Positions 1 to 59,376 of a stretch of 59,376 nt of DNA are shown here, one piece after another (positions within the stretch are counted from its first letter, which is position 1; the number at the start of each line of letters is the position of its first letter). The notes beneath the pieces are model-generated. The model made no database searches and was not told where the DNA came from. It was given only the letters and a program-made list of their open reading frames with translations. Made by a program: the position numbers and the translations under genes. Source of the stretch: Streptomonospora mangrovi (lineage in GTDB: Bacteria > Actinomycetota > Actinomycetes > Streptosporangiales > Streptosporangiaceae); the NCBI RefSeq assembly GCF_027604915.1, contig NZ_JAJAQC010000049.1, forward strand, positions 1 to 59,376, in the 5' to 3' direction.

Positions 1-947
1 GGGGCCTCGGGGGCGCGCGCGGGGTCGTCGCGGCGCTGCGGCGGGGCGGGCGGGTGGGCGCTGTGGGCGGCGGGGACGGGGGCGTCGCGGTCGGGGCGGA
101 TGCGCACGCGGCCGGGCGCGGAACGCTCGGGCGCCACCGGACGCGCGGGCGGGGCGGGCGGCGCCGGCGGCTCGTCGGGCCGGGCGGCGGGGGCCGAGGG
201 CAGGGGGGCGTCGCCGACGGGCTCGCGGCGGGGTTCGGGGCGCGGCGCCGGGTCGGGCTGGCGGTAGGCGGGCTGGGGGCGCACGGGCTCGGGCGCCGGG
301 GGCGGCCCCTGCCGGCGCGGCACGAAGGGGGTGACGTTGGCGCTGCCGGGGCCGAGGTCGAGGGGGGCGTCGGCCTCGGGGGAGAGGAACCGCAGGGCCT
401 CGTCGTCGGCGGGGGTGACCGAGCGGCGGCGGGGCTCGTAGACCCAGTGGGCCACCCGCTCCTCACCCGCGACCAGGTACGCCAGCTTGAGCTGCCAGTT
501 GTTGTCCTCGCGCTTCCAGGAGTCCCAGACGGCGTCGCCGTTCTCCAACTGGTGCGCGCCGATGCGCTCGGCCACCAGGTCGCCCAGGACGGGCCCGGGG
601 GCGGACTCGCCCTGGCGGCGGACGGTGGCGCGCTGCGCCTGCTGCGCGATGTACTCGCGCTCCTGAAGCACGGGGCTCTCGAACCAGCGCACGCGCTCGA
701 TCGGGATCCCGGCGTGCTCAGCGATCGCCTCGGCGGTCTCACCGGAGCGGATCCGAGCCTGGATTTCCTTGGGGCGCAACGGATTCTCCACTTCGATCTC
801 GTACTGGCCGAGCCGGGAGAACTGGCCGCGCACGGCGGCGCGGAGACGGTCGTCGACGGGCAGCATGAAACGGGTTCCACGGCCGGCACTCGCCAGTACC
901 AGGTAAGTGCCGTCCTCGCTGACGGCGACCAGGCGAAGCTCTTGCAT
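1..947 (-). CDS. sepH: SepH cell-division protein (DUF3071), 3' end cut off by window edge
   Basis: Reading down from an ATG at 947 the protein begins MQELRLVAVSEDGTYLVL and continues without a stop to position 1, so about 315 residues are present and the C-terminus is missing. The first ~170 residues match the DUF3071/SepH core, including a helix-turn-helix-like part (RIRSGETAEAIAEHAGIPIE) followed by ERVRWFESPVLQEREYIA. After that the chain becomes a long Pro/Ala/Arg-rich linker, usual for SepH. SepH in Streptomyces and mycobacteria binds FtsZ and promotes Z-ring assembly in the cytoplasm. It is transcribed leftward and divergently from the next gene. Confidence 0.9.
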   Translation of the reverse strand, partial: MQELRLVAVSEDGTYLVLASAGRGTRFMLPVDDRLRAAVRGQFSRLGQYEIEVENPLRPKEIQARIRSGETAEAIAEHAGIPIERVRWFESPVLQEREYIAQQAQRATVRRQGESAPGPVLGDLVAERIGAHQLENGDAVWDSWKREDNNWQLKLAYLVAGEERVAHWVYEPRRRSVTPADDEALRFLSPEADAPLDLGPGSANVTPFVPRRQGPPPAPEPVRPQPAYRQPDPAPRPEPRREPVGDAPLPSAPAARPDEPPAPPAPPARPVAPERSAPGRVRIRPDRDAPVPAAHSAHPPAPPQRRDDPARAPEA

Positions 948-1269
948 CGCCCTCCTTCTCGCGTCCCGTCGAGGGTAGGTCGTCGGCCATCCCCCATGGT
1001 CCCAGTCTCATCGGCATCCACAGCTTCGGCCAGTACCGCGCCCGGCATGTCCGAACTGTGTGACCCCAGGGCGGTTCCGAACCGCCCGTGAGCGTCGTGG
1101 TGCTGCCCCCGTGCCATCTTGACACGGGAGTGAACCGGGATTCCGGAGCGGCGGTCCGTCCCGGCCTCGACCGCGCCCGTCGCCCCTGGGCCGATGGTAT
1201 CCGCCGATCCGGCGGCTGGGCCGGTGCGGACGCGGGCTTTCCCGGGCCGTCGCTGCCCCGCCGCGCACC

Positions 1270-1306
1270 CGTTATGCAAGCCGACACGCTGGTTGGCGGC
1301 ATAACG
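1270..1306. repeat. Inverted repeat CGTTATGC…GCATAACG
   Basis: CGTTATGC (1270–1277) is repeated exactly in inverted form as GCATAACG (1299–1306) with 21 nt between, and inner GCC/GGC bases can extend the stem. It lies just before the AT-rich stretch upstream of the 1655 gene. It could be a regulator-binding site or an mRNA hairpin; no known operator was recognised. Confidence 0.5.
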
Positions 1307-1390
1307 TGATTCAATCTACTTCTGTCCTGTTTCCGGGCTATTAGGGAACATTCGCCCCTTCTGGGGGAGTTCTGGTGTGGCAACGGGGGA

Positions 1391-1422
1391 GCGGCGGTGC
1401 CGATGCCCATCGGCACCGCCGC
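1391..1422. repeat. Perfect 15-bp hairpin GCGGCGGTGCCGATG / CATCGGCACCGCCGC
   Basis: The two 15-nt arms are exact reverse complements separated by 2 nt. There is no T-run on either side, and no gene ends here, so it does not look like an ordinary terminator. It lies in the middle of the divergent intergenic region, inside the probable leader of the gene at 1655. Confidence 0.6.
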
Positions 1423-1586
1423 ACAGCGTTCCCGGCGCCCGCAGGCCGCCCCCACCGGCCGCCGCCGGCCGCGCCGCCCACGGCGCGGCACGCCCCACCG
1501 GTCGGAACCGACCGCGATCACGGGAACGCCACCGCACACCGCCGCTCGGCCGCCGGCGCCGCCGCGCGCCGCCCATGGCCGTCGCA

Positions 1587-1645
1587 CCGGCACCACCGGC
1601 CACCACAGGCACCACAGGCACCACCGGCACCACCGGCCACCACGG
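1587..1645 (+). repeat. 9-nt tandem repeats CACCAC(C/A)GG before a start codon
   Basis: About six to seven imperfect copies of a 9-nt unit (CACCACCGG, CACCACAGG and variants) run directly into the GGAGGGGGAGG ribosome binding site of the gene at 1655. The copy number could vary between strains and alter the 5' leader length. Confidence 0.55.
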
Positions 1646-1654
1646 AGGGGGAGG

Positions 1655-2623
1655 ATGACCGACCGCGAGGAAGAAGACGAGCCCACCCGGCGCAAACGCC
1701 TGGACCTGAGCGTTCCCCAGGTCGTCGGCGCCGGGGTCGCCACGCTCACGGCGGCCACCCTGGCGTCGTTCCTGGGCGTCTACGGCACCATCATCGGCGC
1801 CGCCGTGATGAGCGTCCTCAGCACGGCGGGCACCGCCGTGTTCCAGCACCTGGCCGAGCGCAGCGGCGAGACCGCCCGCAACCTCGCCGCCAGGTCCGGC
1901 GGGCGCCGCCCCGACTCCGCGCGCGGCGCGCTCGCCCGCTCCGGACCCGGCACCGCCGACGGCGACACCCTGCTGGCCGCCGCCACCGAGACCGACACCG
2001 CCCTTGGCGCCCGCTCCGAGAGGGCGTACGCGGGCGGCGCGGCCGATGCCGACGACCTCCAGGCCACGCGCGCCCTGCCCACCGTGGGCGGCGGCGAGCG
2101 GAACCGGACCGGCACCGCCCCCGAGCCGGCCGAGCCGGCTGAGCCGCGCACCTGGTGGCGGCACTGGCGGTTCGTCGCCGTCCCCGCCGCCGTGGTGTTC
2201 GTCGCCGCGATGGCCGCCATCCTGGTGTTCGAGCTGTTCACCGGCCAGTCGCTGTCGGACACCGTGCGCGGCTCCGACTCCGGCTCGGCGCCCACCCTGC
2301 TGGGCGGGGGCCAGGCCGACGGCGCCCAGGAGTCCGTGCCCGACTCCGAGGCCACCCCCACCGGGGGCACCGGCGAGGACACCGGCACCGCACCCCAGCC
2401 CGATCCCGCCGACCCCGCCCAGACCCAGGAGGGCACCGGGCAGGAGACGGTCGCACCCGAGGAGGACGCGCAGACCGCCGTCCCCGAGGAGGACGCCGAG
2501 CCCACCACCGACCCCGGCGCCACCACCGACCCCGGCACCGGCGGCACGGGCGGCACCGGCGCCCAGCAGCCCCAGACCGGCACCGACCAGAACGGCGACC
2601 TGTCCGGACAGCCCGCCCAGTAG
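1655..2623 (+). CDS. Membrane protein with Thr/Asp/Gly-rich external tail, unknown function
   Basis: A 322-residue protein starting MTDREEEDEPTRRKR. The ATG at 1655 was chosen because a purine-rich GGAGGGGGAGG sits immediately upstream; the open frame extends further up but through repeat sequence. Residues about 20–60 form a Gly/Ala-rich hydrophobic stretch, and residues about 172–195 form a clear transmembrane helix (FVAVPAAVVFVAAMAAILVF). The remainder is a low-complexity tail rich in Thr, Asp, Glu, Gly, Pro and Gln, probably outside the cell. No catalytic motif was seen and I do not recognise a family. It converges on the oxidase at 2711. Confidence 0.75.
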   Translation: MTDREEEDEPTRRKRLDLSVPQVVGAGVATLTAATLASFLGVYGTIIGAAVMSVLSTAGTAVFQHLAERSGETARNLAARSGGRRPDSARGALARSGPGTADGDTLLAAATETDTALGARSERAYAGGAADADDLQATRALPTVGGGERNRTGTAPEPAEPAEPRTWWRHWRFVAVPAAVVFVAAMAAILVFELFTGQSLSDTVRGSDSGSAPTLLGGGQADGAQESVPDSEATPTGGTGEDTGTAPQPDPADPAQTQEGTGQETVAPEEDAQTAVPEEDAEPTTDPGATTDPGTGGTGGTGAQQPQTGTDQNGDLSGQPAQ

Positions 2624-2666
2624 CGCCGCCTCGCAGGTCCGCTCCAGCAGGTCCGCTGCCCAGCCT

Positions 2667-2704
2667 CCGCGCCGCCGCCCCGCACACCCGGGACGGCGGC
2701 GCGG
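2667..2704. terminator. Hairpin terminator between convergent genes
   Basis: CCGCGCCGCCG (2667–2677) pairs exactly with CGGCGGCGCGG (2694–2704), giving an 11-bp stem between the convergent genes ending at 2623 and 2711. It could serve both strands. No T-run, as is usual in such GC-rich genomes. Confidence 0.55.
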
Positions 2705-2710
2705 GCGCGT

Positions 2711-4012
2711 TCAGCGGCCCAGCACCGTGTCCAGGTAGGCGTTGGCGAAGCGCCGCTCCGGGTCGACCCGCTCGCGCACCGCCAGCGCCTCGGCGAAGCG
2801 CGGGTAGACCCCGGCCAGGTAGGCGCTGTCGCGGGTGTGCAGCTTGCCCCAGTGCGGGCGCCCGCCCACGGCGGTGAACACCGGCTCCACGTCGGCGAAG
2901 TAGGCGCGGTGGTCCACGCCCTGGTAGACGTGCAGGGCGACGTAGGCGGTGTCGCGGCCGTAGGCGGTCGACAGCCAGACGTCGTCGGCCGGGGCGAACC
3001 GCACCTCCACCGGGAAGGACACCCGGTGCCCGCGCGTCTCGACGATCCGCCGCACCTCGCCCAGCACCGCGCCCAGGTGCTCGGCCGGCACCGCGTACTC
3101 CATCTCCACGAACCGCACCCGGCGCACCGTGGAGAACACCCGGAAGGAGGCGTCGGTGTAGGCGCGCGCCGTCAGCGCCCGCGCCGAGACCTGGTTGATG
3201 GCGGGGATCACCGCCGGCGCCCGTCGGCCCACCCGGTTCACCAGCTCGAACACGGTGTTGGACAGGAACTCGTCGTCCAGCCACGCCCGCAGCGGCGCCA
3301 GCGGCTCGGCCGGGCCGTGCACCCGGTTGTTGCGCTTGGTGATGGTGCGGCCGGTGTGGGGGAACCAGTAGAACTCGAAGTGGTCGTTGGCCGCGCGCAG
3401 CTCCTCCAGGCCCTCCAGCACCGCCTCCAGTGCCATCGGCTCCTCGCGGGCGTGCAGCAGGAACGCGGGGCGCACCGCCAGCGTCAGCGCCGTCACCACG
3501 CCGAAGGCGCCCAGGCCCACGCGCGCGGCCTGGAACAGGTCGGGCTCGTGCTCGGCCGAGCAGCCCACCACCGACCCGTCGGCCAGCACCAGCTCCAGCC
3601 CCACCACCTGGGCGGCCAGCCCGCCGCTGGCCCGCCCGGTGCCGTGCGTGCCGGTCTGGATGGCCCCGGCCGCCGTCTGCACCGCGATGTCGCCCATGTT
3701 GGCCAGGGCCAGCCCGTGGTCCAGCAGCGCCTCGTTGAGGTCGCACAGCGGCATGCCCGCCTCCACCACGGCCGTGCCGGCCTCGGGGTCCACCGACCGC
3801 AGCCGCGACAGGCCGGTGGGCGCCAGCAGCACGCCGTCGGTCACCGCCACCCCGGTGAAGGAGTGGCCCGAGCCGACCATCCGCACCCGCGCCCCCTCGG
3901 CCGCGGCGGCCCGGACCTCGGCCGCGACCTCCTCGGTACTCCCGGGAACCGCGATCCGGCGCGGCCGCGCCGTCTGGGTCCGCCCCCATGTGCGCCACAC
4001 CACATTGGTCAT
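2711..4012 (-). CDS. FAD-linked sugar-lactone/alditol oxidase (ALO family)
   Basis: A 433-residue cytoplasmic oxidoreductase starting MTNVVWRTWGRTQTA at 4012. The N-terminal half is a VAO/PCMH-type FAD-binding domain. VGSGHS at residues 46–51 supplies a His that is a probable covalent flavin site by analogy with Streptomyces alditol oxidase. TGTHGTGRASGGLA at about 118–131 is the second FAD-contacting loop. The C-terminal half is a D-arabinono-1,4-lactone oxidase domain ending with the family motif HWGKLHT. Such enzymes oxidise sugar lactones or sugar alcohols and reduce O2 to H2O2; the exact substrate cannot be told. It is transcribed alone, divergently from ferrochelatase. Confidence 0.85.
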   Translation of the reverse strand: MTNVVWRTWGRTQTARPRRIAVPGSTEEVAAEVRAAAAEGARVRMVGSGHSFTGVAVTDGVLLAPTGLSRLRSVDPEAGTAVVEAGMPLCDLNEALLDHGLALANMGDIAVQTAAGAIQTGTHGTGRASGGLAAQVVGLELVLADGSVVGCSAEHEPDLFQAARVGLGAFGVVTALTLAVRPAFLLHAREEPMALEAVLEGLEELRAANDHFEFYWFPHTGRTITKRNNRVHGPAEPLAPLRAWLDDEFLSNTVFELVNRVGRRAPAVIPAINQVSARALTARAYTDASFRVFSTVRRVRFVEMEYAVPAEHLGAVLGEVRRIVETRGHRVSFPVEVRFAPADDVWLSTAYGRDTAYVALHVYQGVDHRAYFADVEPVFTAVGGRPHWGKLHTRDSAYLAGVYPRFAEALAVRERVDPERRFANAYLDTVLGR

Positions 4013-4230
4013 GGCCCCGGAGGCTACAGCGCCACCGCGCACCCGAACAGAGGCCGCCGCCGACCGATCCCGGCCGCCGGCGGAGGGTCCGCGCCCTCTC
4101 CGCTCACCCGACCTCGCCGCGGCGGGTCCGGGAGGAGCGCTCCCGCGCCCGCGAACCCCGCCCACCCCCCGTGACACGCGCAACGCGCGGGCGGCGCGGG
4201 GGCGGCTCCCGAGGCTGGTTACATGGAGCC

Positions 4231-5268
4231 ATGCCCTACGATCCCTACGACGCGTTCCTGCTGATCTCGTTCGGCGGCCCCGAGGCCGAGGACCAGGTCA
4301 TCCCCTTCCTCGAGAACGTCACCCGAGGACGCAACATCCCGCGCGAGCGGCTGGCCGAGGTGGGTCAGCACTACTACCTCTACGGCGGCGTCAGCCCGAT
4401 CAACCAGCAGTGCCGCGACCTCATCGCGGCCGTCCGCACCGACTTCGCCGAGCACGGCGTGGACCTGCCCGTCTACTGGGGCAACCGGTTCTGGGACCCC
4501 ATGCTCGCCGACACCGTCGCCCAGATGGCCAAGGACGGTGTGCGCCGCGTGGTGGCCATGGCCACCTCCGCCTACAGCAACTACTCCAGCCACCGCGCCT
4601 ACCTCGACGACATCGCCGCCGCCCGCGAGGCGGTGGGTCCCGGCGCGCCCGAGATCGAGCTGATCCGGCCCTTCTACGACCACCCCGGGTTCGTGGAGCC
4701 GCTGGTGGAGCACACCCGGGCCGCCTTGGACCGGCTGCCCGAGGAGGACCGCGCCGGCGCCCACCTGCTGTTCTCGGCGCACTCCATCCCCACCGCCATG
4801 GCCGCCGCCAGCGGCCCGCCCGGGCACGGTTTCGGCCCCGGCGGCGCCTACGTCGCCCAGCTCACCGAGGTCGCGCGCCTGGTCACCGAGCGGCTGGGCG
4901 GCGACCACCCCTACGACCTCGTCTACCAGAGCCGCAGCGGCCCGCCCTCCCAGCCGTGGCTGGAGCCCGACGTCAACGACCGCCTCGCCGAGCTGGCCGA
5001 GCAGGGGGTGCGCGCGGTCGTCGTGGTGCCGCACGGGTTCGTGTCCGACCACATGGAGGTCAAGTACGACCTCGACAACGAGGCGCGCCAGACCGCCGCC
5101 GACCTCGGCCTGCGCTTCGAGCGCGCGCTGAGCCCCGGCACCCACCCCCGCTTCGTGGCGATGGTGCGCGAACTGGTGGCCGAGCGCGCCGCCGGAGCCG
5201 AGCGGGTGGGCCTGGGCACGCTGCCCGCCGACCAGGCGTGCGCGCCGGGCTGCTGCGCCCAGCGCTGA
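4231..5268 (+). CDS. cpfC: Coproporphyrin III ferrochelatase
   Basis: A 345-residue protein (MPYDPYDAFLLISFGGPE) with the ferrochelatase signature throughout: FLENVTRGRNIP, GGVSPINQQ, FSAHSIPT and YQSRSGPPSQPWLEPDV. It inserts iron into coproporphyrin III in the actinobacterial heme pathway; hemE, an earlier step, is at 58321. The C-terminus carries CAPGCC, the cysteine group that helps bind a [2Fe-2S] cluster in actinobacterial enzymes. The upstream cluster Cys seen in the M. tuberculosis and human enzymes (YSSC/QYSC) is His121 here (NYSSHRAY), which is unusual. Formerly called hemH. No strong ribosome binding site is visible. Confidence 0.95.
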   Translation: MPYDPYDAFLLISFGGPEAEDQVIPFLENVTRGRNIPRERLAEVGQHYYLYGGVSPINQQCRDLIAAVRTDFAEHGVDLPVYWGNRFWDPMLADTVAQMAKDGVRRVVAMATSAYSNYSSHRAYLDDIAAAREAVGPGAPEIELIRPFYDHPGFVEPLVEHTRAALDRLPEEDRAGAHLLFSAHSIPTAMAAASGPPGHGFGPGGAYVAQLTEVARLVTERLGGDHPYDLVYQSRSGPPSQPWLEPDVNDRLAELAEQGVRAVVVVPHGFVSDHMEVKYDLDNEARQTAADLGLRFERALSPGTHPRFVAMVRELVAERAAGAERVGLGTLPADQACAPGCCAQR

Positions 5269-5410
5269 CGCCGCCCGCCCAGCCCTTCGGCCCCCGGCCC
5301 GCGACCGCCCCGCCGGCGCCGCGGGCCGGGCCGATACCATCGCTCGGTGTTCGGGGCCGCTCCCGCCGGGCACGGCGGGCGCCCCACCAGCCAAGCCAAC
5401 GGGGGGATTC

Positions 5411-6229
5411 ATGTCCACGTCCGCCGAGGACCGGTCCGCGCTGCTGGCCATCGCCGTCGACATCGCCCGCGAGGCCGGGCGCGTCGCCGCCGAGGGCCAG
5501 GCCGGGATCGACGTGCTCGCCACCAAGTCCACGCCCACCGACGTGGTCACCGAGATGGACCGCGCGGTGGAGGAGCTGATCCGCAAGCGGGTGCTGGCCC
5601 AGCGCCCCGACGACTCGGTGCTGGGCGAGGAGGGCGCCGAGGAGACCGGCGGCTCGGGCGTGCGCTGGGTCGTCGACCCCATCGACGGCACCGTCAACTA
5701 CCTCTACGGCCGCGAGGACTGGGCGGTGTGCATCGCGGTGGAGCACGCGGGCGAGACCGTGGCCGCCGTGGTGGCCGCCCCGGTGCGCGGCGACCTCTAC
5801 ACCGCCACCCTGGGCGGGGGCGCCTACTGCAACGGCGAGCGGCTGCGGGTGGCCGACCCCGTGCCGCTGGAGATGGCGCTGGTGGCCACCGGGTTCGGCT
5901 ACTCCGCCCGGCGGCGGGCGCAGCAGGCCGAGGTGCTGCGGACCGTGCTGCCGCGCGTGCGCGACATCCGCCGCGGGGGATCGGCGGCGGTGGACCTGTG
6001 CGGCGTGGCGCGCGGGCGCACCAACGCCTACTACGAGCGCGGCCTCAACCCCTGGGACTGGGGGGCGGCCGCCCTCATCGCCCAGGAGGCGGGCGCCCGG
6101 GTCGGCGGGCTGCACGGCGCCCCGCCCAACCCCGACCTGACCATCGCGGCCCCGCCCGGGCTGTTCGAGGAGCTGCACGACCTGCTGGTGGGCCTGGGCG
6201 CCGACACCGACGGCCCCGAGGAGGGCTGA
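5411..6229 (+). CDS. Inositol monophosphatase family phosphatase
   Basis: A 272-residue Mg2+-dependent, Li+-sensitive-type phosphatase. All family motifs are present: GEEGAEE (first metal Glu), WVVDPIDGTVNYLYG (metal Asp cluster), and WDWGAAALIAQEAGARV (last metal Asp). It should hydrolyse myo-inositol-1-phosphate or a related sugar phosphate in the cytoplasm. The ATG at 5411 follows GGGGGGATTC, a good ribosome binding site. It follows ferrochelatase on the same strand with a gap of about 140 nt and ends in a very strong terminator. Streptomyces has the same cpfC–phosphatase–cutRS order. Confidence 0.93.
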   Translation: MSTSAEDRSALLAIAVDIAREAGRVAAEGQAGIDVLATKSTPTDVVTEMDRAVEELIRKRVLAQRPDDSVLGEEGAEETGGSGVRWVVDPIDGTVNYLYGREDWAVCIAVEHAGETVAAVVAAPVRGDLYTATLGGGAYCNGERLRVADPVPLEMALVATGFGYSARRRAQQAEVLRTVLPRVRDIRRGGSAAVDLCGVARGRTNAYYERGLNPWDWGAAALIAQEAGARVGGLHGAPPNPDLTIAAPPGLFEELHDLLVGLGADTDGPEEG

Positions 6230-6233
6230 ACGC

Positions 6234-6277
6234 CGACAGCGCCGGTCCGCCGCGGGTGCGGCGGGCCGGCGCTGTCG
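6234..6277 (+). terminator. 20-bp stem terminator after the inositol phosphatase gene
   Basis: Bases 6234–6253 pair with 6258–6277 over 20 bp with one G·U pair and a GGGT loop, followed by GGGTGGGTTTT. It begins 5 nt after the phosphatase stop and also separates it from the leftward small gene at 6386. Confidence 0.85.
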
Positions 6278-6385
6278 GGTGGGTTTTCGGTGGTGCCCCG
6301 GACCCCGGGCGGGGGTGCGGGCGCGGCCCGTGCTGCGGGGCCGCGCGGAGCCGGGGCGGGTCAGGGCCGCCGGCCTCCGGTGCGC

Positions 6386-6553
6386 TCAGACGCAGCCGGT
6401 GTCGACCCCGTTGCGTGCGGCGATGCGGTGCAGGTCCTCAAGCTCCGACATGTGCACGTCGGCGAGGTACTCGTCTCCGGCGGCCTGCGCCGCTTGAAGC
6501 GACTGGCGGATCTCCATGATGCGGCCCTTGATCTCCGCGCGGAACTCGCCCAT
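6386..6553 (-). CDS. Small conserved-looking helical protein, 55 residues
   Basis: A gene below common ORF cut-offs: ATG at 6553, stop at 6386, with a good ribosome binding site (GTGAGGTGAA) just upstream. The protein begins MGEFRAEIKGRIMEIRQSLQ and ends NGVDTGCV. It is mostly charged amphipathic helix with one Cys near the end, no signal peptide and no membrane segment. Codon third positions are mostly G/C, as expected of a real gene here. Similar short proteins occur at this place in other actinobacteria as far as I recall, but no function is known to me. Confidence 0.75.
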   Translation of the reverse strand: MGEFRAEIKGRIMEIRQSLQAAQAAGDEYLADVHMSELEDLHRIAARNGVDTGCV

Positions 6554-6925
6554 TTCACCTCACTTTTTCTTCGCGTCGATGCTGCGAATGCTGCGGTTGC
6601 TGCGTATGCGGTGGGCCCCGACGGGACCCGGACGGACGCCATGAACGCGCCACGGCGGTGTGGCGGATGACGTGGAGGACGCGGCGTCGTGACCCTCGCG
6701 ACCCGCGGGTGGTGGCCATACCCAGTGCGGCGCTGCCCCCAAACCCCCGCAGGTGGGACGTGATCGAGCCGTGATGGGGGCCGGGCGGGCGAAAGCCCCG
6801 TCGCGGCGCGGGCGGGCGTGGGACAATCGCGAGGGGCGCCGGCGGGCGCCCGCCGCACGTGCCGCCGACCGCGTTCGCCCGTTACGGAACGGTGCGCTAC
6901 ACCACATCCGGCGAACGGCACCAGG

Positions 6926-6966
6926 GCTTACTTGTTTCTTATTCTTGATGTGTCAGATTTGAAATG
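6926..6966 (+). promoter_or_regulatory. AT-rich patch, probable promoter region of cutRS
   Basis: This is the only strongly AT-rich stretch within several kilobases, containing TTGTTTC, TTCTTGATG and ATTTGAAATG. Exact -35 and -10 boxes cannot be assigned with confidence. It directly precedes the first leader hairpin. Confidence 0.35.
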
Positions 6967-6978
6967 TGCGGGGTGAAC

Positions 6979-7015
6979 GTCGCTGCCGGCGGTTGGGGGA
7001 TACGCCGGCAGCGAC
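6979..7015 (+). repeat. Leader hairpin copy 1 (13-bp stem, GTTGGGGGAT loop)
   Basis: GTCGCTGCCGGCG (6979–6991) is the exact reverse complement of CGCCGGCAGCGAC (7003–7015), with the 11-nt loop GTTGGGGGATA. A second copy with the same loop lies at 7257–7294. The second base pair is T–A here and C–G in the other copy, a compensatory change. Confidence 0.75.
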
Positions 7016-7256
7016 ACCCGCGCACAGGGGAGCCCCTCGGGCACCGGATCCCGGTCCCGCGCGGCCCCTCAGCGGCTACCCAGGTTGCCGCGCACCCGCC
7101 ACCGGCCGCTCGCGGCCGGCGCCCCGGGTGAGGCCCCGCCCTCCGCGGCACAACCGCGGCGGGCACGGAGATCCATGGCGGCACCCCTGCCGCGATGGCT
7201 TACCTCATCCTTATTCAGCGGGTGCGATAACGGATGGTGCAGCCGGGGGTTCAGAC

Positions 7257-7294
7257 GCCGCTGCCGGTGTGTTGGGGGATGCGCCGGCAGCGGC
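7257..7294 (+). repeat. Leader hairpin copy 2 (11-bp stem, GTTGGGGGAT loop)
   Basis: GCCGCTGCCGG (7257–7267) pairs exactly with CCGGCAGCGGC (7284–7294); wobble pairs can extend the stem inward. The loop again contains GTTGGGGGAT. It ends 40 nt before the GTG of cutR. No T-run follows, so it is not a normal terminator. Confidence 0.75.
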
Positions 7295-7334
7295 CCACCC
7301 GGGTCGCGAATGGACGAAGGACGACGAACACACA

Positions 7335-7984
<650 letters not shown>

Positions 7985-7988
<4 letters not shown>

Positions 7989-9280
7989 CCCCGCCGGACG
8001 GCGAGTCCGGCCCCGCCGTCTCGCCGGGCGAGGTCGCGCCCACGCCGCCGGGCGACACCGGCACGTGGCGGCGGCTGTCCTCGGCCCAGCCCGCCCCCTC
8101 GGCCGCCGCGGGCGGCCCGGTCGCGGGCGGGGTGCACCGCTTCACCGACAACATCAGCCTGCGCGCCCGGCTCACCCTCATCTACGGGATGCTGTTCTTC
8201 GCGGCCGGCTCGTTCCTGGTGCTGCTCAACTACATCATCGTCGCCGGGCTGCTGGACAACCTCACCTTCACCGTCGCGCCCGACTCCCCCTACTACGACG
8301 ACCCCACCGCGCTGGAGAACATCAAGAACACCTACATCGAGACGGTGCTGGCCGAGGTCACCCGCTTCTCGGTGATCGCGCTGGTGATCGTGGGGCTGCT
8401 CGCGGTGGGCCTGGGCTACTTCGTGGCGGGGCGGGCGCTGTCGCCGCTGCACAAGATCACCCGCATCGCGCGGCGGCTCTCCGAGCGCTCCCTGCACGAG
8501 CGCATCGCCCTGGGCGGGCCCGACGACGAGATCCGCGAACTCGCCGACACCTTCGACGGCATGCTGGAGCGCCTGGACCGCGCCTTCGACGGCCAGCGCC
8601 GGTTCGTCGCCAACGCCTCCCACGAGCTGCGCACCCCGCTGGCCATCAACCGCACCCTCCTGGAGGTCGCCCTGAGCGACCCTGAGGCGTCGGCCGACCT
8701 CAAGACGGTGGGGCGCACCCTGCTGGAGACTAACGCCCGCCACGAGCGGCTCATCGACGGCCTGCTGTTCCTGGCCAAGAGCGACCGCGAACTGGACGTG
8801 CGCACCCAGGTCGACCTCGGCGAGGTCGCCGAGACGGTCCTCAGCCAGCTCTCCGAGGACGTCGAGAAGTCCGGCCTGACCGTGCGCACCGACCTGCGCG
8901 CCGCGCCCGTCACCGGCGATCCCGTGCTGCTGGAGCGCCTGGTGGCCAACCTGGTCGAGAACGCGCTGCGCTACAACGTGGCCGAGGGCGAGATCACCGT
9001 GCGCTCGGGCAGCTACGAGGACTCCCCGGCGGTGCAGGTGGAGAACTCCGGCCCGGTGGTCCCCGGCTACGAGATCGAGGGCCTGTTCGAGCCGTTCCGC
9101 CGCGCCTCGGGCGACCGCGTGCGCTCGGGCCGCAGCGCCGGCCTGGGGCTGTCCATCGTCCGCTCGGTGGTGCGCGCGCACGGCGGCACGGTCAGCGCCT
9201 GGCCGCGCGCGGGCGGCGGCCTGGTGGTCACCGTGCGCTTCCCCCGGGTGCGCCGCGAGTCGGCCGCGGCGGGGCGCTGA
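7985..9280 (+). CDS. cutS: Sensor histidine kinase CutS
   Basis: Partner of CutR. A TTG at 7985 overlaps the cutR stop (TTGA), implying translational coupling, and gives 431 residues; a GTG at 8132 would remove 49. The first ~55 residues are Pro/Ala-rich and cytoplasmic. Transmembrane helices lie at about 62–88 and 128–150 around a short external loop of only ~40 residues. A HAMP linker follows, then the H-box with His213 (ANASHELRTPLA), the N-box (NLVENALRYN, 323–331) and the G-box (GLGLSIVRSVV). No sensor fold is recognisable in the short loop. Confidence 0.92.
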
Positions 9281-9741
9281 ACCCCCCTGCGCGTACGGCC
9301 TCCGGCGCCCTCGGCGGACAAGCTGCGGTGCGCGGTGTGTCCGTGATATCTATACGTGTCTCACGACACGGCGCCCCCGGGTCCGAGCCGCTTCCGAAGG
9401 TGGGTATGCTCTCCCGGGCGTGAACACGGCGGGAATAAACCCCGGCGCACGCGTGTCTGTTCTGACCTTGCGACTCGGGGAGTACCCGCGCTCGACCGAT
9501 GCGAGGAAAGACGAGGAAATAGGTCGGAATCCTTCAGGCGTTGGGTAGCACATGAGAACGGGCGGAACCCGCGCGATGACGCGCGGTGAGTCCGGAGGCT
9601 GTGCAGGTGCGACTGCACCCGGGAGGGGTCATAGTCCACTTACGCCGGCGGAACTTTCTGGCAGGTTCGGGCACAAAACGAGTCTCTGAAGCGTTGGTAG
9701 CGCGCGACGAGGCATAGAACGAGGGGGATGGAGTAGGCAGA
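9281..9741. other. 460-nt leader of DUF4193 gene, possible structured RNA
   Basis: No gene is supported. From about 9345 to 9741 the sequence is clearly less GC-rich than its surroundings. It contains three short hairpins in a row: CGGG/CCCG at 9559–9571, GCGCG/CGCGC at 9571–9584 and GTGCAG/CTGCAC at 9601–9618. A near-repeat GCGTTGG(G)TAGC occurs at 9538 and 9691. The GGAATAAACC area near 9430 could hold a promoter. It may be an mRNA leader or a separate small RNA; no Rfam family was recognised. Confidence 0.45.
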
Positions 9742-10041
9742 ATGGCCACCGATTACGACAGCCCGCGTAAGACCGACGAGGACATCAACGAGGACAGCCT
9801 GCAAGAACTCCAGGCACGTCGCGTCGACAAGGGCACCAGCACCATCGACGTCGACCCGGACGAGGTCGCCGAGGGCATGGAGCTTCCCGGCGCCGACCTC
9901 TCCGGCGAGGAGTTGGCCGTCCGGGTGCTGCCGCGTCAGGCCGACGAGTTCACCTGCGGCCGGTGCTTCCTGGTGCACCACCGCAGCCAGCTCGCCGAAG
10001 AGCACAATGGGCAGTTCGTCTGCAAGGAGTGCGCCGCCTGA
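9742..10041 (+). CDS. DUF4193 zinc-ribbon protein
   Basis: A 99-residue acidic protein beginning MATDYDSPRKTDEDINEDSL, a typical DUF4193 start. The N-terminal half is a charged, probably flexible segment. The C-terminal half holds CGRC…CKEC, two CxxC pairs that should bind one zinc, around the family sequence FLVHHRSQLAEE. The family is confined to actinobacteria and sits beside cutRS in Streptomyces too. Its role is not known. The long structured leader before it and the strong terminator after it suggest a separately and perhaps highly expressed transcript. Confidence 0.93.
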   Translation: MATDYDSPRKTDEDINEDSLQELQARRVDKGTSTIDVDPDEVAEGMELPGADLSGEELAVRVLPRQADEFTCGRCFLVHHRSQLAEEHNGQFVCKECAA

Positions 10042-10108
10042 ACGGGTGGCCTCCTTCCTCCATTGGCTCGACTGCCTCAACCGGCCGTGCGGCGTGTGAG
10101 CGGCACCG

Positions 10109-10134
10109 GATGCGTCCCCTTAGGGGGGCGCATC
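10109..10134 (+). terminator. Terminator after DUF4193 gene
   Basis: GATGCGTCCCC (10109–10119) pairs with GGGGGCGCATC (10124–10134) with one G·T pair and a 4-nt loop, followed by GTGCTTTAG. It lies about 70 nt after the DUF4193 stop. Confidence 0.75.
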
Positions 10135-10262
10135 GTGCTTTAGCGGCCGGTTATGGCCTCCCGGCGGCCCATTGATTTCCGGACTTCCCTTAGCGTGGAA
10201 AGCGGCAGGGGTGACAGGCTTTGCCAAATGCTGGGAAAAAGCTGGGATTTGGGGGTAAGCAG

Positions 10263-11279
10263 GTGTCCGACGACACGCCCGTGGACCGCACCGGCGAGCA
10301 GGCCGACACGGCCCCCGGCGGCACGCCCCTCGGCGCCGCCGAGGAGGCCCGCGGCGGCTCCACGAAGGCCGCCGGAGGCCCGGAGGCCGCTGCCGGCGGC
10401 GCCGGCAAGGCCGCCGACGGCCCCGAGAACTCCGCTGAGGGTCTTGAGGAGGGCCGTCCCGGGACCGAGCTCGAACCCGCCTCCAACGCCGAGGTCGGCG
10501 CCCTGGTGGGGCGCATCCTCGGCGAGGAGGGAGCCGACCCCAAGCGCCGCGCCGGGCTGATCGGGCGGCTCGCCCGCGCCCTGGCCGGCAGCGCGCGCTC
10601 CGCCCGCGACGGCGGGGTGGCCACCGGCAAGTGGGTCACCGACCTGTTCGCCAACGACATCGCCCCGCGCATCCCCGTGCGCGACCGCGAGACGCTCGTG
10701 CGCCACCACAAGGGCCTGGAGGGCGAGGAACTCGCCGAGGCGCTGGTGCGCAACGCCGCCAACGCCACCACCACCGTGGGAGCGGCCGGCGGTGCCCTGG
10801 CCGCCGTGCAGTTCACCGCGCCGCCGCTGCTGCTGACCGCCCCCGCCCAGCTCGTGGCCGAGACCCTGGTGGTCGCCGCGATCGAGGTCAAGCTCATCGC
10901 CGAGCTGCACGAGGTCTACGAGTCCCCGGCGCCCGGCTCCGGACTCCAGCGCACCTCCGGCTACCTCGCCGCCTGGGCGCGCAAGCGCGGCATCGACCCC
11001 ACCAAGGCGGGGGAGTCGCTGTCGGTCACCCTGGGCGCGGCCGCGAAGGCGGCGCTGCGCAAGCGGCTGCTGCGCCTCATGGGGCGCCACCTCACCACCC
11101 TGGGCCCCTACCTCACCGGCGCCCTGGCCGGGGGCACCCTCAACCGGGCCGCCACCCACGCGCTGGCCAAGTCGGTGCGCGCCGACCTCCGCAAGCGGGC
11201 GCTGCCCGGAGCCGGCGGCGGCCGTGGCGGCGTGGAGTCGGGCGGGGCACGCGGCCGCGCCCTGCCCAAGGCGCCCTAG
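10263..11279 (+). CDS. Conserved hypothetical protein, likely membrane-associated
   Basis: A 338-residue protein; the GTG at 10263 was chosen because GGGGG lies 9 nt upstream. Residues 1–75 are a low-complexity Gly/Ala/Glu segment. The rest is an ordered, mostly helical domain (VGALVGRILGEEGADPKRRAGLIGRL). It includes a long hydrophobic stretch near residues 165–205 (ATTTVGAAGGALAAVQFTA and onward) that could enter the membrane, and a basic C-terminus. No catalytic motif is visible. It follows DUF4193 on the same strand but after a terminator. I do not recognise the family. Confidence 0.75.
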   Translation: MSDDTPVDRTGEQADTAPGGTPLGAAEEARGGSTKAAGGPEAAAGGAGKAADGPENSAEGLEEGRPGTELEPASNAEVGALVGRILGEEGADPKRRAGLIGRLARALAGSARSARDGGVATGKWVTDLFANDIAPRIPVRDRETLVRHHKGLEGEELAEALVRNAANATTTVGAAGGALAAVQFTAPPLLLTAPAQLVAETLVVAAIEVKLIAELHEVYESPAPGSGLQRTSGYLAAWARKRGIDPTKAGESLSVTLGAAAKAALRKRLLRLMGRHLTTLGPYLTGALAGGTLNRAATHALAKSVRADLRKRALPGAGGGRGGVESGGARGRALPKAP

Positions 11280-11409
11280 GGAACGAGGGCGGGCGCCCCG
11301 CCGCCGCCCTGACCGTCCGTGCTGAGAGCCGATGGCCGCGCCCCCGGACCCGCGCCTCGCATCGGGAACCGGAACGCGAAGAGGCGGGTGGACCGGGTCT
11401 GTCCGGGGG

Positions 11410-11709
11410 TCAGTCGACGTCGATGCCCACGACGCCGGTCTGGTTCCCGGCGTCGAAGAACTGCCGGTAGGCGGCCCGCACCGCGAGCACGCGGGTGACC
11501 TCCATGCCGATACCGGTGATCACGGCCCAGCCCAGCGCCTCGCCGAGCGTGACGTCGGGCGACTCCGGCTCGGTGGGCGGCGCCTTGCCGGTGACCTGCG
11601 TCCAGGCGAACGTCAGCGCCTTGCGCGCGACGTAGGCCGCCGCCACCGCCGTGACGCCGCCGACGATCTGCGCCGCGAGGTGCCCCTGGCCCTCTTTGCT
11701 CTTAGCCAT
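11410..11709 (-). CDS. DUF4235 small membrane protein
   Basis: A 99-residue protein beginning MAKSKEGQGHLAAQIVGGVT, matching DUF4235. A hydrophobic helix at about residues 11–30 (AAQIVGGVTAVAAAYVARKA) and a second at about 58–75 (LGWAVITGIGMEVTRVLAV) suggest two membrane passes. Upstream, GGAAGGGA is a plausible though distant ribosome binding site. It is divergent from valS. No function has been shown for the family as far as I know. Confidence 0.85.
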   Translation of the reverse strand: MAKSKEGQGHLAAQIVGGVTAVAAAYVARKALTFAWTQVTGKAPPTEPESPDVTLGEALGWAVITGIGMEVTRVLAVRAAYRQFFDAGNQTGVVGIDVD

Positions 11710-11975
11710 CTCTACGAAACGTGTCCCTTCCCAACGGAGGACGGTCGGGCCTCTCCTGCCCCGAAACGACGCCGCGAACCGGATCGGAGGGCCTGGCCGA
11801 AATACTGGAAATACTGCCATGCCCCGCGCCCGCCGCCCGTAGGGGCGGCCCGCGCGTCGGCGCGGCGGGCGGCGCACCCACCCCCGTGAGGGCGGGCGGG
11901 GACGGTCCGCGCGCAGGTCCGGCGGGCTGTGGAAAACGGAGCGATCAGGACCGGCAAACCAATACCATTGGGCCT

Positions 11976-14552
11976 ATGACCAACCGCTCTCGTTCCTTCC
12001 GCGTTCCCGACAAGCCTTCGCTCGACGGTATCGAGGCGAAATGGGTCCAGGTATGGGACGAGTCCGGCGTCTACCACTACGACCGCACCGCCTCCCGCGC
12101 CGAGACCTTCTCGATCGACACCCCGCCGCCCACCGTCTCGGGCTCGCTGCACATCGGCCACGTCTTCTCCTACACCCACACCGACACCGTCGCCCGCTTC
12201 CAGCGCATGCGCGGCAAGGCGGTGTTCTACCCCATGGGCTGGGACGACAACGGCCTGCCCACCGAGCGCCGCGTGCAGAACTACTACGGCGTGCGCTGCG
12301 ACCCCACCGTCGCCTACGACCCCGACTTCTCGCCGCCGGCCAAGCCCGACCCCAAGCGCCAGGTCCCCATCTCCCGGCGCAACTTCATCGAGCTGTGCGA
12401 CCGCCTCACCGCCGAGGACGAGAAGGTCTTCGAGAGCATCTGGCGCCGCCTGGGCCTCAGCGTCGACTGGCGCCACACCTACGCCACCATCGACTCCGCC
12501 TCCCGCACCGCCTCCCAGCGCGCGTTCCTGCGCAACCTGGCGCGCGGCGAGGCGTACATGGCCGAGGCCCCCACCCTGTGGGACGTCACCTTCCGCACGG
12601 CCGTCGCCCAGGCCGAGCTTGAGGACCGCGAACGCCCCAGCGCCTACCACAAGCTGGCCTTCCACCGCGAGGGCGCCGACCCCGTGGTCATCGAGACCAC
12701 CCGGCCCGAACTGCTGCCGGCCTGCGTGGCGCTGGTCGCCCACCCCGACGACCCCCGCTACCAGCCGCTGTTCGGCCAGACCGTGCGCACCCCGGTCTTC
12801 GGCGTCGAGGTCCCGGTCGTGGCGCACCGCCTGGCCGACCCCGACAAGGGCTCCGGCATCGCCATGATCTGCACCTTCGGCGACACCACCGACGTCACCT
12901 GGTGGCGCGAACTCCAACTGCCCACCCGCCCGGTCATCGGCTGGGACGGCCGCATCGTCGCCGACCCGCCCGAGGCGGTGGCCGCCGCCGGCGGGGGCGA
13001 GGCATACTCCCGCCTGGCCGGGGCCACCGTGCACACCGCGCGCGAGCGCATGGTCGAGATGCTGCGGGAGTCCGGCGACCTCCTCGCCGAGCCCGCGCCC
13101 ATCACCCACCCGGTGAAGTTCTACGAAAAGGGCGACAAGCCGCTGGAGATCGTCACCACCCGCCAGTGGTACATCCGCAACGGCGGCCGCGACGCCGCCA
13201 CGCGCGACGCCCTGCTGGCGCGGGGCCGCGAACTCAACTGGTACCCCGACCACATGCGCTCGCGCTACGAGCACTGGGTGGCCGGGCTCAACGGCGACTG
13301 GCTCATCAGCCGCCAGCGGTTCTTCGGCGTGCCCTTCCCCGTGTGGTATCCGCTCGACTCCGAGGGCAACCCGCTCTACGACTCCCCGCTGCTGCCCGAC
13401 GAATCCCAGCTCCCGGTCGACCCCAGCTCCGACGCCCCCCAGGGCTACACCGAGGACCAGCGCGGCCGCCCCGGCGGGTTCATCGGCGACCCCGACGTCA
13501 TGGACACCTGGGCCACGTCGTCGCTGTCGCCGCAGATCGCCGCCGGCTGGGAGCGCGACCCCGACCTCTTCGAGCGCGTCTTCCCCATGGACCTCCGGCC
13601 CCAGGGCCAGGACATCATCCGCACCTGGCTGTTCGCCACGGTGGTGCGGGCCCACTTCGAGAACGGCACCCTGCCCTGGGGCAACACCGCCATCTCCGGG
13701 TGGATCCTCGACCCCGACCGCAAGAAGATGTCCAAGTCCAAGGGCAACGTCGTCACGCCCATCGACCTGCTGGAGAAGTACAGCTCCGACGCCATCCGCT
13801 ACTGGGCGGCCAGCGGCCGGCTGGGCACCGACACCGCGCTGGACGAAGGCCAGATGAAGGTCGGGCGGCGCCTGGCCATCAAGATCCTCAACGCCGGCAA
13901 GTTCGCGCTGTCGGTCGCCGGCGAGGACACCTCGGCCGACCCCGCCGCCGTCACCGAGCCGCTGGACCGCTCCATGCTGGCCGCGCTCGCCGACGTCGTC
14001 GAGGACGCCACCGCCGCCTTCGACAACTACGACCACACCCGGGCGCTGGAGCGCGTCGAGCGCTTCTTCTGGGAGTTCTGCGACGACTACCTGGAGCTGG
14101 TCAAGGCCCGCGCCTACGACTCCGCCTCGCCCTCGGCCGCCTCGGCGCGCGCGGCGCTGCTGATCGCGCTCTCGGCGCTCCAGCGGCTGTTCGCCCCGTT
14201 CCTGCCCTTCGTCGCCGACGAGGTGTGGAGCTGGTGGCACGACGGCTCGGTGCACGCCGCCTCCTGGCCCGACGCCGAGGAGTTCCGCGCGGCCGCCCGC
14301 GACGGCGACCCCGCCGTGCTGGGCGCCGCCTCCGAGGTGCTGCGCATGGTCCGCAAGGCCAAGTCCGAGGCCAAGCTGTCCATGCGGGCCGAGGTCGAGC
14401 GCGTGGCCGTGCGCGGCAAGCACGTCCACCAGGCGCGCCAGGCCGCCGACGACCTCGCCGCCGCCGGCCGCGCCGCCCGGCTCGACTTCGAGGAGACCGA
14501 CGACACCGACCTCCAGGTCGACGTCAGCCTGCCCGCCGAGCAGGCGGAGTAG
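11976..14552 (+). CDS. valS: Valyl-tRNA synthetase, archaeal/rickettsial type
   Basis: An 858-residue class I synthetase that charges tRNA-Val. The HIGH motif is HIGH itself at 59–62 within DTPPPTVSGSLHIGHVFSY, and the KMSKS motif is at 584–588. An editing (CP1) domain is inserted between them, with TTRPELLPACVALVAHPDD. The anticodon-binding helical domain follows. Two features differ from the common bacterial enzyme: the HIGH context reads TVSG rather than NVTG followed by PMGWDDNGLPTERR, and there is no C-terminal coiled coil. Both resemble archaeal and Rickettsia ValRS. The ATG at 11976 fits the family N-terminus. Confidence 0.95.
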   Translation: MTNRSRSFRVPDKPSLDGIEAKWVQVWDESGVYHYDRTASRAETFSIDTPPPTVSGSLHIGHVFSYTHTDTVARFQRMRGKAVFYPMGWDDNGLPTERRVQNYYGVRCDPTVAYDPDFSPPAKPDPKRQVPISRRNFIELCDRLTAEDEKVFESIWRRLGLSVDWRHTYATIDSASRTASQRAFLRNLARGEAYMAEAPTLWDVTFRTAVAQAELEDRERPSAYHKLAFHREGADPVVIETTRPELLPACVALVAHPDDPRYQPLFGQTVRTPVFGVEVPVVAHRLADPDKGSGIAMICTFGDTTDVTWWRELQLPTRPVIGWDGRIVADPPEAVAAAGGGEAYSRLAGATVHTARERMVEMLRESGDLLAEPAPITHPVKFYEKGDKPLEIVTTRQWYIRNGGRDAATRDALLARGRELNWYPDHMRSRYEHWVAGLNGDWLISRQRFFGVPFPVWYPLDSEGNPLYDSPLLPDESQLPVDPSSDAPQGYTEDQRGRPGGFIGDPDVMDTWATSSLSPQIAAGWERDPDLFERVFPMDLRPQGQDIIRTWLFATVVRAHFENGTLPWGNTAISGWILDPDRKKMSKSKGNVVTPIDLLEKYSSDAIRYWAASGRLGTDTALDEGQMKVGRRLAIKILNAGKFALSVAGEDTSADPAAVTEPLDRSMLAALADVVEDATAAFDNYDHTRALERVERFFWEFCDDYLELVKARAYDSASPSAASARAALLIALSALQRLFAPFLPFVADEVWSWWHDGSVHAASWPDAEEFRAAARDGDPAVLGAASEVLRMVRKAKSEAKLSMRAEVERVAVRGKHVHQARQAADDLAAAGRAARLDFEETDDTDLQVDVSLPAEQAE

Positions 14553-14870
14553 GGCGAGCAGGACAAGCAGTACGACCAGGGCCGGAGTCGGCGCGGCGAC
14601 AAGCAGCAGCGCGCTGCGCCGACCGAGCCCGCCGAGCCCGCCCTGCCCACCGAGCGCGGGGGGGGGGGGGGGGGGGGGGCGGGCCGGGCGCGCCGGCGGG
14701 GGGGGGCGGGCGGGGCCCCGCTGCGGCGGCAGCAGCGCCACGCTGCCCGCCGCGTGCGCGGGTCGAGGTTTGTCGGGCTCCGGCCCGGGGCGGGGCGGCA
14801 CCAGGACGGGGCCGTGGGCACGGGCTCCGGCGTCGATCGGAGCCGGTGGACCGCGCTAAGCTCGCTAAGT
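14553..14870. other. Intergenic region containing G22 and G9 homopolymers
   Basis: The 318 nt between valS and dut contain no supported gene; the DUF3093 gene that lies beside dut in Streptomyces is not here. Bases 14658–14679 are 22 consecutive G, followed by GC-rich sequence and a run of nine G at 14698–14706. The run may be real or a sequencing or assembly artefact. The end of the region (GCTAAGCTCGCTAAGTGTG) leads into dut with no clear ribosome binding site. Confidence 0.75.
14658..14706 (+). repeat. Homopolymer G22 plus G9
   Basis: Twenty-two G residues at 14658–14679 and nine at 14698–14706 are visible directly. They can form G-quadruplex structure and would be prone to slippage. Nothing comparable occurs elsewhere in the window. 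Confidence 0.9.
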
Positions 14871-15344
14871 GTGAGTAGCGAATCCCACACCGGCGGAGAC
14901 CTCGACATCCTCATCCGCCGGCTCGACCCCGAGATCCCCCTGCCGACCTACGCGCACCCCGGCGACGCCGGTGCCGACCTGGTCACCACCGAGGACGTCG
15001 TCCTCAAACCCGGGCAGCGGGCCGTGGTCGGAACCGGGATCTCCATCGCGCTGCCCGACGGCTACGCCGCGTTCGTCCACCCGCGATCGGGGCTCGCGGC
15101 CCGCTGCGGACTCACGCTCGTCAACGCGCCCGGCACCGTCGACGCCGGATACCGGGGCGAGATCCGGGTGACCCTGCTCAACACCGACACGGCCACCCCG
15201 GTCAAGCTCACGCGCGGCGACCGCATCGCCCAGCTCGTCATCCAGCGGGTCGAGCGGGCGCGGTTCCGCGAGGTCGACACCCTGCCGGAGTCCGTGCGCG
15301 GCACGGGCGGGTTCGGGTCCACGGGCGGCCACGCGGCGCGGTGA
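14871..15344 (+). CDS. dut: Deoxyuridine 5'-triphosphate nucleotidohydrolase
   Basis: A 157-residue trimeric dUTPase, converting dUTP to dUMP and pyrophosphate and so keeping uracil out of DNA. All five motifs are present: HPGDAGADL (29–37), PRSGLA (71–76), [11 protein letters not shown] (88–98), [11 protein letters not shown] (115–125) and [11 protein letters not shown] (143–153). The GTG at 14871 gives the usual length; with no Shine–Dalgarno sequence, leaderless translation is possible. DUF3710 follows after 56 nt, as in Streptomyces. Confidence 0.96.
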
Positions 15345-15400
15345 CCAAGACCAGCACACCCGGGGCGACCCGGGACCACCGAGCGGGAAGGGTGTAGGGC

Positions 15401-16189
15401 GTGTTCGGACGCCGAGGCAAGAAGAAGGACACCGCGCGCGCCGCACGGGCCCGGGAGGCCGATCGGGTGATCGGCCCCAGCGCCGAGGACACCTCGGCGT
15501 CGGCGCCGCCGGAGCCCGCCAAGGAGGCCGACCGCCACCGCAGTCTGGGGCCCTGGGACGCCTCCGAGGACGCCCCCGAGCTCCAGCGCCTGGACCTGGG
15601 GTCGCTGCGGGTGCCCGTGGTGCCCGGCACCAGCATCCAGGTCAACTCCGCGCGCGGCGGCCGGCACATCGGCGTGACCCTGCACAACCAGCGCACGGCC
15701 TTGCAGATCCAGCCCTTCTCGGCGCCCAAGTCCAGCGGCGTGTGGGAGGAGATGCGCGAGGAGCTGCGCACCCAGGTCACCACCCAGGGCGGCAAGGTCG
15801 AGGACTTCGACGGCACCTTCGGGCCGGAGCTGCGCGCGGTCATCCCGGTGGCCGGGAAGAAGGACGACCAGGGCCGCCAACTGGGCGAGCGCGTGCGCTA
15901 CATCGGCGTGGACGGCCCGCGCTGGGTGCTGTTCGGCGTCATCCGGGGCGAGGGCGCGGTCAAGCCCGAGGCCATGGCCGGTGTCGAGGAGCTGTTCCAG
16001 AAGATCGTGGTGGTGCGCGGCGAGACCCCGATGCCGCCGCGCGAGCTGCTGCCCATCGTGGTGCCGCCCGAGGCCATGCCGAAGAACCAGGCGGGGCAGA
16101 ACGGGGCGGCGGGCCAGGGCGCGGGCGCGCCGGAGGCCGCCGGCACCGGCGAGCCCGGTGGCGCGGCCGCGCCCGAGCGCGAGAACTGA
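15401..16189 (+). CDS. DUF3710 protein
   Basis: A 262-residue protein starting MFGRRGKKKDTARAARARE from a GTG. The first ~60 residues are basic then acidic and look disordered; the DUF3710 domain begins near LQRLDLGSLRVPVVPG and continues to about residue 215, followed by a Gly/Ala-rich tail. It is predicted cytoplasmic. The family is actinobacterial and sits next to dut; its role is unknown. The acetyltransferase gene follows after 10 nt and is probably co-transcribed. The OB-fold protein that follows DUF3710 in Streptomyces is missing here. Confidence 0.9.
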   Translation: MFGRRGKKKDTARAARAREADRVIGPSAEDTSASAPPEPAKEADRHRSLGPWDASEDAPELQRLDLGSLRVPVVPGTSIQVNSARGGRHIGVTLHNQRTALQIQPFSAPKSSGVWEEMREELRTQVTTQGGKVEDFDGTFGPELRAVIPVAGKKDDQGRQLGERVRYIGVDGPRWVLFGVIRGEGAVKPEAMAGVEELFQKIVVVRGETPMPPRELLPIVVPPEAMPKNQAGQNGAAGQGAGAPEAAGTGEPGGAAAPEREN

Positions 16190-16199
16190 GGCCCGCCCC

Positions 16200-16805
16200 G
16201 TGATCATCCGCCGCGAGACCCCGGGCGACGCCTCCGCCGTGCGCGCCGTCACCGCCGCCGCCTTCGCCGCCCAGGCGGCGGCCTCCGGCATGCCGGAGGG
16301 GCGCGAGCCCATCGAGGTGACCCTCATCGACCGGCTGCGCGCGGACCCCGGCTGGGTGCCCGAGCTGTCCCTGGTGGCGGTGTCCGACGACGACGCGGAC
16401 GCGGCGCGCGGGCAGGGGCCTGTGATCGGCCACGTGGTGTGCAGCCGGGGCCGGGTGGGCGCCACCGAGGCGCTGGGACTGGGGCCGGTGAGCGTGGCGC
16501 CCGAGCACCAGGGGCGGGGCGTGGGGTCGGCCCTCATGCACGCCGTCCTGGGCGCGGCCGACGCGTTGGGCGCGCCGTTCGTGGCGCTGCTGGGCGAGCC
16601 CGCGTTCTACCGGCGCTTCGGGTTCCGGCCCGCGTCGCACCGCGGCATCGCCGCGCCGGACCCGGCCTGGGGCGACTACTTCCAGGTCCGCACCCTCACC
16701 GCCTACGACCCGGCGGCGGCCCGGGGCGCCTTCGCCTACGCGGCCCCCTTCGACCGCCTGGACGAGCCGCCCGAGAACGCCGGAGCAGCCGCCGAGCGGG
16801 GCTGA
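16200..16805 (+). CDS. GNAT-family N-acetyltransferase
   Basis: A 201-residue GNAT enzyme beginning MIIRRETPGDASAVRAVTAA from a GTG, 10 nt after DUF3710. The acetyl-CoA site is seen as LGPVSVAPEHQGRGVGSALM, followed by LLGEPAFYRRFGF, a sequence typical of the YhbS-like group. It transfers an acetyl group from acetyl-CoA to an unknown amine in the cytoplasm. The start lies just past the upstream stop, which suggests one operon with dut and DUF3710. It converges on the serpin gene. Confidence 0.88.
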   Translation: MIIRRETPGDASAVRAVTAAAFAAQAAASGMPEGREPIEVTLIDRLRADPGWVPELSLVAVSDDDADAARGQGPVIGHVVCSRGRVGATEALGLGPVSVAPEHQGRGVGSALMHAVLGAADALGAPFVALLGEPAFYRRFGFRPASHRGIAAPDPAWGDYFQVRTLTAYDPAAARGAFAYAAPFDRLDEPPENAGAAAERG

Positions 16806-16879
16806 GCGCCGGGAGCCCGGTCCAGCGGCCATCGATCGCTTACAACCGCTGACCAGGGCACCGGTCTCCCGGCAACGGT

Positions 16880-17968
16880 CTAGTCCTCGGCCGGGCCGGG
16901 GTCGGTGGGCGAGGTGACCGTGCCCAGGAACAGCAGGCCGCCCCGGCGGCGGAGGATGAAGGTGAACGGGCGGTCCACCACGAAGCGCACCGGCTTGCTG
17001 GGCACCGCCGCGACGGTGCGCATCACCACGCCGGTGGCGGCCGCGCCCACCGCGCCCTTCTCGTCCACCCGCAGCACGGCCTCGTGGACGGCCTCGTCCA
17101 CGCGCAGCGGATGCTCCGAGACCCCTGACAGGTCGGCGTCGTCGGTGAAGACGGTGGCGGCTCCGCAGGCGCGCAGCGCGCCGGAGAGGGTCGCGCGGGT
17201 GCGCACCTCGAAGCGGGGGAGCGCGAGGTCGACGTCGGTCGGCGCGGCCGCCCGGTACAGGGCGTGCAGGGCCTTGACGGTGGGCACGCCCCGGTCGGAC
17301 TCGTCCTCGGGCAGCAGCACGTCCAGCGCGAGGTCGTCGGCCGCCGCGACGGTCACCATCCGCCACCCGGCCGCGCGGGCGTAGGGGCGGCGTTCACGCC
17401 CGCGCATCATCGGGACCCGCCGGGTGCCCGACGGGCTGCGGAAGTCGTGCGGGGCGGTGTCGGCGGGGTCGAACGGCTTGGACCAGCGCACCCGCACCCA
17501 CAGCGCGTTGACCAGCAGGGCGCGGGTCGCGCCGTTGACGTCGCCGGACCCCAGCAGTTCGGTGATGAGGCCGCGCGTCAGCTCGGCGACCTCGGCGTTG
17601 GCCGCGCGCCGCACGCCGTCGGGGTCGGCGGCGAAGTCGCCCGTGCGGACGGCCGAGTTGGGCCGGGTCTTGACCGCCGCCGTGAACTCGGGGCGCACCG
17701 GGAGGTCCTCGCGCACCCACAGGCTGGTGAGGGTGGCGAGTTCGGGCGCGCCGGTCACGGCGTCGTCCAGGGCCGTCAGGTGGGTGTCGAGGTCGGGGCC
17801 GAGCAGGGCGGTCAGCTCCCGCCGGGTGCGCCCGCGCGCGCCGGTGGCCAGCAGGCCCAGGGCGCTGGCCACCGAGAGCGGCGACCACGCCAGTTCGCCG
17901 CCCGCGCCGAGGGCGGGCGTGAGCCGTGTCGCGAACTCCACCTGGTCGGACCGAAGGGAAACGGGCAT
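16880..17968 (-). CDS. Serpin (serine protease inhibitor family)
   Basis: A 362-residue serpin beginning MPVSLRSDQVEFATRL, with GGGAG upstream. Recognisable family segments are LAWSPLSVASALGLLATGARG (helix B), LLVNALWVRVRWSKPFDP (strand 3A), and the hinge and reactive loop VDEKGAVGAAATGVVMRTVA followed by VVDRPFTFILRRRGGLLFLG. The small-residue hinge (GAVGAAATG) suggests an inhibitory serpin that can insert its loop. There is no signal peptide, so it probably acts inside the cell. Bacterial serpins are patchy; thermopin of Thermobifida fusca is known. It interrupts the conserved DUF3710–DUF3159 block on the opposite strand. Confidence 0.92.
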   Translation of the reverse strand: MPVSLRSDQVEFATRLTPALGAGGELAWSPLSVASALGLLATGARGRTRRELTALLGPDLDTHLTALDDAVTGAPELATLTSLWVREDLPVRPEFTAAVKTRPNSAVRTGDFAADPDGVRRAANAEVAELTRGLITELLGSGDVNGATRALLVNALWVRVRWSKPFDPADTAPHDFRSPSGTRRVPMMRGRERRPYARAAGWRMVTVAAADDLALDVLLPEDESDRGVPTVKALHALYRAAAPTDVDLALPRFEVRTRATLSGALRACGAATVFTDDADLSGVSEHPLRVDEAVHEAVLRVDEKGAVGAAATGVVMRTVAAVPSKPVRFVVDRPFTFILRRRGGLLFLGTVTSPTDPGPAED

Positions 17969-18448
17969 CGCGGACACTCCCAGCAGACGCGGTCGGCACT
18001 GCGGCCAGCCTAACCGCCCGCCCCCCGCACGGCCGGGCGCCAATCGCCCATTCTCGCGTCGTGGTGTGGCGGGGACGGCTGCGAGGCCGGCGGCGGGCGC
18101 GAAGACCTGGGAAGGGGGGAGCCGCTTCTCGTTGCGCGCGGACCCGGTCCCGTGTCGTTTCGGTTCCTCGCCGTCCGTCTGAACCATCCGCCATGAGGGC
18201 TGCCGTCGGCGCCCTCCTCGCCGCCTGAGCCGCCTGTGCTCCCCGCACCGCCCGACCGCTCCCGCCTGCGGCGGGAGGGCCGGGCGGCGCGGCGTCGCGG
18301 GTGGGGGTGCATCGAGAGGGCGGAACGGGGAAGCAGGAGAAGAGGCGGCCGACCGGAAACGCCAGGGTCGGCCATGGTCAAATCGCGCTCGGCCGCGCCG
18401 CCGTGACCTAGGGTGGAAGGCGTAGCCGACGCCGGAATCTGGAGCCTC
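17969..18448. other. 480-nt divergent intergenic region (serpin / DUF3159)
   Basis: No supported gene. CTCCCGCC/GGCGGGAG forms an 8-bp hairpin at 18259–18277, a purine-rich stretch runs about 18310–18345, and GTGACCTAGGGTGGAAGG near 18400 could include a -10 region for DUF3159. Upstream of the serpin start a GGGAG ribosome binding site is present. Confidence 0.5.
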
Positions 18449-19267
18449 ATGACCGACCACCAGCGCGCCGCCGAAACCACGGAGGTTCCCGGCGCCCGAT
18501 CCGACTCCGCGGCGACCGACGACACGGCCGCGACCGCCGCCGCCCAGCCCGTCTCCGAGCAGACGGTCGAGGCCGTCGTCCGCGCCCAGCTTTCCAAGGC
18601 GCTCGGCGGCAAGCGCGGCATGGTCGAGGCGGCCATCCCCACCCTCACTTTCACCGTCGCCTACATGGCCACCCAGGAACTCCGGCTGTCCCTGATCCTG
18701 AGCGTCGGCGTCGCCGTGGCCCTGGCCGTCGTCCGGCTGGTGCAGCGCTCCTCGGTCCAGTTCGTGGTCAACAGCCTCTTCGGCATCGGCATCGCCGCCG
18801 TCTTCGCGCTGCGCAGCGGCGACGCCGAGGACTTCGCGCTGCCCGGCATCATCTACAACGCCGTCTACGCGGCGGTGCTCACGCTCACCATCCTCATCCG
18901 CTGGCCGGCGATCGGCCTGCTGATCGGCGCGGTCACCGGCGATCCCACCGGCTGGCGCGACAACCCGGCCGTGGTGCGGCTCAGCTCCCGGCTGACCTGG
19001 CTGCTCGTGCTGCCCTGCGTGGTGCGCGTGGCGGTGCAGCTTCCGCTGTGGGCGGCCGAGAGCTACGGCGTGGCCAACACCTTCGCCTTCCTGGGCATCG
19101 CCAAGATCGCCATGGGCTGGCCGTTGCAGGTGGCCGCCCTCGCGGCCATGGTGTGGCTGCTGGCGCGCGGCCGCACGCCCATGGCGGGCGAGGCCGCCGA
19201 CACGGAGACCACCGAGGTCGCCGCCCGGGCCGAGGAAGCCGCCGCGCGGCCGCGCACCGCCGAGTAG
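18449..19267 (+). CDS. DUF3159 integral membrane protein
   Basis: A 272-residue protein starting MTDHQRAAETTEV, with GGAG close upstream. After a ~50-residue acidic N-terminus comes the DUF3159 domain (LGGKRGMVEAAIPTLTFTVAY) with six or so membrane helices to about residue 245, then an acidic Ala/Glu tail. The family is conserved in actinobacteria next to dut, DUF3710 and trkA, but its role is unknown to me. Both ends are probably cytoplasmic. Confidence 0.92.
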   Translation: MTDHQRAAETTEVPGARSDSAATDDTAATAAAQPVSEQTVEAVVRAQLSKALGGKRGMVEAAIPTLTFTVAYMATQELRLSLILSVGVAVALAVVRLVQRSSVQFVVNSLFGIGIAAVFALRSGDAEDFALPGIIYNAVYAAVLTLTILIRWPAIGLLIGAVTGDPTGWRDNPAVVRLSSRLTWLLVLPCVVRVAVQLPLWAAESYGVANTFAFLGIAKIAMGWPLQVAALAAMVWLLARGRTPMAGEAADTETTEVAARAEEAAARPRTAE

Positions 19268-19415
19268 CGGCAGCGCGCGGCAGTCGCCCCGCCCGGGGGC
19301 GGCCGGCGACCGTCCGCCCCGCGCACGCCCCGACGCCGCATTCGGGCACGCCCCCGCCCCGGCGTTCCGCGACCGCCCGACGCCTGTCCCGCGCGCGGGC
19401 GGTCGCGCACCGGTG

Positions 19416-20081
19416 TCAGCCCCGGCGCATCAGCAGGGCGCCGCGCCGGAACCGCTCGTTGTCACCCGGCTCGCGCAGCATCCGGCCGATCTCGGTGAAC
19501 CCGGCCGCGCGGGCGAGCCCCGCCAGTTCGTCGATCGGCCACCGGTAGGCCGTGGTGACCTTGTGGTCGAACTCCGTGACCGGACCGCCCTCCGCCTCGA
19601 AGAACCCCAGCAGGAGGTGGCCGCCGGGCGCGAGGAGCCGCGCGAACTCGGCCAGGTAGGCGGGCACCTGCGCGGGCGGGAGGTGGATGAGCGAGTACCA
19701 CGACACCACCCCGGCCAGCGCGCCGTCGGCCAGGTCCAGGGCGTCCATGGAGCCGACCTCGAACCGCAGGTCGGGGAACGACGTGCGGGCCAGGTCGATC
19801 ATCACCGGCGACAGGTCGACGCCGAAGACGTCCAGCCCCAGCTCCCGCAGGTGCGCGGTGGTCCGACCGGGGCCGCAGCCCAGTTCGGCGACGGGGCCCG
19901 AGCCGGCGGCGCGCACGTGCGCGGCGAACGCGGCGAGCATCGCGCGGTCCAACGGGAAGGCGTCCAGCGCGTCGCGGGCGAGTTCGTCGTAGATCACGGC
20001 CACGGCGTCGTAGGCGTCGGCCGTCGCTTCGAGGTGCGCGGAGGAAGCGGAGGGTGCGAAGGGTGCGGAGGAATCGGTCAC
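19416..20081 (-). CDS. Class I SAM-dependent methyltransferase
   Basis: A 221-residue enzyme with a GTG start at 20081. The SAM-binding motif I is VAELGCGPGRTTAHL (about 64–78), motif II is VFGVDLSPVMIDLAR, and the post-I region is WYSLIHLPPAQVPAYL. The C-terminal half carries AYRWPIDELAGLARAAGF, typical of small-molecule methyltransferases in this fold. The substrate is unknown. It is downstream of the two TrkA genes on the same strand, 149 nt after them. Confidence 0.85.
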   Translation of the reverse strand: MTDSSAPFAPSASSAHLEATADAYDAVAVIYDELARDALDAFPLDRAMLAAFAAHVRAAGSGPVAELGCGPGRTTAHLRELGLDVFGVDLSPVMIDLARTSFPDLRFEVGSMDALDLADGALAGVVSWYSLIHLPPAQVPAYLAEFARLLAPGGHLLLGFFEAEGGPVTEFDHKVTTAYRWPIDELAGLARAAGFTEIGRMLREPGDNERFRRGALLMRRG

Positions 20082-20230
20082 GGGCTAGCACCCTAGGGCC
20101 TTGCGCGCGGTCCCGCGACCGGCCCCGCCGAGGCGCCGCCGCGGTTCCCGGCCCGTCGCCCTCGCCCTGGCACCGGTCCCGGGCCGACCCCGGCGGTGGA
20201 CCCGCCGAGTCGGCCCGCATGCGCCCCTGT

Positions 20231-20914
20231 CTACCCCGGCTCGGGCGCCAGCAGCACGCCCAACTCCTCCACCGCGTCGGTGCTGCCCAGGAACACCAGC
20301 CCGTCGCCCGCGCGCAGCGGCGTCGCCGGCTCCGGCGGGTGCGCCCGGCCGGCGCGGACCACCGCCACCAGCACCACGCCCTCGGGCAGGGCCGCGGCGA
20401 ACTCCGCGACCAGCCGCCCCTCGTGCGGGGTGTCGTCGGGCAGGGTGAACTCCAGCAGGTCGGTCTCGGGCAGCGACAGCCCGCCCGACACCTCGGCCGC
20501 CAGTTCGTCCTCGACGTCGGTGTCGGGCGCGTCCACCAGGGCGGCGATCAGCCGCGGCGGCGACACCGCCATGTCCACGCCCCAGTTCTCGGTGAACAGC
20601 CACTCGTTGCGGGGGTCGTTGATGCGCGCGATGACCCGGCCCACGCCGAACTCGGTCTTGGCCAGCAGCGAGACCACCAGGTTGACCTTGTCGTCGCCGC
20701 TGGCGGCCACCACGGCGTCGAAGTCGCTGAGCCGGGCGTCCTCCAGCGACGCCAGCTCGCAGGCGTCGGCCAGCAGCCACTCCACGCGCGGCAGTTCGTC
20801 CACGCCGATGGCGCGGGTGTCGCGGTCGATCAGCAGCACCTCGTGCCCGCTCTCGCTCAGTTCGGCGGCGATGGAGCGGCCCACACCGCCCGCCCCCGCG
20901 ATCGCGACGCGCAT
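20231..20914 (-). CDS. trkA: TrkA-type K+ channel/transporter regulatory protein (second of pair)
   Basis: A 227-residue protein with an N-terminal Rossmann RCK domain (AIAGAGGVGRSIAAELSESG, with the NAD-binding Asp in VLLIDRD) and a C-terminal RCK_C domain ending LRAGDGLVFLGSTDAVEELG. Such proteins bind NAD(H) or nucleotides and gate potassium or amino-acid/potassium transporters at the membrane. The ATG is 1 nt after the stop of the first trkA copy, so the two are co-translated and likely form a hetero-complex. In Streptomyces this pair is followed by a permease, absent here. Confidence 0.9.
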   Translation of the reverse strand: MRVAIAGAGGVGRSIAAELSESGHEVLLIDRDTRAIGVDELPRVEWLLADACELASLEDARLSDFDAVVAASGDDKVNLVVSLLAKTEFGVGRVIARINDPRNEWLFTENWGVDMAVSPPRLIAALVDAPDTDVEDELAAEVSGGLSLPETDLLEFTLPDDTPHEGRLVAEFAAALPEGVVLVAVVRAGRAHPPEPATPLRAGDGLVFLGSTDAVEELGVLLAPEPG

Positions 20915-20915
20915 C

Positions 20916-21599
20916 CTAGCCTCCCTGCCGCTCGTCGGCCGCCTCGGCGAGGCGGGCCTGGATCCGGTCGATCTCCTCGGCGCGCGCCAGCACGTGCAGG
21001 ATGTCGCCCGCGTGCAGGGTGTCGTCGCCGCGCGGCAGCATGATGCGGTCGGCGCGCACCAGGTAGGCCACCCGCAGCGGCAGCGCGGCCTCCACCTGCT
21101 CCACCCGCCGGCCGGTCCAGGCCGATGTCAGCGGCGCCTCGGTCATCACCAGGGTGCCCGAGGGGTCGCGCCACAGCGGACCCAGGTCGAGGTCGGCCGC
21201 CCCGGGCATCAGCCGCCGCAGGACGGTGTCGGCGGTCCAGTGCACCGTGCCGACGGTGGGGATCCCCAGCCGCTGGTAGACGGCCGCGCGCCGGGGGTCG
21301 TAGATGCGGGCCACGACGTTGCGCACCCCGAAGGTCTCGCGCGCCACCCGGGCGGTGATGATGTTGGAGTTGTCGCCGCTGCTGACCGCCGCGAACGCCG
21401 ACGCCGACTCGATACCCGCGGCGATGAGCACGTCGCGGTCCTGGCCGGCGCCGTGCACCGCCGCCTTGGCGGTGGCCGGGCGCAGCCGGCGGAACGCCTC
21501 GGGGGACTGGTCGATCACCGCGACCGAATGGCCCATGTCCTCCAGCCGGTGGGCGAGGGTGGAGCCCACCCGCCCGCAGCCCAAGATCACGATGTGCAC
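20916..21599 (-). CDS. trkA: TrkA-type K+ channel/transporter regulatory protein (first of pair)
   Basis: A 227-residue protein beginning MHIVILGCGRVGSTLAHRLE, the RCK nucleotide-binding glycine motif, with Asp in VAVIDQSPEAF. The central part (SSGDNSNIITARVARETFGV) and the C-terminal RCK_C domain (LPRGDDTLHAGDILHVL) are complete. It is the first gene of a two-gene trkA unit transcribed leftward, divergent from the RNA methyltransferase. It is similar in length to the second copy but only distantly similar in sequence, so this is an old duplication rather than a recent one. Confidence 0.9.
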   Translation of the reverse strand: MHIVILGCGRVGSTLAHRLEDMGHSVAVIDQSPEAFRRLRPATAKAAVHGAGQDRDVLIAAGIESASAFAAVSSGDNSNIITARVARETFGVRNVVARIYDPRRAAVYQRLGIPTVGTVHWTADTVLRRLMPGAADLDLGPLWRDPSGTLVMTEAPLTSAWTGRRVEQVEAALPLRVAYLVRADRIMLPRGDDTLHAGDILHVLARAEEIDRIQARLAEAADERQGG

Positions 21600-21888
21600 A
21601 GCTCACCCGCTCCCGCCGGTATCTTCGCGCGGGGCCGCCCGCGGCGCGCCCCCCGGCGACGGTATACCCATCGCGCACGCGCGCGGGAGCGGGGCGCGCC
21701 CGCACGCGTGCCCCGCCGGGGCGCCCGCCCGGGGCCGGCGCGGGCAGCGACCGGGCCGGTGGGGGGCCGCGCGGCGCCGAATCCGGTCCCCGGGCTCGGC
21801 TAGAGTGGCGAGCAGATGGGCGGTGGCTGTACGCGGAGGGTCACCCACGCAAAGCCCGAACGTTCCCGTCTGCCGGAGGTCGTCTGCA

Positions 21889-23193
21889 TTGAGTCCCGCG
21901 CCGAGCCCGAAAACCCGTCGCGCGCCGGGCATGGTGGGCACCGAGATCGAACTGCGGGTCGACAACGTCGCCCACGGCGGCTGGTGTGTGGGCCGCCACA
22001 ACGACCGCGTCGTCTTCGTCCGGCACACGCTGCCCGGCGAGCGGGTGCGGGTCCGGGTCACCGAGGAGACCAAGCGCTTCCTGCGCGCCGACGCCGTCGA
22101 GGTGCTTGAGGCGTCCCCCGACCGGGTCGAGCCGCCCTGCCCCTTCGCCGGTCCGGGCCGCTGCGGCGGCTGCGACTGGCAGCACGCCACCCTGGAGGCC
22201 CAGCGCCGCATCAAGGGCGAGGTGGTCGCCGAGCAGTTGCGCCGCATCGCCGGCATTAACCGCGAGGTGCGCGTCGAGGAGCTGCCGGGCACGCCCGACG
22301 GCCTGGGCTGGCGCACCCGCGTGCGCTTCGCCGTGGACCACGCCGGGCGCCCGGGGCTGCGCCGCCACCGCTCCCACGAGATCGAGCCCGTCGACCGCTG
22401 CCTGATCGCCCACCCCGAGGTCGACCGGCTCGGGGTCACCGACCTGGAGTGGCCGCAGGTGCGCGAGGTCGAGGCCGTCGCCTCGGGCTCCACCAAGGAC
22501 ACCGCCCTGATCGTCACCCCCACCGGCGCCAAGCTGCCGCCGCTGCCCGCGCCCAAGGCGTCGGCGGCGGTGCTGCGCCGGTTCCGCAACGGCCGCGTGC
22601 AGCAGGTGCGCGGCCGCCGCGCCGTGCGCGAGCGCGTGGGGGAGCGGGAGTTCCGCGTCAGCGCCGGCGGGTTCTGGCAGGTGCACCCGGCGGCGGCCCG
22701 CGTCCTGACCGAGGCGGTGCTGGAGGCGCTGGCGCCCAAGCCGGGCGAGACCGCGCTGGACCTCTACTGCGGGGCCGGCCTGTTCACCGCCGCCCTGGCC
22801 GAGGCGGTCGGCCCCGAGGGCCGCGTCCTGGGGGTCGAGGGCGAGGTCGACGCGGTGCGCGACGCCGCCCACAACCTGCGCGACCTGCCGTGGGCGCGCG
22901 TGGAGCAGGGCGACGTCGGCCAGCGGCTGCGCGAGTGGGTCGACATGCGCGTGGACGTCGCGGTCATCGACCCGCCCCGCACCGGCGCGGGCACCCTGGT
23001 GGCCCGCCAGCTCGCCGAACTCCGCAACCGACGCGTGGCCTACGTCTCGTGCGACCCCGCCACCCTGGCCCGCGACCTCGCGGCCTTCGTGGAGGAGGGC
23101 TACGAACTGGTCGACGTCCGCGCCTTCGACTCCTTCCCCATGACCCACCACGTGGAGTGCCTGGCGGTACTGGAGCGCACCGAGCAGGACTGA
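21889..23193 (+). CDS. TrmA/RlmCD-family RNA uracil-C5 methyltransferase with TRAM domain
   Basis: A 434-residue enzyme that methylates uridine at C5 in rRNA or tRNA using SAM. A TTG at 21889 was chosen because GGAGG lies 10 nt upstream; an ATG at 21931 is the alternative. Order: TRAM domain (about 15–75), a [4Fe-4S] site with Cys84, Cys92, Cys95 and Cys171, then the methyltransferase domain with DLYCGAGLFTAAL, VAVIDPPRTGAG and catalytic Cys388 (VSCDPATLARDL). Whether it acts on 23S rRNA or tRNA cannot be told. It is divergent from trkA as in other actinobacteria, minus the permease. Confidence 0.93.
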   Translation: MSPAPSPKTRRAPGMVGTEIELRVDNVAHGGWCVGRHNDRVVFVRHTLPGERVRVRVTEETKRFLRADAVEVLEASPDRVEPPCPFAGPGRCGGCDWQHATLEAQRRIKGEVVAEQLRRIAGINREVRVEELPGTPDGLGWRTRVRFAVDHAGRPGLRRHRSHEIEPVDRCLIAHPEVDRLGVTDLEWPQVREVEAVASGSTKDTALIVTPTGAKLPPLPAPKASAAVLRRFRNGRVQQVRGRRAVRERVGEREFRVSAGGFWQVHPAAARVLTEAVLEALAPKPGETALDLYCGAGLFTAALAEAVGPEGRVLGVEGEVDAVRDAAHNLRDLPWARVEQGDVGQRLREWVDMRVDVAVIDPPRTGAGTLVARQLAELRNRRVAYVSCDPATLARDLAAFVEEGYELVDVRAFDSFPMTHHVECLAVLERTEQD

Positions 23194-23264
23194 CCGCCGG
23201 GCCCGACCCCGCCCATCCCTGAGGGCGCGGTGACCCGTCCCGGCCCGAGCGGAAGGCCGCGGCC

Positions 23265-24035
23265 ATGGTGACTCCCCTCGATCCGCCGGCGCTGGCCGAG
23301 GAGATGCGTACGCGGCTGCGCGCGGGGGCGGTGCCCGGGCGGGCCGAGACGGAGAAGCGCTACCTCCGAAGCGGCCTGGACCACGTGGGGGTGCCGCTGC
23401 CGGCCATGCGGGCGCTGGTCAAGGCGGTGCTGCGCGAGCACCCGGGGCTGACCCGCGCCGAGGTGACGGCCACCGTCGAGGAGCTGTGGGCGCGGCCGGT
23501 GCACGAGGAGCGGTCGCTGGCGCTGCTGCTGCTGGACGGCTGCGTGGACCGGCTCGAACCCGCCGACACCGCGCTGCTGGAGCGGCTGCTGCGGGACTGC
23601 GCGACCTGGGCGCACGTGGACCTGCTGGCGCCCTTCGTCGCCGGGCGGCTGCTGCTGCGCCATCCTGAGGTGGAGGCCGACGCGCGCCGGTGGGCCGCCG
23701 ACGACGCGCAGTGGGTGCGGCGCGGGGGCCTGCTGACCTTCCTGCTGCCCGTGCGGCGCGCGGGTGACTTCCCGCGCTGGTTTCCGGTCTTCGGCGAGGT
23801 CGCCGACCCCCTGCTCACCGACACCCGCTTCTTCGTGCGCAAGGCGATCGGGTGGGTGCTGCGCGAGGGCGTCAAGCACCACCCCGACACCGTCGCCGAC
23901 TGGCTGGCCGAGCGCCTGGACCGCGTCTCCGGGCTGACGCTGCGCGAGGGGGCGCGCCGCCTCCCCGAGGCGCGGCGGGCCGGGCTCGTCAGCGCCCACG
24001 CGGCCCTGCGCCCGCGCGGCGGCCGGATGCCGTGA
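23265..24035 (+). CDS. AlkD-like DNA alkylation repair protein
   Basis: A 256-residue all-helical HEAT-repeat protein of the DNA alkylation repair family. The ATG at 23265 follows GGAAGG. The active-site pattern of AlkD is visible: TWAHVDLLAPFVAGRLL holds the catalytic-type Asp and a Trp, WVRRGGLLTF the Arg, and RFFVRKAIGWVLRE the second Trp. It would remove N3- and N7-alkylpurines from DNA without base flipping. It follows the RNA methyltransferase by 71 nt on the same strand. Confidence 0.88.
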   Translation: MVTPLDPPALAEEMRTRLRAGAVPGRAETEKRYLRSGLDHVGVPLPAMRALVKAVLREHPGLTRAEVTATVEELWARPVHEERSLALLLLDGCVDRLEPADTALLERLLRDCATWAHVDLLAPFVAGRLLLRHPEVEADARRWAADDAQWVRRGGLLTFLLPVRRAGDFPRWFPVFGEVADPLLTDTRFFVRKAIGWVLREGVKHHPDTVADWLAERLDRVSGLTLREGARRLPEARRAGLVSAHAALRPRGGRMP

Positions 24036-24164
24036 CCCTCCGCGCCCGTGCCCCGCGTGCCGCGCCGCTTCCGCGCCCCGCGCGGGGGCGGTGTGACCGG
24101 AGTGGGCCGCGGTGTCCGTGGGTCGCGTTTTCCCCCACGGGGCGAACGGTACGACAATGGGACC

Positions 24165-25097
24165 ATGCGCTTGAGGATCTTCATCGAACCGCAGCAGGGT
24201 GCCACCTACGAGACCCAGCTCGCGGTCGCCAAGGCCGCCGAGGACTTGGGATTTGATGCTTTCTTCCGATCTGACCATTATTTGAAGATGGGCGGCGTCG
24301 ACGGGCTGCCCGGGCCCACCGACTCCTGGGTGACCCTCGCCGGGCTGGCCCGCGAGACCTCCCGTATCCGGCTGGGCACGCTCATGACCGCCGCGACCTT
24401 CCGCCACCCCGGGCCGCTGGCCATCGCCGTCGCCCAGGTCGACCGCATGAGCGGCGGCCGGGTGGAGTTCGGCTTCGGCGCCGGCTGGTTCGAGGACGAG
24501 CACACCGCCTACGGCATCCCGTTCCCCACCTCGGGCCGCGAGCGGTTCGAGCGCTACGAGGAGCAGCTCGACATCATCACCGGCCTGTGGGCCACCCCGG
24601 TCGGCGACACCTTCCGCTACGAGGGCCGCCACTACCGCCTCACCGACAGCCCCGCGCTGCCCAAGCCGCAGCAGGCGCCCCGTCCGCCGGTGCTGATCGG
24701 CGGCGTCGGCAAGGTCCGCACGCCCCGGCTGGCGGCGGCGCACGCCGACGAGTACAACGTGCCGTTCAACTCGCCCGAGGACACCGGCGCCGCCTTCGAC
24801 CGGGTGCGCGCGGCGGTGGAGGCCGCCGGGCGCGCCGAGCCGATGGTCTACTCCGCCGCGCAGGTGGTGTGCTGCGGCCGCGACGAGGCCGAGGTGAACC
24901 GGCGGGCCGAGGCCATCGGCCGCGAGCCCGAGGAGCTGCGCCGCAACGGGCTGGCCGGCAGCCCGGCCGAGATCGTCGAGAAGCTCGGCCGCTTCAAGGA
25001 GCTGGGGGCCGAGCGGGTGTACCTCCAGGTGCTCGACATGTCCGACCTGGACCACCTGGAGCTGCTGGCCGCCCAGGTGTACCGCCAGATCCAGTAG
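24165..25097 (+). CDS. LLM-class F420-dependent oxidoreductase
   Basis: A 310-residue luciferase-like TIM-barrel enzyme beginning MRLRIFIEPQQGATYETQL. Typical parts are GFDAFFRSDHYLKMGG, RIRLGTLMTAATFRHPGPLA, GGRVEFGFGAGWFEDEH and PPVLIGGVGKVRTPRLAA, the last forming the cofactor phosphate site. It resembles actinobacterial members predicted to use coenzyme F420 rather than FMN. The substrate is unknown. No Shine–Dalgarno sequence is apparent. It ends shortly before the convergent small membrane gene. Confidence 0.88.
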   Translation: MRLRIFIEPQQGATYETQLAVAKAAEDLGFDAFFRSDHYLKMGGVDGLPGPTDSWVTLAGLARETSRIRLGTLMTAATFRHPGPLAIAVAQVDRMSGGRVEFGFGAGWFEDEHTAYGIPFPTSGRERFERYEEQLDIITGLWATPVGDTFRYEGRHYRLTDSPALPKPQQAPRPPVLIGGVGKVRTPRLAAAHADEYNVPFNSPEDTGAAFDRVRAAVEAAGRAEPMVYSAAQVVCCGRDEAEVNRRAEAIGREPEELRRNGLAGSPAEIVEKLGRFKELGAERVYLQVLDMSDLDHLELLAAQVYRQIQ

Positions 25098-25177
25098 CGT
25101 CCACCGCCCGGCCCGGTCCACCGCCCGGTCCGCCCGCGCGGCGGGCCGGGCCGGCGGTGCCTCGCCGCCTCGGCGCC

Positions 25178-25465
25178 TCAGTCCTCGCGGCGGTGCTCCT
25201 CGGGCGCCGGGGCGGGGGCCGGTCCGCCGTCGGCGGGGTCCGCGCCCCGCGCCGGGGTGCGCGGGCGGCGGCGTCCGCCGCGCACGTAGAAGACGATCCC
25301 GGTCGCCAGCATCGCGGCGCCCACGGGGATGGTCCAGTAGCGCGCGGCCGCGTCGGAGAAGGTGAGGTCGGCGGGCGCCCCCGGGGAGAGCAGGGTGATG
25401 AGTCCCCACACGAGCAGCGCCAGGCCGCAGAGGACGAAGATGACCGTGTCGCGCACTGCGCGCAT
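25178..25465 (-). CDS. Small two-helix membrane protein
   Basis: A 95-residue protein starting MRAVRDTVIFVLCGLALLVW; the ATG at 25465 has AAGGAG at good spacing, so the longer open frame upstream is not used. Two membrane helices (about 5–26 and 42–60, the second in YWTIPVGAAMLATGIVFYV) are followed by an Arg-rich then Pro/Ala/Glu tail, presumably cytoplasmic. I do not recognise a family. Its start is 117 nt from the nearer acnA operator palindrome, so it may share that control. Confidence 0.75.
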   Translation of the reverse strand: MRAVRDTVIFVLCGLALLVWGLITLLSPGAPADLTFSDAAARYWTIPVGAAMLATGIVFYVRGGRRRPRTPARGADPADGGPAPAPAPEEHRRED

Positions 25466-25581
25466 GTGGGGGGCTCCTTGCTGGTTCGCCGACATGGGGG
25501 ACCGGGGCGTGTCGAGGAGGTAGGACGCGCGGCGGACCGCCGGTGGTTCCCCGGAACCCGCCCCCACCTCGTACCCGTTGG

Positions 25582-25626
25582 TAACTTGATGTCGAGATAT
25601 GTGTGGGATACCTTGATATCGAGATA
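25582..25626. promoter_or_regulatory. Twin 18-bp operator-like palindromes upstream of aconitase
   Basis: TAACTTGATGTCGAGATA (25582–25599) and TACCTTGATATCGAGATA (25609–25626) differ at two bases and are 27 bp apart start to start. Each is an imperfect palindrome around GATATC-like centres (TAyCTyGATATCrAGrTA). Streptomyces aconitase is regulated by the MarR-family protein TamR through palindromic sites; these may be equivalent. That assignment is inference from memory. Confidence 0.65.
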
Positions 25627-25802
25627 AATCAACTCGGGGCAGGCGAGATCGGCCGCCGCGCGGCAGCCCCGCGCGGGCGAAGTCCGGACCCGGCTACGCG
25701 CGCCGACGGGGGCACCGGGGACATCGCTGGTAGAACGGAACAGGGTCCCCGGCGCGCCGCCAGGCGGGTGGCGCGGCGCCGTCCTGGCCGGCTCCTTGTT
25801 AG

Positions 25803-28655
<2,853 letters not shown>

Positions 28656-28664
28656 AGTGAGGAG

Positions 28665-28690
28665 CGCGCGCGGCCCCCGGGCCGCGCGCG
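28665..28690 (+). terminator. Terminator after acnA
   Basis: CGCGCGCGGCC (28665–28675) pairs perfectly with GGCCGCGCGCG (28680–28690) around a CCCG loop. It lies 49 nt after the acnA stop. There is no T-run. Confidence 0.75.
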
Positions 28691-28860
28691 GTGCCCAGCG
28701 GGGCCGCCGTCGTCCGGCCGGACGACGGCGGCCCCGCGCCGTCGGCGCCCCCACCAGGGGGCCCGGCGGCCACCCCCGCGCACCGCGTGTTCCGACCCGG
28801 TGCTCGCGGGGCGTATAGTCCTGATCCCGTAGAGCATGGGGCGAGTCGGAAACGGTGCGT

Positions 28861-31419
<2,559 letters not shown>

Positions 31420-31501
31420 GGCGGTCGGCAGGGCTCGGCGGTGTTCCCGGGGCCGAAGTCCGCACGCGCGCCGCGCCCGGTCATGAAGGCCCCCACACGC
31501 A

Positions 31502-31536
31502 CCGCGCCCGGCCGGGGTGAACCCGGCCGGGCGCGG
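31502..31536. terminator. 15-bp bidirectional terminator
   Basis: CCGCGCCCGGCCGGG (31502–31516) pairs perfectly with CCCGGCCGGGCGCGG (31522–31536) around GTGAA, between the convergent kinase and lipoprotein genes. Confidence 0.8.
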
Positions 31537-31576
31537 AAGGGCCGGCCCTCGCGGGCCGGCGCGGTGGACGCGGGGA

Positions 31577-32044
31577 CTAGCGGGCCGCGCCCGACAGGCT
31601 GCCGGTGGTCTGGCCGGCGGGGTCGTAGATGACGCAGAGGATCTCGCGGTCGTCCATGGACTCCCACGACTCCTGGGTGGGGTGCAGCATGTCCATGTCC
31701 AGCTCGGACTCCATGTAGGGCATGCCCACGAAGCTCTCGAACTCCGACACGCAGGTCTCCTCGGCCTGGGTCGCCACGGCCTCGTCGCCGGGGTAGTCGC
31801 CGTCCTCCATCATGACGCTGGCGAAGACCTCGGACTCGTGCGGCTGACTGCACTCGGCGGTCTCGATCTCGGAGATCTCGGTCATGCCCAGGGGCTCGGC
31901 CAGGCAGTCGCCGACCTCGAGGGTGAACACGTTGCCCTGGAGGCTGGCCAGCAGCCCGCAGCCCGACAGGGTCAGGCCGGCGGCGGCGACGGCGGCGGTG
32001 GCGGCGACCCGAACGATACGCGGGCGCATGGTCGTCGTAGGCAT
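31577..32044 (-). CDS. Septum-formation domain lipoprotein
   Basis: A 155-residue secreted lipoprotein starting MPTTTMRPRIVRVAATAAV with GGAG upstream. The lipobox is TLSGC with lipidated Cys29. The mature part matches the 'septum formation' family: VGDCLAEP, ECSQPHESEVFASVMM, GDYPGDEAVATQAEETCVSEF and the closing DDREILCVIYDP. Its four cysteines beyond the lipid Cys (in VGDCL, AECSQ, EETCVSE and ILCVIY) probably form two disulfides outside the cell. Despite its family name, a direct role in septation is not well established. It is divergent from the molybdoenzyme. Confidence 0.88.
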   Translation of the reverse strand: MPTTTMRPRIVRVAATAAVAAAGLTLSGCGLLASLQGNVFTLEVGDCLAEPLGMTEISEIETAECSQPHESEVFASVMMEDGDYPGDEAVATQAEETCVSEFESFVGMPYMESELDMDMLHPTQESWESMDDREILCVIYDPAGQTTGSLSGAAR

Positions 32045-32430
32045 GGTTTCTCCGTCTGTTCTTCGTTCCAAGGGGATGGGCTCCAGGCGTCCAGACCGCA
32101 AGGGATGGCCGAGCGATGCGTCCGTCTCGATACCGCGGGGGCAGCGGCCTGGGGGGCACCGCGGTCAGGGGTGCGGTCCGCGTCCGAGGTCGCTGTGATC
32201 TTGGGACGCCGCCCGGGTCGGCTTGGTTCCACAAACTTCGGAAAGCGCCCATGTCAGACGTCACCCTGGCCACACTCGGCCACCACCCGCCGGAGCGGCG
32301 GAGGTGGGGAGGCCGCCGAGGGCGGTGGCGGAGGCGGTGGGGGGCGGTCCCGGGAAGCCGTGCGCTGGTCCGCGTCGCGTATCCGTGACAGGATCCAGAT
32401 GCCCCGGACCGGCGGCTGTGGAGGAGGGGC
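32045..32430. other. 386-nt divergent intergenic region, G-rich
   Basis: No supported gene. Bases about 32303–32346 on the + strand are a G-rich run of GGTGG/GGCGG words with G-quadruplex potential. The only AT-leaning word is near 32225 (TTGGTTCCACAAACTTCGG). No clear operator was found. Confidence 0.5.
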
Positions 32431-34158
32431 GTGTCCGACAACCAGCCCGACCACCCGCCCCACGGCAGCGCGCCGCAGGGTGCCCCCGGCGCGCGCATCC
32501 CTGTGCCCGGCCGCGTCGGCGCCCTCAGCGGCGTCGTGGCCGCCGGGGCCGCCCTGGGCGCCGGTGAACTCCTCGGCGCGCTGATCCACCCGCAGGCCGC
32601 CCCGCTGATCGCGGTGGGCGGCGCGGTCGTCGACCTCACCCCGCTGCCGCTGGTGGAGTTCGCGATCCGGACGGTCGGCGAGGCCGACCGGCCGCTGCTC
32701 ATCGCCGGGACCGCGGTGCTGCTCGCCGCGCTGGCCGCCTGGATCGGCGCGGCGGCGCTGCGTCGGCCCTGGACGGGCGACGCGGGCATGGCGGCGCTGG
32801 CGGCGGTCGGCGCGGCCGCCGCGCTCACCCGGCCCGAGGCCGGACCGCTCTTCGCCGCCCCGGCGCTGGTGGGCGGTGCGGTCGCCGCCTCGGTGCTGCG
32901 GGTGCTCCTGGCGGCGGCCCGCCCGCGACCGGCGGCCGAGTCCGCACCGGCTACCGGCGCCGGTGAAAGCTCAGCGCCCGCCGCACCCGCCGAGAGGACG
33001 GCCGCGCCGCCTCCCGGGGCCGGCGGTCCACCTGTGTCGGCCGTCCCCGCCTCGGCCGCCCCGGCCTCCGGCTTCGACCGGCGGCGGTTCGCCGCGCTGG
33101 GCGCGACCGCCGCCGTGCTCTCGGCGGGTGCGGCGGCGGGCGGGCGGCTCTACGCCGCACGGCGCCCGGCGGCGGGGGAGCAGGCCCGCGCCATCCGGCT
33201 GCCCCGCCCCGACTCCCCGGCCCCGCCGCTGCCCGACGGCGCCGAACTGGACATCGACGGCGTGGCGCCCTTCTACACACCCGTCGAGGACTTCTACACC
33301 ATCCACACCGCGCTGGTGGTGCCCCAGGTCGACGCCGCGCGCTGGCGGCTGCGCGTCCACGGCCGGGGCGTGCGCCCGCGCGAGTACACCTACGCCCAAC
33401 TGCTGGACCGCTCGGACCTGATTGAGCGCGACATCACCCTGGCGTGCGTGTCCAACCAGGTCGGCGGCGACCTGGTGGGCAACGCCCGCTGGATCGGCGT
33501 GCCGCTGGCGGCGGTGCTGCGCGAGGCGGGAGTGCGCCCGCCCGGTGAGGGCGGCCCCGCCGACCAGCTCGTGGCGCGCTCGGCGGACGGCATGACCATC
33601 GGCACGCCGGTGGCCGACCTGCTCGACGGCCGCGACGCCATGCTGGCCCTGGGCATGAACGGCCGCCCGCTCACCGCCGAGCACGGTTTTCCCGTCCGCA
33701 TGGTGGTTCCCGGCCTCTACGGGTATGTCTCGGCGTGCAAGTGGATCACCGAGATGGAGCTGACGACATTCGCCGCCTTCGACGCCTACTGGGTCCCCCG
33801 GGGCTGGTCCGCGCGCGGGCCGATCAAGACCCAGTCGCGCATCGACACCCCGCGCGCGGGCGCCTCGCTCGGCGCGGGCACCGTTGCCGTGGCCGGTGTG
33901 GCCTGGGCGCAGAACACCGGTGTGGACCGGGTCGAGGTGCGCGTCGACGACGGCCCGTGGCGCCCGGCGCGCCTGGCCGAGGAGGACACCGCCGACACCT
34001 GGCGCCAGTGGGTGCTGGAGTGGGCGGCCCGCCCCGGCCGGCACCGGCTGAGCGTGCGGGCGCGCGACCGCGACGGCCGGTGGCAGACCGCCCAGGAGGC
34101 GCCGCCGGCGCCCGACGGGGCGAGCGGCCACCACACCGTCGAGGTGACCGTGGCCTGA
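32431..34158 (+). CDS. Membrane-bound molybdopterin-dependent oxidoreductase (sulfite oxidase family)
   Basis: A 575-residue protein with GGAGGAGG-like binding site before the GTG. Residues about 30–175 form four or five membrane helices. A variable linker leads to DRRRFAALGATAAV at about 216, an internal twin-arginine-like motif and hydrophobic helix. The sulfite oxidase-type molybdopterin domain follows, with Cys339 as the expected molybdenum ligand (TLACVSNQVGGDLVGN) and RMVVPGLYGYVSACKW. A C-terminal Mo-co dimerisation, Ig-like domain ends the chain. The catalytic part probably faces outward. The substrate is unknown; no b-type cytochrome partner is adjacent. Confidence 0.9.
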   Translation: MSDNQPDHPPHGSAPQGAPGARIPVPGRVGALSGVVAAGAALGAGELLGALIHPQAAPLIAVGGAVVDLTPLPLVEFAIRTVGEADRPLLIAGTAVLLAALAAWIGAAALRRPWTGDAGMAALAAVGAAAALTRPEAGPLFAAPALVGGAVAASVLRVLLAAARPRPAAESAPATGAGESSAPAAPAERTAAPPPGAGGPPVSAVPASAAPASGFDRRRFAALGATAAVLSAGAAAGGRLYAARRPAAGEQARAIRLPRPDSPAPPLPDGAELDIDGVAPFYTPVEDFYTIHTALVVPQVDAARWRLRVHGRGVRPREYTYAQLLDRSDLIERDITLACVSNQVGGDLVGNARWIGVPLAAVLREAGVRPPGEGGPADQLVARSADGMTIGTPVADLLDGRDAMLALGMNGRPLTAEHGFPVRMVVPGLYGYVSACKWITEMELTTFAAFDAYWVPRGWSARGPIKTQSRIDTPRAGASLGAGTVAVAGVAWAQNTGVDRVEVRVDDGPWRPARLAEEDTADTWRQWVLEWAARPGRHRLSVRARDRDGRWQTAQEAPPAPDGASGHHTVEVTVA

Positions 34159-34313
34159 CCTCGGCGGAATGCCTCCCGCGCGGCGCCGGGTGTTTGACGG
34201 CGCCCTGTTCGGGACAGCTTGAACGTCCAGGACCGGCCGCACGGCCGGAGCACGGCCCCGCCGCGCCCCGTGGCGGGCACCAACCGTAACCGAGTCTCAA
34301 CGAGGAGCACCCG

Positions 34314-34628
34314 ATGCCCGACACCTCCCTCAACGTCCTGCGCCGCCTCGTGGCCGCCGGCGCCATCGCCCTGACCGCCTCGTTCGCGCTGACCGCCTGC
34401 AACGACGACGACGGCGACGACGGCGAGGAGACCGTCCAGGAGGAGGACGGCGGCGACCAGCAGGACGACCAGGACGACATGGACGACCAGCAAAACGATC
34501 AGGACGATCAGGACGACCAGCAGGACGGCCAGGACGACCAGCAGGACGGCCAGGACGACCAGGACGACCAGCAGGACGACCAGAACGACACCGACGACCA
34601 GAACGACCAGCAGGACGACAACAACTAG
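34314..34628 (+). CDS. Lipoprotein with Asp/Gln-only repetitive tail
   Basis: A 104-residue precursor with GAGGAGC upstream. Signal peptide MPDTSLNVLRRLVAAGAIAL ends in the lipobox LTAC, with lipidated Cys29. The 75 residues that follow are almost wholly Asp, Gln, Asn, Gly and Glu, in imperfect DDQ/DDQQDGQ repeats, with only one Val, two Thr and one Met. The mature protein is therefore very acidic and disordered, held on the outer face of the membrane. It might bind cations or act as a spacer; no family was recognised. The frame keeps G/C third positions, so the gene is real. Confidence 0.8.
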   Translation: MPDTSLNVLRRLVAAGAIALTASFALTACNDDDGDDGEETVQEEDGGDQQDDQDDMDDQQNDQDDQDDQQDGQDDQQDGQDDQDDQQDDQNDTDDQNDQQDDNN

Positions 34629-34686
34629 CCGCTGCCGCTTCCGCCACCCGGCCCCCGACCGGCCGGTCGCAGTGCCCTGCCGTCCC

Positions 34687-34713
34687 GACCGGCGCCCCGC
34701 GCGGGCGCCGGTC
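34687..34713. terminator. Bidirectional terminator
   Basis: GACCGGCGCCC (34687–34697) pairs perfectly with GGGCGCCGGTC (34703–34713). It lies between the convergent genes ending at 34628 and 34712 and overlaps the last codon of the latter. Confidence 0.7.
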
Positions 34714-35284
34714 AGCCGTTGTCCAGGATGATCCCGGCGTGCTCGCGCGGGCGGTGCGCGGCGTAGAACGCGTCCTCCTGGCGCGCCCACTCCTGCCGGT
34801 GCGGCGCGTAGGCGGCGGCGTCCCAGCGGGCGTCCAGGCGCCGCCCCCGCAGCGCGGGCGGCGCCTGCACCCAGGCCAGCTCCGCCAGGTAGGGCCGCAG
34901 TTGGGCCGCGCCCGACCCGCAGCCCTCGATCACCAGCTCGCCGCGCACCGGCGTGGTGCGCCATTCCCCGAAGGCGCCGCGCGCCCAGTCGTAGGCCCGC
35001 CAGCGGGGGTCGGCCCCGCGCGCCAGCGGCTCCAGCACCCACTCCCGCACCAGCGGCACCACCGCCGCCAGCCCCGACCACCCCGGGTAGAGGTCGTCCA
35101 GGTGCAGCAGGGGGCAGCCCGCCTCCTCGGCGACGCGCCGGGCCAGCGTGGTCTTGCCCGCGCCCGATCGCCCCTCGACCGCCAGCACCCGCACCCGTCC
35201 GGCGCGGGCCGGCGCGCGGCGCAGCGCCGCCACGGCCCGCCGGGGCCAGTCGGGGGCGGCGGTGGACAGGGTGAGCACGGGCAC
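34712..35284 (-). CDS. P-loop nucleoside/uridine kinase-like protein
   Basis: About 190 residues if the GTG at 35284 is the start (MPVLTLSTAAPDWPRRA); the frame is open a little further and the start is uncertain. The Walker A motif is VEGRSGAGKTTLA, and LLHLDDLYPGWSG is the Asp-rich region of uridine-kinase-like enzymes. ELVIEGCGSGAAQLRPYLAE is the third typical segment. It should phosphorylate a small hydroxyl substrate using ATP in the cytoplasm, but the substrate cannot be named. It is divergent from the ROK regulator. Confidence 0.8.
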   Translation of the reverse strand: MPVLTLSTAAPDWPRRAVAALRRAPARAGRVRVLAVEGRSGAGKTTLARRVAEEAGCPLLHLDDLYPGWSGLAAVVPLVREWVLEPLARGADPRWRAYDWARGAFGEWRTTPVRGELVIEGCGSGAAQLRPYLAELAWVQAPPALRGRRLDARWDAAAYAPHRQEWARQEDAFYAAHRPREHAGIILDNG

Positions 35285-35320
35285 GCGGGGCAGGCTACCC
35301 GGGCCGCGCCGCCGTGCCTG

Positions 35321-35337
35321 TGCTGAATTCAATTCTT
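35321..35337 (+). promoter_or_regulatory. Possible ROK operator/promoter word
   Basis: TGAATTCAATTCTTGTAAG near 35323 is AT-rich and contains TGAATTCAA, whose complement TTGAATTCA resembles the TTGAATGAA arm found before xylF (7 of 9). It lies about 65–80 nt before the rok gene. It may be an autoregulatory site. Confidence 0.3.
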
Positions 35338-35400
35338 GTAAGCTCGCTTCCACCAGCGGCGCGAGGCTTCAGGGCGGGTTTCACGGGAGGAGACGGACCG

Positions 35401-36570
35401 GTGACCGATGTGGAGGTGACTCCGGGGTCCCAGGCGGCGCTGCGGCGGGCCAACCAGCAGCGGGTGGTCGACGCGCTGCGCAGCGGCGGCACGCTGACCC
35501 AGGCGGAGATCGCGCGGGGCACCGGGCTGTCGCCGGCCAGCGTCTCCAACATCGTACGTAACCTGCGCGCGGCCGGCACGGTGTCGGTGCGCGAGACCTC
35601 CTCCAACGGCCGCCGCGCCCGCGCGGTCACCCTCATCCGCCCGCCCGGCGCCGTGGTCGCCGTCGACTTCACCCTGACCGCCATCACCGCCGCCCTGGGC
35701 GACAGCGAGGGCGGGGTGCTCGCGCGCGAGGCCATCGCCTACGACGTGGCCGGCGACCCCGAGCGCGGGGTGCGGCGCGCGGTGTGGCTGGTGGAGACCC
35801 TGCTGGGCCGGGTGCGGGTGGACCGCCGCACCGTGGTGGCGGCCACGGCCGCGGTGCCCGGCCCCGTCGACCTCGCCACCGGCGAGATCGGCGCCATCAC
35901 CTGCATGCCGCGCTGGGCCGGGTTCCGCCCGGGCGCGGCGCTGGGCCTGCGCCTGGGCGTGCCGGTCACCGCCGAGAACGACGCCAACCTGTGCGCGCTG
36001 GCGGAGATGGCCGACGGCGCCGGTCAGGGCCGCGAGCACGTCATCTACGTGCGGCTGGGCCAGGGCGTGGGAGCCGGGATCGTGGTCGGCGGCGCGCTGT
36101 TCCGCGGCGCCGGGGGCACGGCCGGCGAGATCGGGCACATCGGCCTGGACGAGCGCGGCCAGGTGTGCCGCTGCGGCAACCGCGGCTGCCTGGAGACCGT
36201 GCTGGGGGCGCCCTACCTGCTGGACATGCTGCCCCACCAGGGCGAGGGCGCGCCGGCGAGCGTGGCCGAGCTGGTCGCCGCGGCCGAGAAGGGCGACCCC
36301 GGCTGCCGGCGCATCGTGGCCGAGGCGGGCTCGGCGCTGGGCCGGGCGCTGGGGGTGCTGGCCAACACGTTCAACCCCGAGCTGGTCCTGCTGGGCGGGG
36401 AGCTGACCGGGGCGGGCGAGGCCCTGCTGGAGCCGGTGCGGCGCTCCATGGAGCTGGGCACCCTGGGCAGCGCGCTGGAGCGGCTGCGCATCGAGCGCGG
36501 CCGGTTGGGCGACGAGGCGGCCCTGCGGGGCGCGTTGCTGCTGGCCGCGAAGGCCGCCGCGAACATTTAG
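35401..36570 (+). CDS. ROK-family transcriptional repressor (Rok7B7-like)
   Basis: A 389-residue regulator with GGGAGG 10 nt before the GTG. The N-terminal winged helix-turn-helix covers about 15–75 (LTQAEIARGTGLSPASVSNI). The sugar-kinase-like domain has ENDANLCALAE and the zinc-binding GHIGLDERGQVCRCGNRGCL. It sits directly before a xylose-type ABC transporter, as Rok7B7 (SCO6008) does in S. coelicolor, where it represses xylFGH and influences carbon control and antibiotic production. A sugar or sugar phosphate is the likely effector. Confidence 0.9.
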   Translation: MTDVEVTPGSQAALRRANQQRVVDALRSGGTLTQAEIARGTGLSPASVSNIVRNLRAAGTVSVRETSSNGRRARAVTLIRPPGAVVAVDFTLTAITAALGDSEGGVLAREAIAYDVAGDPERGVRRAVWLVETLLGRVRVDRRTVVAATAAVPGPVDLATGEIGAITCMPRWAGFRPGAALGLRLGVPVTAENDANLCALAEMADGAGQGREHVIYVRLGQGVGAGIVVGGALFRGAGGTAGEIGHIGLDERGQVCRCGNRGCLETVLGAPYLLDMLPHQGEGAPASVAELVAAAEKGDPGCRRIVAEAGSALGRALGVLANTFNPELVLLGGELTGAGEALLEPVRRSMELGTLGSALERLRIERGRLGDEAALRGALLLAAKAAANI

Positions 36571-36649
36571 CGCCAAAGGCGACATAACTCCCGAATGGCT
36601 CACCTTTCCCGGTGCTACCGCTGACCTGCGCCGTTATTGCGTTCACGGG

Positions 36650-36688
36650 TTGAATGAAGCCTCTGTGACGTTTCGGTTATTCGTTCAA
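36650..36688. promoter_or_regulatory. Inverted repeat, possible ROK operator before xylF
   Basis: TTGAATGAA (36650–36658) and TTCGTTCAA (36680–36688) are inverted copies with one mismatch, centred 30 bp apart, about three helical turns. They lie in an AT-richer part of the rok–xylF gap, followed by TTGACG (36692) as a possible -35 box. Confidence 0.5.
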
Positions 36689-36813
36689 GGCTTGACGGCA
36701 AGCTGGTGGCGGGGTTTGACTTCCCGCATCGGCCCACCGAGTGACCCGGCCCACACTGCGCGACCGGTGTCCCCCCACGTACGACTCGGTGGCCTCAGAG
36801 GAGGTCAAGTTCG

Positions 36814-37953
36814 TTGAACAAGCGAAGCGGATACGCGGGCCGCGCCGCGCTGGGCGCGGCGGCGGCACTGTCGGCGCTGACCCTGGTCGCCACCGGCTGC
36901 GGCGCCACCACCACCGGCACCGGTGAGGAGGGCGGCGACGCCAGCGTCGAGGAGGGCTTCAAGGTCGGCCTGCTGCTGCCGGAGTCCAAGACCGCCAGGT
37001 ACGAGGAGTTCGACAAGCCCCTCTTCGAGCAGGCGCTCCAGGAGCTGTGCGAGAACTGCGAACTGCTGTACCAGAACGCCGACCAGGAGACCTCCAAGCA
37101 GCAGTCCCAGGCCGAGGCCATGCTCACCGACGGCGTGGACGTGCTCGTGCTCGACGCCGTGGACTCCGAGGCCGCCGCCGGGATCGTCAACAACGCCCAG
37201 AGCCAGGGCGTGCCCGTCGTGGCCTACGACCGGCTCGCCGAGGGCGGCGTGGACTACTACGTCTCCTTCGACAACCACCGCGTGGGCGAGGTCCAGGCCG
37301 AGGCCCTGCTGACGGCCCTGGAGGAGGAGGGCGGCAGCGGCGAGCCGCAGATCGTCATGATCAACGGCGCGCCCACCGACCCCAACGCCGGCGACTTCAA
37401 GGACGGCGCCCACGGGGTCTTCGAGGGCCAGGTCGAGATCGCCGCCGAGTACGACACCCCCGAGTGGTCGCCCGACCAGGCCCAGACCGAGATGGAGCAG
37501 GCCATCACCTCGGTGGGCGCCGACAACATCGACGGCGTCTACGTGGCCAACGACGGCATGGCCGCCGGCGTGGTCGCCGCCCTCAAGAGCGCCGGCGTGG
37601 ACGACCTCCCGCCCATCACCGGCCAGGACGCCGAGATCGCGGGCGTGCAGCGCATCATCTCCGGCGAGCAGTACATGACCGTCTACAAGGCGATCGAGCC
37701 CGAGGCGCGCACCGCCGCGGAGATGGCGGTGGCCGCCGCCACCGGCGAGGAGTACCAGGCCGGCGAGGGCGTGGAGCTGACCGAGGTCGAGGACAACGAC
37801 GGCAACACCATCCCCGCCGTGCTCATCGAGCCGGTGCCGGTGACCGTGGACGAGGTCCAGGACACCGTGGTGGCCGACGGGTTCTACACCGTCGAGGAGA
37901 TCTGCACCGAGGAGTACGCCGACACCGACTTCTGCCAGGACCAGGCGGAGTAG
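36814..37953 (+). CDS. xylF: Xylose-type ABC transporter substrate-binding lipoprotein
   Basis: A 379-residue periplasmic-binding protein of the ribose/xylose type. The TTG at 36814 has GAGGAGG 9 nt upstream. Signal peptide ends at VATGC (lipid Cys29). The mature protein has two sugar-binding lobes: FKVGLLLPESKTARYEEFDK, DVLVLDAVDSEAAAGIVNNA, VPVVAYDRLAEGG, GVYVANDGMAAGVVAALKSAG and PITGQDAEIAGVQRIISG. It resembles XylF and should deliver D-xylose or a similar sugar to XylGH. A hairpin follows, separating it from xylG. Confidence 0.92.
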   Translation: MNKRSGYAGRAALGAAAALSALTLVATGCGATTTGTGEEGGDASVEEGFKVGLLLPESKTARYEEFDKPLFEQALQELCENCELLYQNADQETSKQQSQAEAMLTDGVDVLVLDAVDSEAAAGIVNNAQSQGVPVVAYDRLAEGGVDYYVSFDNHRVGEVQAEALLTALEEEGGSGEPQIVMINGAPTDPNAGDFKDGAHGVFEGQVEIAAEYDTPEWSPDQAQTEMEQAITSVGADNIDGVYVANDGMAAGVVAALKSAGVDDLPPITGQDAEIAGVQRIISGEQYMTVYKAIEPEARTAAEMAVAAATGEEYQAGEGVELTEVEDNDGNTIPAVLIEPVPVTVDEVQDTVVADGFYTVEEICTEEYADTDFCQDQAE

Positions 37954-37971
37954 CCGGCCGCCGACACGCCG

Positions 37972-38002
37972 ACGGGCGCCGGTCCTGCACACCGGCGCCC
38001 GT
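37972..38002 (+). terminator. Intra-operon hairpin between xylF and xylG
   Basis: ACGGGCGCCGGT (37972–37983) pairs exactly with ACCGGCGCCCGT (37991–38002) around a 7-nt loop, 18 nt after the xylF stop. It probably acts as a partial terminator or an RNA-stabilising hairpin so that the binding protein is made in excess of the ATPase and permease. Confidence 0.75.
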
Positions 38003-38066
38003 TGCCGAGCGGGACACCACAAGCCACGCGACTCCCGTCGTGGACGGAAGCCTAAAGGACGCCACA

Positions 38067-38852
38067 TTGAGCACACCAGTCCTGGAACTGTCCGGGATAT
38101 CCAAGAGGTTCGGCGCCGTGCAGGCCCTCGACCAGGTCGACCTGCGGGTCGCACCCGGTGAGGTGGTCGCCCTGCTGGGCGACAACGGCGCCGGCAAGTC
38201 CACCCTCGTCAAGGTCATCGCCGGGGTGAACCCGGCCGACAGCGGCGACATCCTCTGGGAGGGCAAGCCGGTCTCCATCGGCCGGCCCGGCGACGCCCAG
38301 CGCCTGGGGATCGCCACCATCTACCAGGACCTCGCCCTGTGCGACAACCTCGACATCGTCGCCAACCTGTTCCTGGGCGTGGAGAAGTCGGCCGCCGGGA
38401 TCCTCAACGAGGTCGAGATGGAGCGGCGGGCGCTGAAGCTGCTGGACTCCCTGTCGGTGAAGATGCCGAGCCTGCGGGTCCCGGTCGCCTCGCTGTCGGG
38501 CGGCCAGCGCCAGATCATCGCCATCGCCCGCTCACTGCTGGGCGAGCCCAAGGTGGTCATGCTCGACGAGCCCACCGCCGCGCTGGGCGTGGCCCAGACC
38601 GCCCAGGTGCTCGACCTCATCGAGCGGCTGCGCGACCGCGGCCTGGGCGTGATCCTCATCAGCCACAACATGGCCGACGTGCGCGCCGTGGCCGACCGCG
38701 CCGTCGTCCTGCGCCTGGGGCGCAACGCCGGCGACTTCCCGGTGGAGGACACCAGCTACGAGGAGATCGTGGCGGCCATCACCGGTGCGGCCGACAATCC
38801 GGTCTCGCGGCGCTCCGGGCGCGCGTCGGTGGGTCGGACGGAGGAGGCGTGA
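38067..38852 (+). CDS. xylG: Xylose-type ABC transporter ATP-binding protein
   Basis: A 261-residue single-cassette ATPase; the TTG at 38067 follows AAAGGA by 7 nt. Walker A is LGDNGAGKSTLVKV, the Q-loop is IYQDLALCDNL, the signature is SLSGGQRQIIAIARSL, Walker B is VVMLDEPTAALG and the switch His is in LISHNMADV. Most sugar importers of this class (RbsA, XylG of E. coli) have two fused cassettes; this one has a single cassette, as in Streptomyces, and so must dimerise. The stop overlaps the xylH start by one base. Confidence 0.93.
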   Translation: MSTPVLELSGISKRFGAVQALDQVDLRVAPGEVVALLGDNGAGKSTLVKVIAGVNPADSGDILWEGKPVSIGRPGDAQRLGIATIYQDLALCDNLDIVANLFLGVEKSAAGILNEVEMERRALKLLDSLSVKMPSLRVPVASLSGGQRQIIAIARSLLGEPKVVMLDEPTAALGVAQTAQVLDLIERLRDRGLGVILISHNMADVRAVADRAVVLRLGRNAGDFPVEDTSYEEIVAAITGAADNPVSRRSGRASVGRTEEA

Positions 38853-40132
38853 TGGCACAGCAGACACCCATCACCGGCAAGGCCGGCGCGTCCGGCGGGA
38901 AGTCCGGCATCGGGGTCGAGCCCGACCCCCGGCTGCTCGTCACCCAGACGTCCCCGCCCGGCCTGGCCGCGGCGGCGCTGCGCCGCATCCGCGGCGGCGA
39001 GCTGGGGCCACTGCCGGTCATCGTCGGCCTCATCGTCATCTGCGTGGTCTTCCAGCTCATGCACGAGCGGTTCCTCTCGCCGCAGAACCTGTCCAACCTG
39101 ACGGTGCAGGTGGCGGCCGTGGGCCTGATGACCACCGGCGTCATCATGGTGCTGCTGCTGGGTGAGATCGACCTGTCCATCGGGTCGGTGGCCGGCGCGT
39201 CGGCCTCGGTGCTGGCCGTGCTGGCGGTACGCATGGGCGTGTCGGAGTGGCTGGCGATCCTGGCCGCCATCGGCACCGGCCTGGCCATCGGCATCCTGCA
39301 CGGCACGGTCTTCGCCAAGATCGGCGTACCGGCGTTCGTGGTCACCCTGGCCGGCCTGCTGGGCTGGCAGGGCGTGCAGTTGCAACTGCTGGGCAGCGAC
39401 GGCACCATCAACATCAGCGACAGCGGCGCGATCGCCGCGCTCACCCAGACGTTCTTCGTGCCGGCCTTCGGCTGGGGCATCGCCGTCGTGGTGGTCGCGA
39501 CGTTCCTGGTGTTCACCCTGCTGGGGGAGCGCCGCCGGGCCGCCGCCGGGCTGCCGGCCAAGCCGCCGGTGGAGATCGCGGTGCGGACCCTGGCCCTGGC
39601 CGTGCCGGTGTTCGGCGCCGTGTTCGTCCTCAACCAGTTCAAGGGCGTGCCGCTGGCGTTCCTCATCTTCGTGGGGTTCGTGGTGGCCTTCGACCTGATC
39701 CTGCGCAAGACCCGCTACGGCCGGATGGTCTTCGCGGTGGGCGGCGGCGCCGAGGCGGCCCGCCGGGCGGGCATCAACGTCGACGCGGTGCGGATCTCGG
39801 TGTTCGCGCTGGCCTCCATGCTCTCGGCGATGGGCGGCATCATCCTGGTGTCGCGGTCGTTCTCGGCCAGCCTGGACACCGCCGCCGGCGAGGAGCTGAT
39901 GATGGCCATCGCCGCCGCGGTGATCGGCGGCACCAGCCTCTTCGGCGGGCGCGGCAACGCCTACTCGGCGCTGCTGGGCGGCCTGGTGCTGGGCGCCATC
40001 ACCTCGGGGCTGTACCTGCTCCAGATGGGCACCCCGGTCCGGTTCATGATCACCGCGCTGGTGCTGCTGGTGGCGGTCACCCTGGACGCGGTCTCCCGCC
40101 GCACCCGCCGCACCCACGCCAGGGGCGGCTGA
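38852..40132 (+). CDS. xylH: Xylose-type ABC transporter permease
   Basis: A 426-residue membrane protein of the RbsC/XylH family with about ten membrane helices. The ATG shares a base with the xylG stop (TGATG), and GGAGGAGG lies just before it, so the two are translationally coupled. The N-terminal ~60 residues are cytoplasmic. Conserved parts are EIDLSIGSVAGASASVLAVL, KIGVPAFVVTLAGLLGWQG, RAGINVDAVRISVFALASM and GGTSLFGGRGNAYSALLGG. It forms the sugar channel with XylG. A strong terminator follows. Confidence 0.93.
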   Translation: MAQQTPITGKAGASGGKSGIGVEPDPRLLVTQTSPPGLAAAALRRIRGGELGPLPVIVGLIVICVVFQLMHERFLSPQNLSNLTVQVAAVGLMTTGVIMVLLLGEIDLSIGSVAGASASVLAVLAVRMGVSEWLAILAAIGTGLAIGILHGTVFAKIGVPAFVVTLAGLLGWQGVQLQLLGSDGTINISDSGAIAALTQTFFVPAFGWGIAVVVVATFLVFTLLGERRRAAAGLPAKPPVEIAVRTLALAVPVFGAVFVLNQFKGVPLAFLIFVGFVVAFDLILRKTRYGRMVFAVGGGAEAARRAGINVDAVRISVFALASMLSAMGGIILVSRSFSASLDTAAGEELMMAIAAAVIGGTSLFGGRGNAYSALLGGLVLGAITSGLYLLQMGTPVRFMITALVLLVAVTLDAVSRRTRRTHARGG

Positions 40133-40214
40133 CCCGCCGGCGGCGCGTCCCCCTCGCGCCGCCGCCGCGACCGCCCGCACCCCCTCCCCACCCCGGTGCG
40201 CGGGCGGTCACCCC

Positions 40215-40246
40215 GGCGCCCCCGGAGTCCTCCCTCCGGGGGCGCC
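40215..40246 (+). terminator. Terminator of the xylFGH operon
   Basis: GGCGCCCCCGGAG (40215–40227) pairs exactly with CTCCGGGGGCGCC (40234–40246). A weaker imperfect hairpin precedes it at about 40170–40209. It lies about 80 nt after the xylH stop. Confidence 0.75.
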
Positions 40247-40392
40247 CTCGCGTGTGCCCGTCCCCGGCGAACGCCCCGATGCCCGCCCGCCGGCCGGTTC
40301 TCACCCTCCTCTAGCTCGGTTCGCACCCGCGCCACGTGCGCGGACGGCAGCATGGGGGATGAACGCGAACCGACCACGTCAGGGGGCAGCGG

Positions 40393-40638
40393 ATGGGGAT
40401 CCAGCAGCGGATGTTCGGCGAGGGCGCGAGCGGGCCGCAGGTGGTGCTCGACCCCGACGCCGCGCAAGGGGCGGAGCGCGCGGCGGGTGCGCGGGCGGCC
40501 GGCACCGATTCGCAGGCCGCGCCGGCGGTGCCGCCCGCGGCGGTCGAGGCCGTCACCGGGGTCGAGGTCGACCCGGCGGCGCCCGTGTGGGAGTGGGCGG
40601 TGCCGGGCCTGGACCAGGCGCGCTTCACCGCCGTGTGA
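40393..40638 (+). CDS. Small hypothetical protein, 81 residues
   Basis: MGIQQRMFGEGASGPQVVLD begins an 81-residue Ala/Val/Pro-rich protein ending AVPGLDQARFTAV. A GGGGGC purine stretch stands 7 nt before the ATG at 40393, and codon third positions are nearly all G/C, which supports a real gene. There is no signal peptide, no membrane helix and only weak predicted order. No family was recognised. It stands alone between the xyl operon and the TauE gene. Confidence 0.6.
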   Translation: MGIQQRMFGEGASGPQVVLDPDAAQGAERAAGARAAGTDSQAAPAVPPAAVEAVTGVEVDPAAPVWEWAVPGLDQARFTAV

Positions 40639-40762
40639 GGCGCCGCCCGGCGGGCCGCGCCGGGCCGGCCGCGCGGGGGAGCGGGCCGGAGGCGGGATGA
40701 CCCGATGTTCCGGCAATGCGGGCAATCCGACCTGGAATGCGGGGATATAGCCTCGCTGACCG

Positions 40763-41482
40763 ATGCCCGAACTCTCCTTCCTCCTGACGGCCGGCCTGGC
40801 CGTGCTGCTGGGGGCGGTGGTGCAGAGCGGCGTCGGGCTGGGCCTGGGCCTGGTGGCGGCGCCGGTCGTCGCGCTGCTCCACCCCGAGTACATGCCGGGC
40901 ACCATGCTGGTGGTTACCAGCGTGCTGCCGCTGTTCACCCTGGGCACCGAGTGGCGGGAGATCGACTGGCGCGGCCTGGGCTGGGCCATGCTGGGCCGGG
41001 TGCCCGGCACCGCCGCCGGGGTGGGGGTGGTCGCGCTGGTGGCGCCCGAGGTGCTGGGCGGGGCCGTGGGCGCCATGGTGCTGGTGGCCGTGGCGCTGAC
41101 CGTGCGGGCGGTGCGGGTGCGGCTGAGCCGCACGGCGCTGGTGGTGGCCGGCGTGGTCTCCGGGGTCACCGGCACCGCCACCTCCATCGGCGGGCCGCCG
41201 CTGGCGCTGCTCTACCAGCACGAGTCGGGCCCGCGCATCCGCGCCACCCTGGGCGCCTACTTCCTGCTGGGGGCCGTGCTGTCGCTGGGCATGCTGGCGG
41301 CGGGCGGGCAGTTGCACGCCGAGCACGTGCGGGCCGGGCTGTGGCTGCTGCCCTTCGAGGTCGCCGGGTTCCTGCTGGGCCGGCCGCTGGCCCGCGTGGT
41401 CGACGCCGGGCTGATCCGGGCCGCGCTGCTGTGCGTGGTCACGGTCTCCGGCGCCGCGCTGCTGGTGCAGTCGCTGCTGTGA
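40763..41482 (+). CDS. TauE/SafE-family sulfite/anion exporter
   Basis: A 239-residue membrane protein with about seven to eight helices, beginning [20 protein letters not shown]. The TauE/SafE pattern is seen in [20 protein letters not shown] and in the second-half repeat [19 protein letters not shown]. The family exports sulfite, sulfonates or other organic anions, but the substrate here is unknown. A TATAGC word lies about 14 nt before the ATG and there is no Shine–Dalgarno sequence, so the mRNA may be nearly leaderless. The Mug gene follows after 42 nt. Confidence 0.88.
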
Positions 41483-41524
41483 CCCGGTCGGCCCCCGCCG
41501 CGCCTCGGGTAGGCTCCGGAGGCC

Positions 41525-42166
41525 ATGAGCGCATCCAGCGGCGCCCAGCGCCCCCGCCCCCGGCGCCCGTCGAAAGCCGACCTCGCCGCTGCGCACGGCG
41601 CCGTCATCGACGACGTGCTCGCCCCCGGCCTGGACATCCTCTTCTGCGGCATCAACCCGGGCCTGTACTCCGGGTGGACCGGCCACCATTTCGCCCGGCC
41701 CGGAAACCGGTTCTGGCCCGCTCTGCACCGCGCGGGGCTCACCCCCCGCCAACTGCGCCCCGAGGAGCAGCACCTGCTGCCCGACTGGGGCCTGGGGATC
41801 ACCAACCTGGTCGCCCGCGCCACCGCGCGCGCCGACGAGCTGACCCCCGCCGAACTGCGCGAGGGCGGCGCGGCCCTGGCCGCCAAGCTGCGCGACCTGC
41901 GACCCCGTGCGCTGGGCGTGCTCGGCGTCACCGCGTTCCGGCACGCCTTCGGCGACCCGGGCGCCCAGATCGGGCCGCGCGAGGAGCCCATCGCCGGCGT
42001 CCCGGTGTGGGTGCTGCCCAACCCCAGCGGGCTCAACGCCCACTGGAACACCGACGGCATCGCGGCCGAGATGCGCCGCCTGCACGACGCCGTCGCCGCC
42101 GCCGAGGGGACCGAATCGTCCGGGGCCGGGTGGGTTCGGTACCACCCGCCGCCCAGCGGCTCATAA
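41525..42166 (+). CDS. mug: G:T/U mismatch-specific DNA glycosylase (Mug family)
   Basis: A 213-residue uracil-DNA glycosylase superfamily protein. Motif 1 is [20 protein letters not shown] with the catalytic-type Asn, followed by [13 protein letters not shown], and motif 2 is [29 protein letters not shown] is a further family segment. It should remove uracil or ethenocytosine opposite guanine in base excision repair. The preceding gene is 42 nt away. A short hairpin (CTCGG/CCGAG) lies just after its stop, before dxs. Confidence 0.9.
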
Positions 42167-42261
42167 ACTCGGGAAAACCGAGCAGGACGAGGCGTGCACG
42201 GTGCGGAGGGACCGCGCCCGGCCCAGTCGGGGCACGCCGGATCGAGGGGACTGACGAGACG

Positions 42262-44184
42262 TTGACGCTACTCGACTCGCTGCGCAACCCGGACGACCTC
42301 AAGAAGCTCCCGGCTGAGAGGTTGCCGCAGCTCGCCGCCGAGATCCGGGAGTTCCTCGTCACCGAGGTCACCCGCACCGGCGGCCACCTGGGCCCCAACC
42401 TGGGAGTGGTCGAGCTGACCATCGCCCTGCACCGCGTCTTCGACTCCCCGCGCGACCCCATCCTGTTCGACACCGGCCACCAGTCCTACGTGCACAAGCT
42501 GCTGACCGGCCGCAAGGACTTCTCCGGCCTGCGCAGCCGGGGCGGGCTCTCGGGCTACCCCTCCCGCGCCGAGTCCGAGCACGACTTCATCGAGAACTCC
42601 CACGCCTCCACCGTGCTCTCCTACGCCGACGGCCTGGCCAAGGCCAACGAGGTCCAGGGCCGGCGCGACCGCACCGTCGCCGCCGTGGTGGGCGACGGCG
42701 CGCTGACCGGCGGCATGGCCTGGGAGGCGCTGAACAACATCGCCGCCCGCCACGACCGCCGCGTCGTCATCGTCGTCAACGACAACGGCCGCTCCTACTC
42801 GCCCACCATGGGCGGCCTGGCCGACCACCTCGCCTCGCTGCGCATGACCCAGGGCTACGAGCAGGCGCTCGACCTCGCCAAGGCCGCGCTGAACCGCGCG
42901 CCCGTGGTGGGCCAGCCGCTGTACGAGGCGCTGCACGGGCTGAAGAAGGGCATCAAGGACGCCATCCAGCCGCAGATGATGTTCGAGGACCTCGGCCTGA
43001 AGTACGTCGGCCCCATCGACGGCCACGACGCCGCCATGGTCGAAAAGGCGCTGCGCCGCGCCCGCGACTTCGGCGGCCCGGTGATCGTGCACTGCATCAC
43101 CCAGAAGGGCAAGGGCCACGCGCCGGCCGAGAACCACGAGGAGGACCAGTTCCACTCCATCGGCGCGGCCAAGACCGCCCCGGCGGGCGCGCCCAGCGCG
43201 CCCGCGCCGCGCAAGTGGACCTCGGTCTTCAGCGAGGAGATGGTGGCCATCGGCGCCGAGCGCGAGGACGTCGTCGCCATCACCGCCGCCATGCTGCACC
43301 CCACCGGCCTGGCGCCCTTCGCCGAGGCCTACCCCGACCGCTGCTTCGACGTCGGCATCGCCGAGCAGCACGCCGCCACCTCGGCCACCGGCCTGGCCAT
43401 GGGCGGCCTGCACCCGGTCGTGGCGGTCTACGCCACCTTCCTCAACCGCTGCTTCGACCAGGTCCTCATGGACGCCGCCCTGCACCGCCAGGGCGTCACC
43501 TTCTGCCTGGACCGCTCGGGGGTCACCGGCCCCGACGGCGCCAGCCACCACGGCATGTGGGACCTGTCCATCCTCCAGGTGGTGCCCGGCCTGCGGCTGG
43601 CCGTGCCGCGCGACGCCCCGCGCCTGCGCGAGCAGTTGCGCGAGGCCGTCGCCGTCGAGGACGCCCCCACGGTCGTGCGCTACCCCACCGGGGCCGTCGC
43701 GCCCGAGATCGAGGCCGTGGGCCGCGTGGGCACCATGGACGTCCTGCGCCGGGCCACCCGCGCCAACCACTCCGAGGACCTGCTGCTCATCGCGGTCGGC
43801 CCCATGGCCGAGACCTGCTGCGAGGTCGCCGACCGCATGGCCGACCAGGGGATCGGGGTCACCGTCATCGACCCCCGCTGGGTCAAGCCGCTGGACGAGG
43901 CGATCGTGGGCGAGGCCGCCCGCCACCGCGTGGTGGCCGTGGTCGAGGACAACGGCCGCGTGGGCGCGGTGGGCGACGCCGTCGCCCGCACCCTGCGCGA
44001 CGCCGACCTCGACATCCCGGTGCGCACCTTCGGCATCGAGCAGGAGTTCCTGGACCACGCCAAGCGCGGCGACATCCTGGCCGACATGGGGCTGACCCCG
44101 CAGAGCCTGGCCCGCGAGCTCACCGAGACCGTGTCGCGCCACGCCGAGCGCGGCGTGGGCGACACCGCCGGCGCCAAGCCCTGA
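42262..44184 (+). CDS. dxs: 1-deoxy-D-xylulose-5-phosphate synthase
   Basis: A 640-residue thiamine-diphosphate enzyme that condenses pyruvate and glyceraldehyde 3-phosphate, the first step of the MEP isoprenoid pathway. The TTG at 42262 gives the family N-terminus [16 protein letters not shown] and follows GAGGGGA by 11 nt. Key parts: the catalytic His in [11 protein letters not shown], the thiamine-binding [16 protein letters not shown], the [15 protein letters not shown] segment, and the C-terminal transketolase domain with [12 protein letters not shown]. It is the dxs copy conserved downstream of xylFGH in Streptomyces. Confidence 0.96.
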
Positions 44185-44197
44185 GCCGTCGCGCCGC

Positions 44198-44234
44198 CTC
44201 GGGGAGCCCGCGCCGCCGGCGCGGGCTCCCCGAG
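44198..44234 (+). terminator. 17-bp terminator after dxs
   Basis: CTCGGGGAGCCCGCGCC (44198–44214) pairs perfectly with GGCGCGGGCTCCCCGAG (44218–44234) around GCC, 13 nt after the dxs stop. Confidence 0.85.
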
Positions 44235-44291
44235 CGCCCGCGCTCGTGCCCGCGCGCGCCCGGCTGAGCCGACGCGCGCGGGCGCGATGCG

Positions 44292-44305
44292 CGAGAATGG
44301 GGAGA
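44292..44305 (+). promoter_or_regulatory. Probable leaderless -10 box before fprA
   Basis: TGCGCGAGAATGGGGAGATG places GAGAAT 7 nt before the ATG, a spacing typical of actinobacterial leaderless transcripts. No -35 box is clear. Confidence 0.4.
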
Positions 44306-45660
44306 TGAGTTCTCCCGACCCACTTCGGGTGGCGGTCATCGGCTCCGGACCGGCCGGCATCTACACCGCCGACGCGCTGACCCGGCAGAGCCGCGAGGAC
44401 GTCGCCGTCGACCTCGTGGACCGGCTGCCCACGCCTTATGGCCTGGTGCGCTACGGGGTGGCCCCCGACCACCTCAAGATCAAGCGCGTGGCCCGCACCC
44501 TGCGCGAGGTCCTGGAGCGGCCCCAGGTGCGCTTCGTGGGCGGCGTGGAGTTCGGCCGCCACGTCGACCGCGCCGCCCTGGCCCGCGCCTACCACGCGGT
44601 CGTCTACGCCACCGGCGCCGGCGTGGACCGCCGCATGGGCATCCCCGGCGAGGACCTGCCCGGCAGCGTGGCCGCCACCGACTTCGTCAACTGGTACTGC
44701 GGCCACCCCGACTCCGAGGTCGAGCGGTTCCTGCTCGACGCCGAGGAGGTCGCGGTGGTCGGCGCGGGCAACGTCGCCGTGGACGTCGTGCGGCTGCTGG
44801 CCAAGACCGGCGACGAACTGCGCCGCACCGACATCCCCCAGCCCGTGCTGGAGGTGCTGGCCGCCAGCCGGGTGCGCCGCATCCACCTGCTGGCGCGGCG
44901 CGGCCCGCTCCAGGCGAAGTTCACCGCGCCCGAGCTGCGCGAGCTGGGCGAACTCCCCGGCGCCGAGGTCTCCGTGCTGCCCGAGCAGGTCGACATCGAC
45001 CCCACCGGCCCGCAGATGCGCACCGCCGAGCGCGCCGCGCGCACCAACCTGGCGATCCTCAAGGGGTGGGCGGCCCGCCCGCCCGCGCCCCGGCCGCGCC
45101 GCATCGAGCTGCGGTTCTGGACCCGCCCGGTGGAGGTGCTGGGCGCCGAGCGGGCCGAGGCGCTGCGGGTGGAGCGCACCGAGCTGACCCCCGAGGGGCG
45201 CCTGGTGGGCACCGGCGACCTCGGCACGGTCCCGGCCGGCATGGTGTTCCGCTCGGTGGGCTACGCCGGCACGGCCCTGGCCGGGGTGCCCTTCGACGAG
45301 GGCACGCACACCGTGCCCCACGCCGAGGGCCGGGTGCTGGAGCCCGGCGGGGGCGTGCGCGCCGGCGACTACGTGGCGGGCTGGATCAAGCGGGGCGCCA
45401 CCGGGGTCATCGGCACCAACAAGTCCGACGCCGCGGCCACCGTGCGCTCCCTGCTGGACGACGCCCCGGCGCTGCGCGCCGCCGCGCCCGAGCTGGAGCC
45501 GGTCGAGGAGGTGCTGGCCGGCAGCGGCGCGGTCGTCACCGACTACGGCGACTGGCTGACCATCGACGCCGCCGAGGTCGAGCGCGGCCGCCGGCTGGGC
45601 CGGGGCGAGCGGGTCAAGCTCGGCGGGTGGTCGGAGCTGCACGGCGCGCTGGGCCGCTGA
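44305..45660 (+). CDS. fprA: Ferredoxin/adrenodoxin-type NADP+ reductase (FprA-like)
   Basis: A 451-residue flavoenzyme beginning MSSPDPLRVAVIGSGPAGIY. The FAD motif is GSGPAGIYTADAL, with LPTPYGLVRYGVAPDHLKIK as the family hallmark. The NADP-binding motif is VVGAGNVAVDVVRLL, and GWIKRGATGVIGTNKSDA closes the FAD site. It passes electrons between NADPH and ferredoxins. A GAGAAT word stands at -13 to -8 from the ATG at 44305, suggesting a leaderless transcript; the in-frame ATG at 44287 lies too close to that box. It converges with the peptidase gene. Confidence 0.93.
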   Translation: MSSPDPLRVAVIGSGPAGIYTADALTRQSREDVAVDLVDRLPTPYGLVRYGVAPDHLKIKRVARTLREVLERPQVRFVGGVEFGRHVDRAALARAYHAVVYATGAGVDRRMGIPGEDLPGSVAATDFVNWYCGHPDSEVERFLLDAEEVAVVGAGNVAVDVVRLLAKTGDELRRTDIPQPVLEVLAASRVRRIHLLARRGPLQAKFTAPELRELGELPGAEVSVLPEQVDIDPTGPQMRTAERAARTNLAILKGWAARPPAPRPRRIELRFWTRPVEVLGAERAEALRVERTELTPEGRLVGTGDLGTVPAGMVFRSVGYAGTALAGVPFDEGTHTVPHAEGRVLEPGGGVRAGDYVAGWIKRGATGVIGTNKSDAAATVRSLLDDAPALRAAAPELEPVEEVLAGSGAVVTDYGDWLTIDAAEVERGRRLGRGERVKLGGWSELHGALGR

Positions 45661-45664
45661 GGCG

Positions 45665-45698
45665 GCGCGGGTCCGGGCGCCGCGCACCGGACCCGCGC
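45665..45698. terminator. Bidirectional hairpin between fprA and peptidase
   Basis: GCGCGGGTCCGG (45665–45676) pairs exactly with CCGGACCCGCGC (45687–45698). A second GGGCCGG-rich inverted repeat follows up to about 45735. Both lie between convergent genes. Confidence 0.7.
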
Positions 45699-45740
45699 GC
45701 CGGGCCGGCCCGGCCGAATCGACCGGCCCGGCCCACCGGG

Positions 45741-47186
45741 CTAGTCGACCTCGGCCACCGGCGCGGCGTAGGTGTTGCACGCCTCCAGGGTGTCGGCCGA
45801 GGCCCCGTTGTCGAACCACTCCTGGCGGTTGGCCGAGGTGCCGTGGGTGGGCAGGTCGCTGCCGCTGTTGAGGAAGGAGTTGGCCCGGTCGATCTCGGCC
45901 TGGTCGAACCCGCCCAGCGCCTGCATGGCGACCCCGGCCATGCACTCGGCCTGGAGTTCGGTGCGGCGCAGCGCCTCCAGTTCGGCGTCCTGGGTGGGCG
46001 CCTGGCGCTCCATGGCGTAGCTCTCCTCCAGGATGCCGGTGACCTGCTGCACGTGGTGGCCGTACTCGTGGCCCAGCAGCGCGCTCCAGACGCTCTCCTG
46101 GCTGTCCTCGGGGACGTCGCGCGCCAGCTCCGAGACGTTGGGCAGCACCACGGTGATGGTCATGGTGCCGTTCTCGTAGTAGGCGAGGGTCATGCCCTCC
46201 TCGGGCGGGCCGGTGTCGGGGTTCTCCTCGGTGACGTCCCAGGTGGGCTCGGGGGTGCGCAGGCCCAGCTCCTCCAGCCGGGGCTGCCACAGCTCGTTGA
46301 GGCAGCGGCCCACCTCGTCGCTGAAGGCGCGCCAGGAGGCGTCGGAGTCGGGGTCCAGGTCGGGCGGGGTGCAGTCGATCGACTCCGGCATGGCCAGGTC
46401 GTAGGCGGGGTGGTCGGCGACGTCGAGGTCGATGGCCCCGGGGCGGGCGGCCAGCCGCTCGTCGTAGTGGGCGGCGGGGTCGTCGCTTGAGGGCGCCTGG
46501 CCGCCGGCGGCGGGGGCGCCGCCGGGGTCGGCGGCCACCACCAGCGCCACGCACAGGGTCAGCGCGACCACGGCGGTGAACGCCGAGGCGCCCACGGCGA
46601 TCCACACCGCCGTGGTGCTCCCGCGCCGGGGCGCGGGCGGGTAGCCGCCCGGGGGGAAGCCGTAGCCGGGGTGGCCCCCCGGGTGGGGGTGGCGGCCGGG
46701 GGGCGGGCCGAACGGCGCGGAGGGGGCGAAGCCGGGATAGGCGCCGGTCGGCGGCGCGCCGGGGCCGCCGGGGGCGCTGGGAGCGCCGGGATGTCCGGCG
46801 GCGGCGCCGGGAGTGCCGGGGTGCGGTTGCGCCGGGAACGCGCCGGTGGCCCAGGGACCCGGGGCGGGCGCGCCGGGCCACCCGGCGGTGAAGGCGCCCG
46901 TGGCCGGTCCGCCGGGAGCCGCCGGGGAGGCGGGGGCGCCCGGGGAGCTGGGGGCGGCGCGGAACGCGCCGGTGGCCGGGCCGGCGGGTGGGACCGGGCG
47001 GGCGGGCGCGGCCGCCGGGGCCGGCGGCGGGTCGGCCGGCGCCTCGCCGGGGCCGGCGCCCTGGGGGTCGAGGGGCGCGGCGCCGGGCGCGGGGGCCTCG
47101 GCCCGGGGGCCGGGGGAGGGCGGCGAGGGCTCCGCCGGGGGTCGGCCGCCGGCCGGGCCGTCCGCGCCGTCGGGGGTGGTCTCCAC
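45741..47186 (-). CDS. Membrane-anchored neutral zinc metallopeptidase
   Basis: A 481-residue protein; the GTG at 47186 was chosen because AGAAGGA lies 8 nt upstream. Residues 1–185 are a cytoplasmic Pro/Ala/Gly-rich region with recurring TGAF motifs (ATGAFRAAP, ATGAFTAGW, ATGAFPAQP, PTGAYPGF). A membrane helix follows (about 190–216, AVWIAVGASAFTAVVALTL). The extracellular domain is of the putative neutral zinc metallopeptidase (YpfJ-like) family, with His373, Glu374 and His377 in LLGHEYGHHVQQ and ELQAECMAGVAMQ supplying the third ligand. The substrate is unknown. It is transcribed alone. Confidence 0.9.
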   Translation of the reverse strand: METTPDGADGPAGGRPPAEPSPPSPGPRAEAPAPGAAPLDPQGAGPGEAPADPPPAPAAAPARPVPPAGPATGAFRAAPSSPGAPASPAAPGGPATGAFTAGWPGAPAPGPWATGAFPAQPHPGTPGAAAGHPGAPSAPGGPGAPPTGAYPGFAPSAPFGPPPGRHPHPGGHPGYGFPPGGYPPAPRRGSTTAVWIAVGASAFTAVVALTLCVALVVAADPGGAPAAGGQAPSSDDPAAHYDERLAARPGAIDLDVADHPAYDLAMPESIDCTPPDLDPDSDASWRAFSDEVGRCLNELWQPRLEELGLRTPEPTWDVTEENPDTGPPEEGMTLAYYENGTMTITVVLPNVSELARDVPEDSQESVWSALLGHEYGHHVQQVTGILEESYAMERQAPTQDAELEALRRTELQAECMAGVAMQALGGFDQAEIDRANSFLNSGSDLPTHGTSANRQEWFDNGASADTLEACNTYAAPVAEVD

Positions 47187-47332
47187 GGGCTGGTCCTTCT
47201 GGTTGCGCAACGCGGGCAAGCGTGACGATCAACCATATTCGCCCCGCACACGCGCGCGCTCAGCGCGGTCGGCAATCGGCCGGGACCGGCCAGCGCCGCG
47301 CGGGGCGGACCGGTCGCGGTCAGCCGGTGCGG

Positions 47333-48100
47333 TCAGGGGGCGCGGTAGACCACGCCTAGCCCGGTGACCAGGTCGCGCAGCTCGGCCTCGAACAGCGCGC
47401 CCAGGTCGTCGGCCACGAACCCTAGGTGCCGGAACACCTCCATGCACACCAGGCCGTAGAAGCGCACCCAGGAGCGCAGCATGAACCGCGTGGCGGCGTC
47501 GGAGGCGTGGTCGCCGGTGAACCCGGTGCACGCGGCGAAGGCGTCGAGCTGGGCGCGCAGCTCCGCCGACGCCTCGGGCTCGGCCGGCGGCGGGGCGAAG
47601 CGGCCCTCGGCCAGCAGCCGGTCGAACAGCGAGACGAAGGCGGCGGCGAACCGCTGCCCGGCCACCGCCGCCGGGCTGTCCTCCTCGGGGCCGGTGTCGG
47701 TGACGGCCGGGCCGAACAGCAGGGTGAACTCGGCGCGGTTGCCCAGCGCCCAGGCGCGCACCGCGCGCAGCGCGGCCAGCACCCGGCCGTCGGTGTCGTC
47801 CTCGGGCAGCGCGGCCTGGGCGGCGGCCACGGCGTCGGTCAGCTCGGTGAACAGGTCGGCGCGCAGGGAGTCCAGCAGGTCGTGCAGGCTGGCGAAGTAG
47901 CGGTAGAGCCCCGGCGCGGTCATGCCCATCTCGCGGGCGATGGCACGCAGGGAGACTCCCGCCGCGCCGTGCGCCACCAGGTGGCGCCGCGCGATCTCCT
48001 TGATCTCCCGGGATGTGGCCTCACGCACACGCTCGCGCCGGGTGGGCGGTGCCGTGTCCGCTACCTGCGTGGATGCCGGTGGGGTGGGCCGTGTGGGCAA
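47333..48100 (-). CDS. TetR-family transcriptional repressor
   Basis: A 255-residue regulator from a TTG at 48100, preceded by AAGGGACGAGGAA; the ATG at 48163 further up would fall in the operator and is rejected. The helix-turn-helix is RREIARRHL-like: IKEIARRHLVAHGAAGVSLR, then AIAREMGMTAPGLYRYFASL. The C-terminal ligand domain is of the WHG type (RFMLRSWVRFYGLVCMEVF). It is divergent from the MMPL exporter with a palindromic site between, so it most likely represses that exporter and itself until a ligand binds. Confidence 0.9.
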   Translation of the reverse strand: MPTRPTPPASTQVADTAPPTRRERVREATSREIKEIARRHLVAHGAAGVSLRAIAREMGMTAPGLYRYFASLHDLLDSLRADLFTELTDAVAAAQAALPEDDTDGRVLAALRAVRAWALGNRAEFTLLFGPAVTDTGPEEDSPAAVAGQRFAAAFVSLFDRLLAEGRFAPPPAEPEASAELRAQLDAFAACTGFTGDHASDAATRFMLRSWVRFYGLVCMEVFRHLGFVADDLGALFEAELRDLVTGLGVVYRAP

Positions 48101-48150
48101 TTCCTCGTCCCTTTCCGCCCCCCGCTGCGGTGATCGCGGGGCGCCGTGCC

Positions 48151-48192
48151 ACGATATCGTCATAATCGTTAACGACGTAAGCTTAGTTAACG
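48151..48192. promoter_or_regulatory. TetR operator candidate between repressor and MMPL exporter
   Basis: CGTTAAC (48167–48173) and GTTAACG (48186–48192) are perfect inverted copies around GACGTAAGCTTA, giving a 26-bp palindrome-like site. A second perfect 10-bp palindrome, ACGATATCGT, lies at 48151–48160. The stretch is far more AT-rich than its surroundings and is centred between the divergent starts. Confidence 0.7.
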
Positions 48193-48264
48193 CTGGTAAC
48201 CACCGGTGTGCGCCGGTGTCTGCTCTGTTCATCCCACGTCTGTGAGACGCCGAGGAGCGGTTTC

Positions 48265-50499
48265 ATGTTCGCAGGTCTGGGGCGCTTCACCTACCGGTGG
48301 CGCGGCTGGGTGCTCGCCGCCACCGCCCTCTTCGCGGCCTTCGCGGGGGTATGGGGCACCGGTGTGTTCGGCGCCGTCAGCGAGGGCGGATTCGAGGACC
48401 CCGGATCGGAGTCCGCCCGCGCCTCCGCCGCCCTGGAGGAGGAGCTGGGCCACGACGAGGCCGACGTCGTGGTGGTCTACCGCAGCGACGAGCTGCGCAT
48501 CGACAACCCGATGTTCGCCTTCTCCGTCCAGCAGATGCGCGACGACCTGCCCGAAAACCGGATCGCCTCGGTGCGCACCTACCTCGACGACGGGCTCAGC
48601 GACACCGAGCGCGGCATGCTCGTCTCCGAGGACCGCCACGCCACCTACGTGCCGATCACCCTGGCCGGCGACACCGACGCCGAGCGCATGGCCAACTTCC
48701 ACGCCATCGAGGACGAGCTGGACGCCGGCCAGCTCGACACCGAGATCGGCGGCCCGGTCGGCATCGAGTCCGACCTGGCGGCCCAGGCCGAGGGCGACGT
48801 CGTGCGCGCCGAGTTGATCTCGCTGCCGGTCCTGCTGGTGCTGCTGGTGGTGATCTTCGGCGGCGTGGTGGCCGCCCTGATGCCGCTGGCCGTGGGCGGC
48901 CTGGCCATCCTGGGCTCCCTCACCCTGCTGCGCGCCCTCACCTACGTCACCGACGTCTCCGTCTTCGCCGTCAACGTCGCCACCATCCTGGGCCTGGGCC
49001 TGGCCATCGACTACGGCCTGTTCATGGTCAACCGCTTCCGCGAGGAGCGCGCGCGGGGCACCGACGTGCGCGAGGCCGTGCCGCGCACCCTGGCCACGGC
49101 CGGGCGCACCGTGGCGTTCTCCGGTGTGACCGTCATGATCGCCTTCGCCGGCCTGCTGTTCTTCCCCCAGCCCATCCTGCGCTCCATCGGCTTCGGCGGG
49201 ATCGCCGTGGTGCTGTTCGACGTGCTGGCCGCGCTGGTGGCGCTGCCCGCGCTGCTGGCGGTGGCCGGCGACCGCATCGACTCCCTGCGGCTGTTCGCCC
49301 GCGCCCGGCGCCGCCGCGAGCTGCGCCGCGCCGCCCAGGGGCGCGGCCCCGAGGAGGCCGCCGCCGGCGGCGCCTGGGCGCGCCTGGGCCACAGCGTCAT
49401 GCGCCGCCCGGTGTTCTACCTGGTGGCCGTGGGCGCGGTGCTGCTGGCCTTCGCCTCGTCCCTGGGGGCCACCGAACTGGGCTCCACCGACCAGCGCTAC
49501 CTGCCGGCCGACGCCGCCAGCCGGGTGGCCACCGAGTCGCTGCGCGAGGACTTCCCCGCCGGCGGGATCGGGCGGATCGACGTGGCGGTCACCGGCGACG
49601 TCGAGCGCGCCGAGCTGACCGACTTCGCCGACCGCCTGGGCGGCCTCGCGGGCGCCGAGGGCGCGGAGGTCTCGCGCACCGGCGAGGACGCCGCCCACAT
49701 CACCGTGGCCTACGAGGGCGAGACCGACGACCCGGAAACCGCCGACCTGGTGCACGCGGTGCGCGCCGCGCCCGAGCCCGAGGGCGCCGAGGAGGTCCTG
49801 GTCGGCGGCCCGGCCGCCATGCAGATCGACAACGTCGCGGCCATCGTGGACACCCTGCCCACCACCGTCGCGTTCGTCGTGGCCACCACCCTGGTGCTGC
49901 TCTTCCTGGCCTTCGGCTCGATCGTGCTGCCCGTCAAGGCGGTGCTGATGGGCGCGCTGTCGCTGGGCGCCTCCCTGGGCGTGGTCGTCTGGGGCTTCCA
50001 GGACGGCCACCTGTCGGGGGTGCTGGGGTTCGAGGCGGTCGGCACGATCGACCCCACGTTCATCGTGCTGATCGTCATCATCGCCTTCGGTCTGGCCATG
50101 GACTACGAGCTGTTCCTGCTCAGCCGGGTGCGCGAGGAGTTCGCCCGCACCGGCGACAACGCCCACTCGGTGGCGGTGGGCCTCCAGCGCACGGGCGGCA
50201 TCATCACCAGCGCGGCCCTGCTGCTGGTGGTCGTGCTGGCCGCCATGGGCTCCTCCGACCTGCTGTTCCTCAAGATCATGGGCATCGGCCTGGCCATGGC
50301 GGTGGTGGTCGACGCGACCCTGGTGCGGGCGCTGCTGGTGCCGGCCACCATGCGGCTGCTGGGCCGCGCCAACTGGTGGCTGCCCGCCCCGCTGCGCCGG
50401 CTGCACGACCGGGTGGGGATCACCGAGGGCGAGGAGCTGCCCGAGGAGCCGCGCGAGCCCGGAAAGCCGCGCCCGGCCGAACCCGCCGGGGCGCGCTGA
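48265..50499 (+). CDS. MMPL-family RND exporter
   Basis: A 744-residue transporter with GAGGAGC 8 nt before the ATG. It has the MMPL layout of two halves, each with one helix, an external domain and five helices. The hydrophilic proton-relay residues are in LGLGLAIDYGLFMVNRFREE and IIAFGLAMDYELFLLSRVRE. The external loop FGAVSEGGFEDPGSESARA is typical of the actinobacterial group that exports lipids or drugs. It is probably controlled by the divergent TetR protein. A hairpin separates it from the convergent next gene. Confidence 0.93.
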   Translation: MFAGLGRFTYRWRGWVLAATALFAAFAGVWGTGVFGAVSEGGFEDPGSESARASAALEEELGHDEADVVVVYRSDELRIDNPMFAFSVQQMRDDLPENRIASVRTYLDDGLSDTERGMLVSEDRHATYVPITLAGDTDAERMANFHAIEDELDAGQLDTEIGGPVGIESDLAAQAEGDVVRAELISLPVLLVLLVVIFGGVVAALMPLAVGGLAILGSLTLLRALTYVTDVSVFAVNVATILGLGLAIDYGLFMVNRFREERARGTDVREAVPRTLATAGRTVAFSGVTVMIAFAGLLFFPQPILRSIGFGGIAVVLFDVLAALVALPALLAVAGDRIDSLRLFARARRRRELRRAAQGRGPEEAAAGGAWARLGHSVMRRPVFYLVAVGAVLLAFASSLGATELGSTDQRYLPADAASRVATESLREDFPAGGIGRIDVAVTGDVERAELTDFADRLGGLAGAEGAEVSRTGEDAAHITVAYEGETDDPETADLVHAVRAAPEPEGAEEVLVGGPAAMQIDNVAAIVDTLPTTVAFVVATTLVLLFLAFGSIVLPVKAVLMGALSLGASLGVVVWGFQDGHLSGVLGFEAVGTIDPTFIVLIVIIAFGLAMDYELFLLSRVREEFARTGDNAHSVAVGLQRTGGIITSAALLLVVVLAAMGSSDLLFLKIMGIGLAMAVVVDATLVRALLVPATMRLLGRANWWLPAPLRRLHDRVGITEGEELPEEPREPGKPRPAEPAGAR

Positions 50500-50510
50500 G
50501 CCCGCCGGAC

Positions 50511-50533
50511 CGGCGCCCGGCCCTCGGGTGCCG
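50511..50533. terminator. Hairpin between convergent MMPL and PH-like genes
   Basis: CGGCGCCCG (50511–50519) pairs with CGGGTGCCG (50525–50533), 9 bp with one G·T pair, just beyond both stop codons. Confidence 0.55.
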
Positions 50534-50535
50534 CC

Positions 50536-51096
50536 CTACCGGTGGCCGGGGGCGGCCTGGCGGCGGTCGTCGAAGGGCAGGTCGGGCTTGAAGCGGTGGG
50601 CCGCCTCGATGATCTCGCCGATGGTGTGGTTCCAGGTCGGGCGTACCCGCACGGCGTTGGTGGTGTGCCAGGGCGAGGGCGGGTGGAACGGCAGTTCGGC
50701 CTCGTCGCGGTTGACGAACACCAGGTAGTGCAGCGGCACCGAGCCGCCCCGGTGCGGCACGACCTGGGTGCAGGCCCGCAGCAGCGCGACCTCCGACCAC
50801 GGGAAGGAGAGGTCGTCGCCGCGCCCGCGCGGCCAGGGCGCGATGAAGTGCACGCCCGCCTCGTCCAGCACCAGCACCGGGCGGTGGGACAGGAAGCGGG
50901 AGACCGACACCAGCCCGGCGCCGCCGAACACCGCCACCGCCAGCGCGCCCAGCGCGATGTCGACGGGGGTGCCCCGCAGGACCAGTGCGACGCCGATACC
51001 GGTGAAGACCAGGCAGGCCAGGGTCAGCCACAGTCCCTCCCACGTGATGCGGAAGCGGTTGGAGACCACGAAGGGTGTGGCTTGGCGGCCCGACAT
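50536..51096 (-). CDS. Two-helix membrane protein with PH-like domain
   Basis: A 186-residue protein beginning MSGRQATPFVVSNRFRITWE. Two membrane helices (about 20–40, LWLTLACLVFTGIGVALVL, and 46–66) are followed by a β-rich PH-like domain (RPVLVLDEAGVHFIAPWPRG, FPWSEVALLRACTQ). The layout resembles actinobacterial membrane proteins of the PH/STM3941-like kind. The soluble part should be cytoplasmic. Function is unknown. It follows the fad operon on the same strand but after a terminator. Confidence 0.75.
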   Translation of the reverse strand: MSGRQATPFVVSNRFRITWEGLWLTLACLVFTGIGVALVLRGTPVDIALGALAVAVFGGAGLVSVSRFLSHRPVLVLDEAGVHFIAPWPRGRGDDLSFPWSEVALLRACTQVVPHRGGSVPLHYLVFVNRDEAELPFHPPSPWHTTNAVRVRPTWNHTIGEIIEAAHRFKPDLPFDDRRQAAPGHR

Positions 51097-51114
51097 AACG
51101 CCAGGATAACGCGG

Positions 51115-51148
51115 CGCGGTCCCCGAGCCGGTAGGCCCGGGGACCGCG
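51115..51148 (-). terminator. Terminator after the fadAB operon
   Basis: CGCGGTCCCCG (51115–51125) pairs exactly with CGGGGACCGCG (51138–51148), downstream of the leftward fadB stop at 51205 and upstream of the PH-like gene. Confidence 0.7.
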
Positions 51149-51204
51149 TTGCGCGTGTCGCACCGCGCGGCGGCGGCGCCGGCCGCCGCCGCGCGGGCTC
51201 GGCG

Positions 51205-53328
51205 CTACACGGCGCGGGGCCGCCCGGAGTGGAACCGCGCGCCGTTGACCTTCTCCGACACCCCCGACCGGTCCAGGTAGGGCGTGATCCCGCCCAGGTG
51301 GAACGGCCAGCCCGCGCCCGCGATGAGGCACAGGTCGATGTCGGCGGGCTCGGCCACCACGCCCTCGTCCAGCATCAGCCGGATCTCGCGGGCCAGCGCC
51401 TCCAGCGCCCGCTGGAGGATCTGCTCCTCGCTGGAGGGGGCGGCGCCGCCGGTGAACAGCGCCCGCACCTCGGGGTCGATGGTCAGGTCGGGGCCGTAGA
51501 CGGCGGTGCGGCCCGACTCCACCAGGGCCCGCAGTTGCGGGGAGACGCCGAACCGGTCGGGGAACGCCTCGTGCAGGGTCTCGGCCACGTGCAGCGCCAC
51601 GGCCGGGCCGACCAGTTGCAGCAGCATCAGCGGGGTCATCGGCAGCCCCAGCGGCGCCACCGCGCGGTCGGCGACCTCGGGCTCGGTGCCCTCCTCGACC
51701 GCCGCCAGCACCTCGCCCATGAACAGGGTGAGCAGCCGGTTGACGACGAACGCCGGCGCGTCCTTGCACAGCACCGCGCTCTTCTTGAGCTGCTTGGCGG
51801 TGGCGAAGGCGGTGGCCAGGGTGGCGTCGTCGGTGCGCTCGCCGCGGACGATCTCCAGCAGCGGCAGCACCGCCACCGGGTTGAAGAAGTGGAAGCCCAC
51901 CACGCGCTCGGGGTGGCGCAGGTCGGCCGCCATCTCGGTGATCGACAGCGAGGAGGTGTTGGTGGCCAGCACCGCCTCGGCCGGCACGACCGCCTCGACC
52001 TCGGCGAACACCTGCTTCTTGACGTCCATCCGCTCGAAGACGGCCTCGATGACGAAGTCGGCGTCGGCGAAGGCGTCCTTGGTGAGCGACCCCGACACCT
52101 GCCCCTTGAGCCGGTTGGCCTGGTCGGGGTTGATCCTGCCCTTGGCCAGCAGCCTGTCGACCTCGCCGTGGACGTAGCCCACGCCCCGGTCCAGCCGCTC
52201 CTGGTCCAGGTCGGTCATGACGACCGGCACGCCCAGGCGGCGGGCGAACAGCAGCGCGAGCTGGCCGGCCATCAGCCCGGCCCCCACCACGCCGACCTTG
52301 GTCACCGGGCGGGCCAGCGCCTTGTCGGGCGCACCGGCCGGGCGCCGCGCCCGCTTCTGGTTGAGGTCGAAGGCGTAGAGGCCGGCCGCCAGCTCCTCGC
52401 TCATGATGAGGTCGGCCAGCGCGTCGTCCTCGGCGGCGAAGCCCTCGTCGCGGGTGCGGTCCTTGGCGGCGGCCACCAGCTCCAGCGCGCGCACCGGCGC
52501 GGGCGCCGCGCCGTGGAGGCGGCCCTCCAGCGCGAAGCGGGCGTTGGCCACGGCCTGGTCCCAGGCGGCGCCGCGGTCGACCTCGGGCCGCTCCACGGCG
52601 GTCTCGCCCGTGACGACCCGGGCGGCCCAGCGCAGCGACTCCTCAACGAAGTCGGCCGGCTCGAACATCGCGTCGGCGATGCCCAGGGCGTGCACCTCGG
52701 GGCCCTTGATCATCCGGTTCTGGGCCAGCGGGTTGTCGATGATGAGCTTGAGCGCCTTCTCGGCGCCGATGAGGTGTGGCAGCAGGTAGGTGCCGCCCCA
52801 GCCCGGCACCAGGCCCAGGAAGGTCTCGGGCAGGGCGAACGCCGGCACCCCCGAGGAGACGGTGCGGTAGCGGCAGTGCAGCGCCACCTCCACGCCGCCG
52901 CCCATGGCCGCGCCGTTGACGAACGCGAAGGTGGGCACGTCCAGCTCGCCCAGCTTGCGGAACACGTCGTGGCCCAGGCGGGCCACCGCGTGCGCCTGCT
53001 CGCGGGTGCGCACCTGCGGCACCCCGGTGAGGTCGGCGCCCACCGCGAAGATGAACGGCTTGCCGGTGATGGCCACGGCCGCGATGTCGGTGCGGGCGCG
53101 CGCCGCCTCGATGGCGTCGTTGAGGCTGAGCAGCCCGGCCGGCCCGAAGGTGTTGGGCTTGGTGTGGTCGTGCCCGTTGTCCAGGGTGATCAGCACGGCC
53201 GTGCCGGCGTTGTAGGGCAGTTGGACGTCGCGCGCCAGGGCGCGGGTGACGACCTCGTCGGCGAAGACCTCGCGCAGGGCGTCGGGGGAGTCGGGGACGC
53301 CGCCGCCGCGCACGTCGGAGTCGCTCAC
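51205..53328 (-). CDS. fadB: Fatty-acid oxidation multifunctional protein: enoyl-CoA hydratase / 3-hydroxyacyl-CoA dehydrogenase
   Basis: A 707-residue fusion. The N-terminal enoyl-CoA hydratase/isomerase domain (about 40–290) shows KPFIFAVGADLTGV, FVNGAAMGGGVEVALHCRYR and ALPETFLGLVPGWGGT. The C-terminal dehydrogenase domain begins with the NAD motif VGVVGAGLMAGQLALLFARR at about 341, followed by ATNTSSLSITEMA and GFHFFNPVAVLPLLEIVRG. It carries out steps two and three of β-oxidation. The GTG start overlaps the thiolase stop (GTGA), so the pair is co-translated and should form the trifunctional complex. Confidence 0.95.
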   Translation of the reverse strand: MSDSDVRGGGVPDSPDALREVFADEVVTRALARDVQLPYNAGTAVLITLDNGHDHTKPNTFGPAGLLSLNDAIEAARARTDIAAVAITGKPFIFAVGADLTGVPQVRTREQAHAVARLGHDVFRKLGELDVPTFAFVNGAAMGGGVEVALHCRYRTVSSGVPAFALPETFLGLVPGWGGTYLLPHLIGAEKALKLIIDNPLAQNRMIKGPEVHALGIADAMFEPADFVEESLRWAARVVTGETAVERPEVDRGAAWDQAVANARFALEGRLHGAAPAPVRALELVAAAKDRTRDEGFAAEDDALADLIMSEELAAGLYAFDLNQKRARRPAGAPDKALARPVTKVGVVGAGLMAGQLALLFARRLGVPVVMTDLDQERLDRGVGYVHGEVDRLLAKGRINPDQANRLKGQVSGSLTKDAFADADFVIEAVFERMDVKKQVFAEVEAVVPAEAVLATNTSSLSITEMAADLRHPERVVGFHFFNPVAVLPLLEIVRGERTDDATLATAFATAKQLKKSAVLCKDAPAFVVNRLLTLFMGEVLAAVEEGTEPEVADRAVAPLGLPMTPLMLLQLVGPAVALHVAETLHEAFPDRFGVSPQLRALVESGRTAVYGPDLTIDPEVRALFTGGAAPSSEEQILQRALEALAREIRLMLDEGVVAEPADIDLCLIAGAGWPFHLGGITPYLDRSGVSEKVNGARFHSGRPRAV

Positions 53329-54527
53329 TTGGCGCTTCCTTCCCAGTTGGTGTTCTCCCACAGCACGGTGCCGCCCATGCCCAGGCCCACGCACATGGTC
53401 GTCAGGCCGTAGCGGACGTCGGGGCGCTCGCCGAACAGCCGGGAGAGCTGCGTCATCAGCCGCACGCCCGAGGAGGCGAGCGGGTGGCCCAGCGCGATCG
53501 CGCCGCCCCAGGGGTTGACGCGGGGGTCGTCGTCGGGCACGCCGAAGTGCTCCAGGAAGGCCAGCACCTGCACGGCGAACGCCTCGTTGATCTCGATGAG
53601 GCCGATCTCGTCCATGGTGAGGCCCTGGCGGGCCAGCAGCCGCTCGGTGGCGGGCACCGGGCCCACGCCCATGACCTCGGGGTCCACCCCGGCGAAGGAG
53701 AAGTCCACCAGCCGCATGCGGGCGTCCAGGCCCAGTTCGGCGGCGACCTCCTCGGCGGCGATGATCGCACCGGTGGCGCCGTCGTTGAGGCCGGCGGCGT
53801 TGCCCGGGGTGACGTTGCCGTGCGGGCGGAAGGGCGTCTTCAGCCCGGCCAGGCCCGCCAGCGTGGTGTCGGGCCGGGGCGGCTCGTCGGCCGTGGCCAA
53901 ACCGAAGCCCTGCTCGGCCGAGCGCACCAGCACCTCGACCAGGTCCTGCTGGATCTTGCCGTCGGCGTAGGCCTTGGCGACCTTCTCCTGGCTGCGCAGG
54001 GCGTAGGCGTCGGCCCGCTCCTTGGTGATGGAGGGGTAGCGGTCGTGCAGGTTCTCGGCGGTGTTGCCCATGACCAGCGCCGAGGGGTCCACCAGCTTCT
54101 CGGAGAGGAAGCGCGGGTTGGGGTCGACGCCCTCGCCCATGGGGTGGCGGCCCATGTGCTCCACGCCGCCGGCGATGGCGACGTCGTAGGCGCCGAAGGA
54201 GATCCCGGCGGCGGTGGTGGTGACGGCGGTCATCGCGCCGGCGCACATGCGGTCGATGGCGAAGCCGGGGACGCTGCGCGGCAGCCCCGCCAGGAGGGCC
54301 GCGCTGCGGCCGATGGTCAGGCCCTGGTCGCCGATCTGGGTGGTGGCGGCGATGGCCACCTCGTCGATGCGCTCCGGCGGCAGGCCGGGGTTGCGGCGCA
54401 GTAGCTCGCGGATGACGCGCACGACGAGGTCGTCGGCGCGCGTCTCGGCGTAGAGGCCCTTGCCGGCCTTGCCGAACGGAGTCCTGGCTCCGTCGACAAA
54501 CACGACATCACGGGCAGTTCGCGGCAC
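53325..54527 (-). CDS. fadA: Acetyl-CoA C-acyltransferase (3-ketoacyl-CoA thiolase)
   Basis: A 400-residue thiolase with GGAGGG 6 nt before the GTG at 54527. The nucleophilic Cys is in FAIDRMCAGAMTAV, the Asn/Glu loop is EINEAFAVQVLAF, and the second Cys is in MCVGLGMGGTVLWEN. GGAIALGHPLASSGVR supplies the catalytic His. It performs the last β-oxidation step, cleaving 3-ketoacyl-CoA with CoA. It heads a two-gene operon with fadB, as in Streptomyces (SCO6026/6027 region). Confidence 0.95.
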   Translation of the reverse strand: MPRTARDVVFVDGARTPFGKAGKGLYAETRADDLVVRVIRELLRRNPGLPPERIDEVAIAATTQIGDQGLTIGRSAALLAGLPRSVPGFAIDRMCAGAMTAVTTTAAGISFGAYDVAIAGGVEHMGRHPMGEGVDPNPRFLSEKLVDPSALVMGNTAENLHDRYPSITKERADAYALRSQEKVAKAYADGKIQQDLVEVLVRSAEQGFGLATADEPPRPDTTLAGLAGLKTPFRPHGNVTPGNAAGLNDGATGAIIAAEEVAAELGLDARMRLVDFSFAGVDPEVMGVGPVPATERLLARQGLTMDEIGLIEINEAFAVQVLAFLEHFGVPDDDPRVNPWGGAIALGHPLASSGVRLMTQLSRLFGERPDVRYGLTTMCVGLGMGGTVLWENTNWEGSAK

Positions 54528-54576
54528 GATTTGCCCTCCTGGTTCCAACGGACGGGTGACCGGTACACGCACATGC

Positions 54577-54588
54577 TACTGGCCGGTA
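54577..54588. promoter_or_regulatory. Palindromic site TACTGGCCGGTA before fadA
   Basis: TACTGGCCGGTA is a near-perfect palindrome (TACyGGCCrGTA) about 50 nt before the fadA start, flanked by ACTAGT and by a related GACCGGTAC at 54558–54566. It may bind a TetR- or FadR-type fatty-acid regulator; no known consensus was matched. Confidence 0.35.
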
Positions 54589-54636
54589 ACTAGTGTGGCG
54601 AGCAGGGGAGCCGTCCCGGTGCGGCGCGCGCGCAAA

Positions 54637-54667
54637 ACGCCCTCCCGCGCGGGGCGCGGGAGGGCGT
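54637..54667 (-). terminator. Intrinsic terminator of the TPR gene
   Basis: ACGCCCTCCCGCGC (54637–54650) pairs exactly with GCGCGGGAGGGCGT (54654–54667). On the minus strand the hairpin is followed by TTTTGCG (complement of CGCAAAA), a proper T-run for the leftward gene ending at 54711. Confidence 0.85.
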
Positions 54668-54710
54668 GCGAAAGGGGGGTGCGGAGCGGGTGCGGGCGCG
54701 GCGCGCCGGT

Positions 54711-55631
54711 TCAGAACAGGGCGGCGGCGTCGCGGTGGCGGCCCTGGGCGCTCAGCGCGCCGGCGAGGTCGCGGCGCATGCGCAGGGTCAGCATGCGGAT
54801 CTCGGGGTCGCCGGCGGCCGAGAGCCCGTTGAGGTAGGCCGCGCGCAGCGTGTCGACGGCCTCCTCGCCGCGCCCGCCCTGGAGTTGGGTGCGGCCCAGC
54901 CGGTGCTGGATGACCAGGGTGTCCAGGTGCTTGGCGCCCAGGCGGCGGCGCCGCTGGGCCAGCACCATGCGCAACTGCCGGGCGGCGTCGTCGTGGCGGC
55001 CCAGCGCGGTGTAGGACTGGCTCAGGCCGATGCGCAGGTCCTCGCGTTCGGTGGGGGTGCCGGCGTCCTCGACCGCGCGCTCGTAGTGGGCGATGGCGGC
55101 GTCGTAGCGGCCGCACTTGCGGTAGCAGTTGGCCAGCCGGCTGCGCGCGGTCACGGTGTCGGCGGCCACCGGGCCGAGCTGGGCGTCGCGGTGCTTGAGC
55201 AGCGCCTCCCAGTGCTCGGCGGCCTCGTCGGCGCGCCCGGCGTCCTCATAGGACCACGCCAGGTTCTCGCGGATGACGTCGGTCTGGGGGTGGTCGGTAC
55301 CGTGCACCGCCTCGGCGTCGGCCAGCGCGCGCTCGAACTCCGCGACCGCCGCCTGGCGCCGCCCGATCTGGGCGTACTTGCTGGCCAGGTTGTTGCGCGC
55401 GGCGATGGTGCGGGGGTCCTCGGCGCCGTAGGAGTCCACGTGCTCGCGCAGGACCTGCTCCAGGGCGGCGGCGCGCACGGCGGGGGACTGCCCGGGCTCG
55501 CGCGCCGGGGGCACCGCCACGGTATCGCCGGACGCGAATCCGGTCTTGCGCAGCAGGGACCGCCACAACGACACCAGACTCACCACCCGTCGAAAGGAGA
55601 CACCGGCCGCCGCCGACTCGCCGCCACGCAT
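54711..55631 (-). CDS. Tetratricopeptide-repeat protein
   Basis: About 306 residues if the ATG at 55631 is used (MRGGESAAAGVSFRR); no ribosome binding site settles the choice, and GTGs a little downstream are possible. From about residue 60 the chain is TPR repeats: NNLASKYAQIGRRQAAVAEF, ENLAWSYEDAGRADEAAEHW, SRLANCYRKCGRYDAAIAHY and LSQSYTALGRHDDAARQL, plus two degenerate units. Such a scaffold binds partner proteins; no enzymatic domain is attached. It lies between fadA and rnd and has its own terminator. Confidence 0.85.
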   Translation of the reverse strand: MRGGESAAAGVSFRRVVSLVSLWRSLLRKTGFASGDTVAVPPAREPGQSPAVRAAALEQVLREHVDSYGAEDPRTIAARNNLASKYAQIGRRQAAVAEFERALADAEAVHGTDHPQTDVIRENLAWSYEDAGRADEAAEHWEALLKHRDAQLGPVAADTVTARSRLANCYRKCGRYDAAIAHYERAVEDAGTPTEREDLRIGLSQSYTALGRHDDAARQLRMVLAQRRRRLGAKHLDTLVIQHRLGRTQLQGGRGEEAVDTLRAAYLNGLSAAGDPEIRMLTLRMRRDLAGALSAQGRHRDAAALF

Positions 55632-55835
55632 CAAGAACAGCACGATTCCATAACTTAATCCGGGCGAGAAGGCCCGGAAACACACCACAGGCAGGCGTTG
55701 CCGGTGAATTGTGTCACTTCCGCCCGTTTGGGCGGAACGCGAGGTTTGGTCGGGCGCGCCGGAGGCAATAGCGGGCGTCCGAATCCCCGCCCCGAAAGGG
55801 CCTCCCGGCCGCCCCCGAACCCCGCCGAGGCCGCC

Positions 55836-57131
55836 CTAGTCGCCGGCGACGCGCGCCAGCGCCTCGGCCAGCGGCCCCGCGGTCTGCTCCACCTGCCAGG
55901 CGCGGGCGTGGTGCTCGCGCAGGTGGCCGGACACGCCCTCGACATCGGTCCGGGCCGGCGGGCTCCACGCCAGCCGCCGCACGGCGTCGGGCTGGAGCAG
56001 GTTCTCGGTGGGCATCGACACCCGCTCGGCGATGGTGGCCAGCGCCGCGCGCACCGCCTCCAGCCGCCGCGCCGCCGCGGGGTCGCGGTCGGCCCACCGG
56101 TTGGTGGGCGGCGGGCCGTCGCCCGGCGCGCCCGGCTGGGGCAGTTCGGCCGGCGGCATGCCGCGTACCCGGTTGATCGCCTTGAGCCAGTTGGGGACGT
56201 AGCGGCGGGCCAGCCGCACGCTGAACGGCTTAATGGCGGTCAGCTCGGCGGCGGTGGCCGGCATGGCGGTGGCGGCCTCGATGATGGCGGCGTCGGGCAG
56301 GACCCGGCCCGGCGAGATGTCGCGCTCGCGGGCGATGCGGTCGCGCTCCACCCACAGTTCGCGCACCACGCCCAGGCCGCGCTGGTTGCGCACCCGGTGG
56401 ATGCCCGAGGTGCGCCGCCAGGGGTCGGGCCGGGGCTCCTTGGGCGGCGCCGACACCACCCAGGCGAACTCCTCGCGCGCCCAGTCGAGCTTGCCGGCCT
56501 CGGCGAGTTCGGCCTCCAGCGCGTCGCGCAGGTCCACCAGGATCTCCACGTCCAGCGCCGCGTAGGTCAGCCAGTCCTGCGGCAGCGGGCGCACCGACCA
56601 GTCCACGGCCGAGTGCTCCTTGGCCAGGCGCAGGCCCAGCACCCGCTCGACCATCGAGCCCAGGCCCACCCGCTGGTAGCCCAGCAGGCGCCCGGCCAGT
56701 TCGGTGTCGAACAGCCGGCGGGGCCGCAGGCCGACCTCGGCCAGGCAGGGGAGGTCCTGGTGGGCGGCGTGCAGGACGAGTTCGGCGTCGGCGACGGCGG
56801 AGTCCAGCCCGGACAGGTCGGGGCAGGCGATGGGGTCGATCAGCGCCGAACCGGCGCCGGCGCGGCGCAACTGGACCAGGTAGGCGCGCTGGCCGTAGCG
56901 GTACCCCGAGGCGCGCTCGGCGTCGACGGCCACCGGGCCGCTGCCGGCGCCGAAGGAGTCCACCACGCGGGCGAGGTGCGCGGTGTCGGCCACCACCGGC
57001 GGGAGTCCGTCGCGGGGCTCGCGCAGCAGGGGGGCCTCCGGCTCGTGATGGCCGTCGGGGTTCTCCGGGTCCGGGGTACCTGTCTTGGAGTTCAGCACGT
57101 TCGCCACACCCCCACGGTATGCGGTCCCCAT
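55836..57131 (-). CDS. rnd: Ribonuclease D
   Basis: A 431-residue 3'-5' exoribonuclease of the DEDD family. Exo I is VAVDAERASGYRYGQRAYLV, Exo II is AELVLHAAHQDLPCLAEVGL, and Exo III is LTYAALDVEILVDLRDAL. A C-terminal HRDC domain covers about 225–300, with a second C-terminal helical domain after it. It trims the 3' ends of tRNA and other structured RNAs. The ATG at 57131 is used; a GTG at 57107 is the alternative. It follows DUF3000 on the same strand after 127 nt. Confidence 0.94.
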   Translation of the reverse strand: MGTAYRGGVANVLNSKTGTPDPENPDGHHEPEAPLLREPRDGLPPVVADTAHLARVVDSFGAGSGPVAVDAERASGYRYGQRAYLVQLRRAGAGSALIDPIACPDLSGLDSAVADAELVLHAAHQDLPCLAEVGLRPRRLFDTELAGRLLGYQRVGLGSMVERVLGLRLAKEHSAVDWSVRPLPQDWLTYAALDVEILVDLRDALEAELAEAGKLDWAREEFAWVVSAPPKEPRPDPWRRTSGIHRVRNQRGLGVVRELWVERDRIARERDISPGRVLPDAAIIEAATAMPATAAELTAIKPFSVRLARRYVPNWLKAINRVRGMPPAELPQPGAPGDGPPPTNRWADRDPAAARRLEAVRAALATIAERVSMPTENLLQPDAVRRLAWSPPARTDVEGVSGHLREHHARAWQVEQTAGPLAEALARVAGD

Positions 57132-57258
57132 GCCAGGGGCACGACAGCGGGGGCGCCCTGGGGGAGCGGCGGGCGCGCGCCGCGGCGCCGCCGCCCGGCC
57201 CGCCGCCGGCGCTTCCGCGCGGGCGGCGGCCTGCGGGCGGCGGCGGGAACGGGGCGGC

Positions 57259-57840
57259 TCACCCCTCCGGGCGGCCGCGCCGCTGGCCGATGTCGGCGAC
57301 GTCCGCCGGCGGCAGCCCGGCCGCGGCCGACAGCAGGTCCAGCCACACCGCCATGTCCGCCGACAGGTCCTCAGCCGCCGGCGTCCAGGACGCGCGCAGT
57401 TCCAGTTCGGTGGTCGAGGGCTGGTCGGCCTTGGCGGCGAAGCCCTCGGTGGTGGCGCGGGTGACGGTCCCGCTGAGGGACGCGTGCGCGCAGCCGCGCG
57501 CCTGGAGGGCGTCGGTCAGCCAGCTCCACGCCACCTGGCCGAGCAGGGGGTCGGTGGCGATCTCCGACTCCAGGTCGGCGGTCACCCACGCCACGACCCG
57601 GAAGGGGCCGGGCCAGTCGCGCGTGCCCTCGGGGTCGTAGAGCACGATCAGCCGGCCGAACGCGGCGTCGGCGTCCTCGACGCGGACGGTCGCCGACATG
57701 GCGACGGCGTGCGGCGCCAGTCGCTTGGGCGCCGGGATGTCCTCGACCGCGATCTCCGGCCGGACCGCGGGCGTGCGCAGACTCTCAACCGCGCGCTGGA
57801 AGGCGGGGGGCGCGTCATCGACCCTACCGAGAGGGGGCAT
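57259..57840 (-). CDS. DUF3000 protein
   Basis: A 193-residue soluble protein beginning MPPLGRVDDAPPAFQRAVES, matching DUF3000 through APKRLAPHAVAMSATVR, GRLIVLYDPEGTRDWPGPFR and ATDPLLGQVAWSWLTDAL. The family is actinobacterial and conserved next to hemE and rnd; no function is known to me. No clear Shine–Dalgarno sequence is visible upstream of the ATG at 57840, so a leaderless start is possible. It is divergent from hemE. Confidence 0.9.
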   Translation of the reverse strand: MPPLGRVDDAPPAFQRAVESLRTPAVRPEIAVEDIPAPKRLAPHAVAMSATVRVEDADAAFGRLIVLYDPEGTRDWPGPFRVVAWVTADLESEIATDPLLGQVAWSWLTDALQARGCAHASLSGTVTRATTEGFAAKADQPSTTELELRASWTPAAEDLSADMAVWLDLLSAAAGLPPADVADIGQRRGRPEG

Positions 57841-58064
57841 GATGGAAACGACAGCCTTAATCTTGTTGCGGGGTTCCTCGCGCCAAAGACCGCGACCGAC
57901 GAACCCCCGACATGTCGGGCGCACGCGTCCGCGGTCCCGCCGCCCAGCAGAGCGCACCGAAGGTCGCGGCGCGTGACGGCGGGCACTCCATGACGGTGGC
58001 ACGACTCCCGCGCCACGACGCGGAGTTTTTCCGGCGTGTCGGCCTTTTGTAATGATCTTGGGAC

Positions 58065-58083
58065 CGGCTTCGCGGCGAAGCCG
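58065..58083. repeat. Tight inverted repeat CGGCTTCGC/GCGAAGCCG
   Basis: Two 9-nt arms separated by one base, in the divergent region upstream of hemE, next to an AT-rich word. It could be a hairpin or an operator. Confidence 0.5.
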
Positions 58084-58188
58084 TTACGCGGTGGCGGTCA
58101 ATCCGGTTTCCGACCGGTCACACCCCGTGCCGGAATTGCCGCTGATCGGGCGAAACGCGAAGCTTGGCGGTGTGAGGCGGTGCTTGAC

Positions 58189-58226
58189 TGGTTTTTGCCG
58201 GTTTTGCCCGTTTTTATCGGGCCGAA
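58189..58226 (+). repeat. T-rich direct repeats upstream of hemE
   Basis: Three successive words GGTTTTTGCC, GGTTTTGCCC and GTTTTTATC occur about 100–130 nt before hemE. Such T-runs on the coding strand are rare in this window. Confidence 0.5.
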
Positions 58227-58320
58227 CGCGCCCGTTCCCGGCGGCCCCCGCCGCGCCGCGCCGCACCCGCGTCCGCCACCCGGGGCGCGACCGCGCCGCA
58301 CCCATGGCACGATCAGAGGT

Positions 58321-59352
58321 GTGACGCTGCACGACTCTCCTTTCCTCCGCGCCTGCCGGCGCCTGCCGGTGTCGCACACGCCGGTGTGGTTCATGCGCCA
58401 GGCCGGGCGCTCGCTGCCCGAGTACCGCCGGGTGCGCGCCGACGTCCCCATGCTGGACGCCTGCGCGCGGCCCGACATGATCGTCGAGATCACGCTCCAA
58501 CCGGTGCGCCGCTACGACGTTGACGCCGCCATCTACTTCAGCGACATCGTGGTGCCGCTGAAGGCCATCGGGGTGGACCTCGACATCAAGACCGGCGTGG
58601 GCCCCGTGGTGGCCGACCCCATCCGCGACGCCGAGGGCGTCAAGCGGCTGCGCGCGCTCGAACCCGACGACGTGCCCTTCGTGACCGAGGCGGTCGGCGA
58701 ACTGGCGCGCGAACTCGGCGACCGCCCGCTCATCGGGTTCGCCGGCGGCCCCTTCACCCTGGCCTCCTACCTCATCGAGGGCGGCCCCTCCAAGAACCAC
58801 GAGCGCACCAAGGCGCTGATGTACGGCGAGCCCGAACTGTGGGCCGACCTCATGCACCGGCTCTCCGCCATCACCGTGGAGTTCCTGCGCGTGCAGATCG
58901 CCGCCGGCGCCTCGGCCGTGCAGCTCTTCGACTCCTGGGTGGGCGCGCTCAGCGCCGAGGACTACCGCGCGTCGGTGCTGCCGCACACCTCGTGGATCTT
59001 CGATCAGCTCGGCGGGCTGGACGTGCCGCGCATCCACTTCGGCGTGGGCACCGGCGAACTCCTGGGCCTGCTCAGCGAGGCCGGGGCCGACGTGGTGGGC
59101 GTGGACTGGCGGGTGCCGCTGGACCGGGCCGCCCAGCGGGTGCAGCCCGGCACGGCGCTCCAGGGCAACCTCGACCCGGCCACCCTGTTCGCGCCCTGGG
59201 AGGTGGTGGCCCGCCGCGCCGCCGACGTGCTCTCGCGCGGGGCCGCGGCCGAGGGCCACGTGTTCAACCTCGGCCACGGCGTGCTGCCCACCACCGACCC
59301 CGACGTGCTGGCCCGGCTCACCGAGTTCGTGCACACCGAGACCGCGCGCTAG
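58321..59352 (+). CDS. hemE: Uroporphyrinogen decarboxylase
   Basis: A 343-residue enzyme that removes four carboxyl groups from uroporphyrinogen III to give coproporphyrinogen III, feeding the pathway that ends with the ferrochelatase at 4231. The GTG at 58321 gives the family start [20 protein letters not shown]. Signatures: [64 protein letters not shown] and [15 protein letters not shown]. The gene is complete, ending 24 nt before the window edge. A hemY/hemQ operon might follow outside the window. Confidence 0.96.
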
Positions 59353-59376
59353 CGCGGGCGCGGCGGTGCGCGGCCC

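Follow-up and report, generated by a model that had tools for sequence, protein, structure and literature searches.

The window analysed here, a 59,376-nt stretch of DNA from Streptomonospora mangrovi, contains a response-regulator gene that we take to be cutR, a name that follows the initial annotation, followed by the histidine kinase gene cutS. Two hairpins, H1 and H2, lie before cutR. The genes and hairpins are as follows:

7335..7988, plus strand: cutR, OmpR-type response regulator of 217 aa with Response_reg and Trans_reg_C domains
7985..9280, plus strand: cutS, sensor histidine kinase with HAMP, HisKA and HATPase_c domains
6979..7015, plus strand: hairpin H1, the distal copy, a perfect inverted repeat with a 13-bp stem, loop GTTGGGGGAT(A) and covariation
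6992..7001, plus strand: H1 loop word GTTGGGGGAT, present in 37/40 H1 copies, the other three varying before the G run
7257..7294, plus strand: hairpin H2, the proximal copy, a 38-nt covariance-model match identical in 39/40 loci
7271..7280, plus strand: H2 loop word GTTGGGGGAT, present in 40/40 H2 copies

A divergent reading frame of 55 aa, with no match in Pfam, lies on the minus strand 5' of cutR at about 6386-6553, and both hairpins fall inside the roughly 780 bp that separate this frame from cutR.

The arms of H1, GTCGCTGCCGGCG-GTTGGGGGATA-CGCCGGCAGCGAC, are perfect over 13 bp (6979-7015), and H2, GCCGCTGCCGGTG-TGTTGGGGGATG-CGCCGGCAGCGGC, forms 13 pairs including one T-G (7257-7294). As the initial annotation had stated, the hairpins start 278 bp apart and agree in stem core (CGCTGCCGG...CCGGCAGCG) and loop word (GTTGGGGGAT). 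The second pair is indeed T-A in H1 and C-G in H2, and it is one of the eight pairs that prove to be changed on both sides among relatives. The word GTTGGGGGAT occurs twice in the window, both times as a hairpin loop, where 0.05 occurrences are expected, and two occurrences were reached in none of 100 shuffles. Both stretches are predicted to fold more stably as RNA than their shuffled counterparts (z -4.9 for H1 and -3.4 for H2). In the window's own genome the covariance model scores H1 at 65.5 bits (E 1.2e-9) and H2 at 59.4 bits (E 2.4e-8), with the third-best match reaching only 27.9 bits.

Distribution and pairing of the twin hairpins

We compared 46 loci: the window, five genus mates, 33 loci with CutR identity of 82-93%, which are those of all other genomes in that range, and seven hand-picked loci at 75-78%, one of which (G067) was chosen because matches were already known there. 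Both hairpins lie before cutR in all six genomes of the genus, so that a conserved stem-loop is present in the close relatives tested for its absence, and both copies lie upstream of cutR in 40 of the 46 loci. The other six (L210-L212, L214-L216) have neither copy and give no match to covariance model R1 at E 1; across the 46 loci, none with one copy was without the other. Copies in the 40 loci were located through the word GGGGGAT, and the constancy of their loops is therefore partly built in. The G run of H2 begins 51-121 nt 5' of cutR, and the distance between the H1 and H2 copies ranges from 104 to 320 nt in these loci. At L213 (G067), where CutR is just 77% identical, two H2-type copies lie 104 nt apart with the upstream one at the H1 place, a pattern that looks like copy-over between both sites, or transfer.

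Within the family, R1 finds matches in 70 of 341 genomes and 17 of 68 genera, with exactly two matches in each positive genome, and the loci of 40 of these 70 genomes were inspected for position relative to cutR. This copy number is unlike that of a dispersed palindromic repeat. Repeats of the REP or MITE type occur in many copies at unrelated places, and here the window's own genome holds two strong copies. The class was sampled with 394 genomes, of which 35 match at E 0.01 or better: 23 with two strong matches, all within the same family, and 12, two of them in the family, with one weak match each (31.9-39.8 bits). Inspection of seven of the 12 weak-match genomes found GTTGGGGGAT in none. 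One weak match, L259, carries GTCGGGGGAC on a different stem. Another hairpin, L260 (G037:C106:173646-173685), from another genus of the family, is a long GC hairpin that scores 39 bits with R1 and has the loop GTTGGGGGAC on another stem; it is perhaps a distant user of the same loop, or a chance likeness. R1 at E 1 has no match in ten Streptomyces, Kitasatospora and Actinocrinis loci. As far as we have searched, through 341 family and 394 class genomes, the element appears to be restricted to one clade.

The H1 stem is kept by compensating changes. Pooling both copies gives 32 distinct sequences, in which 99.5% of cells are paired and 8 of the 13 pairs are changed on both sides; the covariation score of 0.376, compared with 0.190 for shuffled sequences, was matched in none of 500 shuffles, and any of five covariation measures was reached in at most 3 of 500. 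H1 alone (31 distinct sequences) again has both-side changes at 8/13 pairs. Parsimony on a 30-genome cutR tree assigns to H1 28 double changes between Watson-Crick pairs; another 14 changes lead to G-U, none leads to A-C, and there is a single mismatch. Since a G-U here would be an A-C on the opposite strand, the excess of G-U over A-C (sign test, p 1.2e-4), to which a C-to-T bias on the sense strand could contribute, is of the kind left by sense-strand RNA, pointing to such an RNA rather than to a DNA operator. The 38 nt of H2 are identical in 39 of 40 loci, with a mean identity of 99.9%, compared with 46% and 35% in the 20-nt flanks on its two sides and 84% in the first 40 codons of cutR. 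In other words, the constraint on H1 is on shape and loop, and that on H2 is on every letter. As in a leader RNA, pairs change in compensation across species, and the element keeps a fixed place, on the sense strand, before one gene.

It is the hairpins themselves that are kept, since pairing within each hairpin exceeds any pairing between them: cross-pairing of H1 arms with H2 arms, as in an antiterminator, reaches 93.7% and 92.7% against 99.8% for the own arms and drops to 10/13 in three genomes, and we rejected it. A leader peptide is likewise rejected, because the spacing between H2 and cutR is not kept in one frame, all three values modulo 3 being represented, and because the changes in H1 are paired across the stem. 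Fold prediction also places a longer helix around H1:

6965..7026, plus strand: possible outer helix around H1, TGTGCGGGGTG / ACCCGCGCACA

At least four outer pairs appear in 40 of 40 single folds, which is more pairing than in shuffled flanks; flanks swapped between genomes pair equally well, so there is no signal of coevolution, and at H1 a control region also pairs equally well.

A third hairpin lies between H1 and H2, at about -225 to -271 from cutR, in all six genomes inspected in genus g9 (L181, L182, L185, L186, L190, L193). Its stem, which has one mismatch in L190, is unrelated to those of H1 and H2. Its loop is GTTGGGGGA(C/T), that is, GTTGGGGGAC in general but GTTGGGGGAT in L193, and the outer loop letters pair as G-C and U-A around a UGGGGG hexaloop. 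Equivalent G-U and U-A loop pairs are possible in 78 of the 80 H1 and H2 copies. The recurrence of this loop on an unrelated stem favours the loop, and not the letters of the stem, as the recurring and working part.

Tandem boxes, predicted promoters and CutR

Each hairpin is preceded by a tandem box and a -10-like hexamer:

6927..6942, plus strand: distal tandem box CTTAC-N6-CTTAT, module 1, with the 11-bp half-site spacing of OmpR-type sites
6954..6959, plus strand: -10-like hexamer CAGATT of predicted promoter P1, within a conserved block around GTGTCAGATTYGARATGTGCGGGGT in 40 loci
7199..7214, plus strand: proximal tandem box CTTAC-N6-CTTAT, module 2, a strict-pattern match in the genus
7226..7231, plus strand: -10-like hexamer GATAAC of predicted promoter P2

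The hexamers end 19 nt before H1 and 25 nt before H2, and no sigma-70 consensus was found near the hairpins in the window. Given a tandem box and a -10-like hexamer before each copy, each hairpin probably starts its own transcript from a predicted promoter. The strict pattern YTTACN5YCTTAY occurs 15 times in the six genus genomes, and 12 of these occurrences, two per genome, are at cutR. The box at H2 is lost in L197, L198, L200 and L213, yet the hairpin is kept.

OmpR-type regulators bind tandem repeats whose half-sites are about 11 bp apart. The hairpins are inverted repeats, and the tandem boxes are separate features beside them; by its spacing, the tandem box resembles a response-regulator site, plausibly one for CutR. 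A tandem TTAY-N7-TTAY box (YTTAY-N6-YTTAY) also lies 73-115 nt before cutR in 9/9 Streptomyces and Kitasatospora loci (L031-L036, L038-L040), where CutR is 73-76% identical, and before cutR in 7/7 of L210-L216, at about -64 to -91 in general and at -257 in L213. No box of the same type was found away from cutR in the 13 scanned loci L031-L043, and it is absent from L037 and L041-L043. The Streptomyces cutRS promoter thus resembles that of the window in having a related cutR and the same type of box before it, and differs in having a single box and no R1 match at E 1.

In Streptomyces, the cutRS promoter is enriched for CutR by ChIP-seq in vivo and is unbound in vitro, according to a published study that gives TAWATAAA as the CutR motif of S. 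venezuelae (PMC12802291), and an S. coelicolor study also has the cutRS promoter among its enriched sites (PMC10433416). TAWATAAA is absent from the letters of H1 and H2. The cross-genus tandem box is a candidate regulator site that the published in vitro mapping of the cutRS promoter may have missed. The proposal that the hairpins are a dimeric protein site, perhaps for feedback by CutR itself, is not supported, as the arms of H1 change in pairs and the non-palindromic loop stays fixed; if there is a response-regulator site here, the tandem box is more likely to be that site than the hairpins.

CutS of the hairpin clade has no cysteine in its extracellular loop in any of six readable members (the window, L113-L116 and L140; L112, L125 and L145 were set aside because their translations were in a wrong frame), and two cysteines are found there in 4/4 Streptomyces CutS proteins compared. 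The latter two are described in a published report as conserved and as controlling CutS activity (PMC12802291). With the cysteines missing from the loop, CutS in the hairpin clade probably senses a signal different from that of Streptomyces CutS.

Terminator likeness and known RNA families

The initial annotation had noted that neither hairpin is followed by a T-run. This is so in the window, which has no terminator-like site between 6500 and 7400, but among the relatives it fails for H2 in 18 of 40. A run of at least five T within 14 nt follows H2 in those 18 loci and H1 in 1 of 40, against 1.5% of background windows (Fisher p 8e-6 for H2 versus H1; as the genomes are related, such genome counts and p values are not independent events). 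Because the window's H2 is without a T-run, attenuation is not visible in the Streptomonospora mangrovi genome. The hairpins are thus like intrinsic terminators and attenuators in having a strong GC stem before a gene, with a T-run in 18/40 relatives, and unlike them in the near-constant loop, the two copies, the lack of a T-run in the window and its near-total lack after H1.

No Rfam 15 family scores above its cut-off in window positions 6500-7600 or in five relatives. The top score belongs to the F6 small RNA (RF01791), at 27.5 bits in L181; F6 also has the lowest E-value, with 26.6 bits and E 0.029 in the window, on the strand opposite cutR. These scores are far under the F6 cut-off of 46 bits, the strand is disfavoured by the G-U changes, and the resemblance is that of a GC hairpin only. 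The 6C RNA (RF01066; B11 in mycobacteria), which is absent among the window matches up to E 5, is likewise an actinobacterial RNA with a pair of GC-rich hairpins in whose loops one letter predominates, and the G5 loop of H1 and H2 is complementary to these C-rich loops. It differs in that the loops are C-rich and belong to a single trans-acting RNA of about 75 nt that is widespread in the family, whereas H1 and H2 have G-rich loops 104-320 nt apart before cutR, and do not form one short RNA with two C-rich-loop hairpins. A search of open-licence papers found nothing on a cutRS leader RNA. The view of the initial annotation that this is a repeated RNA element outside the known leader families is supported, as far as sequence can show, by covariation, wobble bias, place, copy number and the lack of an Rfam match, and the twin hairpins are probably an undescribed RNA element that would control cutRS.

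A model for the leader and its alternatives

On balance we lean towards a twin structured leader RNA in which a factor reads the G5 loop and H2 serves as an attenuator. The paired structure, near-constant loop, strand bias, place and copy number are direct observations; the promoters, transcription through the hairpins, docking, attenuation and the factor are the putative parts of the model. The 5' leader of the cutRS mRNA would contain the same structured RNA element twice, as H1 and H2, each within its own promoter module made up of a tandem box of response-regulator type, a -10, a start and the hairpin. A transcript from P1 or P2 would start within about 10-20 nt of a hairpin, which would fold at once, and P1 transcripts would contain both hairpins. 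We suggest that the G5 loop docks a trans-acting factor, either a small RNA that presents a C-rich loop or an RNA-binding protein, and that the H1 stem would only prop up this loop. H2 would double as an attenuator, and since it is a GC hairpin followed by a U-run in many relatives, docking there probably chooses between a stop and read-through into cutRS. The invariance of the whole H2 stem is a point against loop-only contact, which leaves it unexplained.

A more specific proposal names 6C as the factor: this small RNA has two C-rich loops, which would form kissing contacts with the G5 loops. Of 61 family genomes, 55 have a match to a 6C-type RNA, above the cut-off in 48, and the window's own genome has one on another contig (L217 1501-1576; G000:C31:14021-14096), at 43.2 bits where the cut-off is 47. 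In the six element-bearing genomes inspected its second loop is UCCCCCC, which pairs with GGGGGA, and the energy of the best duplex is -17.7 kcal/mol for the loop of H1 and -17.4 kcal/mol for that of H2. For an M. abscessus mRNA whose 5' UTR contains a G6 tract, one C-rich loop of B11, whichever of the two is present, is enough for repression (PMC10470900). Nevertheless, 6C is far more widespread than the hairpin element, the fit has little specificity because any G5 pairs with any C run, and under strict filters two of the 17 element-bearing genomes among the 61 (G047, G050) lack a 6C match at E 0.01, so that we regard 6C docking as rather unlikely. Its strongest form, in which the G5 leader loops, two in most of the clade and three in g9, capture both C-rich loops of the conserved 6C and so tie cutRS to a global small RNA through termination at H2, seems very unlikely. 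We also looked for antisense partners of the 10-nt loop word. It or its complement stands at 41 sites in the six genus genomes, and among the 30 inspected (8 of these at cutR) no partner outside cutR is shared by more than two genomes.

If H2 had no ligand and simply terminated transcription constitutively or stabilised the 5' end, its strong GC stem and the T-run in 18/40 loci would be accounted for, but such a hairpin has no need for a kept 10-nt loop or for 38-nt identity in 39/40 loci, and H1 retains the loop though it is without a T-run in 39/40; we consider this unlikely. We also think it quite unlikely that a dimeric regulator, be it CutR or a different protein, uses the inverted repeats as operators in double-stranded DNA. 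Two copies in a promoter region would suit such operators, and the 38-nt identity of H2 in 39/40 loci fits a site that is read by its letters. Against this stand the paired changes at 8/13 positions of the H1 arms around a nearly fixed, non-palindromic spacer, the count of 14 G-U against no A-C, which a DNA palindrome does not predict, the third hairpin of g9, which retains the loop on an unrelated stem, and the tandem repeats, the kind of site that OmpR-type regulators bind, which adjoin each hairpin. A short trans-acting RNA of about 60 nt with a G-rich loop, made from P2 and H2 and having cutRS as a mere neighbour, would explain the invariance of H2 and its terminator-like end in many relatives, and a G-rich loop could titrate C-rich small RNAs. 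We find it most improbable, as both copies are at cutR in all 40 element-bearing loci, none of the 70 genomes has a third strong model copy, and H1, mostly without a T-run, would be left unexplained.

In Streptomyces, CutRS governs the response to secretion stress and influences antibiotic output, and its own promoter is enriched for CutR in vivo but unbound in vitro (PMC12802291). The twin hairpins offer a concrete, mutable handle on cutRS expression in a related clade, and they add to the structured RNAs one that covaries strongly, keeps its G5 loop nearly constant and is covered by no Rfam model. They also provide an example of a promoter-plus-leader module retained twice before one operon; this would be unusual for a structured leader RNA, both in being twinned with a promoter module and in having a second copy that is letter-perfect. 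Should capture of 6C prove true, it would link a secretion-stress sensor to a global small RNA.
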